Position numbers and translations under genes: made by a program. From Thermoproteus sp. CP80 (GTDB taxonomy: Archaea > Thermoproteota > Thermoprotei > Thermoproteales > Thermoproteaceae), in assembly GCF_002077075.2 (NCBI RefSeq), contig NZ_LCWM02000016.1, forward strand, positions 1 to 37,383: 37,383 bases of DNA, written 5' to 3'. The notes beneath the pieces were generated by a model, which saw only the letters and a list, made by a program, of their open reading frames with translations, was not told the origin of the DNA and made no database searches. Every line of letters starts with the position of its first letter. Within the stretch, counting starts at the first letter, position 1. Positions 1-37,383 of the stretch are shown piece by piece.

Positions 1-2
1 GC

Positions 3-215
3 TTCGTAACAACAGACAGGAGGCTGGTTTGCGGTTTAGATAATAAAATCGTTACTGGCGTTGGCCAAGTGCGCGGGGGCGATGTGCCTTGGGGCTCCTT
101 AGTGTGTCAGGCAGATGGTAGGCTGGGCGTTGGCGGTAGGGTGCTAAGCGCAAAGATATACCTAATCCACGAACAATGTAATCTGCAGTGCTCGGAGGGG
201 GAGAGGTGGTGTTGA
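3..215 (+). CDS. C-terminal end of an unidentified cysteine-containing protein (partial)
   Basis: An open frame enters from the left edge and stops at TGA 213-215, giving about 70 residues. The segment is Gly- and Val-rich with four to five cysteines, and ends in CNLQCSEGERWC. This pattern could be a disulfide-stabilised extracellular domain. No family is recognised and the start lies outside the window. No membrane segment is visible in the part that can be read. It could be a chance open frame, but codon usage is ordinary. Confidence 0.4.
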   Translation, partial: FVTTDRRLVCGLDNKIVTGVGQVRGGDVPWGSLVCQADGRLGVGGRVLSAKIYLIHEQCNLQCSEGERWC

Positions 216-437
216 CAACAATTTAATGAGCTACACCGTGCCTCTTCTCGGCGGCGGCTGGGGTTGCGCTGTCGTTGCGGGCGCCGGGGGTGCGGGGTTC
301 TGTGATCTGTTGTATCTTTCCGCCTGTACGGCCTGCGGACGCCGCAGTTTCTTGTCTGCGCCGCGACTTGCCTGAGGCCGTACGCGGCAGGTGGCGCCGC
401 ATAGCTCTGGCCCTCCGGCGCCGTGGCCCGCCTTAAG

Positions 438-449
438 CTTTTTAAAAAG
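438..449 (+). promoter_or_regulatory. TATA box deciding the start of the coiled-coil nuclease gene
   Basis: A cttttTAAAAag element is centred 22 nt before GTG 465. It would lie inside the gene if the earlier GTG at 423 were used. This supports a leaderless start at 465. Confidence 0.6.
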
Positions 450-464
450 GGTAAACATTATACC

Positions 465-1280
465 GTGGATGTTGAAATTCTTAAGCGGGCTTTGAGGGAG
501 CTTGTGGAGAGAGAGCCGTCTTTTCTCAGAGACCTCATGCTGGATGCTTTGAGGTCTGACGGAGGCGCGGCTGAAGCGTTGCTGGAGTTACTCACTAGAC
601 ACCCAGAGGCTAAGCTAAAGCTGGCGCAGGCTGTTGCTGGATCCATCGCCGTACCTCTCAACGTAGCCACCAAGGAGGACCTCAAGCAGTTAGCCACAAA
701 ACAAGACCTAGAACAGCTGAAGAAGTGGGCCGAGGAGAAGTTCGCAACCAAGGAAGATCTCAAGCAATACGCCACCAAGCAAGACCTAGAGACGGCGGTG
801 GAGCAACTAAGAGCCGAGATAAAGCGCATCGAGGGCGTTATGGCGACAAAGGGGGACATAAAGCGTATTGAGGACAAGATGGCGACTAAGGAGCAGTTTG
901 AAGCCATAGCGGTGAGTGTGGAGGATAGTGGGCGCGACATGGTTCAGTATCTGCTTGAGCAGAGGGGTTACAAATGCGTTGCGGAGAGGCTACGTCTAGA
1001 TGCCGACTACGAGTTCGACATCTACTGCAACGCCGGCGCGCTGACGGCTGTCGGCGAGGTGAAGGTTAGGGCCGGCGGCCGCGACGTAGAGAAGGCCCTG
1101 GAAAGGGCGCGGGAGCTGTTGCGCAGACAACCCGACAAAATCTCCGGAAAACTCGTCCCGGTGTTCTACACCCTAGTCGCAGAGCCCTCAGCTGTCCAGA
1201 GGGCAAAGGAACTCAAGATATGGCTCATAGAGAGCAAAAGAGAAGTTGTCACGCTGGAGGTTGTCCTTGGGGAGATGTAG
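465..1280 (+). CDS. Coiled-coil protein with C-terminal PD-(D/E)XK nuclease-like domain
   Basis: A 271-residue protein if started at GTG 465; GTG 423 would add 14 residues but places the TATA box inside the gene. Residues 1-65 are a helical N-terminus. Residues about 68-146 form a coiled coil built on repeated ATK-x-DL units (ATKEDLKQ, ATKQDLEQ, ATKGDIKR and similar). The C-terminal domain has the PD-(D/E)XK pattern: D185 in YEFDIYC, then E198-x-K200 in GEVKV, followed by a helix. Such proteins (DUF3782-like) are common in Thermoproteales and Sulfolobales. Their function is unproven, and DNA or RNA cleavage is inferred from the fold only. It stands alone beside decayed PaREP and ATPase genes, which fits an accessory locus. 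Confidence 0.75.
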   Translation: MDVEILKRALRELVEREPSFLRDLMLDALRSDGGAAEALLELLTRHPEAKLKLAQAVAGSIAVPLNVATKEDLKQLATKQDLEQLKKWAEEKFATKEDLKQYATKQDLETAVEQLRAEIKRIEGVMATKGDIKRIEDKMATKEQFEAIAVSVEDSGRDMVQYLLEQRGYKCVAERLRLDADYEFDIYCNAGALTAVGEVKVRAGGRDVEKALERARELLRRQPDKISGKLVPVFYTLVAEPSAVQRAKELKIWLIESKREVVTLEVVLGEM

Positions 1281-1600
1281 AGCTGAGCTCTGCCCTCTGT
1301 CTCTACGCTTCGTGGAGGTGCCCCTTGGCGGTTTCGAACGACTCCTCCGTCTGCCGCCGCGCCTTCTGTTCTGCTCGGTGGGCTGTTCCGGCCTAGTCTC
1401 CCTAGGTCTCACGCCGTAGCGCGACTTGCCGCCGTCTATGGAGGGGGCCCTCGGCTGAGATAGGCGCGCGTCGCGTTTTCCCGCAGGCAGCCGTAGGGTG
1501 GTGCTCTTTACGGTCTCGTTCATCCTCGTTGCCGGGCATCTCTGCCGAGGGGCTGATCTAGGAAGGTGGCTGGCTGTGGCGGCCCTAGGAGGTTTTCGAC
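1281..1600. other. Gap with traces of a decayed minus-strand reading frame
   Basis: No intact gene is evident. On the minus strand one frame reads EQKARRQTEESFETAKGHLH and then stops near 1305. The adjoining upstream sequence is open in a different frame (residues such as IDGGKSRYGVRPRET). This looks like one small gene broken by an indel, but no family is recognised. No promoter or RNA gene was seen. Confidence 0.25.
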
Positions 1601-1601
1601 C

Positions 1602-2071
1602 TTACCTGCCTTGTGGGGCCGCGTCAGTTCGGCGCGTGAGGGCTTGTCTTAGCTCCTCCAGCGTCTCTCCGACTCGCCGCCCCTCGACGCGGGGCTAAGC
1701 GACTCCACGCGTTTGGCCAGCACATGCGCCGCAGACGCTACGTTGGTTGCCGCGTGGGGCGTCTCGACAGCTCGCCGCATGAGTTGGTGCTGGCAGTTGG
1801 GGAGGCGGAGGACGGCGGAGATCCATGGCTCTGCATGGCCTTACCTCTCCGGATGCCTAGCCGAGGTCTTCATCTGGGGCCCTAGGCACCACCGCCTCAG
1901 CTTTTCCTCGGTTTTTACGAGGGTTTTTACTCTTACTAGCTCTTGCGGCGGTGAGCGTCTTCCGTGCCCGGAGGGGCAAGACGGGTCTCTGCCAACGCCT
2001 CCAGAGCCTAGCCCCACATGCGCCGCGTAGCCAGGCTTGGGCTGAGGTCTCTTCACATACTCTACTACCAC
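1602..2071 (-). pseudogene. Decayed PaREP1-type gene
   Basis: Pieces of the same protein as the intact copies at 4626-5186 and 5426-5977 occur in order but in different frames. The start reads VVVEYVKRPQPKPGYAAH (intact copies: VVELVERPLPRPSDEGY). The middle reads KTLVKTEEKLRRW then PQMKTSARHPER (intact: KALAKTEEERRWL ... TKMKELSRLL). The end reads RVGETLEELRQALTRR (intact: WGEELEKALEEVRRALAR) before TAA 1602-1604. The leaderless GTG at 2071 still has a TATA-like element at about 2088-2096. At least two frameshifts and a poorly matching central stretch mean it cannot make a normal product. Confidence 0.7.
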
Positions 2072-2256
2072 GTAGACGTGTGCCGGCATAAAAATGTGGC
2101 GGTTGCCTATGCCGGCATATGGAGGTTTGCGGGGTCTATATATGGGGGTGCTGTTGCCGAGGGGGCGATCTGCCGTGTTTTATGGCGTATGCGGCTCGTG
2201 GGGTGGCGGTGGGCGGCTTTGTTGGGGTGGGGGCTGAGGGGTGCCGGGGGCTCGCA

Positions 2257-2266
2257 GTTTTAAAAG
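2257..2266 (+). promoter_or_regulatory. TATA box of the broken ATPase gene
   Basis: gTTTTAAAAgg is centred about 23 nt before GTG 2285. It identifies the original leaderless start upstream of the frameshift. Confidence 0.6.
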
Positions 2267-2284
2267 GTCTGGTGATGTGGACAT

Positions 2285-3290
2285 GTGAGGAGGGTGGAGC
2301 TGGAGCTTGTGCCGGGTTTGGTGGTGGAGTTCGCCGACCAGGAGAGGGCTCTTGGGGCAGGTGGAGGAGTTCGCAGAGGAGGGCACCAGGTGGCCTATCG
2401 TCGTATTCGGCCCGGAGGGTTGCGGCAAGACCGCCTTCCTGCGGCAGGCGGCCGCCATGCTTAGGGATTTGGGGTACGACGTCTTCTACCTCCACCCCCT
2501 CGACCGGGCCTTCTCGGCGGAGGTGGACGACCCAGATGTCAAGAGGCTCTTCCTCGACCTCGTGAGGAGGACTCTGGAGGACGGGAGGTGGGGGCGTCTC
2601 GCCATGGCCGTCTTCGACCTCACGCGGGAGATTCTGCGGAGGCGGAAGGTGGCCGTTATTGCAGATGACGTCTTCCAGGCAATTGGTCTTGGCAAGGCGG
2701 CGTATGTAAAGGGTTTGTTGAATATGATTGAGCATCCCCAGTATAAATATGAAAACATGGTGGTGCTTGTGGCGACAAGCGAGGGGGTCTCGCGGCGGGA
2801 GATCGGGAGGCATAGGTGGGCCCGCCTCATGCCCATGTGGAATATGGCGAGGGACGGCTTTATGTAGCTGTATGAAAAAATCCCGGGCCCCAAGCCTCCT
2901 TTCGAAGAGGCCTGGCGGCTCGCCGGCGGAAACCCGAACACGTTAGTCGAGCTGTATAAGGCTGGCTGGGACGTAGATGAGGTGGTCAAGACGCTTATCA
3001 TCGGCAAGGGGCTGAGCTCCTTTGTCCGCTCCTTGGGCAGAGAAGTTAGGGAGCTTCTGTGGAGGGCTGTGGAGGACCCCGACTCGTTGCTCAGCCCGGA
3101 GGGGGTTCCGCTGTTGGAGAGACTGATCGACATAAACGTGCTGATAGACTCAATAACCTACCGGGACCCGCCGCTGTGGATAGACCAGCCCCCTCCAGAG
3201 CGCGATTTAGAGCTCGGCATAGGGAAACACGCCGCTTGGCACACTCCGCTTCACAGAGAGGCTGTGAGGAGGGCGTTGCAGGGGATGTGA
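2285..3290 (+). pseudogene. Archaeal AAA ATPase gene broken by a frameshift and an in-frame TAG
   Basis: From GTG 2285 the frame encodes VRRVELELVPGLVVEFADQE and runs into the four-G tract at 2354-2357. Removing one G joins it to the frame carrying VEEFAEEGTRWPIVVFGPEG and the Walker A segment GPEGCGKTAF. Walker B is KVAVIADDV (about 2650). The second frame then meets TAG at 2865-2867, but continues in the same frame with clearly coding sequence (LYEKIPGPKPPFEEAWRLAG ...) to TGA at 3288-3290. Rejoined, it is about 334 residues, a normal length for crenarchaeal P-loop ATPases of unknown role. Two independent lesions make a pseudogene more likely than recoding. Confidence 0.8.
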
Positions 3291-3612
3291 AGAGGCCTCA
3301 AGTAGCCGGGCTGTTATCCATCCTCCCCCTGAGGCGGCGGGGCGCCTTCGCCTCGTCTTCGCCCGCCTATCGGTGGGGATCATGGAGCTACCGAGCCAGC
3401 GCCGTGGGTCATCCCCCCGCAGGGGGCCTAACCGTTTAAAAAGGCCGCCCTGGGCAGGCGTATTCCCTCGTCGCTGGACGCGGTGTTGTATATGCGCTAA
3501 ATTCTTCTATATTCCCATGATCCCGCATTTCCACAGCTTGTGTTTGGCGAGTGGGAAGGTTGTTTTTGCTACTTAATTTGCGTATATGCCGAATGCCTCA
3601 ATCTCAGCTAGT
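3291..3612. other. Intergenic stretch without a supported gene
   Basis: A TATA-like tttaaaaagg lies near 3435-3444, but no convincing ORF follows at leaderless spacing. The second half (about 3480-3612) is more AT-rich than its surroundings. Nothing else is supported. Confidence 0.4.
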
Positions 3613-3621
3613 CTTTTTTAA
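3613..3621 (+). promoter_or_regulatory. TATA box of the truncated P-loop gene
   Basis: cTTTTTTAa lies about 27 nt before GTG 3645 and directly abuts the palindrome at 3622-3641. Confidence 0.55.
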
Positions 3622-3641
3622 ACTAGTCCTATAGGACTAGT
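3622..3641. promoter_or_regulatory. Perfect 20-bp palindrome between TATA box and start codon
   Basis: ACTAGTCCTATAGGACTAGT reads the same on both strands. It fills the space between the TATA box and GTG 3645. A dimeric repressor bound here would block transcription initiation, so an operator is the natural inference. No regulator gene for it is apparent nearby. Confidence 0.55.
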
Positions 3642-3644
3642 CCG

Positions 3645-3792
3645 GTGAGACTATACATTAAGAGGGGGATGCGGTGAGGGCCATAGGGAGTTGGACGCTT
3701 ATATGCGGTAGGAGGAAGACCGGCAAGACCACCTTGGTTAAACGGAACCTGCTTGGACCTCTCTTAATGGAGGCTCTTGGAGATGATTTTTA
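3645..3792 (+). pseudogene. N-terminal fragment of a P-loop ATPase
   Basis: GTG 3645 begins VRLYIKRGMR and stops at TGA. A shifted frame from 3674 then gives VRAIGSWTLICGRRKTGKTT and continues LVKRNLLGPLL to TAA 3790-3792. GRRKTGKTT is a Walker A motif typical of archaeal ATPases with C-terminal DUF234. Everything downstream of roughly residue 40 is missing, where the next gene's promoter begins. It is a 5' remnant with one frameshift. It is not part of the broken ATPase at 2285-3290, whose Walker A differs. Confidence 0.65.
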
Positions 3793-3809
3793 AGCAACGA
3801 ATATAGAAC

Positions 3810-4307
3810 GTGAGTTCGCTGGAGATCGTCTTACCCAGGAGACTTAGGGAGAGGCTGGAGGAGGAGGCAGAAAGGGTCGGGCTCAGCGCAGAAGAGTTCG
3901 TGCTTGAGGTTATGGCCGAGAGACTCAACAGAGAGGTGGACCCTCCCGAGGTCGCCGAGGTTTACGTGAAGCTGGCAGAGAAGTACCTCCGCGAGGCGGA
4001 GGGCCTCCTCGCCGGCGGGGACTTCGTTCAAGCCTCCGAAAAGCTGTGGGGCGCCGCCGCCCTCATGGTCAAGGCCGTCGCTGCTGCGAGAGGGCTCCTC
4101 CTACGGTCCCACGGCGACTTGTTTAAATTCGTCAAGAGCCTCGGCGACGAGACCGGGGACGCGGAACTGCGCCGACTCTTCGCCGTAGCCAGCGCCCTGC
4201 ACCAAAACTTCTACGAGAGCTGGCTCCCCCCGGAGGTCGTGAAGGAATATGCACAAGACGTGAAGCAGCTCATACGGAAGCTGAAGGACCTGCTGAGGCC
4301 TCCGTGA
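3810..4307 (+). CDS. PaREP1/PaREP8-family helical protein
   Basis: 165 residues from GTG 3810, with an atTTTTAAg TATA element about 21 nt upstream (3785-3793). The N-terminus (LEIVLPRRLRERLEEEAERV ... LSAEEFVLEVMAERL) is a ribbon-helix-helix-like or regulatory helix. It is followed by the helical hairpin AEKYLREAEGLLAGGDFVQA and SEKLWGAAALMVKAVAAARG. This is the layout of archaeal PaREP1 (PF05942-type), which is grouped with HEPN-like all-alpha domains. The role is unknown; an RNase or toxin activity is only a possibility, since no clear R-x4-6-H motif stands out. It lies alone behind the truncated ATPase fragment. Confidence 0.7.
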   Translation: MSSLEIVLPRRLRERLEEEAERVGLSAEEFVLEVMAERLNREVDPPEVAEVYVKLAEKYLREAEGLLAGGDFVQASEKLWGAAALMVKAVAAARGLLLRSHGDLFKFVKSLGDETGDAELRRLFAVASALHQNFYESWLPPEVVKEYAQDVKQLIRKLKDLLRPP

Positions 4308-4597
4308 CAGCTGCCTCTCGCCCAACCCCCCTAATCGCCCTCCCACCGGCTTCTCCGCGCATCGGCGCCCGCCACGCGTCTGCTGATGCCGAGCCACAGG
4401 TCTCTCTCGGGGACGGAGCGAAACTTATGAGGTAGAGGATTGAGGGAAGAAGCACCTATCGTGTTCTGGTCTTCATAGCTGACGCCCTGCTTGAGGCTTG
4501 TGCTCGACCCTCCTCACTACGCGTAACACCAACCGCCGCCTCGTTGCCGCGCCGATCCCAGCGCCCATAGACTCCAGGCAAGTTGCGCCACATATCC
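4308..4597. other. Intergenic stretch
   Basis: No coding sequence or RNA gene is supported. A TATA element for the next gene (ttTTTATActg, 4598-4608) closes the interval. Confidence 0.4.
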
Positions 4598-4625
4598 ATT
4601 TTTATACTGATAAACAGCGCCTCCT

Positions 4626-5186
4626 ATGGTTGTTGAGCTTGTGGAGCGTCCTCTGCCCAGGCCCTCCGACGAGGGCTATGTGGAGGCTAGGCTCCTGGAG
4701 GCTCTGGTGGAGGCCCGCCTAGCGCTGAGGTTTGTAGGGGAGGGAGTGACGCGCAACGCCGCTGGGAAGGCCTTCCAGGCCTGGAAAGCGTTGCTGGCCG
4801 CATTACTACGGCTTGAGCTGGACAAGCTGAAGGCCGTTGCGAAGACTGAAGAGGAGAAAAAGTGGCTCGAGTCTAAGGCGGTGCCGCGGGTCCCGACGAC
4901 CAAGATGAAACCCCTGGCTAGACTTCTGGAGGCCATGGGCCACGACGGCCTAGCTCTGTGGGCCGGAAATGTGCTCCTATTGCACGATTATCAGCACCAC
5001 GGCCCAGACCCCAGCGGCGAGCTGTCTAAATACGCCACGCGGGAAGACGCGGTTGCCGACATATTGTCTGCGGTGCAGGAGCTCGCCAGACGCATCGAGG
5101 CGCTTATAGGACGCGTCAAGTGGAGCGACGAGCTAGAAAAAGCACTACAAGAGCTAAAACAAGCCCTTCCCGTCAACACCCCATAG
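4626..5186 (+). CDS. PaREP1-type protein, copy A of a convergent pair
   Basis: 186 residues, with ATG 4626 about 24 nt after a TATA box at 4598-4606. The protein is all-helical, with a conserved core RNAAGKAFQAWKALLAALLRLE, then KTEEEKKWL, KAVPRVPTTKMK, HDYQHHGPDP and a C-terminal helix EKALQELKQALP. The R-N-A-A-G-K-A-F-Q-A-W-K motif and H-D-Y-Q-x-H-G-P-D-P are the family hallmarks. No biochemical function is known. It converges with a diverged paralogue 240 bp downstream, so together they form a long imperfect inverted repeat. The first 57 nt after the start region are identical in both copies. Confidence 0.75.
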   Translation: MVVELVERPLPRPSDEGYVEARLLEALVEARLALRFVGEGVTRNAAGKAFQAWKALLAALLRLELDKLKAVAKTEEEKKWLESKAVPRVPTTKMKPLARLLEAMGHDGLALWAGNVLLLHDYQHHGPDPSGELSKYATREDAVADILSAVQELARRIEALIGRVKWSDELEKALQELKQALPVNTP

Positions 5187-5425
5187 GAACCCCTCCAGAG
5201 ACCGCCATGGACACACCTCCCGCAGATACGCACCCAACCTCTCCCCGACAGACGCCACGGCGGCGAGGGGATGATGAAGCCCTAATCTACGGCGGATGCC
5301 CATACGCGGAAAGGCGCGACGATGCGCCCCAGCCGAAGGCCTCCGACACCCCTCCACATCGAGGAGGGCGTCGGCGATGCGTCCGTCAGACCTCAACGCC
5401 TCCAGAATGCAGTCTAGAGACCTTC

Positions 5426-5977
5426 TTAACGCGCCAAGGCTCTCCTCACCTCTTCCAGTGCTTTTTCCAGCTCCTCGCCCCACTTGATACGGCCTTTAAG
5501 CGTCTCAATCCGCTTGGTGAGTTCCTGTATTAGCTCAACCACGTCTGCGGCGGCCGACTGCCGCGTGGTGTATTTCGACAGCGCCATGTCTGGGTCGGGG
5601 CCGTGGTACTGATAATCATGGAGGTCAAGCGCCTTGTCGGTCCAGGCCGTGAAGGCTTCATGCCCAGCATCCCTCAGCAGACGGGACAGCTCCTTCATCT
5701 TAGTCGTGGGGACCCGCGGCACGGCCTTCGCCTCGAGCCACCTCCTCTCCTCCTCTGTCTTGGCTAGGGCCTTCAGCCTGTCCAGCTCCAGCCTGAGGAG
5801 AGCCGCCATAAGCGCCCTCCAAGCTTGAAACGCCTTGCACGCGGCGTTTCTCGTAAGGCCCCTCTCCAGAAACTCCAGCGCCAGCCTCGCCTCGCCCAGC
5901 GCCTCAAGGAGACGGGCCTCCACATAGCCCTCGTCGGAGGGCCTGGGCAGAGGACGCTCCACAAGCTCAACAGCCAT
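5426..5977 (-). CDS. PaREP1-type protein, copy B of a convergent pair
   Basis: 183 residues from ATG 5977, with a minus-strand TATA (cTTTTAAAg, about 5994-6006) 23 nt upstream. It aligns end to end with copy A: VELVERPLPRPSDEGYVEAR is identical, then RNAACKAFQAWRALMAALL, KTEERRWL-like segment, KAVPRVPTTKMK, LHDYQYHGPDP and EKALEEVRRALAR. The hallmark Gly of R-N-A-A-G-K is Cys here. The sequence between the copies (5187-5425) holds no intact gene. A minus-strand stretch there (ILEALRSDGRIADALL) faintly resembles the N-terminus of the coiled-coil nuclease (LDALRSDGGAAEALL) and may be a remnant. Confidence 0.75.
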   Translation of the reverse strand: MAVELVERPLPRPSDEGYVEARLLEALGEARLALEFLERGLTRNAACKAFQAWRALMAALLRLELDRLKALAKTEEERRWLEAKAVPRVPTTKMKELSRLLRDAGHEAFTAWTDKALDLHDYQYHGPDPDMALSKYTTRQSAAADVVELIQELTKRIETLKGRIKWGEELEKALEEVRRALAR

Positions 5978-6094
5978 GGGAACTCCTGCGGTCCTCTTTA
6001 AAAGCCTTTAGAAACGGCGCAGATATAGACACGGTTACGGCAACAGAGGCGGCTACGCCTCTCTCACCGCCCTTCTCACAGTCTCTCTGTGTAG

Positions 6095-6331
6095 TGGGGG
6101 TCTGCCACGCCGCGTCTGCAATGCTGTGATTGTGGCATCTCTTCGACGCGCTGGTCTCTGGAGTCTGCGGGGGTTCTCTACGCTGTGGGCGGTAAAAGCC
6201 TCGCCGAGGTGCCCGAGAGGTTCGCGGATCTACCGGTGTCGCGGCTGGAAATTTGTGTTGTTGCATCTGCGGCAGGCCTGTCGCCGGCGGGACGTGGGTG
6301 GCTTCTTCAATCGGGGGCTCCTGGTTTATAA
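6095..6331 (+). pseudogene. Open frame without a start codon, possible gene remnant
   Basis: An open frame runs from a TAG at 6092-6094 to TAA 6329-6331. Its middle reads like coding sequence: LQCCDCGISSTRWSLESAGV followed by LYAVGGKSLAEVPERFADLP and VSRLEICVVASAAGLSP. There is no ATG, and no GTG or TTG in a sensible place at its 5' end. No TATA box at leaderless spacing was found. A C-C-x-C cluster is the only motif. No family is recognised. It may be a truncated gene or chance. Confidence 0.3.
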
Positions 6332-6507
6332 TGACGTTGCGCGTCTCAACGGCGCGGTTAACTGCGAGGTAGCGCCGGCGCTGACTCGGCGACGTAGGTG
6401 GGCACGTGGGGTCTTAAACGCCTCGACGTATGGAACCCGCCGCGGGCAGGTCTCGCGCCGGTCGTCCCTTCGTGTTTAGGTTTTTAAAGGTCTGGGGGTT
6501 TTGTTGT

Positions 6508-7068
6508 ATGAAGAGGTGGGAGGGGCTTGTTTATCTTGTTTTGGCGCTGGCTGGGGGTGAGTACATTGTCTTGAGCGGCTTGCTTGGGGCGCCTAGGTTC
6601 CTCGTCGGCTGGGCTCTGAGTAACGTGTTCTCCGTCTTAAATGCCCCGGTGCCTCAGGATGCTTTTAACTATGCTCTCGATGCGATAAGGCCGTTGTGTG
6701 GTTCTGGCTATGTGGGTTGTGAGTGGGATGCCTATGTGGCGGCGCACGCGATGGCGTCGGCTGTGTGGGGTATTGTTGCAACCATGGTTATGATGGCTAT
6801 AACCTACGTGGTATCCATATTGCTCGTGATATACGGCTGGAGAGAGCCCGGCGTGGGCAGGCTGAGGTTTGTGGCGTCCAACGTCTTGGCGCCGCTGGCT
6901 CTCCTGCTGGTAGGCTACTTGATCTGCTTATACGTGCTTCAGCCTGGCAACTTCATCCTGATGCTCATCGTTGAGGTGTGGCGTGGAGGTGCTAGCAATA
7001 TAGTGGATATTCCCATTATCCTAGGCATAATAGCCATCGCCATCGTGGCGTCGTCCTTAAGGCGGTGA
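6508..7068 (+). CDS. Multi-pass membrane protein of unknown function
   Basis: 186 residues from ATG 6508, which lies about 24 nt after the TATA box ggTTTTTAAAgg (6479-6490). An in-frame ATG at 6430 lies upstream of that TATA box and is unlikely to be used. Membrane segments are visible at roughly residues 7-30, 80-105, 124-148 and 165-183. Two cysteines (CGSGYVGC) sit in the first extramembrane loop and could form a disulfide. No family is recognised. The 3' end abuts the truncated SPFH remnant on the opposite strand, so this spot is a likely rearrangement point. Confidence 0.6.
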   Translation: MKRWEGLVYLVLALAGGEYIVLSGLLGAPRFLVGWALSNVFSVLNAPVPQDAFNYALDAIRPLCGSGYVGCEWDAYVAAHAMASAVWGIVATMVMMAITYVVSILLVIYGWREPGVGRLRFVASNVLAPLALLLVGYLICLYVLQPGNFILMLIVEVWRGGASNIVDIPIILGIIAIAIVASSLRR

Positions 7069-7424
7069 TGGAGCATAAAGTCCATCTCCACGGTCACAAT
7101 CACGCCGTCTTTGGTGAGGACCTCTGGAGCTGTGAACTCCCACCTCCCGGCCCGCCCTCTCTTTCTGGACGAACTCGATCACCTCTATGGCGTAGGTATC
7201 TTCAATCAGGTAGGTCCAAGGCGCCTTGAAGCCCAAGGCGGGGCCCACGACGGGCTTGCTTATCTGCCCCGACACGGGGTCTACTACCACTGCGACCACC
7301 CCCGCCGGCAGGCTATAGACGGAGAGGGGGAGGACCACCGCCGCCACCAGCAAGAGGAGGATGGCGATTGCAAACCCAGCCGCCGTCTACCTGGGACTTT
7401 AATCCTCCTGACCTCGACGGGCAC
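7060..7424 (-). pseudogene. SPFH/prohibitin-like gene remnant with two frameshifts
   Basis: Three minus-strand frames join to an SPFH N-terminus. GTG 7424 gives VPVEVRRIKVPGRRRLG. A shifted frame supplies the transmembrane segment FAIAILLLLVAAVVLPLSVY and then SLPAGVVAVVVDPVSG, KPVVGPALGFKAPW and VIEFVQKERAGR. A second shift near 7150 gives RWEFTAPEVLTKDGVIVTVE and MDFMLHHRL. The phrase LTKDGVIVTVEM is characteristic of the stomatin/prohibitin family. The gene then ends at the C-terminus of the membrane protein gene at about 7060, so most of the SPFH and coiled-coil parts are missing. Confidence 0.65.
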
Positions 7425-7562
7425 ATATGCCACAACTCTGCATGCTGCGCGACCTAGCCAGTTCCAGGTTTCTGGCGTGGATGCCCGGCGTGGCCGGCCG
7501 CTGAGCGCGCCGGCCCTCATCGGTTTCTCGCAATTTATAAGCTTATTACATCTGTAATTATT

Positions 7563-8915
7563 ATGGCTGTAATAAAACTATACGGTAGGGAGAGGGAGCT
7601 GGGGCTCCTCAGGAGGCTGAGGGAGCCCTTCCTCGCCGTGGTCTACGGGAGGCGGCGCGTGGGGAAGACGGCCCTCGTGCTCAAGTTCCTGGAGGGGAGG
7701 CCTCACCTCTACTTCTTCGTGAACCCTAGGAAGCCTCCCCGCCTCCTTCTGGAGGAGTACGGCGAGGCGTTGAGGAGGGCGGCGGGGCTGCCGGGGTACG
7801 TCAGGCTTGCGAGCTGGGACGAGTTTTTCGACGTCCTCTTCTCGCTTAGGGGCTACGCGGTGGCCTTTGACGAGTTCCAGTGGTTTGCCGAGGTGGCTCC
7901 CGAGGTGCCGTATATACTGCAGAGGTTTTGGGATACTAGGGCCGAGAAGCCCTCCGTAATCATCACGGGGTCCGTGGTGGGTCTTGTGAGGAGGCTTGTG
8001 GCTGAGTCGGGGTCGCCGCTGTTCGGCCGGGCCGACTTGGTGCTGGAGCTGGGGGAGCTGGAGCCCTCCGCCGTCTTTCAGTGGCTCCACGACATGGGGA
8101 TCGCGGGGGAGGAGGCGTTCAAGTTCTACATGCTCTTCGGCGGGGTGCCGTATTACTACCGCCTGGCCCAGCAGTGGGGTGTGAAGACCGTGGAGGAGGC
8201 GGTTCGCCTCCTGGTGGCTGGGGAGGGGGGCCCGCTTCGGCACGAGGTGGAGTTCGTCTTGGCCGAGGCGCTGGGCGGGGAGTACCGCACCCACCTGGCC
8301 ATCCTGGACGCGGTGGCTGGGGGCGCCACGAAGCTGGAGCAGATAGCGTCGCACGCCGGGGTTAAGGCCACTTCCCTCCCGCCGTATATGAGCGATCTGA
8401 CGGAGCTCCTCCACGTATTGACGCGTTTCAGGGGGAGGAGGACGTATTACGAGTTCAGGGACAGGTTCTACGCCTTCTGGCTCAGGGCCGTATACCGCCA
8501 TAGGGACGTGACGCCGGAGGACGCGCTCGGCGACGCGGCGGCGGCGGAGCTGGAGGAGTTCTTCCGCTGGGCCTTCGAGGCGACCGTCAGGGAGTTGCTG
8601 CCCCGCCTCTACCCGGTGAGGAGGGCGACGAAGGAGACGGCGTTTCTGCGGAGCGGCGGCAGACGGGTTCAGCTGGATGTAGACGCCTTCGGCGTCAACG
8701 AGGAGCGGAAATTCGCCGTATTGGCCGAGGCCAAGTGGGGCCCGGCGGACCCAGACGAAATCCTCCCCAAGCTACGCGCCGCCGCCCAGGCCCTCATCCC
8801 CAGCGGCTGGGAGGTGAAATACGCCATATTCGCCAATCGACCTGGAGCCGGGGGGATTCCAGAACCTGGTGTCTGTCTACGTGGCCGATGGGGGGAGGTC
8901 GCTCGCCGTGTTTGA
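7563..8915 (+). CDS. Archaeal P-loop ATPase with C-terminal DUF234-type nuclease-like domain
   Basis: 450 residues from ATG 7563, with the TATA box caaTTTATAAgc at 7531-7541. Walker A is GRRRVGKT at residues 29-36. Walker B is VAFDEFQW at about 100-107. A sensor-like serine/threonine stretch is IITGS. The middle carries a winged-helix region (AGGATKLEQIASHAGVKATS). The C-terminal part (LDVDAFGV ... VLAEAKWG) has the D ... E-x-K arrangement of the PD-(D/E)XK fold expected of DUF234. Such ATPases are frequent in crenarchaeal accessory DNA and their cellular role is unresolved. The last 47 nt overlap the MBL gene in another frame. A TTACA-TC-TGTAA inverted repeat (7547-7558) lies just before the start. 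Confidence 0.85.
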   Translation: MAVIKLYGRERELGLLRRLREPFLAVVYGRRRVGKTALVLKFLEGRPHLYFFVNPRKPPRLLLEEYGEALRRAAGLPGYVRLASWDEFFDVLFSLRGYAVAFDEFQWFAEVAPEVPYILQRFWDTRAEKPSVIITGSVVGLVRRLVAESGSPLFGRADLVLELGELEPSAVFQWLHDMGIAGEEAFKFYMLFGGVPYYYRLAQQWGVKTVEEAVRLLVAGEGGPLRHEVEFVLAEALGGEYRTHLAILDAVAGGATKLEQIASHAGVKATSLPPYMSDLTELLHVLTRFRGRRTYYEFRDRFYAFWLRAVYRHRDVTPEDALGDAAAAELEEFFRWAFEATVRELLPRLYPVRRATKETAFLRSGGRRVQLDVDAFGVNEERKFAVLAEAKWGPADPDEILPKLRAAAQALIPSGWEVKYAIFANRPGAGGIPEPGVCLRGRWGEVARRV

Positions 8916-9693
8916 GGGGGGGCCTGCGGTTTCCGGCTCCGACCTGGCGTCGGCCCTGCGCTCCCTCGGGAAGCCCGTGGAGGCGGTGTTTCTGACGCAT
9001 GTCCATATCGACCACTACGGGGGGGCCGGCGCGGTGTTGGGGCTGGGCGGAGGCGTCCGGTTCTACGTCCATCCGAGGGGGGCCAGGGTCCTGCCCAACC
9101 CCGACGTCATATGGATCCCGGCGAGGGCGGCCATGGGCTGGCTCGGGGAGCTCTACGGACGTCCCCTCGAGATTCCCGCCGACAGGTCCGTGGAGACCAG
9201 AGACGGCGATAGGATCGCCGTGGGGGACATCTCGGTTGAGGTGATCCATACGCCTGGCCACGCCAGCCACCACCAGTCCTTCCTTCTGGAGCCCTGGGGC
9301 GTGCTGTTCGTGGGGGACGCGGCTGGCATATATCTGAGGGATCTGGACTACGTGATCCCGACGACCATGGAGCCCCTGAGGCTCGACCTGTATATGGAAA
9401 GCGTCAAGAAGCTGATGAGGAGGGGGCCTAGGTACATCGCCTATACCCACTACGACCTTCTGCCCGACGCGGTCTCCATGCTGGAGCGCCACCTGGCCCA
9501 GCTGGAGGTGTGGAGGAGGAGCGCCGAGGAGGCGGCGAGGGAGGGGCTGGACGCCAAGGATCTCGAGGAGGTGCTGGTGGAGAGGGATCAAGGCCTGAGG
9601 AGGGCCTACGAGGGGCTTAGGGGCAGGAGGGCCCACTACCATCTATTCCAGATGGCCGTGGAGGGCATCTTGAACTACTTCAAAAAGGGTTAG
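8869..9693 (+). CDS. Metallo-beta-lactamase-fold hydrolase (glyoxalase II-like)
   Basis: 274 residues from GTG 8869. The metal-binding set is present: THVHIDHYGG (H44, H46, D48, H49), TPGHASHH, VGDAAG and YTHYD. The C-terminal helices (about 200-274) are typical of archaeal MBL hydrolases acting on thioesters or similar small substrates; the substrate is unknown. The frame is open upstream to 8818 and reads IDLEPGGFQNLVSVYV. That resembles the usual first beta-strands of the family, so the true N-terminus may be longer, yet no ATG, GTG or TTG exists there. It overlaps the ATPase by 47 nt in a different frame, which looks like a deletion junction. Confidence 0.8.
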   Translation: MSVYVADGGRSLAVFEGGPAVSGSDLASALRSLGKPVEAVFLTHVHIDHYGGAGAVLGLGGGVRFYVHPRGARVLPNPDVIWIPARAAMGWLGELYGRPLEIPADRSVETRDGDRIAVGDISVEVIHTPGHASHHQSFLLEPWGVLFVGDAAGIYLRDLDYVIPTTMEPLRLDLYMESVKKLMRRGPRYIAYTHYDLLPDAVSMLERHLAQLEVWRRSAEEAAREGLDAKDLEEVLVERDQGLRRAYEGLRGRRAHYHLFQMAVEGILNYFKKG

Positions 9694-9697
9694 TTTT

Positions 9698-10231
9698 TCA
9701 CTCCACGGGGAGCCCTCCGGTCCTCACCTCCCTGAGGTCGGGGGTCTCGTAGGCTAGATTGACGGCGAGGTAGTAGATCGCCAGCGCGGCGGCGGCCCAG
9801 ACCAGGTAGTCCAGGGGGTAGGGGATCGCCGGGGTGCTCAAGTTGCCGAGGGAGCCGAAGTAGGAGATGGCGGCCAGGGCTATGTTGTAGATGGGTATCC
9901 AGACGGCGGCCTTGACGTCGGGGTGTCTCGACTTGGCCCAGAGGTACGCGAAGGCGAATATCTGGATGGCCGCCAGGGCGAGCCAGTAGGCCAGGAACGA
10001 CAAAACGTCGCCGAGGCCCGAGAGCCAGCCGAGGTGCCAGGCGGCCACGGCGACCGCCAGCAGAGCCCAGTAGACCGCGGAGAACGCGGCGGCCTCGGCC
10101 CTCGACATGCCCGTCGAGCCCTTGTAGGGGCCGAGGAGCAGTAGCGGGAGGCCTATGAGCATGCTTACTATCGCGGCGTCTACGTAGAGCCACGAGGACC
10201 AGTATATGAGGAGGGACGACACGACGATCAT
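9698..10231 (-). CDS. Membrane protein of unknown function (about five TM segments)
   Basis: 177 residues from ATG 10231, the first start after an in-frame TAA. Hydrophobic segments lie at about residues 3-33, 48-72, 78-99, 108-124 and 136-155. Tryptophan and tyrosine flank the segments and the C-terminal tail is acidic. It converges with the MBL gene, with 4 bp between the stop codons. Unlike most genes here it has no clear TATA box at leaderless distance. No family is recognised. Confidence 0.6.
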   Translation of the reverse strand: MIVVSSLLIYWSSWLYVDAAIVSMLIGLPLLLLGPYKGSTGMSRAEAAAFSAVYWALLAVAVAAWHLGWLSGLGDVLSFLAYWLALAAIQIFAFAYLWAKSRHPDVKAAVWIPIYNIALAAISYFGSLGNLSTPAIPYPLDYLVWAAAALAIYYLAVNLAYETPDLREVRTGGLPVE

Positions 10232-10261
10232 GCAGCGGTGTACGGCGCCACGCCGGCCTGG

Positions 10262-10411
10262 TTAGGAAGTGAGCGGGTGGACGCCGACGGCGCCCAGCCG
10301 CACTACGCCGAACGCAGCCCAAGAGGTCGGACCAAGCCCGTCGAGACAACCGCCGCGCCTCAGCGGCCCCGAAGCCTCCGCAACGTAGACTAAATATGCT
10401 AAGATCTGCAT
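10262..10411 (-). CDS. Possible small ORF behind a TATA box
   Basis: A 49-codon frame begins at ATG 10411, about 26 nt after a strong minus-strand TATA element (10431-10443). An in-frame ATG at 10420 would be too close to it. The predicted peptide starts MQILAYLVYVAEASG and continues with a Gly/Leu-rich tail. No homologue is recognised. The promoter is the best evidence; the element could instead drive an RNA. Confidence 0.3.
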   Translation of the reverse strand: MQILAYLVYVAEASGPLRRGGCLDGLGPTSWAAFGVVRLGAVGVHPLTS

Positions 10412-10464
10412 CTCACGCATCCCGTCGGAATTTTTTATATAACATAGGTAATACGACATCACTG

Positions 10465-10475
10465 TTTTAAATATA
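10465..10475 (+). promoter_or_regulatory. TATA box for the structured RNA
   Basis: TTTTAAATATA is centred about 21 nt before the first paired base of the RNA at 10491. No ORF follows at leaderless distance on this strand. Confidence 0.6.
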
Positions 10476-10490
10476 GATGGTGCATAGCTA

Positions 10491-10633
10491 CGTCCCACAG
10501 TCCTCGCCGCCTCCGGCCTAAGCCTTCGCGGCCCAGCCGCGGAGGCGACGGGGGATAAACCGGCGGCGTCGGACGGGGCAACCCGCCCGATGTTGCCGGT
10601 GAAATCGGCGCCGACGGCGGGGGCTGTGGGACG
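10491..10633 (+). ncRNA. Unidentified highly structured RNA of about 143 nt
   Basis: Positions 10491-10509 pair with 10615-10633 in an uninterrupted 19-bp closing stem. Inside it, 10559-10577 pairs with 10582-10600 as an 18-bp hairpin with one A-C mismatch and a GCAA (GNRA) tetraloop at 10578-10581. Positions 10523-10532 pair with 10536-10545 around a CCA loop. Both long stems contain G-U pairs (two in the closing stem, three in the hairpin) that would be A-C mismatches on the other strand, so the plus strand is the functional one. A TATA box precedes it and a pyrimidine-rich tract (cctctcctcctctcctt) follows. It lacks the conserved RNase P core and SRP S-domain motifs. It lies convergent to the RNase Z-like gene. 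Confidence 0.75.
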
Positions 10634-10668
10634 CCTCTCCTCCTCTCCTTGGACAATAGACTGTCGCC

Positions 10669-11424
10669 CTAGATCCTCAGCCACATGTTGTCCTCGGCGA
10701 TCACCACGTCCTTTCTGCCGATGTTCTTCACGTCCCTATAGATTGTGGGGTTGAAGCCGTCGTCTATATGGGTGAGGACGAGCAGATGGGCCCCGGCGGC
10801 GTCGGCCTCCCTGACGGCTTGGAGGGTCGTGGTGTGGGCGTATTTCGCGCATATCTCCGCGTTCTGCTCGTTGCACGTCGCCTCATGTATCAACACATCG
10901 ACGCCGCGGCCGAGCCGCCTCACAGGTCCGCAGTTGGGGGAGGTGTCCCCCGTGAAAAGCAACGACGTGCCGCCTCCCTCCAGCCTGTAGGCGTAGGCCT
11001 CCTCGGCGGTGTGGTGGCACGCCTGGGCCGCCTCCACCTTCAGGCCTGGGAGCTCCAGGAGGGGGCCCGGCGCGGCTTGCCTTATCTCGATCTGGTAGTT
11101 CACGGCCTTGAGGAGGTTGGGCGACACGGCCTCTATGGATCTGGCCACTATCTTGGGCGCCACCACGACGAGCTTCTTCCTCCTCCCCTCTATATGCGCC
11201 TGGAAGAGGGCCTCGGGCAGGCCGAGGAAGTGGTCCATGTGGCTGTGCGTCACGAACACGTAGTCTATCTCGGTCAGAAGCCCCCTGTCGGACAGGCGGT
11301 AGTGGCAGCCGACCCCGCAGTCGACTACGGCGAGCCCTCCCTCGGCCTCGAGCAGATTGGCCGCCCTCCACCTCCTGGAGCCTGGGCTCCCTCCGGCGCC
11401 CGACCCGATTACGTGTAGATACAT
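10669..11424 (-). CDS. RNase Z-like metallo-beta-lactamase hydrolase
   Basis: 251 residues from ATG 11424, four bases after the stop of the ABC ATPase gene, so it is likely the last gene of that operon. The N-terminus (MYLHVIGSGAGGSPG) and VTHSHMDHFLGLPEAL carry the first metal ligands. HHTAEEAYAY, LLFTGDTSP, IHEATC and LTHIDDGF supply the rest. This layout matches the tRNase Z / PhnP-like branch of MBL enzymes, which cleave phosphodiesters. It lacks an obvious long exosite arm. Its place at the end of an importer operon favours action on an imported phosphodiester or cyclic phosphate over tRNA processing, but that is inference. Confidence 0.75.
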   Translation of the reverse strand: MYLHVIGSGAGGSPGSRRWRAANLLEAEGGLAVVDCGVGCHYRLSDRGLLTEIDYVFVTHSHMDHFLGLPEALFQAHIEGRRKKLVVVAPKIVARSIEAVSPNLLKAVNYQIEIRQAAPGPLLELPGLKVEAAQACHHTAEEAYAYRLEGGGTSLLFTGDTSPNCGPVRRLGRGVDVLIHEATCNEQNAEICAKYAHTTTLQAVREADAAGAHLLVLTHIDDGFNPTIYRDVKNIGRKDVVIAEDNMWLRI

Positions 11425-11428
11425 GCCG

Positions 11429-12379
11429 CTAGAACCGAAGCGCCTTTTTGACGTCTATGCTGAACTGCACCACGTCGCCCTCCCTGAACGCCGCCGTCGG
11501 CGGCGCCCTCGCCTTTATCCTCACCCCGTTGAAGTCCAGCTCGTAGAGCTTGTAGGGGCCTAGGTATTCCTCCCTCAGCACCTTGGCCCTGTGGTCGCCC
11601 TCGCCGAGCGCCACGTCCTCCGGCCTGAAGCCCACCAGGCCTTCGCCCAGGCCTACGAGCTTTGCGGGGACCAGATTGCTTAGACCTAGGAACTGAAACA
11701 CGAAGAGGCTCTTAGGCCTCGCGTAGAGCTCGTCGGGCGGCCCGACTTGCTCTATCCTTCCGTTGTTTATAACGACGAGGAGGTCGCCGAGCGCCATGGC
11801 CTCCTCCTGGTCGTGGGTCACGTGGAGCACGGTGGCGTGGAGCCTCCTCTGGAGCTCCTTCAAGAAGCCGCGGACCTCCAGCCTCAGCCTTGCGTCGAGG
11901 TTGCTGAGAGGCTCGTCGAGCAGGAGCACCTTCGGCTCCTTCACCAGGGCTCTGGCTATGGCGACCCTCTGCTGCTGTCCGCCGGACAGCTGATGGGGGT
12001 ATTTGTGGAGCTGGTCGGCTATGTTGAGGACGACCGCTATCTCCTCAACCCTCCTCCTTATCTCGGGCTTGGGCAGCCTCTTGTTCTTGAGGGGCATCGC
12101 TATGTTGTCGAAGACGGTCAGATGGGGGTAGAGCGCGTAGCTCTGGAAGACGATCCCCACGTCTCTCTCCCACACGGGGAGATTGGTGACATCTCTTCCG
12201 TCTAGGACAACGGAGCCGCCGTCCGGCCTCTCCAGACCCGCTATCAACCTGAGGAGGGTCGTCTTGCCGGAGCCGGAGGGCCCCAGGACCACGACGTAGC
12301 GCCCGTCGGGTATCTCGAGGTAGTCGACCCTCAACGTGAAGCCCTTGAAGGTCTTGACTACATCCTTGAGGATGAGCAT
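11429..12379 (-). CDS. ABC transporter ATPase with C-terminal TOBE domain (MalK-like)
   Basis: 316 residues from ATG 12379, which follows the permease stop by one base; an in-frame start at 12406 would overlap it. All ABC motifs are present: Walker A GPSGSGKTT, Q-loop FQSYALYPH, signature LSGGQQQR, Walker B VLLLDEP, D-loop SNLDAR and the H-switch VTHDQEEA. The C-terminal 80 residues (VGFRPEDVALGEGD ... KALRF) form a shortened TOBE/OB region as in CUT1-type MalK proteins. It powers the importer formed with the fused permease and the binding protein encoded immediately upstream. Confidence 0.92.
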   Translation of the reverse strand: MLILKDVVKTFKGFTLRVDYLEIPDGRYVVVLGPSGSGKTTLLRLIAGLERPDGGSVVLDGRDVTNLPVWERDVGIVFQSYALYPHLTVFDNIAMPLKNKRLPKPEIRRRVEEIAVVLNIADQLHKYPHQLSGGQQQRVAIARALVKEPKVLLLDEPLSNLDARLRLEVRGFLKELQRRLHATVLHVTHDQEEAMALGDLLVVINNGRIEQVGPPDELYARPKSLFVFQFLGLSNLVPAKLVGLGEGLVGFRPEDVALGEGDHRAKVLREEYLGPYKLYELDFNGVRIKARAPPTAAFREGDVVQFSIDVKKALRF

Positions 12380-12380
12380 A

Positions 12381-14072
12381 TCATCCGGCGCCCCAGATCT
12401 TTTCAAGGTTGCGCCTCACGGCTGTTAGGTATATCAGCGGCGGGATGGCGCTGAGGATGCCCGTGGCGGCAACGCCGCCGTAGCTCATGGCCACGGGGCT
12501 CATCAACTCCCCTATGTATATCGAGAAGGTCTGGGCGCCGCTGAATCTTAGAGGATCGGCGAGGTTGTAGGGCGTGTAGGTGAAGGCGAGGGGGAATATC
12601 AAGGCGCCCCATGAGAACAGAAATGCGTAGAGGCCGGCGACGCCCATGCCGCTTCTGCTCAGAGGGATCACGACCTTCGCGAATGCCTTCAGCCTGCTCA
12701 TGCCGTCGGCCAGGGCGGCCTCCTCGGTCCTCCTGTCGAAGCTCGAGTAGTAGTTGTAGAGTATCCATATGCCGTAGGGCAACGTCATTATGGGGTAGGT
12801 CAGGACGAGGGCCCAGAGCGTGTTCAAAATGTTCAAGCCTCTGACGACGAGGTAGAGGGGCACTATGTACACAAGCGTGGGGGTCGACATGAGGTACAGT
12901 ATATACGCCACGAGCTTCCCCCCGCCGAGGCCGTGCACCCTCATCTGGTAGGCGGCCATGGCCGCGAGGAGGATCGTGACCGCGGAATTTATCGCGGATA
13001 TGTATATGCTCATCAGGAAGTAGGGGAGGCCTCCGCCGAGGGCTTGGACGTAGTTCGTCAGGTCCAGGCGGGAGGGCAACACGCTGGGCGGTATCTGTAT
13101 TATCTCGCCCGGCGGCTTCAGGGACATGAGGAGGAGCCACCCGAGGGGGAGGAAGACGAAGGCCAGGTCGAGCGCAAGCACGGCGTAGTGGAGAGCCTTC
13201 GGGGCCTCCCTCCTGGGCATCCAAACCGGCGCGGGCAACTTGACGAAGGACCTAGCCGAGAAGGCCTTCATGTAGGCCAGCGACAGCCCGGTCCCTATGG
13301 CCGTCATAACCACTATCAACGCCGCCGAGTACCCGAACTCCCCGGCGGAGAAGGCCTCGTAGCTGTAGTAGGCCAGGTTGTCCAGTATGCGGGGCCCGAC
13401 CTGGGCCGTCCCGATGTATATGGGGTCGAACGTGAAGAAGCCCGTGAGCGCCGTCAAGATGAAGGCGGTCAGTATCTGGGGCGACGCGAGGGGCAGATCC
13501 ACGGCGATGAACTTCCTGGGCCCCGCGAGGCCGTCGGCCAGAGCCGCCTCCTCCACGGCCTTGGGGATGGCCCTCAGTCCAGAATATATCACCAAGACGG
13601 CCGTGGGGAGGGAGCGCCAGACGTCGACGAGGACCACTGTCCACACGGAGGATATGGGGTTGGTCCCCATGAGGCCGGCCTTCATTAGGTAGTAGCCCAG
13701 CCCATATAGGGGGTTCAACATCAGGTACCAGGCCATGGCCGCCGTGACGGGCGGTATGAAGGCCGGCACCATGAGGGGCAGGAGCCACCTGCCGCCGAGC
13801 CGCCTCAGGGCGAGGGCTATGGGGACCGCCAGCGCCACAGATATGGCGGGCGTGGCGACTGAGTAGAGGATCGTGTTGCCGATTATCAAGGGCCCGTAGG
13901 GGTCCTTCTGGAACAGCCAGAGGTAGTTCCCCAAGCCGACCCACTTGAAGGCGCCCTCGTAGGTCCTCTCGTAGAGGCTCAACAGGGCGTTGTCGGCGAT
14001 GGGATATACGGTCAAGGCGAAGAGATAGATAAGCGCGGGAAGCGCCAAAAAAAGTATTTGTTTATCCCTCAT
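12381..14072 (-). CDS. Fused ABC permease (MalF-like plus MalG-like halves)
   Basis: 563 residues, about twice a usual CUT1 permease. The N-half has a long first TM, a permease domain and the EAA loop EEAALADGLAGPRKFIAVDL. A linker near residue 285 (APVWMPRREAPKA) leads to the second half, which has six further TM segments and its own EAA loop EEAALADGMSRLKAFAKVVI. Each EAA loop should dock one copy of the ATPase. The start ATG overlaps the binding-protein stop by one base (TAATG), so the two are translationally coupled. Fused permeases are known for iron, thiamine and phosphonate importers, but the EAA loops here look like the sugar/glycerol-phosphate type. Confidence 0.88.
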   Translation of the reverse strand: MRDKQILFLALPALIYLFALTVYPIADNALLSLYERTYEGAFKWVGLGNYLWLFQKDPYGPLIIGNTILYSVATPAISVALAVPIALALRRLGGRWLLPLMVPAFIPPVTAAMAWYLMLNPLYGLGYYLMKAGLMGTNPISSVWTVVLVDVWRSLPTAVLVIYSGLRAIPKAVEEAALADGLAGPRKFIAVDLPLASPQILTAFILTALTGFFTFDPIYIGTAQVGPRILDNLAYYSYEAFSAGEFGYSAALIVVMTAIGTGLSLAYMKAFSARSFVKLPAPVWMPRREAPKALHYAVLALDLAFVFLPLGWLLLMSLKPPGEIIQIPPSVLPSRLDLTNYVQALGGGLPYFLMSIYISAINSAVTILLAAMAAYQMRVHGLGGGKLVAYILYLMSTPTLVYIVPLYLVVRGLNILNTLWALVLTYPIMTLPYGIWILYNYYSSFDRRTEEAALADGMSRLKAFAKVVIPLSRSGMGVAGLYAFLFSWGALIFPLAFTYTPYNLADPLRFSGAQTFSIYIGELMSPVAMSYGGVAATGILSAIPPLIYLTAVRRNLEKIWGAG

Positions 14073-15616
14073 TACGAGATCTTCATTATGTTGAGCCAGG
14101 TCTTGTATATATTCATCTGCGTCGTCTCGGCGTCCTGCTGGCCCCTGAGGTAGTTAGCCACCTGGTTTATGAAGTAGGGCCTCATGTCGGTGAAGAAGTT
14201 GGTGACCCTATTGACCAAGGTGAGCCTCTGTAGATCGGTCACGTTGGCCCCCGCCTTGAGCAGAGGCGCGAAGGGCTGTAGCCAGCTCATGGAGGGCGTC
14301 TGCGCGGCGACCTCGACCCCGCTTATGGTCGCCGGCACGAAGCCCACCTTCTCGGCGCCGAGCTTATACATCTGCGGCGATATCAAGAACTCTATGAACT
14401 CGGCGGCCAGCTGCGGGTCCTTGGCGTAGGGGTTGATGCCTATGAACGTAGGCGCCAGGCCCGTGCCGTAGGGATATCTGCCGCCGGGCAGAGGCGCTAT
14501 GGCTATGTCGCCCGCCACCTTGGAGACCGAGGCGTTGTTGTATATGGGTATGAAGCTGGTCCATGCGGCCACCATGGCGTAGTCTCCCGTCAGGAAGAGA
14601 TCCCTCAGCTGGTCGTACTCCATGGCCTGCACGTCGATGGGCGGCTGGAACTGCACGAGCCTCTTGTACGTCCTCAAGGCCTGGACGAAGGAGGGGCATC
14701 CTATGGTTACATTCACCGCGCCGCTCGGCGTGTAGCTGAAGTAGGCCCAGTAGCCCGGGGTCGGCACCGCGCCTTTAGCCACGTCGGCCGGTATGCCCGC
14801 ACAGGAGTCGTTGAGGGCGTAGGTGTAGAAGACCGTTAAGAAGCCGTTGAATATGGCTAGCTGGAGGCCGTCGGGGAACAGCAGCGCGTATTTGGCCACG
14901 TGCTGCGACTGGAGGAACTCTGCGGCGTCTATCAGCTGGTCCCACGAGGACCAAGTCAGCGGGTTTAGGTCGAAGCCGTATTCCCGCTTGAACTCGGCCT
15001 GCAGCGTCGCGTTGTCGAAGATGGACTTCCTATATATCAAAACGTAGCCGAAGACCATCTGGAACGGCACGCCGAATATCTTGGTTATGGTGCCGTTCTT
15101 GGATATGATCACCACCGAGACCATGGCGCTCATGGGTATGTCGGATCTGTTGAAAAGCCCGCTGTTGAAGTAGGGCCTCAGGTCCATGAGGTAGGGCGCG
15201 AACGTGGACGCCTGCGACGGGTAGAATATTATCAAGGCGGGGTCCGGGTTCCTATTCTGAAGCGCCGTGAGCGCGGTCTGGACCATCTGGCCGAAGGGAA
15301 CCGGCTCCACCGTTATCTGGACGCCGGGATGCGCCTTCATGAACTCGTCCGCGGCGAGCTCTATGTAGGGCATGAGCGTCGGGTCGCCCGTGGGGACCAA
15401 CACGGTGAGGGAGCCAGATAGGCTTGCGGCCGATGAGGTTGTCTGAAGCTGTGTCGACGTCTGTGGCTGAGTGGTTATCTGGGACTGCGTCGACGTCTGG
15501 GAGGCCGACGGCGGTGAGGGGGCTTGCTGCCGCTGCTGAGAGAAGAGAAGCGCGACGGCGACCGCCGCGATTATTACGATTACAACCGCTGCCACCAGGG
15601 TTTTGCTGGACGCCAT
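14072..15616 (-). CDS. ABC transporter extracellular substrate-binding protein (family 1)
   Basis: 514 residues from ATG 15616, with a minus-strand TATA (gTTAAAAAAAg, 15633-15644) about 22 nt upstream; this is the first gene of the operon. Residues 8-27 form a hydrophobic signal anchor (TLVAAVVIVIIAAVAVALLF). Residues 28-68 form a Ser/Thr/Gln/Pro-rich linker, probably glycosylated and tethering the protein to the membrane. The mature domain starts SLTVLVPTGDPTLMPYIELA and has the family-1 pattern AADEFMKAHPGVQITVEPVP. Aromatic residues are frequent, as in sugar binders. The ligand is unknown; maltose-like sugars or glycerol phosphates are possible. Confidence 0.88.
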   Translation of the reverse strand: MASSKTLVAAVVIVIIAAVAVALLFSQQRQQAPSPPSASQTSTQSQITTQPQTSTQLQTTSSAASLSGSLTVLVPTGDPTLMPYIELAADEFMKAHPGVQITVEPVPFGQMVQTALTALQNRNPDPALIIFYPSQASTFAPYLMDLRPYFNSGLFNRSDIPMSAMVSVVIISKNGTITKIFGVPFQMVFGYVLIYRKSIFDNATLQAEFKREYGFDLNPLTWSSWDQLIDAAEFLQSQHVAKYALLFPDGLQLAIFNGFLTVFYTYALNDSCAGIPADVAKGAVPTPGYWAYFSYTPSGAVNVTIGCPSFVQALRTYKRLVQFQPPIDVQAMEYDQLRDLFLTGDYAMVAAWTSFIPIYNNASVSKVAGDIAIAPLPGGRYPYGTGLAPTFIGINPYAKDPQLAAEFIEFLISPQMYKLGAEKVGFVPATISGVEVAAQTPSMSWLQPFAPLLKAGANVTDLQRLTLVNRVTNFFTDMRPYFINQVANYLRGQQDAETTQMNIYKTWLNIMKIS

Positions 15617-15669
15617 GCCGATACGTCCTAGGCTTTTTTTAACGGTTGAGCTTGCGCTAGCTTAAACAC

Positions 15670-17004
15670 CTACACGCCGGCTCGGCTCCTGGGGCCTGCC
15701 CCCTTGCCCAACGCCGATTCGAGCATGCGCCTGGCCGTGTGGTAGCGGCGGCAGTCGGGGCACATGTAGAGCCACTCAGGGTCGCCCTTTATACCCATCC
15801 TCCTCTTGACCGTCTCGATGTGCTTAAGCGTGTCGAAGGGCCTGCCGCATGACTTGCACCTCACCACGTAGTCCACGGCCTTCTCCTCGACCTCGGGCGG
15901 AAGCGAGTCGTGCCTCCCGACCGCTATGGCCTTCTCCGGGCATGCCTCCTCGCAGTACCCACAGCCGACGCACCTCAACGGATTCAACGTGAGCCTTATC
16001 GCGTCGCCCGTCCTCGAGACGTCGAAAGCCCTCTGGGGACATTTGGCGAAACAGACGCCGCAGAGCGAGCATTTGTCCGGGTCCACGTCGACCCTATACA
16101 TCTTGAGCGCCTGGGCCCTCCTGCCCGTGTACGCGTCCCTGAACTTGGAGAGCGCCTCAATGTAGTCCCTGCGCCGCGAGCCGGAGTAGGACATGGCCCT
16201 CGGGGCGGTCCGCACGACGACCCTATCCTCGCTCTGCTCCTTCTCGAAGCCGAAGGCCTCGGCGACCTCCTCCACCACCCTCAGCCCGGCCTTGGCCCCG
16301 GCGACGGGGCACTTCGGGTCGGGGCAGTACGCCTCCACCTCCCCCGCCGCCGCGGCGGCCTCCAGGACCCACTCGGGGCCCAGCGCGCCTATGCAGGGCA
16401 GCCTGTAGACGTACCTCCCCTCGCCGCTCGCCTCAAGCGACTTGTGGCAGGTAAACGCGATGCGCGATATGCCGTGTAGCCTCGCCTTGGCGAACGCCGC
16501 CGATATCTCCACGTCGTCCGCCCCCGGCGTCGAGAGGGCGCCGGTGGGGCAGGCCGCGACGCAGAGGCCGCACTCGACGCATTTAGAGGGGTCCAACGAG
16601 ATCGACCTGTCGGCGAGCCTCAGGGCCCCGGCGGGACAGGCGTCGACGCACTCGGAGCAGCCGAACCTCGCCATGCAGAGCTCGGGCGAGAGCTGGGGGA
16701 CGGCCCTCTTGACAAATATCTCACCTCTCAGCAGATCCCTTCTGGCGACCGCCTTGCTGGCCTCCAGGTGGAACTGCGTCCTCCTCGCCCTCAGCTGGGC
16801 CGTCGCTACCTCCACGGCGGAAGAGGCCTTGGCCACGTGGACCTCGAGGGGGTGGAGGCCCTTGGGGAGCTCGGGCGGGCCCTCCGCCTCCCTCAGCACG
16901 ACGACTATCTGGGCCCCCGGGTTGTCCCTCGCGACGGCCTCTAGGTCGGCCCTCGAGGGGTCCTCGACGACTACTACCTTCCCGTCGCTACCGAGGATCT
17001 TCAT
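15670..17004 (-). CDS. Polyferredoxin with MvhD-like and zinc-ribbon segments (SreD-like)
   Basis: 444 residues; the start overlaps the chaperone gene by 17 nt. Four ferredoxin-type cysteine sets are visible: C-x6-C-x2-C-x3-CPAG near 110-125, CVECGLCVAACPTG, CSLCGVCFAKCPQ and CVGCGYCEEACPE. Between pairs 2 and 3 lies a hydrogenase delta-subunit-like piece (FTCHKSLEA ... RLPCIGALGPEW ... AYCPDPKCP). The end has CKSCGRPF ... MCPDCRRY, a zinc ribbon. The architecture resembles SreD of the Acidianus sulfur reductase operon. It could relay electrons to or from the membrane complex in the cytoplasm. It has no Tat signal, so it stays inside the cell. Confidence 0.82.
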   Translation of the reverse strand: MKILGSDGKVVVVEDPSRADLEAVARDNPGAQIVVVLREAEGPPELPKGLHPLEVHVAKASSAVEVATAQLRARRTQFHLEASKAVARRDLLRGEIFVKRAVPQLSPELCMARFGCSECVDACPAGALRLADRSISLDPSKCVECGLCVAACPTGALSTPGADDVEISAAFAKARLHGISRIAFTCHKSLEASGEGRYVYRLPCIGALGPEWVLEAAAAAGEVEAYCPDPKCPVAGAKAGLRVVEEVAEAFGFEKEQSEDRVVVRTAPRAMSYSGSRRRDYIEALSKFRDAYTGRRAQALKMYRVDVDPDKCSLCGVCFAKCPQRAFDVSRTGDAIRLTLNPLRCVGCGYCEEACPEKAIAVGRHDSLPPEVEEKAVDYVVRCKSCGRPFDTLKHIETVKRRMGIKGDPEWLYMCPDCRRYHTARRMLESALGKGAGPRSRAGV

Positions 17005-17644
17005 CTTCGCTCATGATTATCTCCATTATATCTCTATCCTGCCTGAGGAACTCCCTGGTGAATAGAAGCGCCTCCCTCACGTACTCCGTCGAGGCGTGTT
17101 TCAGAGCCCTCCTGACGAACACCGGGACCCAAGTCAATAGATGGTTTGTCAAGAACCGACTCCCGCCCTCCAGATATCTCGACGGGTCCTCAGCCTCCTG
17201 TTCCTTGAAGGCGAGGTACGACATGAAGGCGAGCTCCACCGATATGTGGTCCGCCCTCAGGTCCCTGAAGCTCCTCTCAAAGCCGGCGCCGTATTCGGCG
17301 TAGAACCTCCTCACGGCCTCCTCGACGGATAGGTCCAGATAGCCCGTGTGTAGATAGCCCTCGAAGGGCGGCACGGCGTAGTCTATCCTCGTCAGGTCCA
17401 CCTCTATGGGCGTCAAGTCGTCGTAGTCATCCACCCTCTTCGCCAGCCCTATCAACGCGTCCAGGTGCTTGAAGTCGTATATCTTGGCGAGTGTCCTTCT
17501 GGCAGTCTCGACGGCCTCCAGCTTGGAGGAGACCAGCTCCTGGAAATCCGACAGCCTGTAGGGATATATGAAGACGGAGGAGAGGAAGTCGTAGAGGATG
17601 GAGCGGAAAAAGGAGGTTTGTTTGGAGAGCTGCAGGAGCATCAC
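16988..17644 (-). CDS. TorD/DmsD-like molybdoenzyme chaperone (SreE-like)
   Basis: 218 residues; ATG 17644 overlaps the stop of the FeS subunit gene by four bases (ATGA). The protein is all-helical. It carries the short N-terminal motif YDFLSSVFIYPYR, the central DYAVPPFEGYLHTGYLDLS segment (the E/P-x-x-x-Y region around the TorD PPY/D motif), and FRDLRADHISVELAFMSYLA. That last part matches the TorD hallmark of D-H-x-x-x-E-L-x-F-M. Such chaperones bind the Tat leader of the catalytic subunit until the cofactor is inserted. The target is the 1240-residue protein encoded two genes upstream. Confidence 0.85.
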   Translation of the reverse strand: MMLLQLSKQTSFFRSILYDFLSSVFIYPYRLSDFQELVSSKLEAVETARRTLAKIYDFKHLDALIGLAKRVDDYDDLTPIEVDLTRIDYAVPPFEGYLHTGYLDLSVEEAVRRFYAEYGAGFERSFRDLRADHISVELAFMSYLAFKEQEAEDPSRYLEGGSRFLTNHLLTWVPVFVRRALKHASTEYVREALLFTREFLRQDRDIMEIIMSEDEDPR

Positions 17645-18441
17645 GTCCCCTGTCCGGTCGGCCCTCCTACGCCGCCGCCGCAGTGGCCTCCCGTCGGCTT
17701 TACGCCGTTAAGCTTCGACAGGACGTTCGGCACGTCCGCCGCGCCGGTCCTCACGGCGAATTCCTCCTCCTTGGTCATCGAGGGCCACTGGTAGTCTCTG
17801 CCCGCCACGTTCACCGGGGTGCCCGGCATCACGTATAGGCTGGGCGGATCGGTGCCGTACTCGGGCCCCAGCGGGACGGCCCCCCTCCTCCTCGCCTCTC
17901 TGTATATGATGCTGTTGGGGTCGTCCATGTCGCCGAATATCCTCGCGCCGGCGGGGCAGTTCCTGACGCACGGCGGAACTCTCTCGTATTCCGGCAACGA
18001 CTCGTCGTAGACCCTATCGATCGCCATCACGCACTTCTTGGCGACGCCCTCCACCGGGTCGAACGTGATGTTGCCGTAGGGGCAGGCGTTCTCGCAGTAC
18101 CTACAGCCTATACATACGTCGTAGTTTATCACCACTACGCCGTCCTCCTTCCTCTTGAATATAGCGCCGGTGGGACACACCGTGGTGCACGCCGGGTTTC
18201 TGCAGTGGAAGCAGCTTATCGGCACGCTGAACGTCTTGGTGTTGGGGTACTCGCCCAACTCGACGTGCAACACCCTGAGGAAGAAGACCGACCACGGCGA
18301 CTTGCCGGGCTCCGGGCCCCACGGGTTCAAGTCGGTCATCGGCCCGTAGCAACCGCTGGAGTGCCACTCCTTGCACGCCATCATGCAGGCGTTGCACCCG
18401 AAGCATCTGCTCAGGTCCGTGAGTATGGCCAGCTGGACCAT
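17641..18441 (-). CDS. Four-cluster iron-sulfur subunit (SreB/PsrB/DmsB-like)
   Basis: 266 residues, two bases after the catalytic subunit's stop. Four cysteine groups are present: CFGCNACMMACKEWH, CFHCRNPACTTVCPTG, CIGCRYCENACPYG and, split by an insert, CVMAIDRV with PPCVRNCPAGAR. These place four [4Fe-4S] clusters in the usual wire between the molybdenum site and the membrane anchor. It has no signal peptide, so it is probably carried across the membrane with the Tat-tagged partner. The Gly/Cys-rich tail GHCGGGVGGPTGQGT is unusual for the family. Confidence 0.9.
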   Translation of the reverse strand: MVQLAILTDLSRCFGCNACMMACKEWHSSGCYGPMTDLNPWGPEPGKSPWSVFFLRVLHVELGEYPNTKTFSVPISCFHCRNPACTTVCPTGAIFKRKEDGVVVINYDVCIGCRYCENACPYGNITFDPVEGVAKKCVMAIDRVYDESLPEYERVPPCVRNCPAGARIFGDMDDPNSIIYREARRRGAVPLGPEYGTDPPSLYVMPGTPVNVAGRDYQWPSMTKEEEFAVRTGAADVPNVLSKLNGVKPTGGHCGGGVGGPTGQGT

Positions 18442-18443
18442 GG

Positions 18444-21400
18444 CTACTCACCCGACGCGTTTTTGCCCCTCTTGGGCTGCAGCGCCGATTCGAACTGGTA
18501 GCCCATGGCGCCCTCCACGGTCTGCTGGAACTTGTACCACGACGAATTCACCTCGTACCAGCCTATCCCCATGTCGCTCGGCTGCTTGTAGGCGTTGTAG
18601 TTGAAGACGCCTATGGACCAAGCCTCCTCCCCCACTATCAGCTTCGGCGGGGTCTTCAATATCTGGTCGGCGTTGCCCCAGGCCGACTCGGGCTTGTCGT
18701 TGGCGATCCTCACTATCTTCAAGCGGAGGTCTCCCCAGACGGTCTTCCCGGTGAAGGGATCCAGGTTGAGAGTTGGGTATTTGCCCTGCCCCACCGCGGC
18801 CAGCAAGCCGTCCACAGTGTACTGGGAGTTGGGGACCCCGCCGAGGCTCTCCGGCCTTGTGTATACGTTTATGTCGTTGAACATGAAGCCCTTGGTGACC
18901 TCCAGCGAGTTCGGCGGTATGCCGAAGGCGCCGGCCCTCGCGTTCCTCGACTTCCAGTAGCCCACGACGCCCGGCGCGATGGCCTCCGTCAGCTTCACCT
19001 GCCCCCTCGCCACCTCCCCGCCTCTGCTGGTGAACTCCACCCAGTCCCCGTCCTTTATGCCATACGCGGCGGCGGTCTTGGGGTTCATCCAGACCACCGA
19101 GTACGGTAGTATCTGCCTCAGCCACGGGTGGTAGTTCTCCCAGGTGTGGTAGAACCAGGGGTTCGACTTCCTGTTCAGGACGGCTATGGGGTACTGGTCG
19201 GGCGGCGAGCCGTCGGGCGTTAGCCAGTCCAGCGGCGGATACCAGGCGGGTATCGGGTTGTAGTACTTCTTTACTATGTCGGCTACGTGGGAGCCCCACC
19301 AGTCGCTGGGCGGCGAGGCGTTCTTCCTGGCGAGGTCCAGGTACTTGGAGTCGCCCGTCTTCTCGTACATGTAGTAGTAGTAGGCGTTGTAGCCCTTCCA
19401 GAGCCCGTAGGCGGCGAGCTTGTACTTCTGTATGATCTCCGAGTAGAGCTGTATTATCACGGGCTTCGCGTAGGGCATCATGCCCACGCTCGCGGCCCAC
19501 TCCAGGTAGCCCTTGTTGACGTGGCGGAAGTACCTTATCTCGAGGGGCAGCTCGTAGTAGCCGAAGGCGTGGCCGACCGTCTGCGTGCCCGGGTTGACGC
19601 CCGGCGGATATTTGCCGTTTAGCACCGGCACCTTCTGCGGCGGCGGGTAGGTCCTCTGGCTGGAGTAGTTGGCGGCGGGTATGAAGCCGGGGTACGCGTA
19701 CATCTTTATCTGGTCCGGGTTGGGCTCCCCCTTGCAGCAGGAGGTGCCGCCGTTGCCCCTCGCCATGTAGAGCACGCCGATGCCCGGCGCGTATTGGAAC
19801 TTCCACAGCCAGTCGTACATCTTGTTGGGGTACATGGGGTTGCCGTTCTGGTCCAGGAAGCCGGGCAGGCCCAGCTTCTCGCCCAGTAGTATCTCGCCGT
19901 CGCTCCACGGTATCACCTCCTTGAATAGAGGCGGCAGTATGGGCCACTCGATGCTGTCGCCGGGGCCGTAGGTGACGCTCATCGGCCTGTCCAGGAGGCT
20001 GTGCTCGCCGTAGCGCTCGTAGAACGTCGTATCGGGTATCGCGAGGTCCACGCAGGGCACCGAGCCGCCGTAGAACGTGTCCACTATCGCGACGAAGGGT
20101 ATTCTGTACCTCCCGTCGGAGTCCTTGGCCAGCAGAAGGCCTAGGTCCTTGTCTATATCGTAGGCGTTGTCCCAGTAGGGGTTTGTTATGTGCCAGAGCA
20201 AGAATTCGAGCCTGTAGGGCCACTCGAGGCCCGCGTCTATGTTGACGGCGGTCCATATCCTGTGTAGGGAGAACGGGAACTCCCAGCTGAACGACCTGTC
20301 TATAAGCAACGGATGCCCGTTGTCGTCGACGACTACGTTGTCGGGAGTATAGTTGATGACCTTGGTGGTCACCTGTATGGCCTTGGGGTAGGGCACCTTG
20401 TACACATGGATCACCTGCACCGTGCCGTCGTTGAGTATCCTCTCTGTTATCATGGTGCCGCCTATGACGCCGACCAGCTTCTCGCCGTTTGGACCGGTGA
20501 ACAGGGAGGGGTTGGCGGCGTAGTCGTCGGCGGTCACCCTCATCCTCGGGTCGGGCGGCGTGATGTAGGGAGGCCAGTAGTCGCCGTCGGGTATAGGCCA
20601 CGGCGCAGGCGGTTTGTACATCCAGCCGCCCGGCGTGTCCACAGCCCCCACGAGGGCCAGCAACGTGGAGATGGCGCGGGTGGTCTGGAAGCCGTTCGTG
20701 TGGGCCGATATCCCCCTCATTATGTATATGGAAAACGGCGTGCCGATGAAGTAGGCGTGCTGCCTGCCCAGATAGTCCGTCCACTTGGCCGGCACCACGA
20801 CTCTGCCGTTGTTAAGCAGATCGACTATCTTCTGGGCCAGCTCCCTGACCTTATAGGCGGGGGGCGCGCCCCACTTCGCCTCTACGTTCTCCGGGGCGTA
20901 GTCCGGCTTCATGGCCTCCTCCTCTATGAACATAAACGCCGTCTTCACGTTGACCGTGACGGTCTCAGCGGCGTCCGGGCCCTTCGGGACCGTGACGGTG
21001 CCGCGGTACTCCAGCACGGGCGATACGCCGTTCTGCCAAGGCACGTCGGTGAACGGATAGATATTGCCGTCGGACCCCACGACGGCCGGCACCCAGTCGC
21101 CGTTCTTGTTCTTGACCCTCAGGAACAGCCCTGTGTTGGGGGCCTGCGGCGGGTCTATGGAGCCGTCCGGGTTGGTTATGACGAGCCAAGGCGCGTTGGT
21201 GTACCACTTGAGGTACTCCTCGTCGATGGCCTTTACGCCGTTCTTCCACGCCGTCAGCAACAGCTGTATTATGGACCAGACCACGGCGCCATCGGTGCCG
21301 GGCATGACTGGGAGCCACTCGTCGGCGACCTGCCCGAAGTTGCCTATCCTCTCGGGCGACATGTAGACGATCTCCCCTCCCCTCTCCTTCACCTTGGTGA

Positions 21401-22166
21401 TCTCCCTCCTGATGATCGTTGGGAAGTGGTCTAGCGTCACTCCAGACAGTATCAACAACTTGGTGTATCTGCTGTCCCAGCCGGCGTACTCCCACCAAGT
21501 CCCGCCGAGTATGTACGAGCCGCCGCTGGCCACGTTGTTGGCGCAGAAGCCGCCGTGGCCGCCCTGGTTCGGCGAGCCGAACATCGCAGCGAACCAGGTG
21601 TTCTCGGAGGGATTGTATTGATCCCTCCCGGTGAAGTAGGCGAACCTCTCGGGACAGCATTGGTTTATCTCCTTCATCCCTTTGAAGCCGTATGTCCAGC
21701 CCCTCTCCCTCAGAAAGGCCGCGTTGTCGCCGTTGACCAATATATCAAGCATATCGTCGTAGGTGATCTCTATGAAGTCTCCCTTGCACCTCTCGCTGGT
21801 GGGCAGCCTGAGCAGCGGCGACCTGAGGCGGGCGGGGCTGAGGTAGTGGAGCATGGTGGAGGCGCCTATGGCGCACGTCGCGCCCTCGTTATGCGTGTAT
21901 ATGGAGCCGGCTATATACCGCGGCAACTTGTTGGGGCTTATGGTCACCTGCACGTTGCACCTGCCCAGACAGCCGTAGCAGGTGGTGAAGGCCACCACGT
22001 CGCCTGCGGCGGCCTCGAGCTTGGCGCCCTCCTTGAAGACCTTGCCGAATATGAACTGCTCCTTGCTTATAGTCGCGGCGACGGCTACGGCGGTGCCGGT
22101 GACCGCGGCCAGCTTCAGGAAGTCCCTCCTACTTAGCTTGGGGCTTACGACCACCATGGCCCCCAC
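18444..22166 (-). CDS. Tat-exported molybdopterin oxidoreductase catalytic subunit (SreA-like)
   Basis: 1240 residues. The N-terminus has a twin-arginine signal, KLSRRDFLKLAAVTG, then a short hydrophobic stretch. The [4Fe-4S] motif is C-x2-C-x3-C (CYGCLGRC) with a fourth Cys in NEGATC. The likely metal ligand is Cys in HGGFCANNVAS, as in sulfur, polysulfide, tetrathionate and arsenate reductases; nitrate reductases use Asp. Molybdopterin-binding stretches and a C-terminal dinucleotide-binding domain (VVWMNPKTAAAYGIKDGDWV) follow. The start may be 22157 (second Met). The electron acceptor cannot be fixed from sequence; sulfur or polysulfide is likely from the operon. It acts on the outer face of the membrane. 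Confidence 0.88.
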   Translation of the reverse strand: MGAMVVVSPKLSRRDFLKLAAVTGTAVAVAATISKEQFIFGKVFKEGAKLEAAAGDVVAFTTCYGCLGRCNVQVTISPNKLPRYIAGSIYTHNEGATCAIGASTMLHYLSPARLRSPLLRLPTSERCKGDFIEITYDDMLDILVNGDNAAFLRERGWTYGFKGMKEINQCCPERFAYFTGRDQYNPSENTWFAAMFGSPNQGGHGGFCANNVASGGSYILGGTWWEYAGWDSRYTKLLILSGVTLDHFPTIIRREITKVKERGGEIVYMSPERIGNFGQVADEWLPVMPGTDGAVVWSIIQLLLTAWKNGVKAIDEEYLKWYTNAPWLVITNPDGSIDPPQAPNTGLFLRVKNKNGDWVPAVVGSDGNIYPFTDVPWQNGVSPVLEYRGTVTVPKGPDAAETVTVNVKTAFMFIEEEAMKPDYAPENVEAKWGAPPAYKVRELAQKIVDLLNNGRVVVPAKWTDYLGRQHAYFIGTPFSIYIMRGISAHTNGFQTTRAISTLLALVGAVDTPGGWMYKPPAPWPIPDGDYWPPYITPPDPRMRVTADDYAANPSLFTGPNGEKLVGVIGGTMITERILNDGTVQVIHVYKVPYPKAIQVTTKVINYTPDNVVVDDNGHPLLIDRSFSWEFPFSLHRIWTAVNIDAGLEWPYRLEFLLWHITNPYWDNAYDIDKDLGLLLAKDSDGRYRIPFVAIVDTFYGGSVPCVDLAIPDTTFYERYGEHSLLDRPMSVTYGPGDSIEWPILPPLFKEVIPWSDGEILLGEKLGLPGFLDQNGNPMYPNKMYDWLWKFQYAPGIGVLYMARGNGGTSCCKGEPNPDQIKMYAYPGFIPAANYSSQRTYPPPQKVPVLNGKYPPGVNPGTQTVGHAFGYYELPLEIRYFRHVNKGYLEWAASVGMMPYAKPVIIQLYSEIIQKYKLAAYGLWKGYNAYYYYMYEKTGDSKYLDLARKNASPPSDWWGSHVADIVKKYYNPIPAWYPPLDWLTPDGSPPDQYPIAVLNRKSNPWFYHTWENYHPWLRQILPYSVVWMNPKTAAAYGIKDGDWVEFTSRGGEVARGQVKLTEAIAPGVVGYWKSRNARAGAFGIPPNSLEVTKGFMFNDINVYTRPESLGGVPNSQYTVDGLLAAVGQGKYPTLNLDPFTGKTVWGDLRLKIVRIANDKPESAWGNADQILKTPPKLIVGEEAWSIGVFNYNAYKQPSDMGIGWYEVNSSWYKFQQTVEGAMGYQFESALQPKRGKNASGE

Positions 22167-23149
22167 TGGCTAGCGGCATTTACTAGAGGCGTGAACGGGC
22201 TGTAGTAGTAGGCCGTAGCGACCACGATATACCTCAGCGTATAGCCGCCGATCATCACGGCGAGGAATATCACGGGCACGGCGAATGCCGCGAATTTGCC
22301 CAGCGGGTCCCTCCTCATGAACGCGATCTCCAGCAACAGAGGTATGGCTATGCCGAGGGTGACCACGAAGCCCCAGAAGTAGGGGGCGTACGTCTGGAAC
22401 AGGAGATGCGTCAGCGGGATCCGCGTCTCGACGTGGTTGGCGTAGGCCACGCTCAGAAAGAGGGCCCACGCAAACGCCTCGAATATAACCGCCAGCAGAT
22501 CTATCCAGCCCAGCTCGTGGATGAAGTGCCTCAGCTTCGCTATGTCCGAGCCCCTCTCCAGCTTGACGAACCTGCCCAGCAACAGCATGAAGGCCGCGCC
22601 GTAGCCCAGCCCCGAGGACAGCCACAGAAGCGGCAGGGAGCCGTTCCACCAGAAGGACTTCCCGCCGGCCGCGGCGAACAGATACGCAGTATACACGGTG
22701 GCCAAGACGGCGTTTATCATTATGAGGTAGTAGAGGATGTTTAGGAGGATCGGCTTCTGCAGGGCCTTTATGAACGTGGAGCCCAGGTAGATGAGGCCCC
22801 ATAGGAACATCCCGCCAAGGAACATGACGCCCCACGCCATCCACGACTCGGCGAGCCTGCCGTTGGGCCACCCTATAAATATTATGTTCCCGGCCCTCGA
22901 CGGGACGCCCAGATCTATTACGAAGAACGCCAGCGCAGCTATTATGAAGACCCAGCCGGCTATCATGCCGTAGCGGGTGGCGATGCCCCTGATCCTCCTC
23001 GCCTCGTAGAACGCCGACAGCAGCATGGTCATGGCGCCCAACGCCGTCAGGAACACCGCGGCGGCGACCCTCCAGCCCCATATCGTCTCGAAGCCCGGCG
23101 GCATGTAGGGACCCCAGCCGCTCCAGCTCACAGGCCAGGGATTTGGCAT
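22145..23149 (-). CDS. NrfD/PsrC-like membrane anchor subunit (SreC-like)
   Basis: 334 residues from ATG 23149, which lies about 25 nt after a minus-strand TATA-like element (ctaagTTAAgc, 23169-23180); this is the first gene of the respiratory operon. Eight to nine hydrophobic segments span the protein, beginning with AAVFLTALGAMTMLLSAFY. There are no haem-ligand histidine pairs typical of cytochrome b. The family takes electrons from quinol and passes them to the FeS subunit. The last 22 bases overlap the catalytic subunit gene. The gene order here (C, A, B, E, D) differs from A-B-C-D-E in Acidianus. Confidence 0.85.
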   Translation of the reverse strand: MPNPWPVSWSGWGPYMPPGFETIWGWRVAAAVFLTALGAMTMLLSAFYEARRIRGIATRYGMIAGWVFIIAALAFFVIDLGVPSRAGNIIFIGWPNGRLAESWMAWGVMFLGGMFLWGLIYLGSTFIKALQKPILLNILYYLIMINAVLATVYTAYLFAAAGGKSFWWNGSLPLLWLSSGLGYGAAFMLLLGRFVKLERGSDIAKLRHFIHELGWIDLLAVIFEAFAWALFLSVAYANHVETRIPLTHLLFQTYAPYFWGFVVTLGIAIPLLLEIAFMRRDPLGKFAAFAVPVIFLAVMIGGYTLRYIVVATAYYYSPFTPLVNAASQWGPWWS

Positions 23150-23217
23150 GAGATATATGGGCCGGGCCCTAAGTTAAGCCTTGCTTTCAATCACTGAAAA
23201 AAAGCCGTGCGGATCCC

Positions 23218-23964
23218 TCAGGCGCCGCCGTCCGTTTTTTCGCCTTTTTGAAAAATCTGTCTGATCACCTGCGCCACCAAGGCCCTCCCGGCATCGCACC
23301 TAAGGCTTAACGTATAGCCGTGGAACCTGCAGTGGGATGCCAGCGCCGTCATCCTGACGCCGTATTCGCCGTGGGGCATCAGGACGACTCTACAGCCGTC
23401 GGGTAACCTCACGGAGGGGAAGAAATCGAGGATGGCCCGCGCTATCACCCTCTCGGCCTTCCTCACCATCTCGGGAGGGACCGAGAGGTGCTGAGCTATG
23501 GCGGCCACCACGTCGTTGCCGAACTTGGGAGGCAGCAAGACCTGCACGGTCCTTCCGAAGTCGTCCGCGCAGAATCCCAGAGGGGGCCTCCCGAGCCTCC
23601 TCAAGCCTATGAGGACGAGCCTCACGTAGGCCTCCACCTCCTCGTCGGAGAGGTCCGCCACCCCCCAGTCCTCCTTAAGCTTCCTGACAGCCGCCTTGAG
23701 GACGTGCTCGGGCGCCTCCTGCTCCACCGCGACGGCGGCCACGTAGAACGCGCCCTTGGGAGTCACCGCGTAGGCGCCTCTGCCCAGCCTCAGCACAAGC
23801 CCCATGCGGGTCATCTCCACGATCTTCCTGTACGCCGTGGCTATGCTGATGCCCGTCTCCTTGGATACCCTATATAGCGATATTGGCACCACCCTCGACT
23901 CGCTATATAACAGGAGCAGAGATATCAAAACCGAGAGGCTGGTCGCGTCGATGTGAATGCCCAT
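23218..23964 (-). CDS. Winged-helix transcriptional regulator
   Basis: 248 residues from ATG 23964, with TATA box TATAAATA (23984-23991) about 24 nt upstream. Residues about 10-85 form a winged helix-turn-helix (LYRVSKETGISIATAYRKIV then EMTRMGLVLRLGRGAYAVTP). The remainder is a helical, probably ligand-sensing domain with two scattered cysteines (GFCADDFG, SHCRFHG, LRCDAGR). It sits directly upstream of and co-oriented with the respiratory operon, 68 bp away, so control of that operon is likely but inferred. Part of the C-terminus (YTLSLRCDAGRA) recalls the start of the compact RuvC protein at 27789 (LTYSLKCDAGRA). Confidence 0.72.
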   Translation of the reverse strand: MGIHIDATSLSVLISLLLLYSESRVVPISLYRVSKETGISIATAYRKIVEMTRMGLVLRLGRGAYAVTPKGAFYVAAVAVEQEAPEHVLKAAVRKLKEDWGVADLSDEEVEAYVRLVLIGLRRLGRPPLGFCADDFGRTVQVLLPPKFGNDVVAAIAQHLSVPPEMVRKAERVIARAILDFFPSVRLPDGCRVVLMPHGEYGVRMTALASHCRFHGYTLSLRCDAGRALVAQVIRQIFQKGEKTDGGA

Positions 23965-24165
23965 GAAAAGGAATAATAGTTGCTATAAATACTTAATCGG
24001 TTTATATCTATATAATAAGATTATTCTATTTTATATCAAATAATCTTATTATATTTAATACATCAGTAGTTTATTTAATTATAATTATATATTTATAAAA
24101 GAGTATTATGAACTATGATCATTTTTACTTACTTTCTTTCCATATTTATATATCCGGAATTCACC
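23965..24165. other. Very AT-rich intergenic tract
   Basis: About 200 bp with very low GC in an otherwise GC-rich window. It contains several TATA-like runs and the inverted repeat at 24010-24054. A strong TATA (ccATATTTATATAtcc, about 24141-24155) points rightwards into sequence without a supported gene. Possible roles are a multi-promoter control region, a DNA-unwinding element, or a boundary of inserted DNA. Confidence 0.5.
24010..24054. repeat. 16-bp perfect inverted repeat
   Basis: Arms ATATAATAAGATTATT (24010-24025) and its exact complement (24039-24054) are separated by 13 bp. The RNA hairpin would be weak because it is all A/U with two G-C pairs. Binding by a dimeric protein or cruciform extrusion is more plausible than termination. 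Confidence 0.6.
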
Positions 24166-24550
24166 TACGCGCTCCGGCCTGCTTCAAGTCGAAACGCTCC
24201 CCCTGTGATAACGTCACGCCATATCCGGCTGAGACGTAGCGACGGACGCGTATTAGCGAGCTGATTCCAATCGGCAACATCTCGATGCCGAGACGGCATG
24301 ACGGCGTATCGCTATTTAGCCGAGGCCGAGGACCGGCATGACGGCCAGGGGAGCTCCCGAGGCGCGTGGCGGGGCGGCGGAGCCTACTGCATAGGCTCGG
24401 CCGGCCAGGTCGGCTGATGCCCTTGACGCAGGACGCCTCGCGGCGCCCCCTCGGCTGGATCTCCAGTCCCAGAGGCGTATTTCTACTGCGACGTAGCGCT
24501 CAAGCTCTCCGTCTCTATGCTCCGATAGGCAGACCGCGACCGTTCGGCCG
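24166..24550. other. Intergenic stretch with a 12-bp direct repeat
   Basis: CGGCATGACGGC occurs at 24294-24305 and 24334-24345, exactly 40 bp apart. The first copy is part of a small hairpin (GATGCCG-AGA-CGGCATG). No gene or known RNA is supported. Confidence 0.4.
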
Positions 24551-24742
24551 TCATAGGGAGCCGGCGTACCTCACGGCTATGCCGGCCGCCTGCCCCTCCA
24601 GAATGGTGCGGGTCTCTACGTTCGGCCTCAAGGCCTCTAACAGACGCCGTAGGCGGGCCGCGGCCTCGTCCACGCGGCTCCACGACCGCACGCCGCGCCC
24701 CGGCGGCTGGACCCATTTGACGGCGCGTGGAGGAGGCAACAC
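24551..24742 (-). CDS. Possible small protein, unknown
   Basis: A 63-codon frame from TTG 24742 to TGA reads VKWVQPPGRGVRSWSR then VDEAAARLRRLLEALRPNVE and TRTILEGQAAGIAVRYAG. Codon choice matches neighbouring genes, and the helical middle looks like real protein. The start is doubtful. The TATA element at 24741-24750 (read on the minus strand as ctaTTTAAgt) would favour initiation about 25 nt downstream, where no in-frame start codon exists. It may be a remnant. Confidence 0.3.
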   Translation of the reverse strand: MLPPPRAVKWVQPPGRGVRSWSRVDEAAARLRRLLEALRPNVETRTILEGQAAGIAVRYAGSL

Positions 24743-24750
24743 TTAAATAG
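24741..24750 (+). promoter_or_regulatory. TATA element upstream of the tRNA gene
   Basis: acTTAAATAg lies about 25 nt before the tRNA 5' end and is flanked by CACT ... AGTG. A second TATA-like run (agatatatatg, 24755-24765) is closer. Confidence 0.5.
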
Positions 24751-24770
24751 TGCTAGATATATATGTAAAG

Positions 24771-24918
24771 GGGCCCGTAGCTCAGCATGGAAGAGCGGCG
24801 GAGCGCTTGCCGGCCGCCGTAGGCCGCAAGGCGCCGTACCTTCGGAGCCGTAGTCGGCGCAGCCGGCGGACGTCGCGGGTTCAGGCGAAGCCGCCGAAAA
24901 ATCCCGCCGGGCCCGCCA
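24771..24918 (+). tRNA. tRNA gene with interrupting sequence in the T-loop and anticodon region (isotype unresolved)
   Basis: The acceptor stem GGGCCCG (24771-24777) pairs with CGGGCCC (24908-24914), followed by G73 and an encoded CCA. The D-arm is GCTC-AGCATGGAA-GAGC with G18G19 and A21. The T-stem GCGGG/CCCGC (24875-24879/24903-24907) encloses TTCA, a 16-nt insert at 24884-24899 and AAT, restoring a seven-base loop when removed. About 55 extra bases lie between the D-arm and the variable loop (ACGTC), so at least one more intron disrupts the anticodon arm. I could not place its ends or read the anticodon. G73 and the acceptor sequence resemble archaeal tRNA-Lys, and the lack of G3-U70 excludes Ala. 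It could be a decayed tRNA. Confidence 0.7.
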
Positions 24919-25660
24919 ACCGCTTGACTCGGATATCGTGGATCGCTGAAGTCTGTCCTCTAGAGCGAGACGGGGTCGGCTAAGACGGTCTCCGCGCGGC
25001 TTTTCGTCCCTAGGCGCAGTTTCCTGCCCGTCCCTGCGGCGCGAAGCTGCTCCTCAGCCCCTCATCGGCCGGCCGCGTCGATATGTACGACGTAGCTGGG
25101 GCCCGGCCTATGTGGCACGCTGCGTTTCTGCCGTTTCACTGCGACCGCGTCCCCATCGGCCTTGCTTTCCGCCGACCCAAATCCATACGCACGCGCGATG
25201 TTGAGCCTCCCAGAGCTGAGGATCCGCCGACGGCGGCCCATCGGGGGTGCTTGGCCCAGCAACAGTAGGGCGAGCACGGACGCGTGGAGGGATAGCTGAG
25301 GGCCGGCGCCAGCCGTGCGGAGATTCGGCATAATGCGTCATGCCGTAGAAACAACGCCGGCAATCTCCGTCGCTGTTGGCCGCGGCCGTTGGCGTCGCCT
25401 CGAGTCCCTACAACGCCGGAGGGGGTGCGGTGTAGACGAGACGCAGGTGCCTAGGCTCCTGCCGGCCGTCGCCCCATCTCCTGGGCCGCGCGCCCATCGC
25501 TGAGAATCCTAGGGACTGTGGCCATCGTCCTCAACAAGTGCAAGAATAATATAGTTATTTGTCGATCAGCACAGCGATGCTATGCCTACCTATGTTGAGG
25601 CTTAGTAGTGTCCGCATCGCCCTATGTTAAGCCGCTTACGCCCTGTGGTCGATTGGCTTA
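24919..25660. other. Long intergenic region without a supported gene
   Basis: Both strands have short open frames only. One minus-strand frame (25062-25331) has a signal-peptide-like stretch (LSLHASVLALLLLG) but no promoter. An 8-bp inverted repeat, CCTCAACA/TGTTGAGG, brackets an AT-rich segment at about 25530-25600. The region probably contains decayed DNA. Confidence 0.35.
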
Positions 25661-25689
25661 AGGTTTTTAGAGGAGGCGGTATATACGCC

Positions 25690-26181
25690 GTGGCCCTAGT
25701 CGCTATCCCGGAGGCGCTGTTGGCCGAGCTCAGGAGAAGGGGCGTGGACGTAGAGTCGTGGATAGTCGACGTGCTCGCCAAGGCCCTGCAACTAGATCCC
25801 AAGACCTCGGCGGCAGCCCACATGGAGCTGGCCGAGAGGCATCTGGAGGAGGGCAAGGCGCTGGCTGATAGAGACCCGGTGCAAGCAGGCGAGAAGCTCT
25901 ACAAGGCGGCCGAGGAGGCCGTGAAGGCCTTGGCCATATGCCTCGGCCTAGACGTCGTGGAGAAGGTCGAGACCCGCGGGCGTTGGACCGCCGCAGAGCT
26001 CGACAGGTCCGCTAGAGACGCGGCGAGCAGGCTGGGCAACTGGCTTCTCGACGCGTGGGACCACGCGTGGGCGCTCCACGTCTGGGGCTTCCACGAGGCG
26101 AAGCTGGACTCCGACTCCGTCAAGGCAAGGATGCCGCATATAGCTAGGCTGGTCGAGGAGGCGAAGAAGGCCTGCGCCTGA
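25690..26181 (+). CDS. PaREP1-family helical protein
   Basis: 163 residues from GTG 25690, about 23 nt after TATA element ggTTTTTAga (25662-25671). An in-frame ATG at 25624 lies upstream of the TATA and is unlikely. The N-terminus (VAIPEALLAELRRRGVDVES) is followed by the family signature AERHLEEGKALADRDPVQAG and EKLYKAAEEAVKALAICLGL, then RGRWTAAELDRSARDAASRL and WALHVWGFHEAKLD. This is a closer match to textbook PaREP1 than the copy at 3810. The fold is predicted HEPN-like; the function is unknown. It stands alone in a low-gene region. Confidence 0.75.
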   Translation: MALVAIPEALLAELRRRGVDVESWIVDVLAKALQLDPKTSAAAHMELAERHLEEGKALADRDPVQAGEKLYKAAEEAVKALAICLGLDVVEKVETRGRWTAAELDRSARDAASRLGNWLLDAWDHAWALHVWGFHEAKLDSDSVKARMPHIARLVEEAKKACA

Positions 26182-26367
26182 TGGCCTCGGCATGCCGCAT
26201 CGTCCCGGCGCTGGACGTCTAAACTGAAATACGGCGCCCAGACGCCCGACAGCGAAAGGATGAGGAGCCGGGGGCCTCGGCCGCGTCTAGATTGGCGCAA
26301 CGCTGGCGCTTCGCCCCGTCGAGATCCGCCGTATTTAAAAGCTCAGTATGTGTAAAAAGCTATTGTG

Positions 26368-26451
26368 TTACCATTCCTCCTCCTCGTCCCACTCCTCCTC
26401 GAACTCCTCCCAAAGCTCTTCCTCCTCTTCCCACTCCTCCTCCCGAGGCAT
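26368..26451 (-). CDS. 27-residue hyperacidic Glu/Trp microprotein
   Basis: ATG 26451 to TAA 26368-26370. The start lies 23 nt from the shared TATA box, the spacing seen for leaderless genes across the window. After MPREEEW the peptide is almost only Glu and large hydrophobics: 17 Glu, one Asp, four Trp, one Phe and one Leu. Trp occurs at 7, 14 and 21, a perfect heptad, with a final Trp at 27. It should form an amphipathic helix with a tryptophan stripe if its charge is neutralised by a basic partner or metal ions. No family is known to me. It is divergent from the gene at 26502, whose product ends in a strongly basic tail. Confidence 0.55.
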   Translation of the reverse strand: MPREEEWEEEEELWEEFEEEWDEEEEW

Positions 26452-26469
26452 AGGTCTGGCTGGGGAGGG

Positions 26470-26479
26470 GTATATAAAG
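26470..26479. promoter_or_regulatory. Bidirectional TATA box
   Basis: gTATATAAAg is near-symmetric. It sits 23 nt from the microprotein ATG on one side and 27 nt from GTG 26502 on the other. One element may therefore serve both divergent genes. Confidence 0.55.
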
Positions 26480-26501
26480 ATGCGCTCTATTGGGCCTATT
26501 G

Positions 26502-27083
26502 GTGGAGCCGGCGGCCGTCAGAAGGGCCTATATAGAGGGGGTGGCCCAGAGGAGGGTTCGCTACACATTGCTATATAGCGAGCCGGCGCCCCTCGCGGCC
26601 CTCCTGGAAGGCGCTAGGCGCTATGTCCAGGACGTAGCGGCCGAGTGGGGCGCCTCTCTATGCCCCGCGGAGCTGCCCAGCCTCGGCGTGCTCTCGATCG
26701 GCTGGCTCGGCGGGACTCTCCTGGCCGATCTGTCGATATGCTTCCCCCTATCGAGGCCCCTTCCGCCGAATCTAGACCGGCTCCTCGCGGCCAAGTTCAG
26801 GGAGGTCTCGCTCTGCCTCGAGCCCATGGGCCCGGTCGGCCCCGTCGAGGGGTATTCCCAGGCGAGGGTCCCGGCCCTTAGACAGAGGGGCGTCGTCCTC
26901 AGGCCGGGCGCCGCCGTGGTGAAGATGCGCGGGCTCTACTTCTTCGCCAGGGCCTACGCCAGGCCCGACCCGGCGGGCGGAGTCCTGCTGGAGGTGGCCA
27001 GGCTTAGATGCGGCGGGGCGGACGCCGAGCGGGGCCTTCTGGAGGCTAGGAGGATCCTCAGACGTCGGGGTAGGAGAGCATGA
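26502..27083 (+). CDS. Conserved-looking protein of unknown function
   Basis: 193 residues from GTG 26502, chosen because it lies about 27 nt after the TATA box; TTG 26490 and TTG 26499 are alternatives. The sequence has mixed alpha/beta character: VRYTLLYSEPAPLAALLEGA, LGVLSIGWLGGTLLADLSIC, a repeat-like GPVGPVEGY, and ALRQRGVVLRPGAAVVKMRG. It ends in a basic tail (ARRILRRRGRRA). There is no signal peptide or TM segment. The last 26 bases overlap the convergent compact RuvC gene. No family is recognised. Confidence 0.65.
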   Translation: MEPAAVRRAYIEGVAQRRVRYTLLYSEPAPLAALLEGARRYVQDVAAEWGASLCPAELPSLGVLSIGWLGGTLLADLSICFPLSRPLPPNLDRLLAAKFREVSLCLEPMGPVGPVEGYSQARVPALRQRGVVLRPGAAVVKMRGLYFFARAYARPDPAGGVLLEVARLRCGGADAERGLLEARRILRRRGRRA

Positions 27084-27789
27084 AGACCTCCCTCAGCTCG
27101 GCCAACTGCTCCATCCTCCCCAGCCTCCTTATGATGTTCCTGGCCAGCGTCCACGCGGCGTTGACGTCCCTGTTTAGCTGTACCTTGCAACGGGGGCAGT
27201 AGACGAGGCGGCCCTTCTTGACCATCCTCCCGCCGCATACGGGACAGACGTCGGACAGCATCGTGGTGTGCAGCTCCACGAAGTGCTCCCGGCCTATGTC
27301 CAGGAGCTCCTTCAGATGTCTCTCGTACTGCGGCATCATGGGTATGTCGGCCACGAGGATGTTGACGCCCCTCTTGGGCACGAACGCCTCCTGTATGCTC
27401 GACGCGACGCCCTTGGCCAGAAGCTCCGTGTATCCGCCTAGCCTGAAGACCCTGTAGGCTATGCCCCCCTCGTTTATATCCATGGCGTGCACGACTAGGG
27501 GGCTCCCCTCTATCAATTCCCTCAGCCCGAGCCGCTCGCCGTCTCTGACGAGCCTCACGACGGCTCTGTCGTCCCTGACGTAGACCTCGGCCTTGGATAG
27601 GCCCAGCTGGGCCAGGTCCGTGTAGGTCAGGCGCCACGATTTGTAGAGACATATGGGCACGTCGCCGAGGTAGAGCGACACGACCGACTCCACGATCCTC
27701 ACAGGCCCCCCGAGCTCCACCACGGCGTAGTCGCCGCCGACGGCCTCCCGGGCCCTCCCCGCGTCGCACTTGAGGCTATATGTCAGCAT
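27058..27789 (-). CDS. Miniature TnpB/Cas12-like RuvC protein with zinc ribbon
   Basis: 243 residues, far shorter than TnpB (about 370-420), from leaderless ATG 27789 (TATA cTTTTTTAAgt on the minus strand, about 27806-27817). The C-terminal half follows the TnpB order. RuvC-I is VVHAMDINEG (D104). RuvC-II is VNILVADIPMM, with D148 in place of the usual Glu. HTTMLSDVCPVCGG then opens a zinc ribbon (C182, C185, C198, C201). RuvC-III is QLNRDVNAAWTLARNII (D208). The N-terminal 95 residues look like the beta-rich wedge region only; the helical recognition lobe is absent. No TnpA gene or insertion-sequence ends are seen nearby. It may be a domesticated nuclease, and activity is unproven. Confidence 0.75.
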   Translation of the reverse strand: MLTYSLKCDAGRAREAVGGDYAVVELGGPVRIVESVVSLYLGDVPICLYKSWRLTYTDLAQLGLSKAEVYVRDDRAVVRLVRDGERLGLRELIEGSPLVVHAMDINEGGIAYRVFRLGGYTELLAKGVASSIQEAFVPKRGVNILVADIPMMPQYERHLKELLDIGREHFVELHTTMLSDVCPVCGGRMVKKGRLVYCPRCKVQLNRDVNAAWTLARNIIRRLGRMEQLAELREVFMLSYPDV

Positions 27790-27817
27790 GCATCCACCTC
27801 GGAGTACTTAAAAAAGA

Positions 27818-28573
27818 TCAGACGCCGAGCCTGATCCCGAGCTCCGCCACCCTCTTGTTCAGATCCCTCAGCAACGACTTGACGTCGACCGCGACCACCT
27901 TGCCGTCCGCGATGTCCACATGTATCCAGTCGTAGGAGGCTTGCAACCCCTTGGCCCTCGCCACCCTCATCCTCCTTATGAAGAGGCCCATCTGCTCCAG
28001 CTCCGGGTCCATCTCCGCCTGTATTATGACGTCGGCCAGATGCTCGGCGAGCGCCACAGCGTTCCTCACGTCCTCAACGTCGGTGTGGACGACCCCCACC
28101 ACGAGCGAGCCCGTATACTTGGCGAATATCTTCAAGCCTCTAAACAGCTCGAAGACGTTAGAAGCCCTCAGGATTATCTCGTTGAGGGAATCTATCACCA
28201 CGACCCCGCCTCTCACCTCGTCGGCCAGCTCGGCGAGCTTGTCCAGAACGGCCTTGGTGTCCAAGACGTCGAGCTTGGCCTTGCCCCACCCCTTCATCTT
28301 GTTGAGCCTATCGGTGGGGGCGTAGAAGCCGTCCACGATTACGGCGGACCCGGGGTCAACCCCCCTCCGCCTCAAGGTCTCAGCCACGTCCTCGGGCAAT
28401 GCGTCCACGGCGAACACGGCCACAGGCGCCTTGGACCTGGCGGCAGATGCCACGAAGCAGTAGGCGAAGAAGGTCTTCCCGACGCCGAGAGGCCCCTCCA
28501 GAAGCACGAAGTATCCAGGCGGAAGCCCCTCGGGCGGCAGCTGCTCGTCGATCGGGCCTATGCCGGTCCTCAT
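27818..28573 (-). CDS. KaiC/RadA-like RecA-fold ATPase
   Basis: 251 residues from ATG 28573, with TATA box TATAAATAT at 28591-28599 read on the minus strand, 22 nt upstream. It opens with the KaiC-type lead-in TGIGPIDEQLPPEGLPPGYF and Walker A EGPLGVGKTFF. Walker B is VRGGVVVIDSLNE, and a catalytic Glu lies in the DALPEDVAETL segment. A single RecA domain of this size is common in Crenarchaeota. Its role is unknown (signalling or DNA-related). It lies 28 bp upstream of the compact RuvC gene on the same strand, but that gene has its own TATA box, so co-transcription is uncertain. Confidence 0.85.
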   Translation of the reverse strand: MRTGIGPIDEQLPPEGLPPGYFVLLEGPLGVGKTFFAYCFVASAARSKAPVAVFAVDALPEDVAETLRRRGVDPGSAVIVDGFYAPTDRLNKMKGWGKAKLDVLDTKAVLDKLAELADEVRGGVVVIDSLNEIILRASNVFELFRGLKIFAKYTGSLVVGVVHTDVEDVRNAVALAEHLADVIIQAEMDPELEQMGLFIRRMRVARAKGLQASYDWIHVDIADGKVVAVDVKSLLRDLNKRVAELGIRLGV

Positions 28574-28641
28574 GGAGATCTTCCGGAGGATATAAATATG
28601 GTTTCCCCGTTTAGCTTTTAACCCGCGACGCGTCTGCCGAC

Positions 28642-29523
28642 GTGCCGGCGATAGCGCCGTTCGACCCCTGGAGGAACCCCCTCTGTCCCTGTCCGCCCAA
28701 ATACGGCCTCAACCCCTACACCGGCTGCGGCCATTCCTGCACCTACTGCTATATATCGAGCTATATACCGAGGGCGTTCCAGCCCAGGCCCAAGGAGGAC
28801 CTCCTGGAGAAGGTCAGGAGAGATCTAGGGAAGCTGCCGCCGGGCTCGGTCATCTCGCTCTCCAATTCCTCCGACCCCTACACTCCCCCCGAGGCCGAGC
28901 TCCGGCTCACCCGCCGAGTCCTCTCGCTGATACTCGAGGCGGGCCACAGGGTCTTGATAGTCACGAAGTCCCCCCTGGTCCTCCGGGACATCGACATATT
29001 GGCGAAATACCCAGGGAGGGCCGTAGTCCAGATAACCGTGACGACCTTAGACGGGGCAGTCGCCGAGAGGCTGGAGCCGCATGCGCCGAGGCCCTCCGCG
29101 CGGCTGGAGGCGGCGAGGAGGCTGGCCGAGGCGGGGGTGCCCGTCGGCGTGAGGCTGGACCCCATAGTGCCGTACGTCAACGATTCCGCCGGGTCTCTCT
29201 CGGCGGTGGTGGACGCAGCGGCCGACGCCGGGGCCAGGCAGCTCGTGGCCAGCACGTACAAGGCGAAGCCCGACAACTTCGCCCGGCTGGTCAAGGCCTT
29301 CCCCGAGGTCGCCGACAGGCTGAGGGAGCTCTACTGGGCCCGCGGAGCCTATCTGCACGGCCAGAGGTACGCCCCCGCCGAGTACAGAAGGCGGGTTTTG
29401 GAGCTCGTCAAGGGGATGGCCGAGGCGAGGGGGCTACAGTTCGACATATGCAGGGAGGAGTTCTTCGACCTCAATACCCCCGGCACGTACTGCGACGGGA
29501 GCCATCTGCTCCGTCGGGCCTAG
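28642..29523 (+). CDS. Radical SAM protein, SplB-like (COG1533)
   Basis: 293 residues from GTG 28642, about 24 nt after TATA element gcTTTTAAcc (28614-28623). The [4Fe-4S]/SAM motif C-x3-C-x2-C is GCGHSCTYCYI (C29, C33, C36). It is preceded by NPYTG and followed by the SNSSDPYTPPE segment typical of this branch. Barrel strands VLIVTKSPLVL, VQITVTTLDG and VGVRLDPIVPYVND follow. Two late cysteines (FDICREEF, GTYCDG) may bind a second site. Relatives of spore photoproduct lyase in archaea have no proven substrate, though DNA or cofactor chemistry is plausible. It is divergent from the KaiC-like gene across 68 bp carrying both promoters. Confidence 0.88.
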   Translation: MPAIAPFDPWRNPLCPCPPKYGLNPYTGCGHSCTYCYISSYIPRAFQPRPKEDLLEKVRRDLGKLPPGSVISLSNSSDPYTPPEAELRLTRRVLSLILEAGHRVLIVTKSPLVLRDIDILAKYPGRAVVQITVTTLDGAVAERLEPHAPRPSARLEAARRLAEAGVPVGVRLDPIVPYVNDSAGSLSAVVDAAADAGARQLVASTYKAKPDNFARLVKAFPEVADRLRELYWARGAYLHGQRYAPAEYRRRVLELVKGMAEARGLQFDICREEFFDLNTPGTYCDGSHLLRRA

Positions 29524-29670
29524 AGGGCCGTCTCGAGGCGCCGCGGGCCCTGGGCCTGTATACATCTAGACGCTCCAACGCCCTCCGCAAAGGCGCGGCG
29601 AACTCGGCGCCGCCCGCGGCGAGGGCCGCTCCGTCTCCAAGCTTCATAAATAATAAACTATTATAGATCT

Positions 29671-30354
29671 ATGATCCCCTCTCTGCTCGGCGTCGAGCTG
29701 TTGAGGCTGCTGAGGCGCACGCCCCTCTGGCTTTTCTTCGCCACTCTGGCGATGCAGAGCATCCCCTTCAACCCCATACCTAACGTCTTGCCTCTGGCGG
29801 CATACGTGGCGAGGCACGCCGAAGATCCCCTGGGCCTTTATCTGTCCGTCGCGCTGTCCGCCCTAGGGGCCGTGCTGGGCAAGCTGGTGGTGTTGAGGTT
29901 CGGGAGTTCGCTGAGGGCGCTGATGCCGGCCAGGAGCAGAGAGGCGTTCAAGAAGCTGCTGGAGATGGTGCCTGGGGATAGGCTGGACCTCGCCGTCTTC
30001 GCGATCGCCGCATCTCCGCTGCCCGACGACGAGGTGTATCTGCTCCTCGGGGCCGGGGGCTACAGCACCAGGAGACTCGCAGCGGTTTTGATCCCGGCCA
30101 AGGCTCTGTGGGCGGCGACCCACCTGGCCTACGCCCTGGCCACGTATAGAGCCGCCAAGCTTCTGGCCGGGGACGCCGCGTTCTGGGCCTACGCCGTCTC
30201 GATATCGGCGTTGACCCTCGCCTTGACCGTGGCCGCGCTGCGGCTGGACTGGGCCGCCGTGCTGGACGCGTATAGATACGGCGGAATCAAGTCGGCCGTA
30301 GCCGCCGGCCTCAAGAGCGCCCTCTCCCTAAGGCGCAACAGGCCGAGGCTCTAG
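29671..30354 (+). CDS. VTT/DedA-like (SNARE-associated) membrane protein
   Basis: 227 residues from ATG 29671, with TATA box cATAAATAATAAa (29644-29656) about 21 nt upstream. Hydrophobic segments lie near 15-47, 56-78, 103-118, 135-160 and 167-187. The stretch FAIAASPLPDDEVYLLLGAG then IPAKALW resembles the re-entrant loop with an acidic pair and Gly found in VTT-domain proteins (TVP38/DedA). Such proteins flip or scramble lipids in other organisms. The match is to a short region, so the family call is moderate. It ends in a basic cytosolic tail (LSLRRNRPRL). Confidence 0.6.
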   Translation: MIPSLLGVELLRLLRRTPLWLFFATLAMQSIPFNPIPNVLPLAAYVARHAEDPLGLYLSVALSALGAVLGKLVVLRFGSSLRALMPARSREAFKKLLEMVPGDRLDLAVFAIAASPLPDDEVYLLLGAGGYSTRRLAAVLIPAKALWAATHLAYALATYRAAKLLAGDAAFWAYAVSISALTLALTVAALRLDWAAVLDAYRYGGIKSAVAAGLKSALSLRRNRPRL

Positions 30355-30628
30355 CGCAGCCGGCTGAGCCTCAAGCCGGCGGATCAAGCCGTCGAGCGGG
30401 GGAGGCGGATCTGTAGGCCTCCTGGAGGAGGCCGTTTCATCGAGGCGGACGCCGCCTCTCGGGGCCTCACGCCGGAGGCCTAGAGGTATTGGACGCACCT
30501 ATTTATTAGCTCCCCCGGCCCACTCCCCTCAGGAGGCCCTCAGACGGATCCCGCGGGCCTGCCGGCTCGGGGACGCCGCTGTGGCCCGCCGCGCCTAAGG
30601 GGCCGCGGCGGCTCCCCTCGGATCTCCG

Positions 30629-33478
30629 TCACTCCAGATATACCCCGGCCCTCAGCGGCAGGGCGGCGCGTCTCTTCCCGCCGAGGTCGGGCGCCTTCTC
30701 GTCGTCGGCCCTATAGATATCCACCTCCATGCCCAGCTCTCTCGACAGGAAGGTCTTGAGCTCCGCCAGAGCCGAGTACTCGTCGAAGTCCTCCACCTCC
30801 TCTATCAGGGCCTTTAGGTCGTCGTCCATCTGTCTGGCCACGTCGAAAAGCCTCTTGGCGACCTCGCCGGGGACTCCAGCCGATATCAGCTCTCTGACGT
30901 CTCTCGCCTTGACGGCCGCCTTGATCCAGGCGAAGTTGTTGTTGACATATATCACGGCACGTTTGGCGTCCTTCCTCAGCTCCCTGAGGCCCGCGATATC
31001 CTCGACGAGGCGGTCGGCGTAGCGCACCGCCAGCAAGGTCCTCCTATCAACAGCGAGCCTCGGCCACGGGGCCTTCGCCGCGAAGGGCCTCTCCCCCAGC
31101 CTCTCCCACAGCTCCTCGGCCAGGTGGGGGACGAAGGGCTCCATGGCCACGGCCCACGCCTTGAGGACCTCCAGGACGGCGCGGCTGGGGACGTCCACCA
31201 TCTCCAGATACCTCTCCAGGGCTCTCCTCATGTCGTAGAGCACGTACACCGCCGCCTGCCTTACGGACACTTGGTCCAGCGCCCTGGCGGCCTTCTCCAT
31301 GAGCGACGCCGCCTCGGACCTCAGCCACATCTCGGGGAGGCCCTCGCCGTCCCGAGCCGCCCTCTCGGCCGTCGAGACCACCAGGTTGTAGATATCCTCA
31401 AGGTGCTTCGCGACCGACCTGGCCGCGCTCGACCTGAAGTCGAGGTCTTGATCCACCTCGGCCGAGGTGGCCAGAGTCGCCCTCAGGGGGTCGGCGCCGA
31501 ATTGATCCACGGCCTTGCCCAACGCCAGGACGTTCCTCTTCGACTTCGACATCTTCTCGCCCTCGACCAGGACCCAGCCGTTGGCCACTATGCCCCTCGG
31601 CCACAGCTCCCTGGGGAATATGGCGGCGTGGTTGAAGAGGAAGAAGGTGAGGTGGTTGGGTATCAAGTCCTTGCCGGAGTTCCTCAAGTCCAGCGGGTAC
31701 CAGTAGGAGAACTCCTCCCTCACGGCCCTCAGCGCCCTCTCGTCGGCGCCTATTGCCCTGGCCACCTCGGCCGCGTCGCCCCTCCCCAGGAAGACGTAGT
31801 CCCAGAACGCCTCGGTCAGCTGCTCGGGCTTGAGGCCGAGCTCTCTGATCCTCCTTATGACCGTGTAGTACGCCATATATATGGTGGAGTCGCTGAGGCT
31901 CTCGATGATCCACGTCGGGTCCCAGGGCAGCGGCGTGCCTAACCCCCTCGTCCTCGCGCACGCCCTCTTGTCGAGCCAGTCTATGGTGGCCTCGAACTGG
32001 GGCCGCGCCTCGTCGGGCACTATCCTCATCGAGGCGAGCAGCTCCTTGGTGGCCCTCTTCCAGTTGGGATCTCCGTAGTTGAGGAACCACTGGCCCTCCA
32101 GGACCTTGACCACTATCTCGGTGCCGCATCTGCAGTACACCGGCTTGTTCATGATCTCGTACATGCCGCCGCCTATCCCCGCCGCCTCCATCCACGCCCT
32201 TATCCTATCTCTGGCCTCCCTCACGGGCCTGCCCGCGATAAACGCGGCGAAGAAGCCTCTGAGCAGAGAGCGCGCGGGCTCCGGCAGGTGGAGGCCTACT
32301 CTATCCGCCACGTCCTGCCTCATGTAGCCCCTGCTGAACTCGGCCATGTAGACCTCCTTGGTGGCGTCCTCCAGCCTCGCGTCCCTCTGGTCCCTTATGC
32401 CCATCCTCTCCACCACCTCCTTGGCGGGATATTCGCCGTATCCCTCCACCGATATGAGCGGTATGAGCTTCACCTCGCCTAGATCCCGCAGCGCGGCGTA
32501 GTCGTAGGGGGCGTGGGCCGGCACGGACATCACTACGCCCGTGCCCGTCTTGACGTCGACGAAGGGGGCGGGATATATCGGCACGAGCTCGCCCGTGACG
32601 GGGTTCCTGACCCTCCGCCCGACGAACGAGGAGCCCTTGGTCCTCTCGACGGTCTTGACCTTCCTCTGGAACGACAGCTTGAAGGCGGCGTCGAGGCTCA
32701 ACACCATCTTCCGCCCGTCGACCTCAGCCACGGCGTAGTCCCCCTCGGGGTTGATCCAGAGGTTGGTGACGCCCAGCACGGTCTCCGGCCTGAGGGTCGC
32801 CGTGGGGTATATCAGCCCGTCCTCCCCCTCGAAATAGATCAAGGCCCATTCGCCTATATCGGGCTCCTTGTCGTCCTTGGTGTCGTGGGCGCCCACCGGC
32901 ATCTGGTGCTTGGGGCACCAGCCCACGGGATGTCTGCCCTTGACGAGAAGGCCCTTGTCGTACAGCTTCTTGAACTGCCACCTGATGAACTGCTGGTACT
33001 CGGGATCTATCGTGGTGAACTCCCGGGTCCAGTCTATGGAGAAGCCGATCTTCTTCATGTACTGTTTGGACAGCTCCCTGAAGTAGTTGGCCAGATAGAG
33101 GGGGTCCCCCATCTTCCTCAGCTCCTCCTCGGGCACGTCGTAGATGGCCTTGAAGTCCTCCATGGCGTGGACGTCGCCGGCCGCTATGGACTCCGCCACC
33201 GTCAGTATGGGCGTGCCGGTGTAGTGGAACCCCATGGGGAAGAGGACGTTGTAGCCCTTGTGGCGGTGGTAACGCGCCATTATGTCGGCGATCAGGTACG
33301 TGCGGCCGTGCCCGATGTGGATGGCGCCGTTGGGGTAGGGATAGGCCGCGGTTATGAAGAACTTGGGCCTGCCGGGCTCCGGCGACGGCTCGAAGACGCG
33401 GGCCTCGGCCCAGCGCCTCTGCCACTTCTCCTCTATCTGGCGAAAGTCCATAGAGGCGCCGCGCGGCAACTCGCTCAT
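30629..33478 (-). CDS. leuS: Leucyl-tRNA synthetase (archaeal type)
   Basis: 949 residues from ATG 33478, with a minus-strand TATA (gTTTTAATAag, 33497-33507) about 24 nt upstream. The HIGH motif is in PNGAIHIGHGRTY, and the class I companion KMSKS is in EGEKMSKSKRNVLA. The insertion between them is the CP1 editing domain (TGTGVVMSVPAHAPYDYAAL) with ATLRPETVLGVTNLWINPEG. A zinc-binding CRCG lies in the middle. The C-terminal helical and LeuRS-specific extension ends in LPLRAGVYLE. It attaches leucine to tRNA-Leu in the cytosol. It is an ordinary housekeeping gene with no sign of disruption. Confidence 0.97.
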   Translation of the reverse strand: MSELPRGASMDFRQIEEKWQRRWAEARVFEPSPEPGRPKFFITAAYPYPNGAIHIGHGRTYLIADIMARYHRHKGYNVLFPMGFHYTGTPILTVAESIAAGDVHAMEDFKAIYDVPEEELRKMGDPLYLANYFRELSKQYMKKIGFSIDWTREFTTIDPEYQQFIRWQFKKLYDKGLLVKGRHPVGWCPKHQMPVGAHDTKDDKEPDIGEWALIYFEGEDGLIYPTATLRPETVLGVTNLWINPEGDYAVAEVDGRKMVLSLDAAFKLSFQRKVKTVERTKGSSFVGRRVRNPVTGELVPIYPAPFVDVKTGTGVVMSVPAHAPYDYAALRDLGEVKLIPLISVEGYGEYPAKEVVERMGIRDQRDARLEDATKEVYMAEFSRGYMRQDVADRVGLHLPEPARSLLRGFFAAFIAGRPVREARDRIRAWMEAAGIGGGMYEIMNKPVYCRCGTEIVVKVLEGQWFLNYGDPNWKRATKELLASMRIVPDEARPQFEATIDWLDKRACARTRGLGTPLPWDPTWIIESLSDSTIYMAYYTVIRRIRELGLKPEQLTEAFWDYVFLGRGDAAEVARAIGADERALRAVREEFSYWYPLDLRNSGKDLIPNHLTFFLFNHAAIFPRELWPRGIVANGWVLVEGEKMSKSKRNVLALGKAVDQFGADPLRATLATSAEVDQDLDFRSSAARSVAKHLEDIYNLVVSTAERAARDGEGLPEMWLRSEAASLMEKAARALDQVSVRQAAVYVLYDMRRALERYLEMVDVPSRAVLEVLKAWAVAMEPFVPHLAEELWERLGERPFAAKAPWPRLAVDRRTLLAVRYADRLVEDIAGLRELRKDAKRAVIYVNNNFAWIKAAVKARDVRELISAGVPGEVAKRLFDVARQMDDDLKALIEEVEDFDEYSALAELKTFLSRELGMEVDIYRADDEKAPDLGGKRRAALPLRAGVYLE

Positions 33479-33593
33479 AACACCCCCGATGCCGATCTTA
33501 TTAAAACATTAACCGCCGAGCCGAAGACGCATAGTGTTACGCGCCACGCATGGGCTTGCTACTACTGCTCCTTCTCAGCGTGTTGTGCCTAAG

Positions 33594-33745
33594 ATGACAT
33601 ATGCTTTACCTGCCGATATGAGGGGGCGCCTACGAGGAAGAAAGAGATCACTGCTCCTCGCCAGACCCACTTGGCGGCGTTTCGAAACTCCTCCACGCCC
33701 GTGGTCTCAGCTAACTCGCTGTACGTCCTTCTGTAGATCTACTGC
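33594..33745 (-). pseudogene. Possible remnant downstream of the PaRep2b ORF
   Basis: Directly after a TAG, one minus-strand frame reads IYRRTYSELAETTGVEEFRN and AAKWVWRGAVISFFLVGA before TAG at about 33594. It looks like coding sequence, with a helix and then a hydrophobic stretch, but there is no start codon. It may be the tail of a gene that once followed the large ORF. Support is weak. Confidence 0.25.
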
Positions 33746-33761
33746 GCAAGCCCCCACAGGC

Positions 33762-36700
33762 CTATCGGCGGCCCGTCTCCTCCAGCCATTTCTCTATGGC
33801 CTCTGCCAGCTCGGCGTAGCGGGCGAAGCCGTCTAGGTGCTCCCTGCCGCACACGATATCTATCTTGCCGTCACTCCTGCGGTATATCCTCGGCTCCTCG
33901 CCCGTAAGGGCTTCCACCAATGCGGCGAACCTCTCGGCGTCTGCCTCCTTGCCTCCCGGCGCGTTGGCTCTCGCCGCGGCGAAGCCCCTAGCCTCGTTTT
34001 TGGCCCCATATCTGCCGAAGGCTACCTCATAGTCGCTCTTGACGCCGTCCACCTCGGCTGTTATGGTAATCCTCAAGAGGGTCTTGCCGCTCCTCCCCTT
34101 CCCGAACTCGGCCCCTCCGCCGAGGACGTCCACCACGTACCTCCTGCCCCCGACGAAGACCTCAGCCCCCCTAACGTCCGCAAGTCTCAAGGAGCCCACA
34201 GCCTTGCCCCTCCTCACGATCTCCAGGGCCTTCTCGTAGACGGCGCCGCCCTTCTTCCTGGCCCTCTCCAATATGAGGTCTACGAACTCCGCCGCAAGCC
34301 TCTGCCGCTCCCCCTCGCCGTGGACTGAAAGCCACGCGGCGCGCTCAAGGCCCTCCCTGAGGACCCTTACATACCCCGCCTTCCCGCCCTCCGGCATCTT
34401 CACCGTGAAGTGGCGGCCCTCCTCGAGGCCCATCGCCTTAAGCCGCTGGACCTCCCGCTCCATGTTGCTGGGGTTTGTGGGCTGACATTTGACCTCAAGT
34501 GCGCCGCTATGGTCAAGCCCCACGTAGTACTTAGGCCAGCCCTCCCTCGCCGCGCGTCCCTTCTCCAGCTTGTCGAGCCAGCGTTCCGCCTTGTCCGCAT
34601 CCACCCAGCCGCTCTCGGCGGCCGCCTTGACAATGTCGGCGATGGCTTTTCTAAGCTCCTCACGGCTGACCGCAAGCATGTCTGTAGCGGCCCAGACTTG
34701 CCACACGCCTCTTTCGCTAACCCTCTTCACCTCCACGCTGACTCCAGCAAGCCTTAGCAAGCGCGCCGCGAGCTCGGCGCGGCCCCGGTCCGACGATTGG
34801 AATTGGAGCACGATCGCATCTCTGCGGAGATAGACGTTGTATTTCACCTTGATGTCGCCCTCCGATATGACCAAACCAGCGGCGACGAGGCCTTTTGGAG
34901 TCCTCCTTATGCTCCCCTCGCCGGACCGCACCCTCACTTGGGCCTTCTCCACGAACCCATCGAACTTGGGGCTTAAGTACCCTCCGCCGGCGGAGGGCGC
35001 CGCCACCGCAAGAATGCGCATGAGCCTGGCGGCATCGTCGCCGGTGGCGGCTATGTAGTAATATCTGCCCTCCTTTATGTACGTCCGCACGCCGAACTTC
35101 AGATCGCCGGGCAGGAGCTGGTTGAGCGACCGCAACGTGGCGAGGCGCAGGAGCGTAGCCCCACCGCCCAGCTCCCCTCCGACGGCCAGCACGACCTCCC
35201 TCGGCCCCACCGTGCCGTCCCCCGCTATCGCCGTCGCATACATCTCGCCGAACCACAGCAGGGCCTCCCTTCTGTCGAACCCGCCCTTCGCCTTGTCCAG
35301 CATGATGAGCTCCAGGGCGGGCTCCACGAACTTCCTGGCTATCTTGTCGTCGGCGCAGTCCCTCGCCAAGCAGCGCATATCGTTTAGGGCGAAGTCCACG
35401 ACGCCCCAGACCTCTCCCCTAACCCTTTCCACATCCTCCTTGAAGATGCCGGCCAGCTCCTTAGCTAGGTTTTCGATGCGCTTCTCTGCATCTTTCTTAT
35501 TCCCCTCGGTGTAGCGGATAATCAGATCGGCCAGTCTATCGGCGTATTCGCCGGCTATCCTCCCGCTGCTCAGCGCCTCCACGGCCCTCGACAGCCTCTT
35601 GGCCCGCTCCTCACGCCACTTGCCGTCGTCCAACCCCCTCCTCGCCTCGGCGAAGTGGGCGAAGAGAGCAAGCTCGCCCAGCATCCTCCTCGCCAGCCCC
35701 TCCCTCTCGGCGTCCTCCGCCTCCCCGGGGCCGATCCAGGGCTTGATCGAGCCGGCCAGCTCCCCGACCTTTTCTAAAACCCAGCTCCAGCCTATCGAGT
35801 CCACCAGCTCCCGCCAGTTCTCGACGGGGTGACCCAGCACGGACTCAAGCCATTTGCTCCCCCTCAGGATATGGTCCTCCCTCTCGCGGGGCCAGTACAT
35901 AGTGATGTTGGGCCTACGGCCCTTCCTGGTGACGTTGGCTCCGCCTCTGCTCAATTCCTCCTCGCCGAGGAGGGCGATGTACCAGGCCGCCTGCCAAGGA
36001 TGGGCGGTGGCGGCCTTTATCCATCCCCTGGAGGACGACATGTCTGTGGCACGCCACGCCATGAGTTGCGGCGCCTTGTCGAACCCCGAGAGGTCCGGCG
36101 CCGCCCTCCTCGCCTCCTCCACGAAGCGCCTCACCTCCTCCTCGCCGGCCTTGGAGCTGGCCACCGTCTTTCCCACCTTCAGAGCGTCTAAATACGACTC
36201 GACGCCGCCGTAGGCCCTGAACACCTCGAAGCCCCCCTCAACGCGCCTGAACCTGAGGTCCTCATCGTCGGCTCTGCTTAGGAGGTAGCGGAGGAGCGCG
36301 GAGGCGGCCTTGTCCTCCCAGCCCGCGGCCCCCTTAGGCGAGCGGGACGGGTCGACGGCCTCGCCGCGCCCCTTAGCGATCCGCCACGCCTTCTCGTAGG
36401 CGGTCGCGGGCGTCGACAACACTATATCCGCCAGAGCCCCCTCGCCCGCGAGCAACATCGCCGCGTGCCCGTATATCCCGCCCCTGGCTATGGAGAGAAG
36501 GGCGGCGTATGCCTTGGTCCCCATGTTGGCGCCTCCGAACTTGGAGAGCTCGCCGCTCCTCGCCTCGGCCAGCCCCTCCGCCCTCTTCAGGTCCACCTCC
36601 AGGAGGGGCCTGAGCCGCTCGTATACGTCGCGCCTCTGCGAGTAGGACGCCAGCACGACGTTCAGCTCCCTCCTCGCCAGCTCGGCCGCCTCCTCAAGCC

Positions 36701-37383
36701 TCCCATGCGCCTCGCGGAGCTTCCCTATCTCGCCGGCCGCCACCGCGAACTCGCGCTCCTTAACCCGGTCCCTCGCCCACCCGAACCACCCGGCCCAGTC
36801 GCGGTAGGCCTCCGCGCTCCTCACAAGCGCCCTGTAGAGCATGAGGGTAGCGACAACTGCGGCGTCCTTCTCGTCCTCGTCCTCCACCTTGTCGAGCGCC
36901 CTCCTCAGCTCCGCGAGGGGCCTGGGCAGACTTCCGGATCCGGCCGGCCTCAGAAGCTCCGCGTACGGCCTCTCGCCCCTCAGAGGGGCCTTGAGGACCT
37001 CATCGATAGTCCTCTCGTCGATCTTCCACCGCTTGTACCTCTCGGCCAGGGCCCTGAACCTCTCCGCCGCCCTCTCGCCAGCGTCGGCGAGCCCGGCGAA
37101 GAGCGGCAGGCCGGCCGCCGCGTGGGCCAGCCTGCCCAGCTCGATGAGGCCCCACAGGTTCATGGCGGCGGAGGCCGCCATCAAGCCGACCGCCACCGCC
37201 GCGGTCAAGAAGAGGTGGGCCTTGTGCTCATCTACCCAAGCCAGAACCCCCGCGACCGCCTCGACGAAGAGCTCCGCCGGCCCCTCCACGGCTCCTGGCC
37301 CCCTCGAAAAGCTCCTTCGCCGTGCGGCTGATAGCGTGGTCGATACGGGGCCGGAGCGGCGCGCCTGCGGCGCGTCCAGCTGG
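33762..37383 (-). pseudogene. Large PaRep2b-type ORF, frameshifted near its 5' end and cut by the window edge
   Basis: The main frame (GTG 37289 to stop 33762) gives 1175 residues. Near its start is one TM segment (HLFLTAAVAVGLMAASAAMN). A long helical central region follows. The C-terminal third holds a LAGLIDADG-like motif (YATAIAGDGTVG, about 35215-35250) and further alpha/beta units (YLSPKFDGFVEKAQVRV, VYLRRDAIVLQFQSSDRGRA), as in PaRep2b proteins. Upstream of 37289 a frame offset by one base, open to the window edge, reads APLRPRIDHAISRTAKELFE. That looks like the natural continuation, so a one-base indel lies near 37290-37300. Family members in Pyrobaculum are often frameshifted. The function is unknown; a selfish or homing origin is possible. 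Confidence 0.7.

Follow-up and report, generated by a model that had tools for sequence, protein, structure and literature searches.

A conserved 143-nt structured RNA of Thermoproteus and Pyrobaculum with an invariant palindromic junction strand

The window analysed here is the whole of contig NZ_LCWM02000016.1 (37,383 nt; C64 in our numbering) of Thermoproteus sp. CP80, whose fragmented genome is 77% complete and which shares its genus with two of the comparison genomes, G002 and G005, which we take to be T. tenax and T. uzoniensis. A 143-nt RNA gene lies on its plus strand (Table 1). Upstream of it is a 177-aa hydrophobic ORF without a Pfam or NCBIfam match, and a gene converging on it from the other side is RNase Z-like, with matches to Lactamase_B_2 (2e-21) and to TIGR02651 (2.6e-36, below the cut-off of that model).

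Table 1 Features of the RNA locus and other elements of the window.
Feature	Position	Strand	Remarks
Hydrophobic ORF	9698-10231	-	177 aa
Upstream promoter element	10438-10454	+	two TAWTAC-like half sites, TATAAC-N5-TAATAC, one helical turn apart
TATA box region CTGTTTTAAAT	10462-10472	+	family consensus CTGTTATAAAT over 17 loci
TATA-like box TTTTAAAT	10465-10472	+	first T 26 nt upstream of the RNA
RNA gene	10491-10633	+	143 nt; full-length match to covariance model R1, 128.8 bits
P1, 5' strand	10491-10509	+	19 bp with 10615-10633
P1, 3' strand	10615-10633	+	from folding
P2 hairpin	10510-10554	+	lower stem 10510-10515/10549-10554, upper stem 10522-10532/10536-10546
Conserved GGGGAUAA	10551-10558	+	3' side of lower P2 and junction AUAA
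P3 hairpin	10559-10600	+	18 bp, single A.C mismatch, GCAA loop
GAAAUCGGCGCCGA	10601-10614	+	junction (GAAA), then the invariant palindrome of P4 (10 nt); at 90 C predicted to be open
Palindrome UCGGCGCCGA (P4)	10605-10614	+	tiny 3-bp hairpin
Pyrimidine-rich tail CCTCTCCTCCTCTCCTT	10634-10650	+	17 nt, directly 3' of P1; probable terminator region
RNase Z-like gene	10669-11424	-	converges on the RNA
PyrR201 gene	30412-30479	-	H/ACA-like sRNA (RF02801), 63.9 bits

The RNA has a minimum free energy of -110 kcal/mol, against -74.3 +/- 4.5 kcal/mol for 200 dinucleotide shuffles, none of which was as low (z -7.9). Folding recovered both the 19-bp closing stem (P1) and the GCAA-capped 18-bp hairpin (P3) of the original prediction, the latter with one mismatch. 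The hairpin described there as smaller (P2) also exists, but it has 17 bp in two parts of 6 and 11 bp. The closing stem and two hairpins of that description are joined by a fourth element, the palindrome P4.

The plus strand had been assigned from G-U pairs, which alone do not settle the matter: for 6 of 18 copies the fold of the minus strand is either better than that of the plus strand or no more than 4 kcal/mol worse. What does fix the strand is the position of the promoter, the tail and the covariance model score (128.8 bits on the plus strand, 24.4 on the minus strand). As predicted, a TATA box stands at the proper spacing, starting 26 nt upstream of the stem, and a pyrimidine-rich tail comes straight after it. 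The sequence CTGTTATAAAT is common to the aligned upstream regions, about 27 nt 5' of the RNA, and further upstream come two TAWTAC half sites with an 11-bp spacing, whose distance from the TATA box is constant in most copies. When 14 genomes were searched for the upstream element plus TATA box with two mismatches allowed, most of them yielded this RNA and other hits were few; the conserved promoter is nearly unique to this RNA gene. A regulon sharing the promoter was rejected, since the other matches were few and those inspected had no similar RNA downstream. Nearly every copy has a pyrimidine tract after P1, and promoter and tail are conserved together with the RNA as a single unit.

BLAST found matches in 15 of 41 relatives, all from two genera of one taxonomic family, and a covariance model (R1) was built from 18 of the sequences so found, including that of the window. 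The model identified 20 copies in 15 genomes of Thermoproteus and Pyrobaculum, each spanning the full model length, with one or two copies per genome and two in five genomes. The conservation in relatives for which the original prediction called is thus present by both methods. The window RNA matches model positions 1-146, has its TATA box about 26 nt upstream and is a member of the RNA family. Among the Pyrobaculum genomes, G012, G010, G009 and G011 are presumably P. aerophilum, P. islandicum, P. calidifontis and P. neutrophilum, while G014 is P. oguniense and G013 is Pyrobaculum sp. WP30; the RNA occupies 16931-17077 in P. aerophilum, 1034040-1034187 in P. oguniense and, in Thermoproteus, 50494-50637 in T. 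tenax. The 62 other genomes of the class among the 81 searched, including the rest of the order, gave no significant match to the model. The original prediction proposed a new family of Thermoproteales; its range is narrower, being limited to Thermoproteus and Pyrobaculum, and the searches turned up no member in the order's other families.

Four of the 19 genomes of the taxonomic family (G004, G006, G008, and G017), all fragmented assemblies, had no significant match to the model. SRP RNA was likewise undetected in at least G004 and G008. Because G004 is rated 99% complete and yet has no SRP RNA match, GC-rich structured RNAs may be missing from fragmented assemblies. SRP RNA was detected in G006 and G017 despite the lack of a significant match to R1, so the new RNA may be truly absent or diverged there. 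The Thermoproteus genome G004 contains a 95-nt GC-rich hairpin without P2 (G004:C139:10878-10972, plus strand; L134:1501-1595; 29 bits, E 0.02), which may or may not be a minimal or degenerate relative of the RNA.

Covariation was computed on a sequence-only MAFFT alignment in which no structure was used. Standard pairs occupy 98.2% of the pair cells, and 18 of 40 pairs show two-sided changes. The covariation score of 0.338 falls to 0.186 on shuffling and does not exceed 0.109 on sliding. By Fitch parsimony on a tree from FastTree, double compensatory changes number 37 and compatible single ones 43, against 13 that break a pair. Compensatory changes occur in both long stems, as the original prediction had anticipated for a real RNA, and are two-sided in 10 of the 16 modelled P1 pairs. 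P2 varies between species in sequence and length, and the hairpin refolds in every copy. The mismatch position of P3 is A.C in 14 copies, G.U in three, and G-C in one; the exchange of A.C for G.U would fit a conserved wobble geometry. Since the fold has been kept by matching mutations in most of the Thermoproteus and Pyrobaculum genomes examined, the RNA is very probably functional. Single-base indels in the core leave no conserved reading frame, which argues against an encoded peptide. The GCAA loop of P3 varies among relatives and was ruled out as a functional contact, and a K-turn in the internal loop of P2 was rejected because the required G.A pairs are not conserved. In both copies of G016 and G007 (L012, L014), P2 is about 32 nt longer, suggesting homogenisation between paralogues.

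Rfam 15 gave no match for the window RNA and none that was credible in 16 related loci, so that no known class was found there. Pyrobac-1 RNA (RF01722; Weinberg et al. 2010, PMC2864571) is also an orphan structured RNA of Pyrobaculum obtained by comparative genomics, but it has 60 positions, does not match the new RNA, and occupies different loci in eight genomes that also carry the latter. The PyrR families of H/ACA-like sRNAs in Pyrobaculum are likewise lineage-restricted and structured, but they are about 61-68 nt long and have a guide architecture; the only PyrR match to the window RNA was at chance level (PyrR205, 14 bits, opposite strand). The RNA is a new family, with an earlier mention possible in the small-RNA literature of Pyrobaculum. 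Newness is meant here at the level of the RNA family: the RNA does not belong to any of the families that could be tested, nor is it a variant of one, and it may still perform a known job. The P. oguniense genome paper reports 145 RNA genes, comprising 3 rRNA, SRP RNA, RNase P RNA, 47 tRNA genes and one pseudogene, 83 C/D box, and 9 H/ACA-like genes (PMC3558965). Because these categories sum to 145, the new RNA of that genome is not among its annotated genes. Pyrobaculum is among the best RNA-annotated crenarchaeal genera, yet neither Rfam nor the annotation of P. oguniense contains this strongly conserved 143-nt RNA gene. Libraries built for guide-sized small RNAs would presumably miss an RNA of 143 nt.

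Convergence on an RNase Z-like gene is true of the window but not general across the RNA family, whose neighbours differ. Thermoproteus copies adjoin RNase Z-like and ABC genes, or an amino-acid transporter (the latter names, like those that follow, read from translations). The main copy in Pyrobaculum adjoins a homoserine kinase, a cyclase-like gene or a glycosyltransferase, and second copies adjoin tpi in two Thermoproteus genomes. RNA loci are syntenic inside species groups; neighbours change between lineages while the unit of promoter, RNA, and tail stays constant, indicating a stand-alone gene. An RNA of the replication origin was considered, as some copies are close to base 1 of their records, and rejected because the main Orc1/Cdc6 gene is far off; in P. 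aerophilum it is at 410 kb and the RNA at 17 kb. A viral or mobile origin was also rejected, as there was no match among viral contigs. Sequence patterns matched in Myxococcales, Nocardia and a pseudomonadote MAG were regarded as fortuitous. The second copies beside the triosephosphate isomerase-like gene (L016, L020) are about 210-225 nt from it. PMC5867862 cites a report of a cis-antisense RNA to tpi from Pyrobaculum; that RNA and the tpi-adjacent second copies are probably unrelated.

It is improbable that the RNA is a diverged housekeeping RNA (RNase P, SRP, or an H/ACA or C/D guide) missed by the models, even though such RNAs are often unusual in these organisms, as illustrated by type T RNase P and the H/ACA-like PyrR families. 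The absence of RNase P and SRP signatures, noted at the outset, agrees with the location of both RNAs at other loci. Type T RNase P RNA (RF02357) is likewise compact, GC-rich, and stand-alone in the same organisms, but it lies at different loci in all nine genomes tested (G000:C16:57157-57364 in the source genome), and its model does not match the window RNA even at E<=10. Archaeal SRP (7S) RNA (RF01857) also stands alone and has a long closing stem; its model, however, has 317 positions, it and the 143-nt RNA do not match, and its candidate in P. aerophilum (1191955-1192128) is apart from the new RNA. Regarding guides, the RNA has no ACA end, a pyrimidine tract following P1 instead, no conserved guide pocket in its stems, and on inspection neither a C (RUGAUGA) nor a D (CUGA) box in its 143 nt. 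C/D box sRNAs are about 50-70 nt long. Slightly less probable still is a 5' leader or riboswitch-like cis-regulator of the adjacent gene, a reading that the well-structured intergenic RNA and its conserved junction nucleotides would fit, as in ligand-binding RNAs. The downstream gene in the window is oriented toward the RNA, the pyrimidine tail sits directly 3' of P1, and the flanking genes (RNase Z-like, amino-acid transporter, homoserine kinase, tpi, and others) vary in identity and orientation.

The long terminal inverted repeat and the two copies in five genomes would also be expected of a small inverted-repeat element (MITE) whose terminal repeats mimic an RNA stem. We consider this the least credible alternative: merely one or two copies occur per genome and are syntenic inside species groups, promoter and tail are conserved beyond the repeat, covariation extends to the inner stems, no flanking duplication was seen, and viral contigs contain no match. 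A regulatory small RNA whose unpaired junction strands base-pair with rRNA or mRNAs is the strongest of the competitors, though still unlikely. Its invariant 14-nt strand is predicted to be exposed, its own promoter is possibly regulated, and trans-acting sRNAs are known in archaea (PMC5867862). The RNA is, however, mostly a rigid GC-rich stem; AAATCGGCGCCGAC matches other sites at chance level, none of them common to several species; and complementarity to rRNA is not conserved: P. aerophilum has at most a 14-nt run and T. tenax one of 11 nt, and the two lie in different places. The lack of conserved rRNA complementarity and of shared targets argues against simple base-pairing regulation. Antisense targets of the invariant strand were also sought and rejected, with matches at chance level.

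The best overall explanation is a stand-alone non-coding RNA of about 143 nt working in trans as a ribonucleoprotein scaffold, to which we assign a probability of roughly 0.6. Its parts differ in strength. Judging from the sequence comparisons, a real RNA gene with a promoter of its own is almost certain; nearly every complete genome of the two genera carries it, and this, the dedicated promoter, and dozens of compensatory mutations indicate a real function. Action in trans, and not on neighbouring genes, is highly likely, and binding of the scaffold by protein is somewhat favoured. The analysis identified neither a partner protein nor a co-inherited gene, which counts against the overall explanation.

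The strongest functional clue is AAAUCGGCGCCGAC, the invariant junction strand that holds a perfect 10-nt palindrome and is likely a dimerisation or protein-binding site. The palindrome UCGGCGCCGA is identical in 17 of 18 copies, and the remaining copy has CCGGCGCCGG, which is likewise palindromic. At 90 C, P1-P3 are predicted to stay folded and P4 has a predicted pairing probability of 0.1 or less, leaving AAAUCGGCGCCGAC exposed; the computed energy of the 10-mer self-duplex is still favourable at this temperature (-6.9 kcal/mol). An invariant palindrome would be just as compatible with a hairpin as with a dimer or a protein site, and covariation gives no preference among them. GGGGAUAA resembles an 8-mer of the rRNA operon, but with no longer runs in common this was judged coincidental.

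We propose that transcription would start from the TATA promoter at or beside the first base of P1 and end within the pyrimidine tract. As covariation shows, P1, P2, and P3 surround a central junction as a heat-stable scaffold, with AAAUCGGCGCCGAC, predicted to be unpaired, and GGGGAUAA as the putative working part. Acting in trans, the RNA would serve as the scaffold of a ribonucleoprotein, and the palindrome would either join two RNA molecules through a 10-bp intermolecular duplex or form a protein-binding site. Homodimerisation through the palindrome is a tentative suggestion. More doubtful is the full picture of an important RNP RNA of Thermoproteus and Pyrobaculum that homodimerises through the central-junction palindrome and has no counterpart among known families; if true, it would be an RNA machine of a kind not represented among them. 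The alignment, the covariance model, and the invariant palindrome make the function of the RNA directly testable.

Two further observations concern known RNAs in these genomes. The window also carries a PyrR201 H/ACA-like sRNA gene (Table 1). In the Pyrobaculum genome G016, besides the normal RNase P-T gene (196 bits), a second match above the gathering threshold (84.8 bits) was found at G016:C1:567368-567547 on the plus strand (L100:869-1048), which may be a diverged paralogue or pseudogene.
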